A stretch of DNA of 64,000 bases from Tetrahymena thermophila SB210 (Eukaryota > Ciliophora > Oligohymenophorea > Hymenostomatida > Tetrahymenidae). Both the position numbers and the translations under genes were made by a program. Below, one piece after another: positions 1 through 64,000 of the stretch; positions within the stretch are counted from its first letter, which is position 1, and every line of letters starts with the position of its first letter. The notes beneath the pieces are model-generated. The model worked only from the letters and a program-made list of their open reading frames with translations. It was not told where the DNA came from and ran no database searches. The DNA is taken from positions 558,001 to 622,000 of the forward strand of contig NW_002476534.1 of NCBI RefSeq assembly GCF_000189635.1. The letters run 5' to 3'.

Positions 1-458
1 CTAAATAAATAATTGAAAGAAACTTTACCTACGTATTTATAGAAATTCTATATAGATTCTATGCTGGATTTGCTACATAAAGTTTTTTTTGCTATAAATA
101 TTATTTACTTCTTGAGATCTTTTTTAGCTTTGGTAATTCGATATATCTCATGTTTAACTTTGATTTATCAATTTCCGACTAATATAGATATCCTATTTGC
201 TACTTGCAGAGTTAATTTGATGAAAATACCTCATTTAAATCAATATTGAAATCTTTTTTGAGATCTTTTTACTAAGCTCTTGCTATCATCTTCATAATCA
301 CTGAAGTAAATTTAAATATTTATTAAACTCTGCTTTTCTAAGCATTTCCCATAAATATAACTAGATTATGAAGGAACCAATAGATTCATCAGGAAAAATT
401 TATAGCCATTAATTGATATCTTTAACAGCCTTTATCACTTTTTATAACTATTAAAAGA
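1..458. other. AT-rich spacer, no gene seen
   Basis: No frame on either strand shows the mixed-codon composition of the real genes nearby. The one conventional ORF here (61-249) is rich in F, I, L and Y only, as expected from random AT-rich DNA. Confidence 0.6.
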
Positions 459-888
459 TCAAGACAGTAATTCGTTCTGCACAATTATCCTTATCTATGT
501 ATAATAATTAATGATTTCTTATTATTTTATTTATCCTCTTTTGTGATATTAAAAATGTTTCTTAATATTAATGAGTTTATTTTAATCATTTTGTTTAAAA
601 TAATTTTTAAGAAATAATATTTTTAAAAATAGAATCTTGCTTGTAGTTGATTACTTCATATATATTGGATTTATTTATGCTTTCTGCTCATAATATATAT
701 CAGATATGTTAGGAACTAATTCTGTTGGTGAGATGTCAAATTTTGGAAAAAGCTTTTTAGCAATTTCTCTTTCTATATGTGTTGCAATAATTTGCTCTAT
801 TCCAGATATTGCATAAGCTGCATACGAAACTATTTGCTCAACTTCTCCTATTTCAAAATTAGCTAAAGATAAAATATAAAAATAAATG
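459..888 (-). CDS. doubtful 3' exon or gene fragment
   Basis: On the minus strand, a frame using TAA/TAG as glutamine runs from about 888 to a TGA at 461-459. Its central part (about 870-660) has a compositionally balanced, protein-like stretch with segments such as EIGEVEQIVSYAAYAISGIE and KLFPKFDISPTELVPNISD, unlike the F/I/K/N-only translation of the surrounding spacer. A splice-acceptor-like TCTTTAG lies just before it (about 853). No in-frame ATG and no convincing upstream exon was found between it and the channel gene that starts at 1865 on the other strand. It could be the last exon of a gene whose other exons I cannot see, or a decaying fragment. The part nearest the stop is low-complexity and may not be coding. 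I do not recognise a family. Confidence 0.3.
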
Positions 889-1864
889 GCATAAAAAAAT
901 CTAAAAAAGAAAACAAAAATTTCAATAGATCCAACAAATATTTAAAAATAAAGATACTAAAATATAGAAAGAAATAAAAAAATTGTATTTGTAAACAACA
1001 AAAAAAATACTAAAAACCCTAAAGAAGAAGGCCTTTAAATTATAAAGAAATGAAATATTTTCAAGTATTAATTAACAAAAATACATACTAATTACAATTC
1101 CCAGTTTTAGTCTTAAATATGAAATATTTAATATTAAAATAACTTTAATAAAAAATTCATCAACTATTAAATTATAAAAAAATTAAAATTACAATTTAAT
1201 TTTTATTTGCTATTTCTATAAAATTTAAGATATGTAAATTAAAAAAATTGTAACAAATAAAAAATAAATAAGTAAACATCAAAAACAAGGTGAAAAAAAG
1301 TAAACCCACAAAAAATTAATTAAAACAAGAAGAAAAAACCAAAAGCAAATCAAATGTCTTAAAATGGATAATATCTAAAATATATAAATATAGTTTTAAT
1401 GTATAATACATGGTCATAAATATTGATAAATTAAAATGTGTAAAATAAATATATATAAAATGAAAATAATTATTAAATTGTTGTTTGTTTAATGAATAAA
1501 TCAATAGATTACATTCAAAACTTGTTAAATTACGTTTATTGCCTTTAATATAGTATAAATTTTTTATTAAATAGTTAAATATCTAAATAAATAATTAAAT
1601 AAATGTGAAATATAAAATTTAATTGATTGTCTAGCTTTGAATTAGTTCGTATTTAAAAAAAATTAATATGAGTAATTAAATGTGTGAATGAATGAATGAA
1701 TGTACTTGTTTTTTAATAAGATTTCTTGCATTGCCTAATAAATTTTGGATGTTAGTCTCTTTATAAAAATTTATGCATAGAAAACAAATTGCTTTTTTTT
1801 GTTTAATTTTATTAAGTTTATATTTAGAGTTTTATTAGTAGAAATAATTAATTTATAATCAAAA
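889..1864. other. AT-rich spacer upstream of the channel gene
   Basis: No supported gene. The 62-residue ORF at 1504-1316 has the F/I/Y/L bias of random AT-rich sequence. The segment presumably holds the promoter of the channel gene that starts at 1865; no clear motif was recognised. Confidence 0.6.
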
Positions 1865-4800
1865 ATGATAACTACTAAAGAAGATGAGGATGGCTCTATT
1901 TGCTATTAAGACTTTACAAAAAAAATATTTAGAGTATCAGATAGCGGATAATGCAAATAGTTAGATGGCGAGCAGGAAAATTATCAATTTTTTTAAGCAG
2001 ACTTTTCTTAATAGCAAAATTCTTAAACTCAATAAAATGATAATGATAGTATTCTTTCAAAAAATATTGTTTCAAGGAGAGGGAAGAACGAACATTCATT
2101 TTAATCTAGGGATTTATAAATTTGTTTTGATGAGACTTTGAATAATGAAATTTAGATTCCTTTTAGTTAAAAAACATTTGAAACTCCATAGAATAGAGAT
2201 TAAAAAATGAAACCTTTAAGTAGCAAAACTCAGAATACTATTCATATTAATAATCAATAAACATAATTTGTAACTTTATGTAAAGATGATATCAGCCAAT
2301 TTAACTATTTTGATCATTAATTTCCAACAAACCATTACGATAAGTAAAATTTGAATTTAGAAGATAGCCGAATTGATAAATATACTATTCCAGTCATTTG
2401 GAGGAAGAAATTCTTTAAGCTGTTGTATTTAACCAATCATCTTAGATTTTCAGTCAAAAAAGTTCTACTTTTTTTTAGACCATATAATCTTACAGAGAAT
2501 TAGCTCCAAGCAATAAATGACAAATCTGCACAAACATTTAAAGAGGTTAAAAGCTAGTAATAGCATAATATGAAGAAATATTAACCAATAAAGAGGTCAA
2601 AACTTCAAAAGAAGCTTAGAAATTATTATATATAATCAAAAAAGAAAATAAAATGCATAATCGTGCCAATTGAAAACGTTGTAGAAAGAGTTTATAATTT
2701 TATTTTACAGCTCGATAGGGTGATTCCTCTAATTAATCCTTTCAGCTTTTTTATGATGATTTGGGATTTTATTGTTATTTTACTTTCTATTTTCAATCTG
2801 GTGTTTATCCCTTATTACATTTGTTTCATTGGTCAAGTAGAAGCATAGGATATGACTAGTTTTTTATAGAGAATCAGCTATATCATCTATATATTAGATA
2901 TTTTTGTCAGTATGAATACAAGCAATTATGTTAAAGGTAATTTGCATTTTTTAATTTACATTTCATGCAAATCATATTAATAAATAAAATTTAGGCGAAC
3001 TTGTTCAGGTGAGGAAATAAGTAATTAAGGGATATTTTAGAAAATATTTATTTTAAGATATCATTTGTTTGCTTTGTCTTTTCTTTGATAATCCCTTTAA
3101 CTCCCCTTTGCTAAAAATGCTTTTTTTATTTAAAATGATAAAAGTAGGAGATTTGATAGAGAAAAATAGAGAGTTTTTTCAAATAGATGATAAATATTCT
3201 TCGCTTACCAATTTAATCTTATTGATGACAAAAATTATTTATCTTTGTCATCTTTTTGCTTGCTTTTTTTATAAGATAGGTAGATTTTCTTAAAACCAAG
3301 GAGAGTAATCTTGGCTGGACCAACTGAGCGATTCGAGCAACCAGACACTCTATATTAATGCTATTTATTATGCTTCGGTTACTATTACAACAGTTGGATA
3401 TGGAGACATAACTCCAAAATCATATATTGAAAAAACATTTATTGTAATTATGGCGTTTATTTGCTGTGCTAATTTTGGTTATGCAATGAATTAAATTGGA
3501 CTCATCATTTAAGAGTATAATGAAATAAAAGTTTAATACAGATAAAATATAGCTACCATAAACAAATACATGAAAGAAAGAGATGTAAACAAATTGTTGT
3601 AAAGTAAAGTCAGAAAATACTTTGAATATATCTATTCAGAGTCAGAGAATTTTAACAGTCATAGTGACTAAGCCCTCTCCAAGCTTTCATCAAACTTGTA
3701 GCTACAAATAAAAAAAGAAATTAATTTAAGATCTCTTAAAAACATACCATTTCTATATACAATATTTTCCAACGAGTGTCTTGAGAAAGTTGCACTAAAA
3801 ATAAACGAAAGGTCATATGGCATAGGAGAAACAATTGTTGACTAGAATGAAATTCAAAAGCCTACTTTGTACTACATAACAAAAGGAGAAGTTACCATCT
3901 ATCTGAAAGATTAGTTCTAAGTCTATAACAAATAATTTAAATAGCTCAAACCAAGCAACATTTTTGGAGAATATTAATTTTTTTCTTCCTCCTTAGAAAG
4001 TCATTTTACCTACATCTCTTCTGGGTATTTTTTTATTTATTTTACAATTAATCAAAAAGTTTGTAGAAAAGAAAATCCTTTAGATTTATTTAAAATAATT
4101 TTTTATTTTATAAAAAAATTTAAAGTTGTTTGTTTTCAAAAAATATAAAATTCAAAGATGTTTGTTTTATGATTTTTTATTTTAATCATAGTATAACAAC
4201 TGTTTAAACTTTGCTTATGGAGGATTTAATTTAGGTTTTAGAAGAATTTCCAAATGAGAAAGAAAAATTTTGCTATGTAAAGGATAGAGTATAGCTTTAT
4301 GGGAAGGTCTAAGATATCAAAGTTTACTGCTACTCTTGTAAAAGTAGTAGCCATTTAGTTGATAATTGTCCATACCTCATGTATAAACCTAATTTAAATA
4401 AGGTCATTTACTAATTCTGTAAGTAGTCGAAAGATTTTTAAAAAGCTTTTAAAAGAAAAGCAACAAAAACTTTTTAAACTTTAAGTTAGCTAAATGATTT
4501 ATAAAAATAAGCTGAAAGTTTAATAGAAAATTTGTTAGACGATGAAGACTCTTAAGTTAATTTAAGCTTTTTATAATCTTAAAACGAAATACTTGTAGCT
4601 TAAAAAAGCAGGAATAATTCTGAGTAACTTGAATCTACTAATAATTTAGAATAAAAGCAAAAGTCTAGTGGTAACATATAAGAGATAAACTAAAACACGC
4701 TTATTAAAGTAAATAATGATTGTGTCCTTTAATAATAAGATACCTCGTAACGCTGTTTAGATTCTGAAAAAGAAATTAACTTCAATTTGGAATAATAAAG

Positions 4801-5584
4801 AGAAAGATTATCTGAATTAGGGGGATTTAAAAGAAAACCATCAATATAAAAAAATGATGAATATAACTCTTAGCATTCTTTGCTCAATCAAGGTTATCAT
4901 AGAAAAAGTAGTATAAATATAAATGGTAATAACAATTTATATGGTGAATTCAAAGATAAATAGCAAGAACTAATTATTAAAAATAGAAGGCAGTCTAAAA
5001 TAAGAAGTGAAGATATTTAAGCATCGTTTTTGCTTTAATAAAATTAGTAGCAAAACAAAAATCATGTATAAGAAAAAAGAAGAGAATCTATATAAAACGT
5101 AATGCAAGTTGCTTAGTTTTAGAATAATATTATTAACAATGAACTATAATAATAAATGTAAAGCTTGTTTAATCAATTTCTTAGTGAATTTAAATAAATC
5201 TAGACTATCTAAAATAAAGAAGTCTAGAGACTATCAATAAGTAATGAATAGTAGTTTTTAAAATCAATACAAGTTGATAACGATTTTAATTAATATGTCT
5301 TAAAGCATACATCAATCAATTAATACAAGCAACAATACATAGAAAACTTGCTTGATAAAAAAGCTACGAATAATGCTACTAATAACGACTCACCATTTCA
5401 TGAGACTTATGAAATGGATACCCTTAAGATATTTAAATATTATTTTTTACACAATAACGTAGATAAAGTACTACGTGAATATTATATAAAATATAGCAAA
5501 AACTTTTATCTTCAAAAAGAATAATTCAAAAAGAAAAGGATTTTAAATAAAAAAGTAACTAAACAAATTTAATAAAAGAAATGA
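1865..5584 (+). CDS. cyclic-nucleotide-gated-type K+ channel with C-terminal zinc knuckle
   Basis: This is a plasma-membrane or ciliary potassium channel of the HCN/CNG/EAG superfamily. Exons are 1865-2936, 2995-4024 and 4192-5584; the introns (58 and 167 bp) are GT..AG and the joined frame gives 1164 residues ending in TGA. A hydrophilic N-terminus (about 1-280) is followed by S1 near residue 290 (IWDFIVILLSIFNLVFIPYY), further hydrophobic helices, and the pore with the K+ selectivity filter TTVGYGD near residue 490. A C-linker and a cyclic-nucleotide-binding fold follow (about 600-715, with GERSYGIGE-like, ITKGEV and NIFGEYQFF motifs). After the fold comes a CX2CX4HX4C zinc knuckle (CYSCKSSSHLVDNC, about 745-758) and then a 400-residue Q/N/S-rich tail. 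The S4 segment is poor in arginine, so voltage sensing may be weak. Ciliates carry large families of such channels. The channel call is firm; ligand and gating are not known. Confidence 0.92.
2937..2994 (+). other. intron 1 of channel gene
   Basis: A 58-bp GT..AG intron (GTAATTTG...AAATTTAG) in phase 1. Removing it joins two open frames in the transmembrane region. Confidence 0.9.
4025..4191 (+). other. intron 2 of channel gene
   Basis: A 167-bp intron (GTATTTTT...AATCATAG) inside the cyclic-nucleotide-binding domain. Read-through would hit a TGA soon after, while splicing continues into the zinc-knuckle exon. Confidence 0.85.
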
Positions 5585-6389
5585 ATAATGAAAGATTTTA
5601 ATTTTGTATCTTACTTATCTTCTATAAATTTTCTATAAATTAACTAACTAATTAAAATCTGTATTAAAAAATAACTAACTAACAAATTATAATTTTTTTT
5701 ACTATTTAAAACAATTCTATTTTCCTAATATACATTAAAGCTATGAGAAAGTAATTTTTTAATCATATTACCCTCTATCTTTATATATTTAGACTTTTAT
5801 TTATTAATATTTCAAGTAAAAAAATTAAATTTGATAACTTAATTCACCTATTAATTTTTCAATTATTCAGGTCCAATTCATCAAATTTTAAAAAATGTAT
5901 GCATTAAAGCCCATTTTATTGTGCATAGGTCAAAAATAGGGAGGGAAATGAACCTTCAAATATATATGAGGAACTACAGTATCAATTATTCATTATTTCT
6001 TGAATTGTTAGTTTATTTAATATGAAAAGTATTGAAATTGTAGATTCTATTTTTTCAAAAATAATACTCTAAACATTATTTTTTTTAAATGTAAAAAAAA
6101 GTAAAGCAACTAAAAAAAAAAGAATAAAAACCATAAAAATTCCTAATTCTTGTTATTATTTTTTGATTAAAATATTTTGTTAAATCGATAAAGAATTAAT
6201 TAATTATAAATCTAGATTAAGCTAAACATTTTACTTGTTTGTATTATTGACCCCTGCTTCCCTGAATAAAACTCTTAAATTTTACAAATTTGAACTCTTT
6301 GCAACCAAAAAACAAAATATAAATACAAAAATTATGTTTTTTAGATTTATTTAAAAATAAAATGAGATAAAATCTAATAAAAAGCTCAT
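5585..6389. other. spacer between convergent genes
   Basis: The 3' ends of the channel gene (+) and the E4 gene (-) face each other here. I see only AT-rich sequence and short A/T runs, with no supported feature. Confidence 0.6.
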
Positions 6390-9300
6390 TCATTATTCAT
6401 TTTGTTAATCATTTGATAGAACATCGTCACCAATATTGTTGCTACTTTACAATTCCATATCACTTCTAATTTCATTTAAGTTAAATGCTTAGTTTGTTAC
6501 TGATCCTTCATTGCCATCCTTTGTAACCATTTCACTTAAAAAGGAAGAAGTTGATATGGCTTCTTCGTTATCTTTTTATTCTTCAGTCTCAATATTTTTA
6601 GCTTACTTTTTCAATTTATTTTTTTATAATTGCTAATTAATAAATTCTGATATTTCTTATTTTAGCTCTAGCATTGGAATCAAATCAGATTCTTAAAGTT
6701 GGTCTCTGGTAAAAGGATCAGTTTTGTCATTGAGAAGGTGCTTTACAATAGTTACTCTATCAATAATAACTTCACTCTTTGGTAGCTTGACTGGGTCAGT
6801 CATGATTTGATTAAGCAGTGGATCTAAATATTTTTCAGGAACTTCGGCATAAAGGAGTGCCTCAGTTCTTTACTTCTCTTCATACATCTCAATGACCCTA
6901 CTTTAGAATGAGTTAAATTCATTTTAGATGCTTTCTGATAATATATTGAGAGTTTATAGCTTTGAAACAGATTTCTTAAAGGCTTCTATGTCAAAAATTC
7001 TCTCATCTTCAACAAGTGTTTAAACGAATTTATCATATTAGGAGTATTAAATGTACAATTTAACTATACACAATACTACTGTTTTTAAGTCAAAGCCTAA
7101 CTCTTTTTATGCCTTCTCATTCAATCTAAAAATATAAAACAACATTTTGTTATTAGATAAAAGAATAAATAAATAAATAAATTATATTACTAATCGAGAT
7201 GGTGATATGTTAATATTTTCATAAAAGAAATGTTTATAAAATTTGTAAGTTTGAGTTTGATCTCATCTTGGAGAAATATGTCTTCACTATAAAGAGAAAG
7301 AGTTTCTATATTCTTATAGTAAGCTGCTAAATACTAATAATACTTTTTTACATGCTGTTAGCTCTATTTCGCTTCACTTTCCTTTTAATGGTAAACAAAA
7401 TGGTTTACTTGATTTCTGTTTAAAGTTTAAAAGTGAAAGAATTTGCACATATAATTCGAAATTATATCTAATAAAAATATCAAATCATTAAAGTAAAGAT
7501 TTGCAAACTCTAAAAACATAATTTTATTTTATTGAGATATTTTAATAAGCTAGTTTGAACAAATTTTGTTTATTTTCATTTCTTAGTTTACTCTTAAAGC
7601 AATTTTGTTTGCCTATTCTTCTTCTTGATCTTATTTTTTCTTTTCTTAATTTTCTAAGAGGTATGTAAAAATTTTGCAAAAGTGGTATCTAAAGATAAAT
7701 TTCTCATTTAATTGGTGTTAGTGATGATGACCATCAGTCGATTTTTCGATTTCTATAAACACTTTTAACAGCCCAGGTATCATATACTCTTGACAAACTT
7801 ATCCTTAGTTGAGTAAAAAAGAAGGAGAGGACTCTTTAAGTGCATTATTTCTATCGAAGCCAATAATCATTGAAAAAATCTCTATAATCTTTTGTCTAAA
7901 GTGTGGGTTATTGCACCATTGTTTATTACCCATCATTATTATTTAGCAGTCTATGATTTTCTAGAATGAGCTCTAAAATGTTTCCAATAAAAAGTAAAAA
8001 TTATTTTATTTTTAAATTATGGCGAAAATTAAATTATTATTTATATCTTATATACTCACCTCTTTTAGTTCAATTAAAAAAAAATATAAACAATAAATAA
8101 ATTACCTAAAATTCTTAAATAATTTTAGGAAATAAGATAAGGACAAGAGATGTAAACTCATTTATGTCTTCGATGAAAAAGAAAGGTAATTGAGCATATT
8201 TTTGAGTGTATTCAGTCTAGAGCTAGTTTATAATTCCTTTTTCATCATACTACTGATTGTTTAATTTCCAACAATACAACACTTAAAGTTCAAAGAATTT
8301 AATTAACATAGAGTTGATATAGGGATCTTCTATTAGAATATTATATGATAATTTTTCTTTTTACTTTATCAAAAAATTATTGATTTCAACAACGTTGTGC
8401 TAGTTGAAGTGGCTTGCTGATATATTTAAATAATAAATTAACATTAAATGAATAATTATAAATAAATTGATTAATTAAATACCTTAATGTAGTTTTTCCT
8501 AAAATGACTTTAAGGTTTTGAAAAATGGAAGATTCAAATGAATGGCTGCCATTACAAAACGATAAATCTGAGAAATAAATTAAATGTTTTGTGTTTAATC
8601 TTAGCTTAATGATGTTTTGCTTTGTGGATGATTAGATTACTTTTACTCTTCTTCTTAATTTTCTCCTACTATTCCCTTTTTTTCCCCTTCTTATGGTTAT
8701 TAATTAGGCTATGAATCTTCTCCACTTTTTTACATTTATATTTTCAATATTTCTTTTTCATATTTTTCTTTGTCAAAAATTTGAATGTGATCAAAAAATT
8801 TATAGAAGCCAGTGGGCTCAGTAATGATATTTAAATCAAGATTGTTTATAACTTCATTCATTGTATTAAAATCTAATGTTAGGGATTAAGTAAAGTGCAG
8901 GAGTATCCTTAAGAAATTGTATAAAAATCCAGGACTTGAACAATGTTCATGAGAATGATATGTCTTGAGAATACCCTTATTCATATCTAAAATTTTTTCA
9001 ATCCAAAATATGAGTCTATCTTTTCTTTTTTTGGCTATTATGTTTAGCAATTAGTAGAAGAGCTTATGAAATTCATTAATTTTTTTTCTTATAATTTTAG
9101 TATCTTCTTGAATAAGTTTTTATACTTCTTTACTAAACCTTAAATTAACTTACTTAAAAACTTCCATAAATTTTTCCCATTAGTCAGGGAAAGTAGTTAG
9201 AGAAAGCATTAGCCCAAATATCGTATTGCCTTCTAAATAAAGACCATACTTAAGACTTTCAGAATAGAATAAAGGAGAACTATTTAAAAAATAATCAAGA

Positions 9301-10199
9301 ATGTAATCCTTAGTAAAAAGTTATTTCATTCTATCAATTGAATTAGAAAAAGGGTCCATATTCTCAATGCTTCCCTTTTCTCTTATGTTATTGTAAATAC
9401 GTTTGAATACTGAATTCATAATATTATGGAATTCATCATGCTTACTGAGTCTGTCCATAACTTCATTAAAAGTAATTGCGCTATATCTATTGAAGTTATT
9501 GTAAAATGCATCTAATAATATATTACTGATATCAAAGATGTTATTATGCTTCTCATCCTAAATACCTTCTAGATCAAAAGACTCATATTAAGTTAGCAAA
9601 GTAATCATATAATTAAAGCTTGATTCTATAATTTCATCATAGTCATCAGCAGAAATTAATAACTGCTACTATTAAACCTTCTTTTCACTATCACTTTAAG
9701 CAAAATTGTTTTTTTGTAAAATAATATTTTTATTATTAGCACATTTTTTAATGACTGAAAATAAATATTTCACTCTTTCTTCATGATTTTCAAAAAATAT
9801 TCCAATTTTGCTCTGTAAGACTTCATAAATAACAAAATCCTACACATTTTACTTGTTTAATAGCGGCTTCTTCAATTTTGGATCAATCAAATCGTTTTCT
9901 ATTTCCTTAAGCGAAAAGAATTGATTTCCCTATTCTTCTACAATAGATACTTATAAAAGTTATTCTAAAATATGGCTTATTTATTCTTCAGGGCAAAGGC
10001 TATCAAAATCAGGCTTTTTTTATTTTTGGGGTGACTAATATCCTTCATCATATTATTATCTTTCCAGCATGGCTAACCTTTCCCTTCTTTGCAAATCTTA
10101 TTACTTCTAACGCTAAATTTCTTCTAAGTCTTCAAACTCAGGAAGATCGTTGCTACTTTTTTGATCTAAATTTGAAGAACTTGAGCCTGAATTTCCCAT
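6390..10199 (-). CDS. ubiquitin conjugation factor E4 (UFD2/UBE4 family, U-box)
   Basis: E4 factors extend ubiquitin chains on substrates already carrying ubiquitin and act in proteasomal degradation, usually with CDC48/p97. Minus-strand exons are 10199-8483, 8416-8106, 7972-7191 and 7125-6390; the introns (66, 133 and 65 bp) are GT..AG and the frame closes to 1181 residues. The central elongating-factor core is recognisable (NPFS near IDRMKQ, ESLKYGLYLEGNTIFGLML, SSPGFLYNFLRILL, LPFFFIEDINEF). Near residues 1037-1105 lies a U-box (PLLNQIMTDPVKLP, ..DRVTIVKHLL..TDPFTRDQL). The protein starts MGNSGSSSS, which resembles an N-myristoylation start. After the U-box is an acidic, Q/S-rich tail of about 75 residues, longer than in yeast Ufd2. 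ATG 10199 is chosen because it opens the frame directly after an AT-rich leader. Confidence 0.93.
7126..7190 (-). other. intron 3 of E4 gene
   Basis: 65 bp, GTAATATA...TTTTTAG, phase 2, upstream of the U-box. Confidence 0.85.
7973..8105 (-). other. intron 2 of E4 gene
   Basis: 133 bp, GTAATTTA...CATTTTAG, phase 0, inside the core domain. Homology continues on both sides of it. Confidence 0.85.
8417..8482 (-). other. intron 1 of E4 gene
   Basis: 66 bp, GTATTTAA...ATATCAG, phase 1. The length is a multiple of three and contains no in-frame TGA, so retention would not break the frame. Confidence 0.85.
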
Positions 10200-11006
10200 T
10201 TTTACAATTTTTTCTATACTCGTTCAAATAACCTTCAAACTTTTTGCTAATAGCTTCTTTTAATAAATTTTATAAGTACTTTAAACCTAATCTTATTTAA
10301 ATAATATAAATTATCAAAATCCTTATTTCGCGAAAATTTTGTTGCTTTTTATTCTTTTTTCTATTGACTTAAATAGGCTCTGATTTTACAAAGAATCTCC
10401 AATAAAAAATTCTTCATCAAAAATTGATTAGTGAAAAATGGATTATAAAGAAATTTAGAAAGAGAATAATTACTATCATTATTTAAAATTGATTAATAAT
10501 TTTGTATTAAAACAATAAATAAACAATTTATTTTGCTTTAAAGTAATTACAAAATTTTAATATAATTAATTTAATCCTATCCCTACACCAATTATTATAA
10601 TTAAGTATACTTTAAAACATTAAAATAGCATATACACATCATAAAATTCTAACAAAAAAAATAGATTGCTTTTCCTTAATATGATTGATTTATAAAATTT
10701 CAAATAAGTAAGCTATATGTAGAGCAAGTCAAATTAATTTATATAAAGTAATAAGTAAAAAATCTAATATAATAACCTACTATTTTAAAAATAGGAAATA
10801 AAAAATAAAATTCAAAATCAATTAATACTTTAATGATGGTTATTTTATCATCTAGTAAATAAAAGCACAAAAATTATTATTTAAAAATATTTTAGTTTAT
10901 TTATAAAAATTATTTTTAGCTTCCTGCTTTTATAAAATTACCAGATATAATGATACTGATAATTGTAAAAATTTTATGTGAAATGATGAGCTTAATTTCA
11001 GAGGAA
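10200..11006. other. spacer upstream of E4 gene, with an E2F-like palindrome
   Basis: The segment lies between the E4 start (10199, -) and the stop of the next minus-strand gene (11007). The only GC-containing motif that stands out is a perfect palindrome TTTCGCGAAA at 10326-10335, listed separately. No gene is supported. Confidence 0.6.
10326..10335. promoter_or_regulatory. palindromic TTTCGCGAAA, E2F/DP-like site
   Basis: A perfect 10-bp palindrome about 127 bp upstream of the E4 start codon. It contains the core TTTCGCG of E2F/DP sites. In DNA this AT-rich a CG-containing palindrome is rare by chance. The role is inferred only. Confidence 0.35.
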
Positions 11007-13370
11007 TCACTCTAATTGAACCTGCATGTTATCAATATTTAGATTTTCATAATTTAACTCTATAAGTCTTTTATCAATTTAAGAAAATTTTTGCTTTTCA
11101 AGTATATTTTAAAGAGCTTATAAGTTTTCGGATTGCTACTTTTTTTCATCAATTTTTTTTTGGTTATATTATTTGTATTCTTTTGTAAATTGATAAATAC
11201 TATTTATCAAAACTGTGCTTTCATAAATATTAGGTTTTTAAACATTTTATTAATTCGAATCTGTTTCTTATTGCTTCTGCTTGCCTGAAAGAATGGGTTT
11301 AGAAATATTATTAAATAGTTTGAGTTAATCTTCATCCAAAATAACTGATTTCAATTTATCTATTTCTTGTAATTTACTTATTATGTAAATTATATCTAAT
11401 TGCTTTTGAATTGATTTAATTCCATATTTCATTTTAGCTGCACTTTCATTTTTCATTTTTTTATTACAAAAAACCATCATAATATAGTGTTTTAAACTGA
11501 ACGAAAACTTCTGCTTTTTTTAAATGCGATTCTAAGGTTTTTACTATTCAATTGCATCTGTTTGTATTGTAATTGGATTTATATCCTAAAATTGACTTTC
11601 TACTAATTTATTGTTTTCTATTTCGTTAATTTTAATTTTAAAATTATTCTTTAAATATGGCTGTTACTCTGCGATAAAAGTATTTGTATTTTGGTAATTT
11701 TCTTAATCATTTTAGATTTTCTGATCAATTGATTATGGTGATTATGGTGAATATATAAAATTTGATATATCAACATCTTTTTTAAATTTAGCTTATGGAG
11801 AAAAATGAGGTCTATTTGCTTATTCCCCCAAAAAACTTGAATCATAATATGATGTTTTTTTATTATACCTGTGTTGAGGTGATTATAATTTTTATTACAA
11901 TCTTAACTTATTTCTATTTATAGATAACTGCTTTTAACTAATTACTGGACTAATTTATGATTGCTTTTCTTCATCAACGTCATCAAAATTATCAGCTTAG
12001 GCAGTTTTATTGAGTTCTAATTTTGGGGAAAATAAACCTCTTTAATCATCAAAATTTGAAAAAAAGTATGAATTTTTTTTTTTAAAACTTAATCGATTTA
12101 ATTTATGTTCTGAATCGTTTCCTAATTTATTTTTAACAGAAGAGGAATTTGCTAGATAAATTACAGGACTCATTTGAAATTAAGGTTCATCGTTTTCATC
12201 ACAATTTTAACTAATTTACTTATTGTAGTTTTTCTCATATTTCTATTTTGCTTTTTTTAAAAGTTTTGCATGATTCATAGATAATTTTTTTGGTTGCTCA
12301 TTTACAAAAATATTTTCTCCGAGGTCTTAATACATCTTTAGATTAATTATAGGGTTTACGATAAGAGATAAGCCAAAAGTCATCAATTTTAAGAACCCAA
12401 TAATTTGTGGTAATACATCTTATATTTTTTAATACCTTCTCTGCATTAAATTTTCCTTCTACTTTTAAATTCTTAATAAAATGCGCACAAGTGTTTGGTC
12501 ATCACCAAAGAATGTTGTTTCTTAATAATTTGTGTAAATAATGCTATGCTGTTCAACAATCTCACTGAATAATATCCCAACATCATCTTGAAGATATTAA
12601 TTGGTAAAATAGAGTTAAAATTCTTTTGGAAAACTTGAAGAAGTAGAAGTATATAAATTCATTCCTTAATGTTAGAATGGTTATTCGTAGTTATTAGGAT
12701 CTACTAAAAGATTAGTAAAATAAAAGCTTAAATACGTTTGTGAAAGCTGTTGGTTTATTATCTCTTTAGGTTAGCATATAGTATTGCTACTAGTGCTGTT
12801 CTGACATTTATCTATATAAACATAAATCTAAGCAAAGTTATCAGAGTCAAAATCACCTTCCATGTAGATATCCTAACCTTGACTAAAACAATACAAAAGA
12901 CTAACATCTAGTGAATCAAAATAATTATATGCAGAAGGTATTCCTACATCACCCATATCACATACCTTCATAGTCAGATTATATGGGACCAAAGTTATTA
13001 CAGGCTCACCTGTTTAGTTATTTATGGATGTCTGTTTTACTAACTAAACAGCTCTAAACTAAAATAGTGTTGGATCTAGAAAAAAAGTAGAATTAATGTT
13101 ATCCAACCCGAACATAAATATAAGATTGTCTCTTGTAACATTTATTCTTTTAGCTTATTAAACATAACGCTCAGTAGTAATAACTTGTGGATTCTATTTG
13201 TTAATAAGCTAGTTTCCAAAAAAATAGCATAACACTCCACAAAAAGCCCATATGATAAGAGTCATAATTCCTCCAAATAAAGTTCTGTAAACTTATTAGT
13301 TCTTATAGTAGATATTTATTGTTTTTCCAAAACTATCTATTTTTATCAAAAAACTCTTCGCTCCTTCCAT
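11007..13370 (-). CDS. ciliate-type two-span membrane protein, function unknown
   Basis: A single uninterrupted frame of 788 codons (787 residues) with TAA/TAG as glutamine. The N-terminus reads DSFGKTINIYYKNQQVYRT followed by LFGGIMTL and a hydrophobic segment (about 35-57). This FGGI-type motif before the first span is characteristic of a large transmembrane family that I know from Tetrahymena and Paramecium. An extracellular or lumenal region of about 260 residues follows, containing conserved-looking GDFDSDNFAQIYVYIDKC and several cysteines. The second span lies near residues 318-345 (QIIGFLKLMTFGLSLIV). The C-terminal half is hydrophilic, K/N/Q-rich and partly coiled-coil-like. ATG 13370 starts the protein just ahead of the conserved motif. 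The molecular function of the family is unknown to me. Confidence 0.8.
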
Positions 13371-14217
13371 TTATTTTTTTTTTTGTTCTATTTTACTTTC
13401 ACTTTTTTTACTTTTATTTATTAATATATTATGGATTTATTTTAATCTATATTATATTAAAATTAGTGTACCTATTGTTTACTTATTTTAATCAGATATT
13501 AATTAAACCCTTACGTATTAAAAACTAAAGGTAACTTAATCATCGTTTAACATTAATAATTAAAAATTAGCAATATTTTTATTTCTTATTTTAAAAGTAG
13601 ACATACTATTACTTAAGTTATACCAACCATCAGCTTTCAAAATGAAGAGCAAAAAAAATAAAAAGATAAATTAAAAATTTTATATAAAAACTTTGTTTAG
13701 AGTTAATTTTTTAGATATATATATGCTTAAAAAATCTTGAATTCATGAATATTTTTTAAATATACCATAAATTCTCACCAGCATAAAATTTTCACCATCT
13801 TTCTTACATATCGATCAATATTATTTAATAAGTAAATAATAAATACAAATTTAGGGGTTACAATTTGTAATCCCTCAAATTCCTTAATATGATATAGGTT
13901 AATATTTAAGTTTAAAAGCTTTGATTTTTTTGTTAAGATGAAGGATGGTTTGTGAGAAATTCATTTATTTAAGTAAATTTAATTTGTAATTTTCATTTAT
14001 TTAATAAGCTATTTATTAACTTACAAAAATAAATTTTATATTCATAAATATAAAAAAAATAATAAATCTATCTATCTATGTATGTATGTTTTAGGTTAAA
14101 TTATCCTATACAAAATATTAAATAATAAAAGATTTTATTTTCTGTTATTCAAATATTTAATATTTATTCATCCCTTTTTCACCACTATTTTATCATCAAT
14201 AATATATTTTAATTAAG
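13371..14217. other. AT-rich spacer
   Basis: This spacer lies between the start of the membrane-protein gene (13370) and the terminal exon of the LRR gene (14218). The ORF at 13319-13528 overlaps a real gene in antisense and is F/Y/L-only. Nothing else is supported. Confidence 0.6.
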
Positions 14218-17200
14218 TCAACTAATCTCTTTAATTTAAGGCACTTGATTAGTACTTTTAAATATTATGAATCACTCATTTAGTTATAACTTTTATATTA
14301 AATTAAAATAAAATCTAAAAAAATTAAATAGAAGAAAATTTTTTAATTAAAAATAATGTTTAAAATTAATAAAAAAAAATATTAGCAGAGTAAAAAAGAA
14401 AAAGAAAATAAATTTAATAAAAAGCTAATAAATAAATTAAAAGAGTTATATTATTTTAAATTAATATTTATAATTAAAAATATCACAATTCAAAACAAAT
14501 AAACTATTTTTACGCTAGGTCAAGTGCTAAACTTTAGAGATTAGTGCAATTTGCTAAAGCAGAAGCTAATGCTGAAGCACCTGTATCATCAATTTAATTT
14601 CCCCTTTTTAAATATTGAAGAGAAAATATATAATTAATTAGTTATTTAGAAGGAAAATATGAAGAAATAATATGAAATAATTAGAAATGAATTAATAAAT
14701 AAAAAAAATATTGAAAATAAAAAAGTGAGCTAAATTAACAAAAATATATTAAAAAAATACAAGTAAAATAAAAAGAAAAATAAATAAAATAAAAAGCCAA
14801 TAAAAAAATTAAAAGTGTTATATTGTTTTAAATTCCTTTTTAAAATAAAAATATCATAATCAAAAACAAATAAACTCTTCTTACATAAGATTAAGTTCCA
14901 AAATAGAGAGATTAGTGCAATTTGCTAAAACAGAACCTAATCCTAATACTCCTTAATTACCAATTCTATTTTTCCTTTTTAAATATTGAAGAAAAAATAT
15001 ATAATTAATTAATTAGTTATTTAGAAGGAAAAAATGAAGAAATAAATTGAAATAATAAGAAATGAATTAATAAATAATAAAAGCTAATATTGAAAATAAA
15101 AAATTGAGTTAAATTAAGAAAGATTTAAGAAAAAAGCACAAGTAAAATAAAAAGAAAAATAAATAAAATAAAAAACTAATAAACAAAGTAAAAGAGTTAT
15201 TTTATTTCAAATTCCTTTTTAAAACTAAAATATCACGATCCAATACAAATAAACTCTTTTTACGCAAGATTAAGTGCTAAAGTTTAAAGATTAGTGCAAT
15301 TTGCTAAAGCAGTACATAATCCTAATGCACCTTCATCACCAATTTAATTGAACCTTATTAAATATTGAAGAAAAAAAATATTATTAATTAGTTATTAGAA
15401 TGAAAAAATATAAAAAATGAATTAATAAATAATAAAAGCAAATGTTATAAATAAAAAAATGAGTTAAACTATGAAAGATATAATGAAAAAAACACAAGTA
15501 CAATAAAAAAGAAAAATAATTTAAATAAAAAGCTAATAAACAAAGAAAAGAATTATATTGTTTTAATTTAATTTTTATAACTAAAAATATCATAATCCAA
15601 AATAAATAAACTCTTTTTACTTAAGAGTAAGTACCAAATATGAGAGATTAGTCAAATTTGCTAAATTAGAACCTATGCCTTATGCACCTGTTGCATCAAT
15701 TTAATTTTCACTTTTTAAATATTGAAGAAATAATATATGATTAATTAGTAAGGAATAATATGAAATAATAAGAAATGAGTTAATAAATAAATAATAAAAA
15801 AGGAAAAAATGAAGAAAAAATATAAAATAATAATAATTGAATTAATAAATAAAAAATAAAAGCATATGTTGACAATAAAAAAGAGTTAAATTAAGAAAGA
15901 TAGAAGAAAAAAAATACAAGTACAATTTAAAAGAAAAAGAAAAATAAATTAAATTAAAAACTACTATACAAATTAAAAGTGTTATATTATTTTAAATACA
16001 TTTTTATTACTAAAAATTAAACAATCCATAACAAATAAACCGTTTTTACCCAAGATCAAGTACTAAATTTGAGATATTAGTGCAATTTGCTAAAGCAGAA
16101 CATAAGTTTAATGCACAAACTGCACCAATTGAAGTTTTACTTTTAAAATATTGAACAAAAAATATTTAATTAATAAGTTATTTAGAAGGAAAAAATGAAG
16201 AAAAAATATGAAATAATAAGAAATGAATTAACAAATAATTAAAGCAAATAAATGTAGGAAAAAAAAATTAAAATTAAAAAAGATATAAGAAAAAAAAACA
16301 CAATTAAAATAAAAAAGTAAAAGAAAAATAAATTAAATAAAAAGCTAATAAACAAATTAAAAGAGTTTTTACCAAAGATTAAGTTTCAAATTTTAGAGAT
16401 TAGTGCAATTTGCTAAAGCAGAACTTAAGTATTATATACCTTAATCACCAATTTAATTAAGCCTTTTTAAATATTGAAGAAAAAATAAAAAACCAATTAG
16501 CTATTTTGAAGATTGAAGAAAAGAAAAAATAAATAATTAATTAGTTAAAGAAATGAATTTATAAATATTATCACAACTCAAAACAAATAAACTGTTTTTA
16601 CCAAAGATTAAGTTCCAAATTTTAGAGATTAGTGCAATTTGCTAAAGCAGAACTTAAGTATTATATACCATAATCACCAATGTAATTAGACCTTTTTAAA
16701 TATTGAAGAAAAGTATATTATTAACTAGTTAAAGAAATGAATTTATGAATAATAAAAGCAAATTTTAAAAATAAAAAAAATGAGTTAAATTAAGAAAGAT
16801 AGAAGAAAAATAAAAAACACAAATAAAATAAGAAAGTAAAAGAAAAATTAATTAAATAAAAAGCTAATAAACAAATTAAAATAATTATTTTGTTTTAAAT
16901 TCACTTTTATAACAAAAAGTATCACAAATCAAAAAAAATAAACTGTTTTTACCAAAAATTAAGTTCCAAATTTTAGAGATTAGTGTAATTTGCTAAGGCA
17001 GAACTTAAGTATTGTATACCTTAATCACCAATTTAATTACACCTTTTTAAATATTGAAGAAAAGTATATTATTATCTTGTTAAAGAAATGAATTTATGAA
17101 CAATAAAAACAAATTTTAAAAATAAAAAAAATGAGTTAAATTAAGAAAGATAGAAGAAAAATAAAAAACACAAGTAAAATAAAAATAAATTAAATAGAAA

Positions 17201-18082
17201 GCTAATAAATAAATTAAAATAATTATATTGTTTTAAATTCATTTTTTTTAACTAAAAGTATCACAATCAAAAACAATTAAACTGTTTTTACCTAAGATTA
17301 AGTGTCAAATTTTAGAGATTAGTGTAATTTGCTAAAGCAGAACTTAAGTATTATATACCTTAATCACCAATTTAATTAGACCTTTTTAAATATTGAAGAA
17401 AAGTATATTATTAACTAGTTAAAGAAATGAATTTATAAATAATAAAAGCAAATTTTAAAAATAAAAAAAATGAGTTAAATTAAGAAAGATAGAAGAAAAA
17501 TAAAAAACACAAATAAAATAAGAAAGTAAAAGAAAAATTAATTAAATAAAAAGCTAATAAACTAATTAAAATAATTAAATTATTTTAAATTCATTTTTTT
17601 TAACTAAAAGTATCACAATCCAAAACAAATAAACTGTTTTTACTCAAGATCAAGTGTCAAATTTTAGAGATTAGTGTAATTTGCTAAGGCAGAACTTATG
17701 TCTTATGTACCTTAATCACCAATTTAATTACATCTTTTTAAATATTGAAGAAAAGTATATTATTATCTTGTTAAATAATGAATTTATTAATAATAAAAGC
17801 AAATTTTAAAAATAAAAAAATGAGTTAAATTAAGAAAGATAGAAGAAAAGTAAAAAACACTAGTAAAATAAAAAAGTAAAAGAAAAATAAATTAAATAAA
17901 AAGCTAATAAACAAATTAAAATAATTATATTGTTTTAAATTCATTTTTATAACTTAAAGTATCACAATCAAAAACAAATAAACTATTTTTACCTAAGACT
18001 AAGTGTCAAATTTTATAGATTAGTGTAATTTGCTAATGCAGAACTTTAGTCTTTTGAACCTTAATCACCAATTTAACTCTAC
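14218..18082 (-). CDS. leucine-rich-repeat protein built from 11 duplicated exons (5' end not found)
   Basis: On the minus strand eleven exons of exactly 90 nt each encode one 30-residue leucine-rich repeat of the form xxNQIGDQGaxxLssALANCTNLxnLxLxL. Exons (high-low): 18082-17993, 17733-17644, 17381-17292, 17042-16953, 16691-16602, 16462-16373, 16139-16050, 15710-15621, 15353-15264, 14974-14885, 14603-14514. Each is bounded by ...AAAAG before and GTAA(A/G)AA after, and all joins are phase 2, so any number of units keeps the frame. No unit contains TGA. A 37-nt last exon (14254-14218) gives TNQVPQIKEIS and a TGA. The repeat resembles the ribonuclease-inhibitor-like LRRs common in Tetrahymena, which bind proteins. 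The four units nearest the N-terminus carry ANYTNL where most others carry ANCTNL. The first exon and start codon lie upstream of 18082 and were not identified, so the gene may be incomplete or a relic. Confidence 0.75.
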
Positions 18083-18400
18083 CTTTTAAAATATTGAAGA
18101 AAAAATATATAATTAAATAGTTATTTAGAAGGAAAAAATGATGAAAAAATATGAAATAATAAGAAATAAATAAATAATAAAAGCAAATGTTGAAAATAAA
18201 AAAATGAGTACAATTAAGAAATTGAAGAAGAAAAAAAAGTACAATAAAAAACAAAAATAAACAAAATAAAAAGCATTTCAACAAATTAAAAGGGTTTTTT
18301 GCTTTAAATTAATTGATTTTAGGAAATAAAATATCACAATCCAAAACAAAATAATTGTTTTTATCAATTACAAGTTTTAGAAGGAAAAAATCAATAAAAA
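14380..18400. repeat. tandem array of ~350-bp exon-plus-intron units
   Basis: A degenerate tandem repeat with unit starts (by exon low end) at 14514, 14885, 15264, 15621, 16050, 16373, 16602, 16953, 17292, 17644 and 17993. Spacings are 371, 379, 357, 429, 323, 229, 351, 339, 352 and 349 bp. The 90-nt core is an LRR exon; the rest is intron. Shared intron words include the plus-strand strings gagttaaattaagaaagat and aagctaataaacaaatta. The higher-coordinate units are more alike than the lower ones, suggesting more recent duplication there. A further unit without its exon core is visible at about 18290-18400. Confidence 0.9.
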
Positions 18401-19595
18401 ATAAAGTAATGAATTTAAAATTTAAAGTAAAAATTAAGTTTTAAAAACGAAAAAAAATTTGCATTTTTAAAATGAATGAACATAAGTGATAATTTGTATT
18501 GGTAAAATAAATTTTAAATAAACTGAAAGTTAAATAAATAGTTTGAAAATATTAATAATAAAAATAATAAATTTATAAATTAACTATACATATTAATATT
18601 GAGAGCCGCCTAGTCAGATTAAATTGAAGAATTTAAAAACTTTTAATATTAGTAAATATAAATTTAAAGTATTTTGATAAAAAAAATAAATAATTACTTC
18701 TTTTAATTCGCTGTAGTATTTAATCTATTATATCATTTATTTTTTTGATAAAAAATATTGAATAGCAATTTATGGAAATTTAATTAATAAACAGTGGATA
18801 AAAGGAACATATAAATTATATGATTTTATAAATTTGCTTTTCATCAAAGAAATCACATAAAATTTAGGATAAAATTCATTATTAAATCTTAATATTTCTT
18901 TTTAAAATGCGTACTTTAAAATATAGTTGGAACCATAGATTTGATATAAAAGATAATTAGAATGTTAACTCATTGTAATAAAATAATTTGCCTAATAATT
19001 TGCAAATTTAGCTTTTTTGGAAATTATTCGACTATTAAATAATCAATATTTTCTTTTAAAATAATTAAGCATATAATATATAAAATAAAAAATTTAATAT
19101 ATGGAATTTATTAATAATAAAGAAACATAAAATAAATATTTTATAATAAAAATTAAAATAAAATTAATTAATTTATCTAATGAATAGCAAATCCATAAAT
19201 TAAATTCTTAGTTCATCACATCCATAAGAATTTAATACTGGAAGTGTTATATAAAAGCAGTTTTTTATGTTATCTAATAAATATATAATTTGTGGTCTTA
19301 AGTAGTAAATTAATTTAGAATATATGGTTATAATTAAAAGCAATAAAAAATAATAAAGTTGGATTGTGCTTTTTTTCTTAATAGAAATTACATATTTATC
19401 ATTTATTTAATATTTTTATACAAAAGTTTTGTAATTTTTAATTCAAATTTAAGAGAAGATAAATATTTTTGAAAACAATTTTAATTATCAATAAAAAACA
19501 AATTTTTTATTATTAGTTTGAAATAATTTTTTTTAGTTTATAAATGAATTTGCTTTAGATTAATTTGAGTAAAATAACTTTTATTTTTAAATAAT
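18083..19595. other. spacer upstream of LRR array; one degenerate unit and one repeat copy
   Basis: It should contain the 5' exon(s) of the LRR gene, but no convincing one was found. A minus-strand ciliate-code ORF (18973-18614, 119 codons) exists, but its composition is F/I/K/L/N/Y-rich and it offers no phase-2 donor. About 18290-18400 is an LRR unit lacking its exon, and 19045-19239 is a dispersed repeat. Confidence 0.5.
19045..19239. repeat. dispersed repeat, copy 1
   Basis: It matches 25377-25544 in the same orientation, from aatattttcttttaaaataa through an AT-rich middle with small indels to cacatccataagaatttaat. No coding content is evident. It may be an old mobile-element fragment or a duplicated spacer. 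Confidence 0.7.
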
Positions 19596-22193
19596 TCAAA
19601 TTTTGAGAATATCTTTATAAAAATTGCTATTTCTTGAATTAGTTAACAATGAAGAAGTCGAAAAACTTCTTTGTTTATTTTATTAATTTTCATAAGGTAT
19701 TATGTTTCTGTTTTCATCATCATTATACATTGAAATTCTTGTGCTCTTTATAAAAATTTAAAATTAAATAACTTTTAATTAAATTAATTTATTTACAAAT
19801 TAGTTGATTGAATATCCATTAAAATTTCTTAAATCGGTTGATTATTTTGTTAGGAATTTACGTTCTCTATGCAAGCGAGCTAATAAACAAATAAAAATAG
19901 AATACATTAAAATAAATATGAATCTAGTTTAATGTAAAATAAATATACCTTTGTATAGAATCTTTTTACCTTCATCTATGTCTGATTAAATAGGTTAATG
20001 GGAGAATTCAAGTTATTGAAGATTGAATTTTTCAACAATTAAATCGTAGATATCAAAAAAATTAAATAGAGTAAAAATGATAAGGACTACAGGAAAGAAA
20101 ACTGCTGAAAAAGATCCAAAAACACTTGTGTCGAATTTACCAATAACTTATTCGCAGCTAGTGTTTTATATTCTCATCATTTATAAGAAATTATAACACA
20201 ATGGAGCACTCACTCTCGAAAAATTTCTTAAATAAAATATAAAAGTTTAAATAAATACATTTTTGAAAATTGTATTACATAGAGCCAAAAAGGAGAGATG
20301 GTGCATCAGTGTTGTGGTGTTTAAAGAAACAATAAAACCCAGAAAATTATATATGGAAGAGCCCATAATAAGAGCAAAATGAAATGTATAAAAGAGGGAT
20401 TAAGATTAGGATTTATGTTTTGAAATATTCATCGCTTTAACTAAATATTTTGAAAATGCTAATATCTAAATCTAAGAACATTGATAATTCTCCATAAATT
20501 ATTATCAAACTAAAAATGCTAAAAATAACTCCTAGAACTAGTTTTAAGATAGATTTTATCTAATTTTAATTAATATTTATTTAATTTAATTTAAAAAAGT
20601 TAACTAGCTCAATAAGATATTACCTTAACATACCAAAACCATTAAATTTTATCAAGAATATCCCCAACATAGCCACTTCTTTCTACCCAAAATGTGCTTC
20701 TAATTTTATAGTGAATAGAAAACTAATTTTCGAGGATATCTTCAACTAAGAAAGCGTTATCCAGTAAAATCTACCACTTAGTTTCTGCTCTCAAATAATC
20801 TGCAATACTTTTTTTAACCTATCTATTTAATGAAACTATTTTATTCATATTGATATCAGTAAGATCTCTGCTTAAATCTTCTAAATTAGTGTATCTCAAG
20901 TCCTTAATTACATCATTCATAATTTACGGATTTACCTAAATTTATTTGTTATTTCAATTTATTTATTTATTTATCATGCACTTTTTAAACTAAAATGATT
21001 AATTAAAAATGTGCAATTAATTTTATAAAGTAAAATGATTAATTTGAAGTATTTTATTGCTTACTTCTTCCAAGATTTTAGTGCAATATTATCCTACATG
21101 TTTATCAGAATACTATTCTTTCATTAAATAAACTATCTTTATCAATCTCTCCATTTAATATTTTGCATTCACTTTAGTTTACTCTGATTTCTTTGCTATA
21201 CCCTAATAGTACCTAATTATTTAAATGTAAATTAGATATAACATAAAAAATAGTTCTATCTATTTATTAAACAAAGCTCTTATTGTTTTAAGCTAAATCT
21301 AAATTACTTTAAATTGAGCTCTTGAGTTCTTTCATTAATATACTTTTTAGGTATCGCTACCAGTCCATGTCCCATCAATAAAATAACTAAAAATGTACCA
21401 CTGTTAATTATTTTTTGAAATATAATCAAAATTTTTTATGTGAAACAATAGCGATTTTTTATATTTACAAGCAATTTGATAGCCCTGCAAAAAACTCCAT
21501 CATAGCCGACCTTATTATATTAAAAAGATGATTAATTATCTAAATTGGTTTTCAAATGCTTACATTGTCATTTTACCATAGTAAGATAAGTAAATCATAA
21601 ACAACCCACCAAGTAGAACAAATATACCATACAATAGTGCGTTATTATAAAGGGATCTTTTTAGCTTATCTTTAATAGTAAATTCACCTGCGTCTTCAAA
21701 TTCTTGCAATATCGGTAAGATAAACCTTTTAATATATTTTATTAGTTTGAAAGTTAATAGCAATCGTATTTACCATATCAACAAAAAGTTAATCCAATAA
21801 ATAACTGACCAAGTAAGTTCTATATACTTAATTTCGTATGTATCTAAAAGCTTAGGATCTAAATTATGCCTCTTTAACGAAAGATTATGCTAAGTCTATT
21901 AAATTTTAAAATAAATTGCTATTGCTTTAAGTAATTTTTTATTCGATTGCTAAAAAAGTTCGATGAGTTTCAAGCTATCATCTTTAATAAATAAAATGTT
22001 TCAATTTCTAAAAAACGATTTTTACATAATAAATATCAAGAGGAAGAACAAATACAAACCCAAATGAAATAACCCATGAAATATAGGTAATGATTTTGAC
22101 ATAATAGGGAACCTTTTTGGAACTGTATTCGTAAACTAAATATGCTATAAAAATCAAGTATATAGTGCATTCAACTACGCTAAATATCCTCAT
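19596..22193 (-). CDS. LMBR1-domain multi-pass membrane protein (LMBRD2-like)
   Basis: This is a polytopic membrane protein of the LMBR1 family. LMBRD2 in animals has been linked to receptor signalling; its role here is unknown. Ten exons (high-low): 22193-22026, 21949-21564, 21510-21469, 21400-21308, 21212-21065, 20935-20624, 20559-20279, 20226-19949, 19879-19797 and 19745-19596. The joined frame closes exactly at 646 residues, close to LMBRD2 length (about 700). Conserved segments align in order: LPLDIYY after the first span, RFILPILQEFEDAGEFTI, LVILLMGHGLVAIPKKY, ETKWQILLDNAFLVED, a Trp-rich stretch (IQWFWYV), FKHHNTDAPSLLFGSM and SAPLCYNFL. Splice sites were chosen because they restore these alignments without gaps. 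The last intron (19796-19746, 51 bp) is a multiple of three and less certain. The C-terminal tail is S/N/R-rich and cytosolic by analogy. Confidence 0.9.
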
Positions 22194-23301
22194 TAATCTA
22201 AATTATAATTATGGATTCTCTTTAGTTCCTTAAAATATTAATTTTTCTTTTTTTAAATAATATAAAAATATCACCAATCTTTTTTTTCAAAAAAAAATTT
22301 TGATAATTAATTATTAATATCTAAAGACTCTCTATTTTCTTTTTACTTCCTAAAATGCACAATTCCTACTGATTTTTTAACAAATATGTGTACATTTTTC
22401 GTTGATTCAGAATTTAATATCTAAGAAAAGATAAATAAATATTTATAATTACTAACTCTTTATTTTATTAAATCTGAGTAGTTAGTTATTCGTTCCCGAT
22501 TATTCTCCATTGTCTTATTTTTTTGGTGGGAGTTGATTATTTCAAAATATTATGTATTTACTTACTACAGATTGGGAAAAAAAATGGTACTTTTCTCTAT
22601 TGTTTAAGTAAATATGCAGAGAAAAATTAACTAATCGAAAGTTAAAATTTTATAGCATTGATAATAAAGCAAGATAGTAATTATCCATGATATTCTAATT
22701 TAAATTAAAAAATGTAAATTTTTAAAAAATCAAATTTTTTAAGATTCGATAGAAAAATGAATAACGAGAATATTTTTTTAATTAATTAAAAACGTATTTT
22801 TTAATTTAAATATTTAATTACTAAAAATTGGAAATTAAATGAAAATATCTACAAAAAATTTTTAAAATGAAAACTAATTAAACAAATAAATTTTTAATTT
22901 TGAAAAATTCTACATTTTTTTTTAAGTAAATATTTTTCAAAATTATAATTTAGCTAAATTTTTGTGTACTAGAGTTAATTAATATTATTAAACCTATATG
23001 ATTTAATTAGAGAGGTAACTTAGATTATTTAATATTTTAGTAAAACTAATGATTTAAATGATGGGCTTTAAAAATATTATATCAAAACCTATGTAAGTAA
23101 CAAATCAAATAAAAAAAACAAATCTAGTATTTCAAGTATTTAAAATAAAAAGATCACATTATTAATGGCACTAAATGTATGAGATAGATTATGATGAATA
23201 AATATGTATAAATTAAATAAATAATTTTAGTTAATAATAAATGAACTACAATTATTTTAATAAAGCTGAAAGCCTTTACAAAATATATAAACTAAGATAT
23301 A
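22194..23301. other. AT-rich spacer upstream of LMBR1-domain gene
   Basis: No supported gene; long A/T runs throughout. It presumably contains the promoter for the gene starting at 22193 and the 3' flank of the DOMON gene. Confidence 0.6.
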
Positions 23302-23993
23302 TCACATGATTACATAGAAAATAATAGTGAAAACTATAGTGAAAATTGCAGTTAATTTAGAGCCTGCACCATCTTAATCACCAAGCTATTCATCACTATA
23401 TTTAATGTCTTCATACTCCCAAAAGAATTTATGTTTTTAGGTGAAAGACATTTCATTACCAATAGCAAAAAGAGTATCGTATCTTTTACCATTTATTAAT
23501 TAGTAATCCTTATTGTCAGATGTAGTGAGTGTTCTCTAAATTGTTATATCCCAAGAACCATTTTAGAAACCGCCTGTCACTAGAGTCCAGTCTTAAGTAC
23601 CTCCTTAGGCAACATCCAAAAGAGGAGCTACTCCTCTGACAGTAGAGAATCTATTTTTATTAGTAATCAATAAGTTTCATCTTAAAATTAACTAAATTTA
23701 TTACCTGTCTTCAACTTTTAAAGTTCCATCGTTTCTTACCACAACAATATCAGAGTTTATCATTGAATCTCCCCATCCTATTTAATAATAAATATATCAT
23801 TTTAGATTTAAAACAATATTTATCGCTTACCAAATGCAACCCAACCATTATTGTTTGCTTAGATTTAGACTTGCAAAACATTATTTGTAATGGTATAAGT
23901 GACAGTGTGGGGTCCAAAAAGAATTCTGTTGGGTGACCCAGCAATAGATGCTGCGACTAATAAGCCTAATATGCAGAAAAGTTATTTAATCAT
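23302..23993 (-). CDS. DOMON-domain secreted or surface protein
   Basis: Exons (high-low) 23993-23831, 23777-23705 and 23650-23302; the introns (53 and 54 bp) are GT..AG and the total is 194 residues. An N-terminal signal peptide (MIKQLFCILGLLVAASIAG) is followed by a DOMON-like beta-sandwich: TVTYTITNNVLQVQIQA, NNGWVAFGWG, MINSDIVVVRNDG, then a Cys-poor WTLVTGGFQNGSWDITIQR segment and LFAIGN. DOMON domains bind heme or sugar ligands in extracellular redox proteins; the NGWVAFG(W)G motif is the usual hallmark. The protein ends in a hydrophobic segment (KLTAIFTIVFTIIFYVIM), either a transmembrane anchor or a GPI-attachment signal. No reductase or cytochrome b561 domain is fused. The ligand cannot be stated. 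Start ATG 23993 opens the signal peptide. Confidence 0.85.
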
Positions 23994-26099
23994 TCTGTTT
24001 TATTTATCCATTTAACTTATTCGAAATATAAAATTTAATAATTTAATTAATTGCTTTATTATGCTTCTACAACGATATTATCTACAATTTAATGCAAATG
24101 CTAATTAAGTAGCTTAGAAATTAGATTAAATTTCGTGCTTATTTCTCAATATAATCATCTATTTTATTCATTAAAATTGCATAAAATAGATTGAAATTTA
24201 TCTCAATAACAAATAAACTTCGAAACTAACACTTTGAAAGAGCTCGAAAGCCACTCAAATTCAAAGTTAAATCACTTAAGTATCTTAAGAAATTTGGTAC
24301 TATTTTACTTCATTTATTCAAGAGAATTTGTTTTTAACAATCACCTTATATTAAACTTAAAGATAAGTTTTGCTCATACATTTTAGTAGTACATTTAGAA
24401 AAGAAAATGATACTTTCTCTATCTTAGCAGTAAATAAAATTTTTCTATACCAAAATCTTTTAATAACTGGTAATATTTAGGAGTTTTGTATTTTTTTCTA
24501 TACATTTTAGCATAAAATTGTTCTATTTTTAGCTTTAACATGGTTCTACACACTAAAATTGCATAAATTAATTTGTATAATATTGAAGATGTTAAAAGAA
24601 TAGCAAATCATTTTCGTTTTTGGTATTTAAAAAGTCTTATTGAAACAGAAAAAGTATTCATAAAAATAATCAAATTTTACAAGTTTAAATTATTTAGAAA
24701 AGTTGTGAGTTTCTTTGTAATTTTTAAGATCAAATAATAATTAATTTTAATCTATAGTGATTATTTAAGATAGATCATAATTTAGATGAGTTTTAATATT
24801 TCAAATAAACTTTATTTAAAAAACAATTTTATGTATTGAATTTTTTTTAATAGCATAAAAATAAAATATTCATTAATAAAATAGATAAATATTTTTCAAT
24901 AAATTAAAAGATTGAAAATAAATTAACTTTACTTGACATATTTATTCATTTATCAAATAAAAGGAAAACATAATTTTTTTTATTTCAAATAAAGCTTTTA
25001 TAGATTTTTGGAATTTCCCTAAGGATATTTTTTAATCAGTGGAATTTCTATTAATATTTATTTAGAAAAATCATTAATATTCTTGTTATGTTTTTTCTCA
25101 GAATTTATTAAATATAAAGTATTGGTGGTAAATTTTGTCATCAGTAGAATAATTCAAAGTTTTGAATTTAAAATTTTATTTCATTAATTTTCCTTGTTTG
25201 TAAAAATTTGTTTACATGTTAAAAAATGTTTCAATAAAATTAAATGTTGAAGTATTCATATAAAAATAAATATCATTATTTACATATTTAACCTTATTTT
25301 TCATACCGTAATACCTCAAAAAGCCCTCCTACTTACTGGAATACTGAGGAATGGATCTTTTTTTCCAAAATTAATTAATATTTTCTTTTAAAATAATTAA
25401 GCATGTTGATAATATTAAAAAATTATAAAATAAATATTTTTTAATAAAAAGCAAAATAAAATTATTAAATTAAATAATTAATCTATTTTATAGCAAATCC
25501 AGGAATTAAATTCTTAATTCTCCACATCCATAAGAATTTAATACCTAAATTTGCTAAAATAAAAACTTTTTATTTCAAATATTACACATAGGTTTAGTAT
25601 TATTAAAATGAAGATTAAAGTATTTAAATAAACTAACTCATTTACTTTAAAGATAGATACCATTTTATTGTCACAAAAATAAGAAAGTAATATTTACTCT
25701 ATAAATTTTTTAATATGAGTGAAATATTTGCTTTTATAGCAATTTATTTTATGGGAAATTTAAATCAAATCATAATAATTACTTGGTAATTCATTTATCT
25801 GTTGATATTTTTAAATTCAGTAAGTTATTAGCATTAATTAAATTTTAAAGTAAATAATATCAAAAAAATAATTTTCTCATATTTAATTTCTATATTATGT
25901 TAAAATAATTTTTCAAAAATATGATTTTAATAAATAATATAATTATTGTATAAAATTTATATGATTTACAATCAAATTAATTGATATTTTTTATATTATT
26001 AAATATAGTGTATATATGAAATATTAATATTTTTAAGATTAAACAAGTTTTTACTATTTAAAATATGAAATGATAAAAAAAGAGAGTGATAAAACCCTA
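23994..26099. other. long AT-rich spacer with repeat copy and a GC island
   Basis: 2.1 kb between two minus-strand genes. It contains the second copy of a dispersed repeat (25377-25544) and, just left of it, an unusually GC-rich patch at about 25304-25356. No gene is supported. Confidence 0.55.
25377..25544. repeat. dispersed repeat, copy 2
   Basis: It shares both ends and much of the middle with 19045-19239, with small deletions. The unrelated flanks on the left (GC island here, AT-rich there) mark the repeat boundary. Confidence 0.7.
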
Positions 26100-26558
26100 T
26101 CACTCTTCCTTGATATCAGAATACATTTCATCTCTCATTTATATAAATGTATCATATGCTTCTGTTCCCATTGTTTCTATATATTATTTTCCTTCTTTCG
26201 TTATGTATCTGCCTTTGTTATCTAATATTACAAGAGTTGGAATGCCCATGACTCTATAAAAGCTATAAAGATGTTTTATGCGTTGTTAATCATCAAAAGG
26301 CATTGCTAAGAATGGCATGTGTTTATAATAGTATAAAAACTCTTCTTTATTTTTATCTTTGCTAACAAAGAATACTTCCATTTTTTTACTATCTTAATTG
26401 ATATCTTGATAAAATTTATTTAATCTAGGAGTGAATAATCTGCAAGGTCCACACCAAACAGCACTAAAATAAAGTCCAATTAATTCAATATTCTCGAGTA
26501 CAGAACTGCCTACTTCCTATTCCTTGTTAAGGAAAGTTTCTCCTAAAAATGAAAGCAT
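26100..26558 (-). CDS. thioredoxin-like protein (nucleoredoxin/tryparedoxin type)
   Basis: A single exon of 153 codons (152 residues). The redox-active motif WCGPC sits in the context LIGLYFSAVWCGPCRLFTPR near residue 36, followed by the thioredoxin-fold segments MEVFFVSKDKNKEEFLYYY, MPFLAMPFDD and the cis-proline MGIPTLVILDNKG. The order WCGPC, then a VFVS-D-type strand, then a mid-domain YY..MPWLA-like helix is typical of nucleoredoxin/tryparedoxin proteins, which reduce disulfides in the cytosol. There is no signal peptide or membrane segment. The C-terminus (TEAYDTFIQMRDEMYSDIKEE) is acidic. ATG 26558 is the first in frame and gives a normal family length. The gene stands alone, divergent from the giant gene at 27559. 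Confidence 0.9.
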
Positions 26559-27558
26559 TTTAGCTAGCTTTTTTTTCAAAATAATTTTAAATTATAACTT
26601 TAAACTTATTAAACAAATTTATTTTTTATGATTAAATAATTCTGATCAATCAATCTTTTATTTGTTCATTATTTGCAATATCTTTAAGAAAATTCTAAGA
26701 AATAATAAGATAAAGAGTTTTTAAAGACTTCTTTTTTAATAAATTTATGTTTTAGTAGTAATTATTTCAACAGCTAAAATACTGAAATAGATAAATAAAT
26801 AAATATTAATCAAGAAAACAAGCAAGGAAATATTCAAAATTAGATGCTTCTATTTATCATTTTATTTAAATTTATTAAAAATTCTATTTTGTTTATAAAT
26901 TTTATTTTGATATTATTTTATTTTGTTTTAATATTTTTTCAAAAAAAATTCTAAACATTTTTTAAAAACTCATAATTATTTTATAATGATAACAAATTTT
27001 AGTAGAAAAAGGATTATTTTGATTTTTTTAAATATTTTGATTGATGAAATAAAGCGTTTGATTTTTAAGATTTGTTTATATTTATTTTAACTTTTTAAAG
27101 AATGAAATATCTTTTTAGATTTCCTTATAAAATTATAAAATGAAAAGAATGAATTGATTTTTTAATTGATTGATTAAAGAAAAGAAAGATAATTCGCACA
27201 AATGAGTTTCTTTTTATAATTTATATGACAATTTTTTAAATTCAAAAGATAGTAAATGCAGAATTTTTTTTTTTCAGAAATTTAATTGAAATTTTTTAAT
27301 AACAAATAAATGAAATATCCAGCTAATTTGATTATAAAATTTGATGTGTAGGGTTTTTGTTTGTATGATAAAAGAAATGCTATTAAATTTATAATAATAA
27401 TAATAATCAAATAAACAAATTTTAATTGTTTTGATCAATCTTAGCTACCAACAAGAATATTTTAAATATTAATATAATTATTATAGTGGATTAATCATAT
27501 ATCACTTGCTGATTTTATATAGCAAAATCATTAATAATTCTTGAAGAAGTAGTTGAAA
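26559..27558. other. divergent promoter spacer
   Basis: 1 kb between the thioredoxin-like gene (-) and the giant gene (+). AT-rich with T runs; no gene or clear motif. Confidence 0.6.
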
Positions 27559-30500
27559 ATGAATTTTTTTTAGCATAGTAATGAGCCAAGAAGTTCTTTA
27601 AGCAGCGGATTATCTTCGTCTTCTTCATAGTATAGGACTTCATTCTTAGAAGAAACCCCTAAGCATTAAAATTTAAAAGATGAAAGAATAAGAAATATTA
27701 AAAGCAAATTATAAAGCATACCTTCTTAGAATAACAAATACGACGACAATAGCATAAATTTATTTAATATTCAGCATTCTTCTTTATCAAGCCAGTCTTA
27801 TACTTCATAGAATTAAAATATAAATAATATCAACTTGCTTTAGAATCCACTTTATTAATCTAAGTCAAACTCTAATAATTTTATTTAGCCACAACAAAAA
27901 TCATACCTCGGCACACAAGTAAATATGGAAAGGAAATAAAAAGCTTAAATAAGAGGATCAATTAGAAGCGAAAATGAAGAGGAATAATCACTAATTAGTA
28001 TGAGAGAAAAAAATGCTCTCTTTTTTGAAGAAGATGAATCTAGAAGAAGGTATTTTTAATTAATTAATTAATTAATTAATTTAAATTTCAAGTATGTTTT
28101 TTTAGAAAATTTGATTAATATTTTCAAATTAATTAACTTTTTCTAAATATTTTCACTATATTTTTCCTAATAAATTAATAAAATCATTTTTAAATAAATT
28201 AATATATCAATGAAGAAGTTTCACACCATCTTAGTCTTAGTCAAGTTCTAATGAATCGTTTACTAAAAATCAACATGCATAAAAAGCAGGAGGTTTTTTT
28301 GGAAATAAACTGTAAGAAATAAAGCTTCGAAGGTTCCAAATAGACGCAGCTAAACTCATTATTGATAGATTGGTTAAAGTATGCTACAAATCTTTCAATG
28401 ATATTTATGAATACTCTTAGAAAAATAAAAATAGAAACAGCTTTAACAATCCAAATATAAACAAAGCATCAAATCAGGAATATTTTAAATAATAAGCAAT
28501 ACAAAATAATGCTGAGAAAAGTGATAAAGATTTGAAATTAAAAATTGTTAACAATAAAACAAATTAGTTGTAGAACTCCTCATCATTATCTCATCTTCAA
28601 AAAAAATTTGAATAGGATATTTGCTTGAGCGATAGAAAATAACATTCAAACAGCTAAAATATCATCCAATAACAATCATAAAATTAATTAAATGAAATAA
28701 ATTTCACAAATTCTAAAAATAAGTCATAATAAAGTCAAAATAATTCTCAATACTAATCAGATAACCTTAAAATTAATGATAGAAAACTCAGTATTTAAAT
28801 AAATCTATAGAATTCTAAGCCTTTATATCGCCATATAAGTCCATGTGATAGATTAAGCCACTAAAATACAACTTCATCTTAAATTTCTACTAGAAACAGA
28901 AATGTCTCATCAATTATTACGAACAATAATAGTAATACAATATAAAATAACAACAATAATAATTATTCGAGTAGCAGCTTTCATTTTTCTATGAGTCAAA
29001 ATAATAATTTTAATTGCTCTCCTAGTGGCTAGTTTGGTGTTAGCAATAATTACTAATAAAATTAAAATTAGCAATACTTTTAATAATTGTCGAACAGCTT
29101 TAATAATTTAGAATCTAACTTAAGAAGAGCGAGCAGTCATGAGAATAAAATGATTTTAGTAGATAACAGCTTTGAAAATGGATTTAGAAGATAAAAAAGT
29201 TCAGAAAAAATCTAATTAATAAATAGCACATAATGTAATTCTTAAGAGAGAAATACAAATAATTCAACATTTTCAAAGATGATCCAGCAATTTAAATCAA
29301 ATAACAATAAAGGAGGTCATTAAGTTTAACAAAATGTTAAAATAAACAACGAAAATAATTCTTTATTCTCTCACAAGACGAGCTCAGGTTTTTAAAAGCA
29401 AAATAATAGCAGTAACACCACAGATAATTAGTATTTAAGACCAAGTCCATAAAGAAAAAGCACTGGCGGATACATACAAAATAATGTTTCTATTCCAAAA
29501 TCATTTCTCGATTCAAGTCAAAAACCTTTATAAAGACAATCTCATTCTTCTCAGCATCTTAATTCTTACTTTCAAACTTCCTTTTTCAAGCAAAATATAA
29601 ATGAAGATTCATCAAACAGTTAGCATAACATTCATAATTAAATATAAAACTAATCTCAAAATTAAGATAAGCTCTATGAAAACTGTCTCACAGAGTAAAG
29701 TTTTTTTAGAATGAGTACAAATGGCACAAGAAATCCAACTAATAATAACGGAGATCTTTTAAGCGTAAGAATTAACACAAATGAATCTAACAACTATAAT
29801 TTTGCTAACACGTACACAAACAGAGGATCATACAGAGAAAGTGAGTAAACAAGTGATATTTAATTAACTAGCTCATTTTAGAAAAGCATTAATAATTAGC
29901 TTAGACAAGAAATAGAAAACAGAAGATCCTTCAAAAATTAAAAATAAGACAGCTTAGATTGCATATTCGATGATCTCCCTCACAAAAATGCTAAAAAGGG
30001 AGGAAGTCTTATAGAATGTGAAGAAGAAGATGAAATGAAAGTTTCATCAATATAAAAGTTAAAATAAGAATTTAATGAAATAATAAAATCTTCTTTCTAA
30101 AACGAAGTAAAATCATCAAGTTTCAAAAAAGAAGAACAATAGAAAATAGTTTAATCTACGTAAGTTTTATTTGATTTTTTTTTAGATTTCTTTAATTGCC
30201 TATATAAATCTATTGAAAAAAGCAAAAAAATATGGTTATTGATTTAATTAAAATATTTTTCATAAATAGATTTAAATAAAATTAATCAAGCAACCAACCT
30301 ATAAGATTTAACATCTAATAAGCTTAAATAGTTTTCTATGATTGAAACCGTTTTTATCTTAAAAATTATATTTTTTTGATATAATTTTTACTTAAAATTA
30401 GAGAAACAATTTTTTAATTTAGAAATAAGGAATTTTATTTTAAATTTTTCAAAGCAAAGAAAATATTTTTTGAGCAAATAATTTTTTTAAATAAATATCA

Positions 30501-33500
30501 TTTTTAACTTTTTAGTTTAAAATGATTGGCATAAGCTAATTTGTTTAATAATTGATATTGTAAAGAATACATTTTAATTTTTGTAAATAAATAAAAAACA
30601 CTTAAAAGAAATAGGCTGATAGAAAAAATTTATTTTTGTATTTTATGAAAATAAAATATATTTTTTAATAACTTTAGGTCTAATAGAGTCTCTTTTAATA
30701 ACGAAAATGAAGAATAGAATAACCACAATATTTATAATTAAAATAATATCTTAAATAGAAATAACAATATTAATAATTCTACTGATTAAAATCAACAAAT
30801 AGCAAATCAAAATAGTGAATAAAATAATATCAAATAAAAAATATAAGATTAATTTTAAGCATAGCTTATTAAATAATAATAGTTATCTATCGTATAAAGA
30901 GGATAGCAAGATGAAAGGAGCTGTATTTCTGCTAGAAATAATACTAGTGCTTTTATTGTTGAAAACCTTCTTAACTAAGAAGAAGTAAAAAGCTTTTCTT
31001 GCTATGATGAAGATTTGATCAAATAGCAAGATATTACTATTCAATAACTAAGCACAAAAAATTAAAATGTAGTTGCAGAATAATCAAATTTCAAGGTATT
31101 TTGTTAAAAACTTAATAATAAATTATCTTTTATAATTATTACTTTTATTATTTATTTTATAGGATGATCTAATTTTCGATAAAACTGTTCATTCGTTTGA
31201 TTTCAATCTAAGCTTAAGAGAGAGCGAAAATAATCTTAAGTAAAAATTAAACATGCAGCAAGATTTAATTTAGTCTCCCAATCAAAATTAAGCACATTCA
31301 AATCAAAATACATCCTAAAAGCGCTAACTGAACTTACAAGATGAATAAATTGAAATAATATAAGAAAATTAAAATATTTAAAATGAATAACATTTTGATA
31401 ACATTTAATAAAATATTTCACAATTATAGAGAAAGGAAAATGTTCAATTTAATGGATCGTTTGGGAGATTAAGTGTAGACTCAACTCCTCGAAATAATGA
31501 AGATGTGCCTTAACTAGATAATTCTAAGAAACCACTTTCTTACTTTGCAAGATAGCAATCAGATGAAGAAGTAGATGGAAATTAAAATGAAATCTTTTTG
31601 CAATAAAATAGTCCAGATAATTAAATAAATAATCATTTAAATTAAAATTAAGAAAATTTAAATTTGAAGGCAGTATAACAAAATGCTTCAAATAAGTTTA
31701 TGTAGCAATAACAGTAAAATATAGAGGGAGAAGAAGGTGATGAAGAGAGCAGCAGATTTAGTTTTGAATTAAAAAATACTCTGGACGAATTTTAATCTTA
31801 ACATCATTTGGAACAGATTTTGTTTAATTAAAATAACCAAACAACAAACGAAGACATTAGCATTATAGAGAAAAACAACAAAAGCAACTTTAGCATTTTT
31901 ATAGATAAAAATGATAGAAATAACATGAGTATTTTTAACAGTAATAATGAAGAGCTGCTAAATACTGTTACAAATAGTTAAATTAATTTGTAGCAGCACA
32001 ATCTAAATAACTAACATGATAATATTCTCATTGCTTAATCCTTCCCATACTCTTCAAGTGGTCACAATTTTAATAAAAATGAGGTTTAAGATTTTAACGA
32101 TATTAGCTTTGATTAAAATTAACACCATTTAGTTGAAGAATCTAATAAAAAGTAATATTTTGAAAATACCAAAAAAGCATATTAGGAAGACAATAGTTAA
32201 AGGCATTTTGGGGAAACTAAAAAGTAATTATTTATGGACAGTAACCATCATCTCACATAGAGCAATGATAGCAATGATCAAAATAATGATGCAAACTTAA
32301 TGATTATAACTTAAATCATTTAAGGTAATTCCTTATCATAAGAATGTTTAAGAGCAAATTAACTAAAATAAAAAGAAGAGGGTCTTGAAAAATTCAAACA
32401 AAAAATATATTTTAACGATTTAAATGAAGCTGCTTAAAATTAATAGGTAGATTTATTTGATGATGAGTAAATTTTGTTTGAAGCAAATGAATTTACTCCT
32501 CCTAGACAAAAAAAGAATAACCCTATTAATTAATATCCTATGCATTCTAATGCTGAAAGCAGTCCTATCATAGACAAAGAGATAGTTTAAGGTGGATTAG
32601 GTTTAAAAGTGTTTGAGTTTAGCTTGAAGATGTAAACTATTTTGAAGGCTATTCAGATGAAGAATGTGAGAGAGAGTTTTATATCGATAGTGATTTATTC
32701 TTAATTAAAAAGCTATTTAATGAGTGCATATTAATAATAATTATTACAGTAGCAGCTTTAAAACGATCAGCTTCAGGCTTAAAGAGTAGCTCAGATTTAG
32801 AATATACCTTATTACTATTAGAGCTAATTTAGCACAATATATGAATAATAAAACGAAACTTGCAGCGATATTCATTAACCACAATCAATTAATGCCAGTA
32901 AGTTACTCGACTCAAGAAGTCTTTATGACTCAAAGAGCTTAGAATAATTTAATTTAGAAATGAATAAAGTCACAGTATTCAATTCATTATAATTTACTTA
33001 AAATTAAATCTAAAATGCTTCCTCTTAACATATCACTCATTCATCCATTATTGAGAGTAATGTAAATAATTCACAAAATACTACGATCCAATAGCCATCT
33101 TAGAACATGTAAAATGTTATGGTAACTTAATAATACAATTGATAAATAGTTAATGATTATTTATATTAAAATAGCATACTGAAATTGTTACTGAGATAGA
33201 TTCTAATGATAACGGCATCAAACAGTTCTGGGGATTGAGCATAATTTCATCTAAATTACAAAACTAAGTACTTAATTAATTAATTTAATTCTAAATTACT
33301 AAAATTTTAAATATTTTTTTATATTTTAAGTTAAAATAGGCATTTAATTGTTGGAAAAATAGTTTAAAAATCAAAGAAAATTAAAATAAAATAAACAATT
33401 TAGCAAATGATATTTAAATTTGTTCTTAAAATCAATTAAGAGATGCATTTGATATCCTTAAAAAAACTAATTATCATGAAGATGCTCAAAATTTTAGAGT

Positions 33501-36092
33501 TAAAATAATCTAACTTTCTCAAACTCTAGAAAGGTTAAAAAATAGTTTCATGAGACAAGCTTTCTTGAATTTAAAGATAAATTCAATTTAAAGAAAAGCG
33601 ATTTTTGAATAATAAATGAGATATAGTTTGCATTCGGTGATACAAATAGTTTCTAATGCTTAGTAAGATAATATTATTTGGTCTCTTTAATAACTAAAAA
33701 AATAAACAATTAACAAAACAAAGCTAATTAATACTATGAATAGAATATTTAAGTAAAAGGTGAATTAAAGATTTTTAGATAAATTAAAATAGGTCTTCGC
33801 CTTAAAGAAAAGAAGAGAATTTGCTTTATAACCTGTTTTATTCAATTATAGAAGGTTTAAAAACTAGCTTTTATCTAAATACTTAGAAAGATGGAGAATG
33901 CAACTTTATCATAAGTCAAGTCACTTTGATAAATTCACTGCACTGTCTAACTTGTCTAACATCTTTAAATAAAATATTTAAACTTCAATTTAGCTGGCAT
34001 ATAAAAAGATTTAGTTGAATTCTTTAATATCTACAAACAAAGAAAAGTTTTTGAAAAATATCTTATTACAAGTTCTAATCCATGTAGAAAATAAGAAAAA
34101 AGAATAAAAATAAATAGCATTTGAAAAAATTGTTAACCTATATACATTTAAGAAGCATAGGGAATCTGTCTTATAAAATTTAATAAAATCTAAAATTATA
34201 AAGGAGTAACACAAATACTTTCATTTATTTTATAAGAGAGTTTATGAAAACAAAAACCACGTTTAATTTATTAAGACGGGAATTAAGAGTTTATTATTGA
34301 TGGGTTAAATTTTGTAAGGAAAAATTAGCTAAAATTTACTTTATGCCTTTAAGTCCATCCAGTTTTTTAATTTAACTAAAAGAAAAATAAGTAGTTAATC
34401 TTGCTCAACAATCGATTTGTTAAATAGCGAACATGAGAGCATAAAATAGACTTTAAAAAATTTGAAAAACAACTTGCAGAAAGTTAAAATTGAATCACTC
34501 ATCAAAGGATTCTCTCATGCGCACTAAAAAATTCAATATAATTTGCAAAAAACAGCTTTCAGGTAAATTAATTAATTTTAATGTGAAAATAATTTTATTT
34601 GTTTTTAATTAGAAAAATATTACAAAATTGCAGATAAAAGCAAAAAATATGCAAGGGATTATCAGTTTTGTAAAAATTTTAAGATGAATTAACAAAGAAA
34701 AAGTAGAAAGTCTGCTTTGCTAGATTAAAATATCTAATTTAAGATAAACTCTAGCTTAAAAAAAATTAGAAATCATAAAAATAAATATTTTGCATTTTCC
34801 TTAAAACTCTGTTGTAAAAGAAACTATAAAACTAAAAAAGAACAGCGCTACTTCAAATTAAAGAAAGAGCTGAATAATACGTTTAGGATAAAAGTAATTT
34901 TTATTTCATTTTTCAATAATAAATATATTAAATTTGTTAATTTTTCTTAGGAGATAAAAAACTTATTTATACAGAAAGCTCAATGTTTGTTGTAAAATGT
35001 AAATTATTACTTGGTACACTCGACAGAATTTTCAAAAAGAATTTGTATTAATATCCATTTTAGTTGATATATGGATGTTAACCTTAAAAATATATAGCAG
35101 CATTGTAATTTTACTAAAATATTGCAAATTAAGCTTAAAAAACAAATAACCTGAACCAAAACAAAAAGTAGAAGACTTAATTTAATCAAAATTAGTAGCA
35201 ATAAAACCAGGTTCAAAAAAACTTTCATGCATCAAACCTGCTAAATTTAAGTAAAAGTAAGAGTCCTATGAAAAAAATATAAGAGCAACATAATGTAAAG
35301 CATGAAATAATCAAAAATCTAGTAAACAAAAATGATGAATAATCAAAATAACAAAATTCTCAAACGAATAACAACAATAAAAAAGACTAACTTACAAGCT
35401 AAAAGGGCAGAGTAAACTAAAATTTATTAAAAGCCCAATAAAATTAAATTTAAGCTCAAAATGATCAAGAAAAAAATAAACCTAAAACCTCCTAATCACA
35501 AATCATCCCTAGTTAAAATCGCAATTAAAACAGTTAGTTGTCTAATATAAATGCTTTTAAAAGCTAAATAATAACACCAACTAATTTAAATTAGTAAGCT
35601 CAGTCTATGAATAATATAATTTATTAAGGATTTAGCTTAAACTAAATTGAAAGTAATGATAAAGTTGAAGATCTAAGCTTGAGCAGTAAAGGAAAATGTA
35701 TAACTTTTGGAGGTAGCAGCAGTCCTAAACAAAGAGATTTCTAAAATAAATAAAATACTTCTATACCAAATATAAATAATATCAGCAATTTTATGTTAAA
35801 CTAGAGTCCTAATAGCACTGAAAGGATTATTACGTCTTCATCAAATATTAAATCTCCTTAAAATAGTAATTCCAATAAACAATAAGTAGTTTATGACATA
35901 TAAAAATAATAACAACATTAAATTAATTTAAATAGTAATTAAAAGCAACTACCTTACTTTTAACATAACAGAAACTATAGTAGTGGAAGTATTCCATCTT
36001 CCTTACCTATAACAAATACTTCAATGAACTAATCTTCCTCAATTATTTTATACAACAGCAACAACACATAAAATTAAAATTAGTATAACTGA
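27559..36092 (+). CDS. 2519-residue low-complexity protein with C-terminal helical repeats
   Basis: Eight exons (27559-28049, 28216-30159, 30678-31095, 31163-33121, 33175-33267, 33331-34562, 34613-34893, 34951-36092) join to a frame of 2520 codons ending in TGA. Residues 1-1600 are S/N/Q-rich with a few acidic clusters (EECEEEDEM-type) and no recognised domain. Residues about 1600-2160 are strongly helical, with spaced aromatic/leucine motifs such as QAFNCWKNSL, DAFDILKKT, QAFLNLKI, YLERWRMQLYHK and FHLFYKRVY, interrupted by K/R-rich linkers. This spacing recalls Sfi1-like centrin-binding repeats of basal-body or cytoskeletal proteins, but I cannot confirm the family. The last 350 residues return to Q/N/S-rich sequence. 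Intron 33268-33330 has an alternative acceptor at 33339. The 518-bp intron 30160-30677 is unusually long for this window. Confidence 0.75.
30160..30677 (+). other. long intron in giant gene
   Basis: 518 bp, GTAAGTTT...ACTTTAG, phase 2, much longer than the typical 50-130 bp introns here. Both flanking exons are open and the frame is restored by splicing. No further exon was recognised inside. Confidence 0.7.
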
Positions 36093-37389
36093 AAGCAAAA
36101 AAATAAAATTAAATAAATATTTAATAATAAAAATAATACATCTAAAATGCTTTAAAATATTTCAATTAAATATGCATACTAAATAAATAAAATAACTAAC
36201 TTGCAGTTAATTAAAATATTATTTAAATAAAACTGTTTTATTTATATCATAATCCAATTATTTGTAATAGTTATAAGAACAATTATCAGTAAATAAAAGT
36301 ATAATTATTTTTTATATAACTTTTTATTTTGCATCTCTTTTACAAGCTATTCATTATCTTAATAAATAAAAGGTTATTATTAAAACCAATTAGATCTGAG
36401 TGTTGGATAACAAAACAAAAAATTAATTATTAAGTGCTTGTTATATTTTAAATCAATCATTTTTTGTATTTATCTATCTATCAAATGCTTTAAGAAAAAT
36501 TTTTCAATTAATGAAGACTTGTAAATTAAATTATTTTAAATGTAATGAAACTAAACTACTGTAAAGATAATTCAGAAATTTCTACAAGTTACTAGGTATT
36601 TAGTAAATTTTTCATAATTCTATTCAAATTGAATTATAAATAATTAAATTGGCCTAATTAAATTTAAAATATTTTTCAAAGTTTAGATAAGAATTTTATC
36701 TTCATTTTTTAAAATACACTTAATAACAAAAGAATGAGAGTTAATATAATATTATCAATTTAAATGTATATTCATTCATAAATTAAAAAGTAGAATGGCT
36801 TGAATAAACTATGATTGAGATACAAAATAAAAGCCTAAATTATTTTTATTTTTTGATGAAAATTCTAAAATTATTAATTAATTAATAAAAACTCTAAAAA
36901 CTTGTTAAGTGTTTCTTATGATTGATTCCGAGGTATATTTTGTTAAAAATAAAACCTCAATAATTTTTATAAAGTTCCTCTTACTATTTACAAGTTTATC
37001 TGGTTTTATGGAAATTAAAATTTTTATCTTTAGTTAAATCACTTGCCTATTATCAATATTTAATCGTTAGGATTGACAAAAAAATCTATATTTATTTTTT
37101 AAGTCTTTACATAGTTAGTAATGAAAAATATTAATTTCCTTTTTTTATAATAATGATTTATTTATAATAAATAATAAGTTGTTTACTTTCATAATATTTT
37201 TTATTAAAAATGTTTATTTTTACTCGTATTAAAAATACCAAAGCAGAGAGCAAATTATTGATTATCATACATAATTTATTACTTTAATGTACAAATTAAA
37301 ATTATTAATATTTGGGAACTAAAATATAATTAACTTAAAATCATTTTTATCTGAGTTAGTAGCTAGTTGGTTTTATTTATTTAACTCAA
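36093..37389. other. AT-rich spacer between convergent genes
   Basis: 3' flanks of the giant gene (+) and the kinase gene (-). No supported feature. Confidence 0.6.
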
Positions 37390-38871
37390 TCATTTTATCG
37401 AATTATTTTCTTCTATTTTAATATTGTAATAAATACATATTTTACAAATTTAATAGAAGGCTTCCATAATTTCTTCTTATTCATAGTTTGATTTGACCAA
37501 AATTAGCTTATTTGTTTCAGCAAAATTAATTTAATCTTCCATTAATACTTTTTGATTTGTCCCGTAACACAATAATATAATTTATTAATTTTTATTTTTT
37601 TCATTTTGTAAGCTATTTTTTGATAATTAAAGATACATCTCGAGGTCTTTTAAATCATTATAATTGTTATTAAATACTAAAACAGCCTGATGTGAAGAAT
37701 TTTTCAATAACATTTTGGTTATTGGAAAAGCATATTCAATTGAAAGAGTATCATGTAAACAAAATTAAAACTCAATATCTTAAATATTCTGAGACGTAAA
37801 TGCATAATATTAAAAGTCTTCCTTTTTACTCACTTTCATGATAAATAAAGACTTACCTGCCATAGGAGGTCCTATAAACAACAAATTAAAACTGTTCTAT
37901 TTTTTTTTTAAAGAGCTTAATTATTATTATGAAAAAATAAAATTTTAAATTTTAAAGTCTTTGCTATATTTTTTGATAATAAATTCATAAACTTAATTTA
38001 TATTCCTTTAATCAGGATTAGAATTTATCATATTATTAATAATTAAATCGTATAATTAGTATCTTAGAATATCTTTATTAAAAAAAGACAAATCCAACTT
38101 TTTTTATCTATTTCTCCTATAATCAGAAGCTTCATCAAAGCTAATTTAAATTCCTAGTAATTCAAGAAAGACTATTCCTAATGAATAAATATCAGTTTTA
38201 TTCGTGATTTTATGCACATTTCTATCACTTAAGAGAGATTCTGGAGAAATGTATTTGAAAGTTCCTCCATTGCATTATGATATGTAAGATTTATCTACAT
38301 CTAATAAAGTTGAAAGGTTAAAGTCAGAAAATTTTGCTTTAAGATTACAATCTAAAAGAATGTTATCAGGCCTAATGTCGAAGTGAATTATCCTATTTTC
38401 TTCAAGCGTTTTTATTCCTTCTAATAATTAAAGCATTAAATCTATTATCACCTAAATATATTGTTTTTCATTTAAAAATTATTTCAAAGAGCATTAAGCT
38501 AACTCCATCACAATTGCAATAACATTAGTTGTTTAAACTACTTAATAAATTTGTAAAGCGTAACCTTTTAATTATATTTTTTTTTGTATTTCAATCTCAT
38601 TAAGCACTTGTATTTTAGTATATTCGTTCTCAATTTTCATTAACTTCACTGCAACTTTTTTCAAATCCTTTTCGATTAGCTATTGATTCTTAATAGAATC
38701 CTATTAAACGCTAGCTTCATAAACTACTCCAAAATTCCCTTCGCCAATTTATCTTTCAATGTTATAACCTTCTTTGCTTAATTTTTAAAATATTTATTTA
38801 AATTGCTCTTAACTCAATTTATTTGAGCATTTTGTACTCAATTCTAATATTCTTTTGTTTTAGTTTCCCAT
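37390..38871 (-). CDS. protein kinase fused to a Ras-like P-loop domain
   Basis: One uninterrupted frame of 494 codons (493 residues). Residues about 36-315 are a protein kinase: glycine loop GEGNFG (43-48), VAVK lysine K76, catalytic loop HFDIRPDN (163-170), metal-binding DFN (183-185) in place of DFG, SPE in place of APE, and TDIYSLGIV. The HRD arginine is replaced by Phe, but the catalytic Asp and Asn remain, so activity is plausible though atypical. After a Q/S/K-rich linker, residues about 334-480 form a small P-loop domain: GPPMAGKS (Walker A/G1), a strand IEFQFCLHDT in the position of the Rab DTAG region, AVLVFNNNYNDLKDLEMYL, and IILLCYGTNQ in the place of G4. The layout follows Rab/Ras GTPases, but the G3 (DxxG) and G4 (NKxD) motifs are degenerate. 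Nothing in the sequence breaks the fusion: both parts share one frame without stop or intron. Confidence 0.85.
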
Positions 38872-39204
38872 TTTATTCTCTTTATATTTTTTAATTAGAA
38901 ATTTTAATATTTTTAAATTTTGTAAGTGTTTATTTATCTGTTTTAAAATTATTGATAATATAAATTCTCTTTCTTTTTCAGTCTTTAATTACTTCAATTT
39001 TTTTTTAACAATGGATAGGAGGCACTTAAATAAATTTTTTTTTTCAATAGTTTTTTATATTTAATTTTAAATAAGATATAAAATGTTTTATTACAATAAA
39101 TAATAGGTTAAAAAGTGGTATTTAACCAATAACTTAAGATTAATTTGGGAATATATAAGGATTAATAATTAATTAATAAATTATTTGGTTTTATAAAATT
39201 GAAA
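38872..39204. other. short divergent promoter region
   Basis: 333 bp between the kinase-fusion start (-) and the next gene (+). AT-rich, no motif recognised. Confidence 0.6.
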
Positions 39205-40145
39205 ATGAGCAATCAAAAGAATTTATCTAAAAAATTTACAGTTGTTTAAAGTAAAAAAAGCTAAAGAAATTTATCAGCATCCTCAAAATAAATAGAAGGT
39301 TTAAGAATTACTCAAGATGAAGATAACAATAACGTTAATCTCAATTAAAAATCACTGCACGAAGCTGTAACTACTAAAACTATTAAAATTTAACATTTAT
39401 TACAAATATTATGACTTTAAAAATCCATTTTATAATTTATAAAAATGATTGAAAAGAGGGAATTGATTAATTAAATTTTTTGAAAAAGCTTATTTATGAG
39501 TATCTGTCTAAAACCAAAATGGAGGGAATATTATTAAATGCTTTAAAATCAACGATTAAAGACGATCTAATCCCAAAAAATCCATATTGCAGCATGAGTA
39601 GATCTTTGATTGCTTCCAACTTAAAAAGCGATTTAGTTGCTAATTTTGAAAATTTAGCTAAGCTGTTCAGAAAAAACCCAGTGGCTAAAGAAGGACCATA
39701 TAAATTGACATCTGTGAGCTTTTAAAATACAACCAAAATATATGGTTTGAAACATATTCTAGAGCTCATAGATATGCCAAGATTTTCATTATTTTTTGAT
39801 GCGATAGATGACTTACTACCAGACTATAAAATAGATAGCAATAATGTTGTTATAAATATATCTAATAGCATTAGTGGAGGACTTATCTTTAAAAGCGAGT
39901 TATTTCCTTATGCAAGTTCTCATTCAAAAGATTTGGAGATCTTTTGTGAAGTTTTCATCACTTGTGGATCAGTAGAACAAGCTATAGATTCCTATGCAAA
40001 ATTCGTACAATATTCTAACCACAAATATAAAATTTAAAAAAGCTTAATGAAATTATTTTTTCTTTGTAAAAAGTCAAAAAAGAGAAAAGCTAATAACATA
40101 ATTTTAAAAAAATTAGATTTTGTAAGATATAATAAGCATTTGTGA
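39205..40145 (+). CDS. unrecognised 282-residue protein
   Basis: Exons 39205-39366 and 39459-40145, with a proposed 92-bp intron (GTAACTAC...GAAAAGAG). Codon use and composition in exon 2 are clearly protein-like: LIYEYLSKTKMEGILLNALK, ANFENLAKLFRKNPVAKEGP, ILELIDMPRFSLFFDAIDDL, VINISNSISGGLIFKSELFP, FCEVFITCGSVEQAIDSYAK. The helix-rich start of exon 2 is vaguely LisH-like, but I do not assign it. Exon 1 is S/Q/N-rich and less certain, since the first ATG and donor were chosen only because they keep the frame. There is no signal peptide or membrane span. The next gene begins only 180 bp downstream on the same strand and the two could belong to one transcript, though a TGA separates them. Confidence 0.6.
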
Positions 40146-40325
40146 TTAGTAGAATTAACATATCATCAAAGAGTTTGTATTCTATTCTTATAATTAAGAG
40201 GCCTCTAAGAAATATGAAAAAAAGGGGTAATAAACTAATTTATTTGTTTGACAAAGTAAGTTCAAGTAAAGTATAAATAAAAAAGTTGGGAAATTTAAGA
40301 CATCATCACTGACTAAAACTCATTT

Positions 40326-43300
40326 ATGTCTGATATTAAGAGATATGTCTAAAACCAATAATAAATATATTTCAAAGGATATATGAAAGTTATAAGATTT
40401 GAAGATGGAGATCGTTTACAGGGAGACGAGTAAGACAACACTAGTGCATATCTCTCAAGGCCAGCCTCAAATAGTATGCTCGAGAGGCATGGTGAAACAA
40501 GAGGAAGGAGGAATAATACCTCTTTGAATAAAAATTTATACCAGTACATAGAAGTTTACAAAAGTTACAATTTGCATTTCACAAAAAACTAATTTAATAA
40601 GCAGGAAATATTTAGCTTCGGTGCTTAACCTCTAGGTAAAATTTTTTTAGTAATGCTGTAATTTAAATTCAATAATAAAATAAATAGGTAGTTTACTTAA
40701 AGGTGTTTTTGTTAGTTAGGAAGGTAAGTTAATTTATTTATAAAATAAAATAAATAATTCTGATTCATTAAATTAATTAAAATGATAAAATTTTACTTTA
40801 ATATTTTTTATTCATAAATTTTAATTTAAAATAGCTTGTGTCGATTATGCAAAATTCTTCTATCAACCTACACAAAGCTATTTTAATTCAAAGGATTTTG
40901 GTAAATTTGTTGATAGCTAGCTTCGTTTAGTTTACAAATATTGGTAAGATCAAAATATTATGGCTTGTAGTTGGGAATTACTTTATATGGCTTTAGCAGT
41001 GCAAGATGATGATTTAAGAAGAAATTTGGTTGATAGCATAATTTAGATTTTGAGTTCGGATTTATCTGGTCTTGTTGCTCTCTCTAAGTCAAACTAGATA
41101 ATTAGAGCAATCATGGAACTTTATAATGATACATCAACTAACAACCTCAAATCTATTATAATTTCATCTTATAAAGTATATAAATAGAAACTGCTTTCTA
41201 TCTATGCCAAAGCTTCAAATAGTGATATTCTGAGAAATAGAGAATTTGTTTATTTATTGTTTAAGGAAATAGAAGATGAGCATGGAGAAATGAATTTCTC
41301 AAAGAAAACAACGCTTGTATTGAAAACTCTACACACAGTAACAAAATACACTGGCTAAGGAAATCTCCAACAAGTTGGATCTCTAGTTAAAAATGTACCT
41401 GATTACATCAACTAAACACTGAAAAAAAGAAAGTTTATAAGTGAGAACGAAGACACGTTTATAACTTATGATTAGTTTTTGGAAAAAAAGTAAATTTACA
41501 AAGTGCTTGATGTTAAATCTGATGTCCTAGAATTTAAAAGATCAGCACAAGGAAGAGATTTATAAACATAAGATATTGAAGATAAGCTAATATTAACTTA
41601 TTTTGATAAATATGATGTATACGATACTTTATATGTCATCCTAAGAGAAATATTTTTTGGTCAACAATTACCAAACCCTATTCCTTCTGTTATACTAAAA
41701 GTAGAAGCTAAGGCTTTAAAATATTAAATTTTTGAAGTCAAAGGAACCAAAGTAATTCTTTCTTTTTTTATTTATTTTATAATAATTTTAAAAATTATTT
41801 TTTTAAAAAAATTTTATTTAAATACAAATAAATTTTATAGTTTAGTTGAGATTATTTAGCCTATACTTAGATATTTTCTCAAATATATTTAATAAATTAT
41901 AAAATTTTTAGTTTTTTTAAGGATTCTAGATTATTTTTTAATTATATTTATTATTTTTTTTTATCTCTTTAAAATGATAAATTTTAATAATTTGAGGATT
42001 TTTTTAGCATTTAGGATACTTTATATAGTTAAATGTGATTTAAATTTAAAATTATTTTCTGTATTTTAAGCAATAATTAATTTTCATTCTTATATAAAAT
42101 AGATAGCTGAGACAGTTTTAAGAGAATTTGATGAAAGTGATTAGGTAGATTCTTCTGTAATCAAGAATGCAACACCAAATGTGTATTAATATAGTATGAT
42201 AATATTTTATTTAAAAATATCTTTTAATTCAAAATTATTTTTTAATTCAGGAAGTTAGAAAATGAGCTTAGAAAAATTAAACCCAGTTTATGGACTAAAA
42301 GATGCTCTAGCTTATACAGCATTCGATGAGATGTCAATGAGATATAAATTTTTGAAAGGCTGGCTTGATATATCCAAAACTCCTTTGAAAAGGAGAGTTC
42401 CAGAAGCCTATCAACTTGATAATTTTATCGCTGTTTCTACTTATAATCTATTTTAACACTCATAAATCACAAAGAGACCTTATATCGAATGGAATTTTTG
42501 TTAAGATATTGTAATTAGAGGCCCTAATGAAATTTAGGCTCAAAATATCTTCTATGATTTATTGCTAACTTACGTATTGTGGTTGAATAATGAATCTAAT
42601 CTAGTTGTGATAGGATTTTTTACAGAATCAGTAAAATGTTTATTTATCATTCAATAAACTTAACTAAAATAAAAATAATTAAAAAGGAAAGAATAAAACC
42701 TGTACTTACTATAGAAAACATACTGAAAGATTAAAATAGTGATGGAATAAGATTTTAATTAGCCAAAATATTTGATGAAGGTGAAAGAATATACTTGAAA
42801 TTTATCACAGACTACGACTAAAGATTCAAAGTAGTTGTTATGAGTATAAATTTTATCTTCCTGGGAGAAGGTAATATGGAACCAAAAAGTCTGTTAAATA
42901 CAGATAACCCAGATACCTACTTAAGAGTTTTCTTTGAGAAAGATGCCATTCTAAAGTGGTATAAAATATTTGAATACAAAGATAAGTATGTAAAAAAACT
43001 AATTGTCAAAGAGTAGAAAAGACTTTTTTATATCGGTTCTTTAAATATGGCAATGAAATTAGAGCTTTGTAAAATATATATTAATTACGAATAGCCAAGA
43101 TACTTTATAAGAGCCTTTAGAATTCTTTATTCCATGACAGAATAGCTTTTTAATTTCAGCAAAGAAGCTGAAAACTTTATTCTAATTTTTTCATATATTT
43201 TATCAAAGTAACCATCACAAATAGGTTTTCCAAACCAGCAAAACCAAAAAAAGTATAATCTAGAAAACATTAAAGCCTACTTCTATGAATGGAATGAGTA

Positions 43301-43807
43301 TTTATTTAATTTCTTTCTTTCTTTCATTCATTTATTTAATTTATTTCTTTCTTTCTTTCATTCATTCATTTATTTATTTAATTTATTTTTTTCATTCATT
43401 TATTTATTTATTCATTCATTCATTTATCTTATTTATTATTATATTTATTTTAATTTAAATTTAATCTTTATTAATGATTTTTAAATTGAATTAAAATATA
43501 AAAAAGATCTCTTAAGAAGCTTTTATACAACTATGATAACATTTATTTTGAGAGTTTGAGCCCTACAGTAGTTAATTAATTGAATATTCTTGAATTAGCT
43601 TTCGACTCAAAGAGTAAAAAAATTAAAGACTACCAAAACCCACTATTAAAAATAGCAGGAATCTGCTCTATAATGGGTATGAGAATAGCAATTTAATTAT
43701 AAAATTCTTATTTAAAATTTTTTTATTAATTAAAAGCTGACTCATTGATATTGACTCACAAAAATCTTTTATCTGATGACTATGATTTTGATATTCTTTG
43801 GGGTTGA
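40326..43807 (+). CDS. unrecognised 856-residue protein, multi-exon
   Basis: Exons 40326-40635, 40703-40723 (a 21-nt microexon), 40835-41751, 42103-42193, 42251-42630, 42687-43297, 43507-43676 and 43737-43807; the frame closes at 857 codons. The protein is soluble, largely helical and well-mixed in composition: YKYWQDQNIMACSWELLYMA, SLVKNVPDYINQTLKK, YDTLYVILREIFFGQQLPNP, LKRRVPEAYQLDNFI, WNFCQDIVIRGPNEIQAQNI, VVVMSINFIFLGEGNM and YFIRAFRILYSMTEQLF. I do not recognise the family. Two introns are long (351 bp at 41752-42102; 209 bp at 43298-43506, filled with pyrimidine microsatellite). The microexon and the last 60-bp intron (43677-43736) are optional: leaving either out also keeps the frame. 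The start ATG is the first in frame and uncertain. Confidence 0.75.
40703..40723 (+). other. candidate 21-nt microexon
   Basis: Within the 199-bp gap between two good exons, a 21-nt segment is preceded by ACTTAAAG and followed by GTAAGTTAAT. Both joins are phase 1, so including it adds seven residues without a frame change. Confidence 0.4.
43308..43445 (+). repeat. pyrimidine-rich microsatellite in an intron
   Basis: Interleaved runs of TTTC, ATTC and ATTT tetranucleotides inside the 209-bp intron 43298-43506. Likely slippage-prone. Confidence 0.85.
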
Positions 43808-44223
43808 ATTATCCAAGATTGCCAAGCATTTTACTAATATTTCCATGAAAATTTCTAAGAGTTTAAAAATTGACTAATTTTGCAAATTTTCAAAATATAA
43901 AATTAAATAAATTAATTTATTGTTAAATGCTAATTTAATATATTTCAATGTTTTGTTAATAGTAAAATTATTTCTTATTTCTTATTTTTTATTTATTTAA
44001 TGGAATAATATTTTTGTTACACAAACATATTTTTTAATAAATTGAATGTAAATAATTTTGTTAGATTTAAGAGTATGCTAGCTACTTAATGATATCAAAA
44101 ACAAATATTAATTATTATTATGAATATTAAGATATCTTAAAATAATAATATTAATTAGTTTAGCAACCATATATTTGAAATATATATAATAAAGAGAATG
44201 GCTAATAAAATACGAAATTTAAT
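43808..44223. other. spacer between convergent genes
   Basis: 416 bp of AT-rich sequence between the 3' ends of the unrecognised gene and the SNARE gene. Nothing supported. Confidence 0.6.
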
Positions 44224-45021
44224 TCATTTAAGTTAATAATAAATAGCGACTCCGAGACCTATTAAAATAATTATCAAAACAAAGTCAAGACAACATTTAG
44301 AAGGAGATCTATATGCTTTTACAATACTTTTCAATTTATCATTTGAGTTGATAAGAACAGTTTCTGTTTTAGTCATTTCAGCTTCAAGCTATTTACATTG
44401 ATCAATAGTATGCTATATAGATTCTCCTATTTTTTCTGCTTTTGCTTTTAGATTAAGGACTCCATCATTTAGTTAATCTAGAATTTTTTCCTACAATTAA
44501 TCCTATTCTTCTATTTCTCTCATTTAATTTTTTTCTAGATCTGTTAAATCTCTCCTAGCTCCTTTTTATCTAGATTGGAATCCAATTTTAGCTGAAGAAT
44601 CATTGATAGTGTTGTTATCATCATATGAAGATATATCATTATCATTTTTAAATAATAAATTATTTAGGGTGATGTATTGCTGGTGGAGATTGTCATAAAT
44701 TTTCTATCTTTTTTAGAATAAGTTTTCATCTTTTGATCTATTTTTCTTCAAATAATCATTCATCTTAACTATATTTTGGTTGCATACTACCATTTTATTC
44801 TTAATTTCAAATTCCAATTTGATTAACTCAGTATTTCTTGTTTGAAATAATTATTTTTAGTCGATTTTTTTCTAAATATCGAAAAATAATTAGATAACTA
44901 CATCCTTGAGACCAGTGAATTCATCATAATTCTTCTTTTTTTCATCGATATATTCTTTTCCACCAAGCTTTCTGTCCATATCATAAAGCTTTTCCAACAA
45001 ATAAGATATTTTTGATGACAT
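44224..45021 (-). CDS. Qc-SNARE, SYP7-like, tail-anchored
   Basis: A single exon of 266 codons (265 residues). The N-terminal half (about 1-120) is helical; the C-terminal half carries a SNARE heptad region (about 175-240: ILDQLNDGVLNLKAKAEKIG ESIQ...DQCKQLEAEM). It ends in a tail anchor, CCLDFVLIIILIGLGVAIYY, with two cysteines at the membrane edge that could be palmitoylated. The arrangement, length and the K-C-C-L-D-F anchor start resemble plant and protist SYP7 Qc-SNAREs, which act in ER/plasma-membrane vesicle fusion as part of a four-helix bundle. I assign Qc from the pattern of the heptads; the zero-layer glutamine cannot be pinned with certainty by eye. ATG 45021 (MSSKISYLLEKLYDMD) fits the family N-terminus. 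Confidence 0.8.
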
Positions 45022-46408
45022 TTTTTCAATTATCTAATTTCTTTTAAAATAGTGTAATCAAGTAATTTTTTATTGAAGTATATTGTTTTTTTGTTATTTA
45101 TATCCCTCAATTTTCTTGAGTATTTTTTATCACTATAATACAAACAAAATAACAAAATTTCGCATGTGCCTTAAATAATTATAGGTATAGTAATACTACT
45201 TTGCAATATATTTATAAATATTTTGATGAATGTATATTAATTTTTACTTGTTGAAACAAACTAAATGTTTTTTATGATTAAATTGCAAACATCTTTACAT
45301 TTGAGAATTTCTCACACTCAATTTTATTATAAAACTTCACATCTTAAAAATTTAAAGTAAAATATTATTGGATTTTTAAAATTGACCAATCTCTTTCATC
45401 AATAAAAGTGAAAAATCAAAACAAAAAAATTATTTTTAAGTGATCTTCTATCATCAAAGTCTTAAAATTCTAAAAAAATCCCAGTTATAAATTTGCAATA
45501 AAAACTTTTAATGTTTTTAATAACTTTATCAATAACCCTGATTATCAAATATTTTTTTTAATATACTTAAAAATGTTTTAAATTATAATTTTGATTCAAC
45601 ACTCGATTAATGTGCCTATTTCTAATTTTTATTAAAAGTAAACTTTTAGTTACTCATATGAATATAGTTTAAATATCCATTCGCATTTAGAAATATATTT
45701 TAGTAATTAAACTGTGTCAAAGATTAAATTTATTGAGCAAAAATATATCCTAAAAATTATTTTCAAGCGAGTTGATTATTTGAAATTAATTTGTTTGTTT
45801 TTTTATTTAAATTGACTTAGAATATATTTTTAAAAATTTATAATTTTTTTTTTATGGTAAAAATATAAATACTGAAATAGCTAATTTCTAATTTAGTAAA
45901 TTGAAAACCATTACTAAAATAAATTAAATCAAATCAAAGTGATAGAAAGAATATAAATATTGGCAAGTAATTCTAAATGTAAAAAACAATTTAATCTGTT
46001 AAGAAAAAGATTGTTTGTTTTCTTAGTTAATTTTTGATTTTGTATAAGATTGTATTAAATTTGGTTTATAAATTAATTAAGAAGTATTTGCAAATGCTAG
46101 CGAAATCAAAAAAAAAAGCAAGAAAACATTTAAAAACAGATAAATTAAATTTCTTAGGAAAAACTAAGACTTTTAATTTATAATTTGCTTGTTCAAAAAA
46201 TAAACCAACAATTAATTGATTTTGGTTTAGAAAATTATCTGACTTAAATATAAACAATAACAAAGATAGATCAATAAATAACAAGAAATTAAGTCGATTT
46301 GTTAAATATATTTTTTAGTTTCAGTAATCATAAATAAACTTTGTTCACTTCGTTCGTAATTGAAAGTAAATCTATAGAGTCAGTTAGAGAGGACAAAAGT
46401 TCTTTAGT
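45022..46408. other. divergent promoter spacer
   Basis: 1.4 kb between the SNARE gene (-) and the PH-TTC39 gene (+). The ORF at 46284-46066 is F/L/K/N-biased and not supported. No clear motif. Confidence 0.6.
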
Positions 46409-49400
46409 ATGATAGAAAATTCGACATTTAATACTGACGTTTATGAACGGGCTGTTATTTCTTTTAAAACATAAAGAAGAGTCCTTGTCAAATATGGAAA
46501 AGTCAGCAAGTTTAAGATAACTAGATATTACGTGTTACAGAATGAGTTTTTGTTGTATTATAAAAATTCTAAGTGCGAAAAATCTATCAGCTCTTTTAGC
46601 TTAGCAAGTTGCTCATATTCAAGAGATACTTCAAAAATAAAAAAGATAAATTAATCTATTAAAGTAGTTACTTCTGATAACAAGAAAACATTTTGGCTAC
46701 ATCCTATTTCAAATGATGAGCTACCTTTACTTGAAAGATACATAAAATTTGTTAGCGAAGGTAAATTCAATAACGATTAAGTTATTTAGCAGTTGCTAAT
46801 TGATCCTCTCTCCAAGTAGGAGAAACTAACATCAGCATATTCTTCACATCTATAAATAGCTTTCACTACTGCAAATCAAGTTTCTATATAGAATACTCAT
46901 ATTAACAGAAGTTCTTAACAATATAATTAAGAAACTATTTAAATTGGAAAATTACAAACTTAGGTAAATAGATTTCTGAATGGCAACTAAGCTTACGAAG
47001 AGGAATGCAGTTCAGAAAATATAAAAAATAATATCAATATGAGCTATTACAGCCAAATGAGATAACTAGAACCATAAACTATAGGATTTTAAATATAAAC
47101 TGCTGAAGATAAATTCTAACAGTAGAAATAGTGTGAATTAAAATAGATAGAGATAGAATAAATTTAAAAGCAATAAGAAATATCTCAAACTGAAAATTAA
47201 CTTTCAAAGCAAAGCACTCTCTAAGAAAAATAAAAAACTGTAAATGCTGGTGAAGAATAAATAGAATTCTCAAAAATAAATTAAATGGCAAACTAAAATT
47301 CACAAAGGGAATAATGTTATACAAATTTGATTCAGCAAAAGTAGTTTGTAAAATTTTAGGTTACTTAGAGAAGCTTGAACGATAAAGCAGACTAATAAAA
47401 TTAAAGAATATGTGAAGAAGAATAGCTTTAGGTTTACCAGCAATTGAGAAGAAGCATAATATCTCCAAATTTTAATTAATTATAAGGGAATTAAGGTAAT
47501 TTACAAAACTAAAATAATCTCAATTAGTAAAATAATGAATACTTAGTTACACTTGGGTAGATGAGTTAAAATAATATGTTTACAAATTAAGCAAATATGA
47601 GTGTGGATAATAAACAGAACATTAGCTATGAAAAATTTAATGGTAATACAATAAGCTAGATTTTTAAAAACATGGATAACAATTTTTCTCCTAATCCTAT
47701 TGTCGAAAGTGGAAATTTCATCTCTAGTCCTGGAAACTTTAAAATAAATTCTTTATAAGATAATAGTCAAAACGTATAAGCCATTATTGATAAGGATATA
47801 AGTGCAATAATAAAACCAAATGATCATTCAAATTATCTTGATATTGATGCTGATTTGAAATTCTCAAGTGACGAAGAGTATTCTCAGAATAAGAATGAAA
47901 AACTTGAATCAGTTAGACTGAAATATGAAAGCCTTTCCCCTAATGCAAACAAAGGATACTTAATAGGGCATAATTTATAAAATAGTAGCATATTTAACTA
48001 AACTAATATTAATAAAAACTACAAAATCAATTAATAATTATTAAATTAAGTTAGCACAAAACTTTTTTAAGAAAACAATGAAGCAGAAAACATCATCATA
48101 ACCACCACCAATAACAACAATATAAATATCAACAAAAACAACAATAATAATATTAATTACAACAACTAGAATAATAATGGATTTTTCTTTGGTACTTCAA
48201 ATATGAGTAATGTTCCTTCAAGCAAGTAACTTTCAGGTAATCCAACATGCTCAACTTAAGCAACTTAAAATGTTATTTCACCCTAGATGAAATAATTAAG
48301 ATACTCTAATTCTTTGAATAATATGCAAAATTTGTAGAATCATTAAGTAGATCATAATAGAAACATTTAATTAGGTCCTTGTAATTTAAGTTCAAGTACT
48401 CTTTAGAATATATTTTTCCCAGAAAGTTAGAAGTATTACACGGAGTCTCCTCAAGGATCTTTTTTTTCTCATAAAGTTGATACAAATACCAACTTTTAAG
48501 ATGCGGCTAATAACAGTACAAATCAAAGATTCTTATAATAAAAATAAAAATTAGTAAAAGACCATGCAAATTTAAGTGATGTGCATGATCTCAGTGAATA
48601 AGAAAATATTTCTTCAGATGATGAAGAAATAGTACCATCAACTTAGTTTTTTATTAAATAACAAGTATTCTATGCAGGTGCTTCAAAGATGTTTATGGAA
48701 GATGGGTTTTCGTCTAGCGCCTTACCTCAGCAATCTCAAAGAAATAGTCGTATCGGAGTGATTTCAAATTATTCGTTTGATAACAAAACAATGAGTGATA
48801 CTGATCTTTTTGATTAAGTTGAAGGTAATTTTCAAAAAAGTGCTATAGATATCATTTAAAATGAAGAAGAAAATTAAAGAAAAGCTAAATAAAGTAAAAG
48901 AGCAAGTGAAAATCTACACAGTAAATCAGCCAGTTTAATAAATTAGCATTTAGCATAATAAAAAAACTAGCAAAAAATACATGAAGACTAGAACCAATAA
49001 TAAAAGAATCCTTTATATATGAAAAACCTTCAGGCAAAAACTAATTTGAGATATGTTGAATCAAGTACAGCAGGAGTTTAAATTGAGAGATAAGATAATT
49101 AATTATAAGATTTAATTTATAGAGATTAGTAAGTAGATGAAGATGCAGGCAATTATTTGGATGAAGATGATGATACTAATCCAGCTATTGCTAATAATGT
49201 CACTTATATCATTGAAAAATATAAAGAATAGAATTACAATGAAAAAAATACTGGACTTTTTAATGCTAATGGGAATAATTATGTAAAGAAAACTGACTTA
49301 AGTACAATGATATCTTAAGAAAATTAGGTTAAAAAAGAAAATAGTGATAAAAAAAACTAAAAAAGAATGAATAATCACATGCATACAAAATCTACTACTG

Positions 49401-51766
49401 GATTCAGATAGAATGCATCGAATTCAAAGAGAAGTTTATCGAATGTCACTATTGATACTGATAAGTGCAACATTGAGGTAAAAATAATTAATCATTTTAG
49501 TTTTTTTTAATTTAATAATTATTTTATTTATTTATTAGTACACTTAAAATACTCACAAAGAACCTCAAATAAAGGACAAAAAGGAGTTTTATAATAAGAA
49601 AAATATTATTGGATATATTGTTCCTAAGATGGAAGATGTGATACCTTACTTAAATTATTAATAAGATTAACACTCAAAAAATGTTAACAAATAAATCTCT
49701 GTTGAAAAATGTTACTCTGATGGATATTACTATTTGTGGAGCTTTTAATTTGCTAACTCACATGAAATTTTTAAAATCCATAGAGAAGAAAATATTAATT
49801 TCGAATATGCTTTGCTAGAGCACAATCTTCTTAAAATTATTGTTACAGGAAAAAAAGATTTAATTGCTACAACTGAGTAAAAATTTGCAGAATTTTATGA
49901 GTATCTTATAGCTTGTTAGAAAGATGTTTAAAAAAAGGGAGATAAATCTACCATTAAATGTCTTTCGGGTATTTCTTAAATGATGATTGACCTTATTAAA
50001 TCAGAAACATACCTTGTTAGAGGTTTGCTCCAAGCATTTTTAAATAACAAATTCTAATCTTTTATTTAATTTAAAAATGCTTACTAAACATTTTAGAAAG
50101 TAAAGCAAAAAATAGAATCTTCTGTTCCTAAAAATTCATCCATTCATGAATATCTAAAGAAAGAATGTGATATTTATACAAAGAGTAGATTTTACTTCAT
50201 ATCTGGGCTCTTCAACATCGGACTCTCCATGATTCCAAGTTATTTCTTAAAGATTCTTAGCTTAATTGGAATACAACCTAATAAATAATATGGATACGAA
50301 TGCTTAGAAAAGTGCATAGAATTACAGTCAATCCGTTCTTCTTATGCCTCACTTCTTTTGTGCATAGAATACATAGAACTGAACCCAAATGTTGAAAAAT
50401 CTATTATACTAATTAAAAAAATGATAAAAACCTTACCTTAATGTCCATTATTCTATTGGATGGCTTCTTTGCTTTCATGGAGATATACCAAAGTAAATTA
50501 TTGAATCAATTTACATTTTTAACTTTAAAAGTAAAAAAAATAGTTTTTTAAATTTATTTTTTATTAAATTAAGCCTGACGACGCTCTAAGTTTAATAAAT
50601 AAGAGTTTATGGAATTGTGGTGAAGAACTAGGTTAAATTTCCTTTTACCTAAAATTTGAAAAAGGCTGGTATAATGTTTCGTAATTTGATTGGAAATAAG
50701 CTCTTGATCTCTTTTAAGAAATAGTGGTTATGGCTATAGACGTAGATAATTTTGATATGGATCTATTCAGTAGTCTCGCCCATCAAAAGAAGTTACCTGA
50801 AGCCCCAAAATTAATGATGCAATTTATTGAAGAAGCTAAAAATAAATTTAAGCAAAAGCACAAGATTATTCTCCCACATAAATGCTGCTTAGTGGCTTTA
50901 GTTGCATGCTGCTATGAAAACTAAGGACTTATTGATAATATGGATTTATGGTTTCTTATGACCTAATATCTTATCAAGGTAATTTATTAACTTTAACATT
51001 TCCATTTTAAAATTTTTTTAATATACTGTAATTATTAACTTGTTAATAAAATTTCAATTAATGTTTAAATAATATTCCTAATCCTTTACATTTTTCTATT
51101 TTTATTTTTCTCAACAATTTTTAGGGTAATATTTATAAATCAATTGCAGTAAATATTTTTTTTTGTTGATAAATAATTAACATATGAAATTTAAAATATA
51201 AATTTAATTTTATTTAAAATAAATAGAAAAATTAAGACCATAAAACAGGAGTTGATGAAGATATATCCAAACTTTGTGCAAAATATATCAACAGATAAAA
51301 TAAATAACTTATAAAATATGAAATATTGTATTTTGTTAAAGAAATTACAAAATTAAGAGAAGATATGCTTAATAAAATGGTGGAGGAAATATAATTTTAT
51401 TATGAATCTGAGTATAGTAGCATTTAAGATATATTTTATAAGAATATTTTAAAAAACAACTCTCAAAAAGCAATAGATTTTGGTAGTACAATATTCCTCA
51501 GAATTGTATCTGGTTGTCTATAGTAAGATTTTAATATGGTTTATCAGTCAGGAAAAATCCTCGATAAAATAGCTGAGTTTATTCCTGTAGACCATCATTA
51601 TATTTTGCATCATTCTTACCATTGGCTAGCTCGTTGCTAACTTTAATAAAGTCTTTTCTCCAATTCTAAAGAAAATCTAAAAAAATGCTTAAAATATAAA
51701 AAATGTGAATTTACTCTAGAAAATAAAAGCTAAAAGCTTCTTTAAGAAATCGATTTTGCAAAATGA
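46409..51766 (+). CDS. PH-domain plus TTC39/IML2-type TPR protein
   Basis: Exons 46409-49477, 49539-50492, 50574-50978 and 51227-51766, all joined in phase 0, giving 1655 residues. The N-terminus (about 8-112) looks like a pleckstrin-homology domain: KYGKVSKFKITRYYVLQNEF LLYYK, then KKTFWLHPISNDELPLLERY ending in the usual C-terminal helix with Trp. Residues 115-1020 are a long Q/N/S-rich linker with acidic patches. Residues about 1180-1655 match the TTC39/IML2 family: a helix pair YLVRGLLQAF, RFYFISGLFNIGLSMIPSYF followed by LKILSLIGIQPN, SYASLLLCIEYIELNP, WMASLLSWRY, LWFLMTQYL and a C-terminal TPR end (HHYILHHSYHWLARCQL). In yeast, Iml2 acts in clearing protein inclusions via lipid metabolism. 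A PH domain could tether it to phosphoinositide membranes. The assignment of the C-terminal family is firm; the PH call is good by pattern. Confidence 0.85.
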
Positions 51767-53095
51767 AATTAATAAATAAATAAATAACTGCGAATATAAA
51801 AAAAACAAATAATTTCTCCAGTATTCAAATCAAAAACTTTAGTTTAAAAAAATTAAAAAAAAGATTCTTCATATTTAAATCAACTTTATAAGAATCTTCA
51901 AGCATTAAATAATTAATTAATTAAATAAATAATGTAAATAATATAAATATAGTATAATATCTAATTGTATATATTAAAATTAATTGTAAATAACATTAGT
52001 CTATAAATTTAAGTATTAGAGCTTTAATATTAAATACTACATTTAATAAATTTAAAATCAAAAAATATTTTACAAACAAACTATTACACTTAATGAAAAT
52101 TAATAAGTTACTAAATTAATATTTTTAACAATCTATTAATAAATTATTAATTAATAATGAATTTTAAATTTTTGTTTTAATTAATAAATATTTTGTTTAT
52201 ATAATAAAATTTAAAAAAATATTTTTTTATATAAAACAAGATAATATTAATAAGTTATAGATTAATATTTTTAACAATTCATAAATATTATTGATTAAAT
52301 ATTTATCATTAAAATTTTAATTTTTTTCATTATAAGTAAATATTTTTTTTACAATTTTATTATTATTAGTTTATTTTACATTAAAAAATATTTTATAAAT
52401 AATAAAAAAATAAATTTGTTTGCTTTTTAATTAAATTTTAAATTTTTGTTTTAATTAATAAATATTTTATTTATATTTTCATGAATAAAATTTAAAATAA
52501 TATCTTTTTATATAAAACAAGATAATATTAATAAGTTATAGATTAATATTTTTAAAAATTCATAAATATTATTAATTAAATATTAATTATTAAAATTTTA
52601 ATTTCTTTTATTTATAAGTAATTATTTTTTTTACAATTTTATTATTATAAGTTTATTTTACATTAAAATTTATTTTATAAATAATAAATTAATAAATTTG
52701 TTTGCTTTTTAATTAAATAAAACATGATAATATGAATAAGTTATAGATTAATATTTTTAACAATTCATAAATATTATTAATTAAATAATTATCATTTTAA
52801 AAAATATTAAATTTGTAATTTTTTTATTTACATTTTTATTATTAATTCAAATTTAAAATTAGATTTTTTTATTAAAAAATCAACAATCATTAAAATTTTG
52901 TTTGCTAGAAAAAATTAAATAATTTAAATAAATGAAATATAAATAAATAAATAAATTGATAGATTATTGATGGAATATGTGATGGAAAAATAAAAAAAAT
53001 TTATGAATAAACATAAATATTGGTTTTTACTATTAAATTTAAATTTTTTATATTAAAGTATTTGATTATTTAAATTAAAAATGCTTTATTTAACT
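51767..53095. other. convergent spacer with a tandem repeat
   Basis: 1.3 kb between the 3' ends of the TTC39 gene (+) and proteasome gene (-). It contains a ~275-bp tandem repeat at 52150-52800, listed separately. No gene is supported. Confidence 0.65.
52150..52800. repeat. tandem repeat, ~275-bp unit, about 2.3 copies
   Basis: Copy 1 (from about 52161) and copy 2 (from about 52435) share attttaaatttttgttttaa, then a segment with ataagttatagattaatatt, then ttacattaaaa and tttgtttgctttttaattaa in the same order. A third, partial copy with an internal deletion runs from about 52714 to 52800. Confidence 0.85.
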
Positions 53096-54733
53096 TCAAT
53101 TTTCGACTTCCATCTAATTAGCAGGGGCAAACTATTTTTTACATTAGAATATTTTATTATTTATAACTAATAAATTTTTAAATATTACTGTATCTAATTG
53201 TTATAAGTATGAGAGAACTCTATCTTCAGATAAAAGAGTGAAGTTAGATTCAAGTCCAACGAAGGCAATATCAACACTTTAAGGCAATAATCTAATTAAA
53301 TAAAAATTATTTTAGAAACTTCTCTTTCATGATCTTTTTTAATATAAATATAATTTACTCTTCTTCACCTTAGTTGGCTTTCTTAAGAGCAGACAAACCA
53401 TGTAAAATAAGGGTATTGAGATCATTGCAGTCCTTAAATAATTCTAAGTTATTTTCTAAATAGGTTTTAGCAGCTTATGAACGAGATCCAATAGATTAAC
53501 CCTAAATAATTATAATTTATTAATTATGATGCTTATCATTATCAAATTATTCTTACATAGAATTCATAGAAGTCACCACTGGGTAAAGTCTAGAATAATT
53601 TAGGACCGTCTGACTATTAATAAATAATTTATTTAAATTGAAATATCTAAATTTTATATTTAATATTTACCTCTTAAGCAATAATCAAAGTACCAACACC
53701 ATAAGGTCTCTTGCCATAGGTTTAAGTCTTATGTTATGATTCTTTAAATTAATATAAAATTTTATTAGCAATTTAATAATAAAAATAGTCTAAGATTAAT
53801 TGATTAAATTTATGCAGCTTATAATTTTATTTAAAATATCTTCTTCTACTTTCATTTAATATTTATCATTTGTTATTTTTTTAAATTTTAACAAGTAAAT
53901 TATGCTTGCTATGTATAATTAATTGCTTAATTATTTGCTTAGATTTTTATATTTATTGTATGCTGTTAATTAGCTATGCAGATAGACTACTTTCTTAATC
54001 AATAAAATCCCAAACATTAAAAAGGTATTTATTTATTTATTTACTTTCAGAAATTTTAATGACTAATCTCTATGCAGGGTGTTAGCTTCCATATACATAT
54101 TTGTGGTTAAGACACTCAGTTCTCATATATTTGCAAATGACTCCTATTATTATTATTACAATTTCAATTTAATTTAAACCTACCTCTTGATATTAAATAT
54201 ATTTTGAAGTTTACTTGCATCAGCAGTAATACCTGCAACACCCATACCAATTTTATCATCAACTTAGAAAATCTTTTCTTAGTAACCTGATAACTTACTG
54301 TTAGATCTCTTCTATGCAACTAAAACCTTTTGTATAGATTAATCAGTAAAATATCCACTAGCTAATAAGTTATTTATTATGATTGAAAATTACTGCAAAC
54401 TTTTGAGATCTTAAACCTATTGTAATAGAACCTTGATCAATAGCTTTAGTGGCATAATCAACCTTTATTTAACAATAATTTTATCAATTTTTTTTCATTA
54501 AATATTCAAAAAAGTTCCTTCTTGTTTGTAAATTTTTAAGCATTTGATTAATATTGAAAATGCAAAAACTCACAAACAACGAATGTTGACTGCACGAAGC
54601 AAAAATGCTCAATCATGCTATTAGAAAATAGTCTTAAAATTAAATGTGCTTTTATAAAAACTACCTAAAGGAGCTTTCCGTTAGTAGACCAGGTGGAACA
54701 ATCGGTATCGTATAAATTGATATTTGATGACAT
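53096..54733 (-). CDS. 20S proteasome alpha subunit, PSMA1 (alpha-6)-like
   Basis: It forms part of the outer ring of the 20S proteasome core. Nine exons (high-low): 54733-54665, 54462-54394, 54326-54215, 54143-54045, 53741-53671, 53613-53557, 53501-53359, 53291-53189 and 53131-53096; the frame closes at 252 residues, normal for the family (about 245-265). The alpha-subunit N-terminal signature is present in divergent form (LYDTDCSTWSTNGKLLQVDY A), then AIDQGSITIGLRSQKFAV, KIGMGVAGITADARVICKYM, ECLNHKYVYGS..PAQRLV, TYGKRPYGVGTLIIAQE, GPKLFQTLPSGDFYEFYG, IGSRSQAAKTYLE and SVDIAFVGLESNFTLL. The order and motifs fit PSMA1 best. Splice sites were selected to restore this alignment. It is more divergent than expected for a housekeeping subunit, so it may be a paralogue. 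Alpha subunits have no catalytic threonine. Confidence 0.9.
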
Positions 54734-56581
54734 TTGCTATTTATTTGATTTAATATTATTTATTACTTTAGAAATCTTTTATTCCTTTCGTTTTTTATTT
54801 ATAAATTTTTTATTTTTTGTTTGCTTTTTTTAAGATAAGATATTATCTCATTTGTTAATGCATATTTCAATCAATCATTCATTCATTCAATATTCAAAAC
54901 ATACTTCTAAATTTAAAAAAGGAAAAAAAATAACAAGATCATATCTTCTTGTAAATATCATATTATCTTTAAATAAAATATCATTCTGATCTTCGATTTT
55001 ATCCGAAAAACTGCCGATTCATCATTGTTCTTCTAATCTAGTCAATTTATTTATAAATACATATATATATATATATATATACATAAATACAGATCTTTTT
55101 AATTTATGAACAGCTAGCTAGCTTCATATTTTTAAATTTTTTAATTTGCAACTCTATTTTAATTTAAATTAAAATATTTTAATTTTTCATATTTATTTTT
55201 AAAACTTACTTGTTTAGTTCGTTAAGTATTTCCAAATTATTTTTTTAACAAAAAATTTAACTATTAACTCTATTGATAAAAAAATAAGACAAAATAATAA
55301 ATTAAAGTTATTTTATTTATTTGTAACATATAAATTAATCTTTCAATTATTAAAGAAAATAAATTAAACATTAATTGTTAATTATTTTTCAAGAAATTAA
55401 TAATAATTATTAAATATATTTTTTTAATTAAATAAATTTTAAATAAATTAAATTTTTAAAGCTATTGTTTTAAATATAATTTTATTGAGCTAACTAATAA
55501 ATAAAATAAATTTATTTTCAATAAAAATATTAATGTAACTTTACACTCAAAAAACTTGAAAAATACAAATTATTTTCGCATAAAAATTTTTCCTTTTAAG
55601 AATCAATTTTATTTGAAAAGCAATAAAATAAACTCAACGCTATTATTTACATAGATTTTTAGTTATAACTTAACTCATTTAAAAGTGTTTATTTATGTTT
55701 TTATTAATATAGTTTAAATCACGAAAATAATGTTATATTCACTATTTTAATATCTTGTTGATTATTCACTTAGAATTCCACTTCAGATTAGCTATGATAT
55801 TTATCTAATATTATTTAATTATTAAATTCAGTTTAATTAAAATTTTATAATTAATTATGTTAAATTATTTTTCTATAAATTTTAAAATTAAATTTGATTA
55901 AGCTAATTATAAAATTGCATCAATTTAATTTTTAATATTATTTGCTCTGTATACTTTTGCAAATGCTAATTTAATTTTACAATTTAAAGACGTTTAAAAT
56001 TTAATAAAATATTATTTTATTATTATCTTTTTGCTCAAATGAATTAATCAAATTATTCTAAATTTAATGTTGAGAACAACTTCATTGTGTTAAAACATAA
56101 AATTTGAAATTATTTAATTGAGGTCGAATAATTTTAAAATCTTTGTATCAAAAAGATAAATTAAACGTTTAATAAATAAATAGTGTTTATTAATATGAAT
56201 TCAGTATTATAAAATAATAGAAATTTTGTTTTTAATTATTTTAGTTGGCAATAAATATGTGCTTTAGATCGCAAATTTATAAATATATTTTTGTTATCCT
56301 ACAGAATTATTATTTAATCTTGTTGTTATTACCAACCAATATTTATTTTATGGTAAATTAGATAAAAAGGATATAACTTTATTAATTTGTAAAATATTAG
56401 CTGGTAATAAACAATTAAGCAAATAAATCAATAAATAAATAAGTTAATAGAATTCAATCATATTCAATTATTGCTTTAATTATTATAAATATACTCTTAG
56501 ATAGATGTGGAATACAATTTCAACAAATAAACTACTAGAATAGAGAATAAAATTTAATGTACTTAGTTAGGATTTATATGA
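54734..56581. other. divergent spacer with (TA)n
   Basis: 1.85 kb, AT-rich. A (TA)n run lies at about 55061-55082. It must contain the promoter of the proteasome gene (-) and probably the unlocated first exon of the gene at 56582 (+). Confidence 0.55.
55061..55082. repeat. (TA)n microsatellite
   Basis: About 11 TA dinucleotides in a row in non-coding DNA. Confidence 0.9.
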
Positions 56582-57598
56582 AATATTTTAAAAATATCTT
56601 TAGATTTCTTAGAAATTAATACATTTTTGTTAAATAATAGGAACATTAAAAACATAGAAATACTTTAAGTTGTGTTAAAACAACACTTAACAACAAATAG
56701 CCTTACTGTCCTTCTTTTATTAAAAGCAAATCCAAATAAAAATAGATAAAATAAGGTAAATATTGCCATTATTATTAATGCAGAATCTTATTTATTTTTT
56801 TAATAAAATTATTTAGAATAACTTTAGGATCTTTATAAAAATAACTAAATTCTTCTCACCAAAATGCTGCAGATAGAAAGAAATCCATCAAAGAAATTAA
56901 ATGCTGATATATTATACAGCGAATATAGAAGTGGGCACGTCGCTCCAGAATCAATTTAAAGAGCTAACTTCCTCAGAAAGGTTTAAGAAGAAAATGATGT
57001 AAATAAATATTTTGATTACAAATTAATAGCATTGATAGATAGATAAAAATATTAAAATTTATTTAAGTTAAATATTTAATGTGATTTAATGTCATCAATT
57101 ATTTTAATTAAAATAAATTTGTTGATAAAAAAACATTTTTTAAAAGTATATTTATTAGAGGATGAGCACAGTACAATCTAATTATAGTTAAAAGAATTGG
57201 GAAAAACATAAAAATAAAGATATATATATGTCATCCAAAATTTCATAAAATGCAAGTAAAAATCAAATCTTTAATGCCTTATTTGAGTAAAAAATTTATT
57301 TAAATTAGGAAGAGGAGTTTTAGTTGATTATACAAATGCAAGATCTTTTAGCAAATCTTAAACAAACTTCTACGATTCTCGCTATTCTGCAACAAGAAAA
57401 TGTATGATTTTTATTAATATAAAGCTTTAATAATAATTTAAATAAATTAAATAATTAACAGCATTTAATGAGTTAAGATCAACTCATGATTTATCTGAAT
57501 CTAGAAATAGTACTTAAATGTCTAATTATAAAAGACCAATGACTCAAAGTGGTTCTAAAACTTCTTTTTCAAATCTTGATAGGATGTAATACATATGA
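56582..57598 (+). CDS. small basic protein, possible CFAP97/Hemingway-like motif (5' end open)
   Basis: Exons 56582-56755, 56828-56998, 57159-57255, 57309-57401 and 57462-57598, with introns of 72, 160, 53 and 60 bp, give a closed frame of 224 codons ending in TGA. No ATG is in frame before the first intron, so a start exon further left is missing from the model; the 56582 boundary is simply the codon after the last upstream TGA. The middle contains DLYKNNQILLTKMLQIER, which resembles the I..EN..LL.KM..I motif of CFAP97/Hemingway ciliary proteins, followed by NFLRKVQEEN. The C-terminus is S/R/N/T-rich and basic (SFSKSQTNFYDSRYSATRKS and NYKRPMTQSGSKTSFSNLDR). No membrane span. Family assignment is tentative; that this is a real gene is better supported by consistent splice frames. 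Confidence 0.55.
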
Positions 57599-58416
57599 AG
57601 AAAAATATATAATGTATATAATAAACAGTTTCAAAAAATTAATATCAAAATATCAAATAAATCTAATTATTTTTTAAAAAGAAAAATTTTATTATAAAAA
57701 AATATTTAAAATTTCTTAATTTAATATGTTGAATTAAATTAAATTATTTTTAAATTCTTATGTTGCTTTGAATTATTTAAAATTCAATATTTTAATTTTC
57801 CTTCATTAATCCACCTTTTATCCATCACCCAACATGTCAATATCTGAAAATATTTTTTATTCTGTATCATAAAGTTATAATTCTTGTTTTTTCACCAAAA
57901 AAAGTAAATAATCTTTTATTTTTTAAGGATATATATATGTTGATTGATGTAAAGCTTTTTCAATTAATATTAAAATTTTAAATAAATGTTTTTTTATCTA
58001 ATTTCAAATAAAATTTTATTCTCCTTATTTTCTAAATATTCAAAATTATTTAGAAGTAACTAGAAATCTAGTAAACTAAAGTATCTCTATTTAATTTAAA
58101 AAAAATAATATTAAGATAAATCAGTTTGGAAAATATTTTTAAATTGCAAAAAATCAAAATAAATTGCTATTTATGTATATTGCTTATTAATGTTATTTTG
58201 TATAGAATATTAGTTATTCATTTTTTTATTTAGTATCAGTGTTGGTATTAGCAATACTTTCAAATTTTAAATTCATTTAAGATTATAGGAAGTACAAAGG
58301 ATAGATAGATACTTACTTACTTCAAACCATATTTGATTATTTACACAAATTTTAATTAATAAACATATTATTGATTATCTTGAATTTAAATAAATTAAAT
58401 TTGAAATAAAAACTCT

Positions 58417-58467
<51 letters not shown>

Positions 58468-58608
58468 TTTTTTGAGAATAAGTTAATTGTTTAACTGGAT
58501 AATAAATGAATGAAAGATACATAAATTATATGAACAGAATAATGATGAAAAATTTAATATAATTTTAAATAAATTTAAATAGTTTTGATTCCTATTTATC
58601 TAATTGGA
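57599..58608. other. convergent spacer with (TTTA)n
   Basis: 1 kb between 3' ends. It contains a long tetranucleotide run at about 58416-58470. No gene is supported. Confidence 0.6.
58416..58470. repeat. (TTTA)n microsatellite
   Basis: About 13 perfect TTTA/ATTT units in intergenic DNA. Confidence 0.9.
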
Positions 58609-60407
58609 TCACCTCCAATTATTGAAATAATCCTTAGCCTTATTTTTAAGGACATCTAAGTTATCTTTAGCTTTGAATATCATATTTTTAACAGTTTCTA
58701 ACTTATCTTTTTTATAATATATTTGATATTTAATTATTTAATTATTAAAATAATATATTTATTACCTGAGCCTTATTGATCATCATCTGGTATTTCTTCT
58801 TCTCCATAAAATGCTCTGCTAGAAATAGATTTTGCTCCATTAAATTTTTAAAAGTTTTCATTTGAATTTCTATAAAATTTAAAAAATAATTTTAGTAAAA
58901 TATTTTTTAAATTATTTATTACTGGTCTTAATGCTTAAAGAAATCACTAGAAATAGCTTTAACATTATTGTTTTGCTTGAGTTTATTAAGTTTGTCTTGA
59001 GCTTCTTTTTAATCATTTCCAAAGCTTGAGTAATTTGTACTGCTCGAATTTTATTATTGCTATTGTTCTCTCTTTTGCTTTTCTTCTTGCTCTTCTTCAT
59101 AAAGCTTGAAATCGTATGCTTAGTTTGATTTTTTAGGGGATTCTTTTTTTGCGGCAGAGGAGCCATCGTCAATAACTAAACTATCAAAATCAAAATCATC
59201 TACTTTTTATGCCTTCACTCCCTTTTTTGTAGTTTTTCCATCCTTTTTGCTAATTAATTAATTAATAAATTAATTAAATTCAATCCATATCTTTTTAACT
59301 GCTTTATTAATATATATTAACTCTTTCATTAACTAATTTACAATTTAGCTAAAAAAACAAATATAAATTTACCTTGTAAATACTACTTTCTTTTCAATTA
59401 CTTAGCCAACATTATGAATATTGTTATTCACAACTTCTTATTTTTATTCAACTTTTTGTTCTTCTGGTTCAACCTTTTTTTATTCAGCGACTTCGGGTTC
59501 TTTTTTGGAAGCAATGTTCCCGAAAATGTCATCTAAAGGATTCTTTTATTCAGAAGCGCTGCTACTTGCTTGGTTTGTTTTAGTTTAAGCAGGTGCATTT
59601 TTAGCCATTATACCTTCAACCTATAAATTTAAAACAATGCGTAAGTTAAAGTAGACATGCAAAATTATCAAAATTTTTCAAGCTTAGTAGAGTGTTTTAG
59701 AAAAATAAATGATAAAAAAGTTATTTATTACTTTCTTAACTAAGTCATTTTTGTAACGTTATGCAACATTAGATTTATAATCGCAATTTTTGTTAGAATC
59801 ACTAATTAATCCGTTCTTTTTAAAGAATTCGAGAGCTTTATCATTGCCACCGTTTTACATACAAAGAATTTGCTTTCTATTCCATTAATCTAAATCGATA
59901 GATCTATTTATTTATAAAAAAAAGAGCTATTTAGAAGACTCTTATGAGAGAAATCTTATCTAAATAATATGATAATAATTTGATCTAAATTATACCTCAC
60001 AAAACTGTAAGTAGGAGTGTAGCTTCTATGTCTTGCAGAACAATCGTAGCATATCAAAATACCTTTTAATTTTTTCAAGTTTATATTAGCATTATAAAAA
60101 TATACTTTAAAAAGCAATTTCAATAATGTATAAAAATATTTACCAAAATAACAACTTGCCCAATTTGGATTCTTTCTATTGCAATCAGCACATCTCTAAT
60201 TTTAAAATTTTTTTCATAAGTTAATCTTCATTCTAAAAATTAAAGAAATAGCAAAAGTATTGCTGAAAAACATATTTACATTATTAGCAGGGTTCTTCTT
60301 TAGGTCTAAGAAAATTTAGTCTCTTTCTTCAGGGTCTATCATCTTTAATAAAAATAAGCTATTGTAATGAAACCCAAAAATATTTGTTAACTTACTGGCT
60401 CTGTCAT
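58609..60407 (-). CDS. ArfGAP2/3-type Arf GTPase-activating protein
   Basis: It stimulates GTP hydrolysis on Arf, for example in COPI vesicle traffic at the Golgi. Nine exons (high-low): 60407-60396, 60342-60280, 60195-60144, 60062-59996, 59903-59732, 59620-59373, 59249-58923, 58869-58766 and 58706-58609; the frame closes at 380 residues. The N-terminal domain has the ArfGAP zinc finger CADC...CYDC in the context CADCNRKNPNWASCYFGILI and the catalytic-arginine region CYDCSARHRSYTPTYSFVRS, then SIDLDQWNRKQILCMQNGGN and a FFKKNGL helix. The C-terminal half is charged, and carries SISSRAFYGEEE, the ISS-type repeat of ArfGAP2/3, followed by an amphipathic end. The LG/T of the usual HR(N/S)LGVHIS is replaced by YTPTY. 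A 12-nt first coding exon (MTEP) is inferred because it supplies the only in-frame ATG with a good donor (GTAAGT). Confidence 0.88.
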
Positions 60408-62067
60408 TTCCTCACTAGATCTATTAACTTATTTATTTTTATATATATATAGAGCTTGTTCGCTTTAGATGCTTAAGATATATGTTTAACTAATTTAATT
60501 TATAATTATTTTTTGTTAATTTTTGTGAAGCTTGAGATTTAACTTTTAGAAAGAAAAAAACAAGCATACAAGAAAGAAAGCCAAACAAAACTATTTTTTT
60601 GATGAATTTTATAAATTTAAGTAAAAAAAAAAGAATGTATGATGTATTCTAAGTGCACACATTCCGCTAAAAATTTAATTATCTTTTTTTTTTTATGTTT
60701 CTTTATTTTCAAATTACTTAATCCTCAAAGCATTTCTTATTTTGTATATTAAATTAATTACTATTTTATTTTGAGTTGAACTAAAAATATTGTTGTGTTT
60801 CCAAGTGTTGTTTTCTGATTCCCACAAAACATTAAATAATTTGATTTTTAAAATCACATCATTTATTTGATCATTAACTTGTAGTGTTTGTACATATTTT
60901 TTATTTTTTAAATTCAACAAAGTTTTTTATATTAAAAAAATAATAAAGCAAGCAAGCAAAAAATCACTTTAACAAATAAACCAACAAACAAACAATCAAA
61001 TACGTTTTTTATTAAATGAAAACTAAAAATCTTCCTCAAACCTAAAACGTAATTTTATTTTTTTAAAATTCCATCAAAATATAAAATAGAATAAATATTT
61101 CCAAATAAATTTAAACAAGATATTTAGAACACCTAGAAAATCATATTAATTTTTAGTTAAATAAATATTCATTTTTAGCATGCAGAAATAAATAAAATAT
61201 AAAAATTTTAAATTAAAATAGCTTTTGACTTAAGTTTTTAATTAGTTTAAATATTTTAAAAATTTTTTACTACAAAATGAACCTGTTCTGCTTTGAGCAG
61301 AAAATATTTTTTGGATTGGTTTTTAATAAAATTAAAACAAAAAGAGTAAAATTAAAATATAAAATTTTTGGTAAAAAAAATAGATTTAAAAGTTGTGCTA
61401 TTTATCTTTAAAATAAATATTTAAACTAAGTTTATTTTAAAAAAAAAAAGTTAAATAATAATTTTATTTATTAAATTGGCTATTTTTTTATTCTTATTTT
61501 TAACTTTAATTAACTTACAATTTTATCTTGAAGAAGATAATATTTTCAACGGCTATTTTATTTAACATTATCAATTATTAAAAATAATTTCAAAATGAAA
61601 AAAAATTAAATCTATTGTAATAAATTGTAAAAAATATTAATATGTTTGATATCTAAATTAAAAAAAATTATTTCCTTTAAATTATTTTCAGAAAATTTAA
61701 TCATTTCTTTTAACTTTTTAAAAAACATCTATTTAATTTTTATAAAATATAAATGAAGTGAATTTTTTTCAAAGATAAAAAAATAAAATATTTTTTTTTG
61801 AATAAATTAATTTTCATAGTTGATTTCGTTCAAATATGTCTAATTAAATTTAAATTTCATCAAAATCTAAACACTGTTTTAATTTAATTCAATTCCCATT
61901 TAACATTTGAATAGAACATAGAAATTTAATCAAATAATAAAGCAACCTAATTGAATTCTTATTTTTAAAAAATAAAAAAAAACATTAATTAATCAATATT
62001 TGAATAAAAGAACTTATTTAATTCGATTACAAAAAGATTTAACTTTTCAACAATAGAATTTAGTAAG
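60408..62067. other. divergent AT-rich spacer
   Basis: 1.66 kb between the ArfGAP gene (-) and the acidic membrane-protein gene (+). The ORF at 60920-60714 is not supported. One short perfect hairpin (61286-61302) is noted in the findings. Confidence 0.6.
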
Positions 62068-64000
62068 ATGAGAACTAATAAACAGAATTAGAAAAAGGGA
62101 TATTAAGAATTTGATAGCAATGATGAAGAACAAAATATGTCCAATAATTCAAATTTTGATGATTCATCCAGTGATAAAAATTCTGCTAACATGGGAAGCG
62201 CTCCTGAAGATTCTAATGATGATGAAGATAATAATAATAACTACAGTAAAAGCAATAAGGATAAATAAAAATTAGCTAAAGGTTAAGAGAATGTAAGAGG
62301 AATTTAAAATAAATAGGGCTAATCTGCAAATGCTAAAACAATTTAGATGGCAGATCTCAAATAGAATTAAAACTATGGAAATGAAAGATAAAAATAATAG
62401 TAAAAGAATAATTATAATGATAGTGATGAGGAAGATGAAATACCAAGTTAAAATTATAATTAACAAAGAACAGCAAATCAAAGTTTAAACACTAGGTCTC
62501 TTAACTAAATGAAAGATTAAAAATCTTAACTCGTTAATTAGAGAGAACAAAAAAGTTAATAGTATTAGAATAGCTCAGATGAAGAAGAGGAAGACGATGT
62601 AGAATATAATCCAAATGCATAAAAAAGGGATGATAAAAGATTGGTTGCTGCTTAATAGGGACAGAATCAACTCAATAGAAATTAAAATTAAATTCAAGTT
62701 TAGAAGAAAGCACCACCAAAACCAGCAATAAGCAAAATTGCATAAAATATCAAGGGTTAGTAGAAACATGTTAAATTAGTAGAAGATGATGAAGATTTTT
62801 AATAGCAGAATAATCACGAAGAGGAAGAAGAAGAAGAGGAAATTGATGAGGTTAATTACCAATAAAAGACTAATAGACTTAAAGAAGAAAAAGAAATCAG
62901 GTAGAGACTTTCTGATGAGAGAAAGAGAGAGTTAGAAAAGAATAAAAAGAAAAAAAAATCAACAAAGTTAGATGCAGATGAAAATGAAGAAAATGATGAT
63001 GACGATGATGAAGACGACGACGATGATTATGATTACGATTATGATGATTTTAATGAAGAAAATAGAAGGAAGAGAGAGGAATATGATTTTAGCAATACTA
63101 TTACATACTGGATAGGATTTGTAATTATTGTTGTGTTTATGAGTATTCTTTATTATTTCATGATTTCAAGAGGCTTTACAACTAGCTATCGTGATCAGCA
63201 ATAGAATAAATAAGTTTAAAATAAACCAGTTTTACTATATTCTTCAAGTAGCTATCCACTTGATGTGTACTTTTAAAATGAATTTTGGAAATAAACTAAG
63301 CATTTATAAGACAGAAGAGAAGAAGCAACTTGTTAATCAGATATAGCAGAAGATCCATTTTTCGACTTTTCTATTCAAGTTTCTTAAGAAAAAACAAGAT
63401 TGTTTAATAGTTATATTAATATTGAGTGTTAAAACTAATGCCAAATTTTATAAATTTAAGAGAAGTTATAAAATATTGAAGTCAAATAATAAGACTAAAA
63501 GGTTCCAAAACTTAGCTTTGAAGATTTAGTTAAGGAGTATAAATGCGATGGAGAAAGAGAGTCATTCTTTAATGGTAAATGCTAAGAATGCAATGAATTG
63601 TGCCTTCAATGCTCTTAGTTTACTCATACTTGCTACAGTTGCTATGATTAAGAGTATTTGACCAACAAGAAATGTTAAACATCCTGCGATGGTTAGTAGT
63701 CAGCAATCAATCATTTCTGCATCTAGCAAAAGCCAAATATGAATCTGTAAATTTTAAAAGGAATGCAACATAACATGTATATATTGCACACTCCAGAAAC
63801 TCCTTAAAGTTTTAAAGATCAGCTTTTAAGATAGTAAGTAGCCATTGAAGAAGCAAAGAAGAAAGCATAAACAAATTCCACCACAACCTAAAATAAAACT
63901 TAGGAAATAGAATAAAATAAAAAAGAAGAATTCAAATTAAAAAAATACCCTTTCATTTTCTTACTTAATGACTACAGATATACATAAGATGATGTATTCC
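62068..64000 (+). CDS. acidic single-span protein with cysteine-rich ectodomain (runs off the right edge)
   Basis: The frame is open from ATG 62068 to the end of the window (644 codons) without an intron or TGA. Residues 1-340 are hydrophilic, N/Q-rich, with alternating acidic clusters (ending in a D/E/Y run coded by 62993-63060) and a K/R-rich stretch. One hydrophobic segment lies near 346-368 (TYWIGFVIIVVFMSILYYFM). The part beyond is about 130 residues of loop, then a cysteine-rich module (about 492-545: YKCDGERE, KCQECNELCLQCS, TCYSCYDQEYL, KKCQTSCDG) of the furin-like/growth-factor-receptor cysteine type abundant in ciliate surface proteins. With no signal peptide the topology is probably N-terminus inside (type II). 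The acidic/poly-D tail would then face the cytosol. Function unknown. The protein continues beyond 64000. Confidence 0.75.

Follow-up and report, generated by a model that had tools for sequence, protein, structure and literature searches.

The stretch of Tetrahymena thermophila SB210 DNA analysed here, referred to as the window, comprises 64,000 nucleotides of contig NW_002476534.1 and carries on its minus strand, between positions 14514 and 18082, a tandem array of eleven leucine-rich repeat (LRR) exons. All eleven are exactly 90 nt long, are preceded by AG and followed by GT, lie in phase 2 (one base, 29 codons and two bases) and contain no in-frame TGA; when the exons are joined, the two alternative forward frames contain 16 and 5 TGAs. 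The introns that separate them measure, in the order of transcription, 259, 262, 249, 261, 139, 233, 339, 267, 289 and 281 bp (range 139-339 bp, median about 261 bp), and TRF recognises array units of 351, 357 and 379 bp, the 351-bp unit with 90% matches. An initial annotation had described eleven TGA-free exons of exactly 90 nt within these limits, identical phase-2 joins and introns of 139-339 bp, and all of this was recovered on re-measuring. Its account of the extent of the gene was correct for the array but left the strand unstated and missed three further exons.

These additional exons were found by aligning 14 5' flanks (the window and 13 paralogues) and 15 3' flanks (the window and 14 paralogues), both flanks being conserved among paralogues. 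With two N-terminal exons and one C-terminal exon added, the array becomes the middle of a 14-exon gene running from 18736 to 14196 on the minus strand (Table 1). The joined coding sequence of 1173 nt specifies 390 residues and remains open throughout until a TGA stop; the splice sites of this model are predicted. First two exons of 39 and 50 nt recur in 12 of 17 gene models including that of the window, although the parser favoured near lengths. For the last exon, a frame beginning after TTTTTTTAG was discarded because it has the wrong phase, and the AATATAAAAG acceptor agrees with both the phase and the paralogues. Within the long intron that precedes the array, at about 18355-18375, we find ATAAAAAC in place of the GTAAAAAC or similar sequence of other donors, and this stretch resembles the remnant of a 90-bp exon that was lost. 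Taken as a whole, the locus is best explained, with a probability of roughly 0.93, as an LRR-only member of the Tetrahymena 90-bp-exon LRR family (group III) that appears to be complete and intact, with an array that arose through tandem duplication of exons together with introns.

Table 1. Predicted exons of the LRR gene in the window, with the intron that precedes the array.
Feature	Position	Strand	Basis
Coding exon a, 39 nt, start codon, MIQQIKYYSELKE	18698..18736	-	ATG and GT donor conserved in 14 5' flanks; in frame
Coding exon b, 50 nt, phase 0 to phase 2, FLNSSIQSDQAALNIN and split codon	18590..18639	-	5'-flank alignment; in frame
Intron b-E1, 507 bp	18083..18589	-	Sequence, similar in paralogues
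E1, 90-nt LRR exon	17993..18082	-	Length, phase, AG/GT
E2, 90-nt LRR exon	17644..17733	-	Length, phase, AG/GT
E3, 90-nt LRR exon	17292..17381	-	Length, phase, AG/GT
E4, 90-nt LRR exon	16953..17042	-	Length, phase, AG/GT
E5, 90-nt LRR exon, followed by the shortest intron (139 bp)	16602..16691	-	Length, phase, AG/GT
E6, 90-nt LRR exon	16373..16462	-	Length, phase, AG/GT
E7, 90-nt LRR exon, followed by the longest array intron (339 bp)	16050..16139	-	Length, phase, AG/GT
E8, 90-nt LRR exon	15621..15710	-	Length, phase, AG/GT
E9, 90-nt LRR exon	15264..15353	-	Length, phase, AG/GT
E10, 90-nt LRR exon	14885..14974	-	Length, phase, AG/GT
E11, 90-nt LRR exon	14514..14603	-	Length, phase, AG/GT
C-terminal exon z, 94 nt, split codon then YNQMSDSQYLKVLIKCLKLKRLVDLIKIYY, TGA stop	14196..14289	-	Conserved in 15 3' flanks; in frame

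Glutamine is encoded in the gene by 32 TAA and 3 TAG codons as against a single CAA and no CAG. Across the window, 87 stop-to-stop frames of at least 200 codons are obtained with translation table 6 and none with tables 1, 4 or 10, so that frames of this length depend on reading TAA and TAG as glutamine. The telomerase RNA-binding domain encoded in the genome agrees with that of T. thermophila (PDB 2r4g) at every one of about 100 aligned residues, which points to the same species; some 15 residues at the beginning of the query, probably intron, fall outside the match. Elsewhere in the window, a 717-codon frame on the minus strand (8073-10223) contains a Ufd2P_core domain (ubiquitin elongating factor, E 1.4e-28), a second minus-strand frame (37393-39273) contains a protein kinase domain (E 9e-35), and a 1113-codon frame on the plus strand (46364-49702) shows a weak PH-domain match just under the Pfam cut-off and no PDB match. 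About two copies of a very AT-rich 281-bp tandem repeat are present at 52203-52799, within a stretch of 15% GC.

The 390-residue model matches the Pfam family PF13516 (LRR_6) with an E-value of 2.6e-26 and 90 bits. Five Pfam families are found at E up to 0.01, four of LRR type and one Hcp; the last was judged a chance match (25.7 bits against a cut-off of 23.5, with no single stretch passing), and Pfam identifies no kinase, NTPase, NACHT or other non-LRR domain in the model. Among PDB sequences there are 21 matches at E up to 0.001, all to LRR chains, including those of NLRX1 (3un9), RanGAP1 (9b62), NOD2 (5irl), radial spoke protein 15 and ciliary LRR proteins. The sequence of the first exon, MIQQIKYYSELKE, does not by eye resemble a signal peptide. 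The protein is best explained as a ribonuclease-inhibitor-like solenoid, predicted to consist of a two-exon N-terminal cap, 11 repeats and a C-terminal cap exon, and it may serve as a binding protein with a diversified surface for the partners to be recognised.

The gene has many relatives in the 101-Mb assembly of 445 contigs that was searched. With up to two mismatches allowed, 4189 places match a 22-base exon core and none match its reversed control, which excludes chance; the start motif of the first exon occurs at 326 places with at most one mismatch (reversed control, 3). At the nucleotide level the repeat has at least 129 matches in this genome, a number obtained by scoring 30 candidates out of 1050. 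Exon matches were then counted, at E up to 0.001, in the window and in 28 fetched stretches, which are the best BLAST matches rather than a random sample and six of which contain runs of N. The exact 90-nt AG/GT form is shown by 358 of 378 exon matches, and not one of the 358 contains TGA. The other 20 comprise four at locus ends, one in a run of N, six with alternative in-frame lengths and nine without such a form, one of the nine containing TGA. The six are readable as in-frame exons of 84, 87 (three cases), 93 or 99 nt (at L009, L022, L016, L020, L018 and L031), and the 90-nt length could be not quite invariant unless these odd-length copies are decaying. Damage was also seen in individual paralogue exons, with donors changed to AT in L018 and TT in L030, a 1-nt loss together with TGA in L017, and no acceptor at a 90-bp exon in L013, L015 and L024. 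Since the 90-bp exons are symmetric, skipping of a damaged exon would keep the frame.

Both ends could be recognised for 27 genes, which hold between 5 and 17 exon matches. Only intact exons are present in 18 of them, and at least one exon match departs from the exact form in the other nine, which suggests that some of the family may be in decay or vary in exon length. The same range of 5-17 is obtained for the 15 genes that are intact, free of N runs and free of intervals of 600 bp or more. Both caps and a frame open to the stop were found in 17 of 18 gene models, the window included, and one model was not parsed; this figure is favourable by design, as only intact arrays were taken and the parser looked for combinations of the first two exons that kept the frame open. 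At several loci (among them L009, L013, L017, L019, L023 and L036) two or more family genes lie in a row on one strand.

The relationships among units carry a record of how such arrays change. Exons E1-E6 find their nearest relatives among themselves, which is best explained by local amplification and would represent the most recent local burst. Introns 1-4 pair most closely as 1 with 3 and 2 with 4, at a divergence of 0.042-0.049, and this suggests, without proving, the duplication of a block of two units. The earlier proposal that one exon plus one intron is the unit of duplication therefore stands as regards local amplification, and does not stand as a strict one-plus-one rule. For E7-E10 and for introns 5-9 of the window the nearest relatives lie in other loci; E11 was left out of the unit comparison because no 90-nt exon follows it downstream. 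Of the 291 units compared, 36% by introns and 28% by exons find their nearest relative within their own locus, as compared with 3.5% after shuffling of labels. Mean intron divergence climbs with distance along the array: introns at offset 1 differ by 0.156, those at offsets 7 and 8 by 0.18, and those of different loci by 0.194. Together, the nearest-relative and divergence patterns are what would be expected as the remnant of tandem duplication combined with exchange between loci. Exon and intron distances over all units are weakly correlated (r = 0.196), so that exchange probably also separates exons from introns.

These patterns are consistent with an array that grew as exons were duplicated in tandem along with their introns, through unequal (ectopic) exchange and with crossing-over as the probable mechanism. 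Units could be gained, lost or skipped without a change of reading frame, as every exon is a multiple of three nucleotides long and all have the same phase. The initial annotation had argued that copy number is free to change in this way and had envisaged LRR length variation as the outcome; the symmetric 90-nt phase-2 exons agree with the former, and the latter is seen in the 5-17 exon matches of the 27 paralogous genes, a comparison between paralogues of one genome.

A spread of the family mainly through retrotransposition or co-retrotransduction by the REP element, rather than through unequal crossing-over, must be weighed against this. Xiong et al. (2019; PMC6564038) report REP next to LRR units in the MIC genome and put such spread forward as a possible second route, and the nearest intron relative lies in another locus for 64% of units. 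The copies nevertheless retain their introns, and the local tandem burst of E1-E6 also speaks against such a route, which we regard as improbable. Far less probable still is that the locus is a decaying pseudogene or a non-coding satellite of about 350 bp in which the exon-like appearance is a relic. Such a reading could draw on the raw difference between window exons, which is lowest at third codon positions, on the nine matches without plausible in-frame form, with their one TGA, and on estimates of omega, given below, that for two of the three sets of pairs are not separable from 1. It is opposed by the 14-exon frame that stays open to its TGA, by the conservation of the caps across paralogues, by a scaffold omega of 0.36-0.38, and by the absence of TGA from all exact exons, whereas the intron spectrum predicts 7.5-13.4 of them among the changes sampled.

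Selection on the repeats cannot be read from raw counts. The mean pairwise difference between window exons is 0.216, 0.261 and 0.149 at codon positions 1, 2 and 3, respectively. The codon-position check proposed for this DNA was run, with third positions differing least, and proved unusable in its original form. By itself the result would point to an absence of purifying selection; the raw test was dropped because the introns are AT-biased in mutation and third positions are already AT-rich. The intron mutation spectrum has C to T at 0.040 and T to C at 0.010 per site, and this strong bias makes it necessary to correct omega by that spectrum. We therefore took the neutral rate from the intron spectrum and chose pairs by intron, exon or whole-unit distance, giving 56, 95 and 44 independent pairs (values below are in this order). 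Overall omega is 0.89, 0.74 and 0.80, with 95% intervals of 0.75-1.09 for intron pairs and 0.66-1.01 for whole-unit pairs: the average constraint on the protein is weak. At scaffold positions omega falls to 0.38, 0.37 and 0.36, and leucine occupies each of positions 12, 16, 22, 25, 27 and 29 in 263-284 of the 291 exons. The dN/dS comparison of exon copies with introns that had been proposed earlier thus shows constraint at the scaffold, with an overall omega that is not far below 1.

A different picture emerges on the predicted strand face. Omega for helix and loop is 1.07, 0.79 and 0.86, and for the strand-face class, placed according to the general LRR pattern and not a structure, it reaches 1.56, 1.35 and 1.53 with 95% lower bounds of 1.25, 1.09 and 1.19. 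Within this class positions 1, 3, 26 and 28 are high and positions 23 and 24 low (0.36-0.71); position 7, outside the class, is likewise high. The site classes were drawn after the per-position counts had been seen, and a split-half test was added for this reason. In 60 random split-half resamples of the loci, which overlap and are not independent, positions picked in one half have a held-out omega in the other with a median of 1.54 (5-95%: 1.22-2.01), and it exceeds 1 in 59. The split-half medians are 1.75 for positions 26 and 28 and 0.27 for the alternating leucines at 25, 27 and 29, a contrast chosen after a first look at the counts. Positions 6, 7 and 11, all outside the strand face, were picked in 50, 60 and 58 of the 60 splits. 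Omega above 1 at repeat positions 1, 3, 7, 26 and 28, as against about 0.3 at the alternating leucines, is suggestive of diversification.

The same residues could have diverged through relaxed constraint or mutation bias instead of diversifying selection, and we give this alternative a chance only somewhat short of even. The AT bias of intron mutation is strong, mixed exon and intron histories may disturb polarisation by a third copy, and two of the strand-face positions, 23 and 24, show no elevation. Relaxation alone gives an omega of at most 1, and the strand-face values above 1 after correction for the spectrum therefore speak against it, as does their recurrence in the held-out halves. The excess over the intron rate is 1.45 times for N and 1.64 times for S. 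Pairs chosen by exon distance differ by 0.171 in introns and 0.111 in exons, those chosen by intron distance by 0.085 and 0.170, and those chosen by unit distance by 0.082 and 0.127. Greater conservation of introns than of exons was rejected as a signal, as it reverses when pairs are chosen by exon distance; the apparent excess is at least partly an effect of choice acting on mixed histories.

If diversification of the exposed residues is accepted, the array may be viewed as a germline diversity generator for a binding surface, a model that we advance tentatively and as the less likely side of the question. In this model gain and loss of units would set the length of the solenoid, exchange within introns would re-pair neighbouring repeats and remake the codon split at each junction, and positive selection would diversify certain exposed residues while the leucines stay fixed. 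The junction codon specifies 19 residue types among 291 junctions. Diversifying selection, if upheld by data from strains or species, would support a recognition function for the family.

The family itself is already known. Exons of exactly 90 bp, arranged in tandem and separated by phase-2 introns, have been described in 10 Tetrahymena species (Xiong et al., 2019; PMC6564038). For T. thermophila that account counts 934 genes of group III and between 1 and 51 of these exons per gene, and for an example gene the figure legend indicates RNA-seq support. The exon array and the idea of unequal crossing-over, perhaps accompanied by REP retrotransposition, are thus both in print, and with them a particularly plain example of exon shuffling through symmetric exons; according to the same source, REP is for the most part eliminated from the MAC. 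A role in recognition is also suggested there, gene-level Ka/Ks is given with a median near 0.4 for young LRR genes, and selection is described as purifying; a term search of the main text gave no mention of positions with omega above 1. Selection at the level of residues would accordingly be the new part of the present analysis, the recognition idea having been hinted at there. Among the papers listed by literature searches no further one could be recognised as dealing with 90-bp exon arrays, and the main text of another Tetrahymena paper (PMC10868616) contains none of the terms leucine, LRR or exon.

Comparison with the published description of group III genes, as far as it was consulted, revealed no structural difference from the window gene (PMC6564038). 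Both have at least three consecutive 90-bp exons, of which there are 11 here, and phase-2 introns on both sides of the exons, which holds for all 11 and extends to the end of exon b. In both, a unit of about 350 bp is visible at the DNA level, through CRS masking there and through TRF and genome matches here, and the introns are long, with a peak at about 257 bp for T. thermophila in that study, a median of about 261 bp in the window and a median of 281 bp in our set of 291 units. Six conserved leucines (with positions numbered here from the 291 exons), a variable number of exons (1-51 there, 5-17 in 27 genes here) and a Tetrahymena genome in which TAA and TAG specify glutamine are likewise shared.

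With the LRR proteins of the RI, NLR and RanGAP type the window gene has in common RI-like repeats of about 28-30 residues, and it differs from them in having no NACHT or other domain recognised by Pfam. A gene architecture with exons corresponding to repeats is known in proteins of this type, and in the mammalian RI and NLRP genes each exon, of about 171 bp, encodes two repeats. Plant NBS-LRR proteins and receptor kinases and the lamprey VLRs likewise have LRR arrays that vary in the number of repeats and are diversified on their exposed face. Unlike the plant proteins, the 390-residue model has no kinase or NTPase domain, and we know of no somatic assembly in the Tetrahymena family of the kind that occurs in lamprey VLR. 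Should the model of a germline diversity generator be true, the hundreds of LRR-only proteins of Tetrahymena would constitute a protist counterpart of the recognition repertoires of NLR and VLR type.
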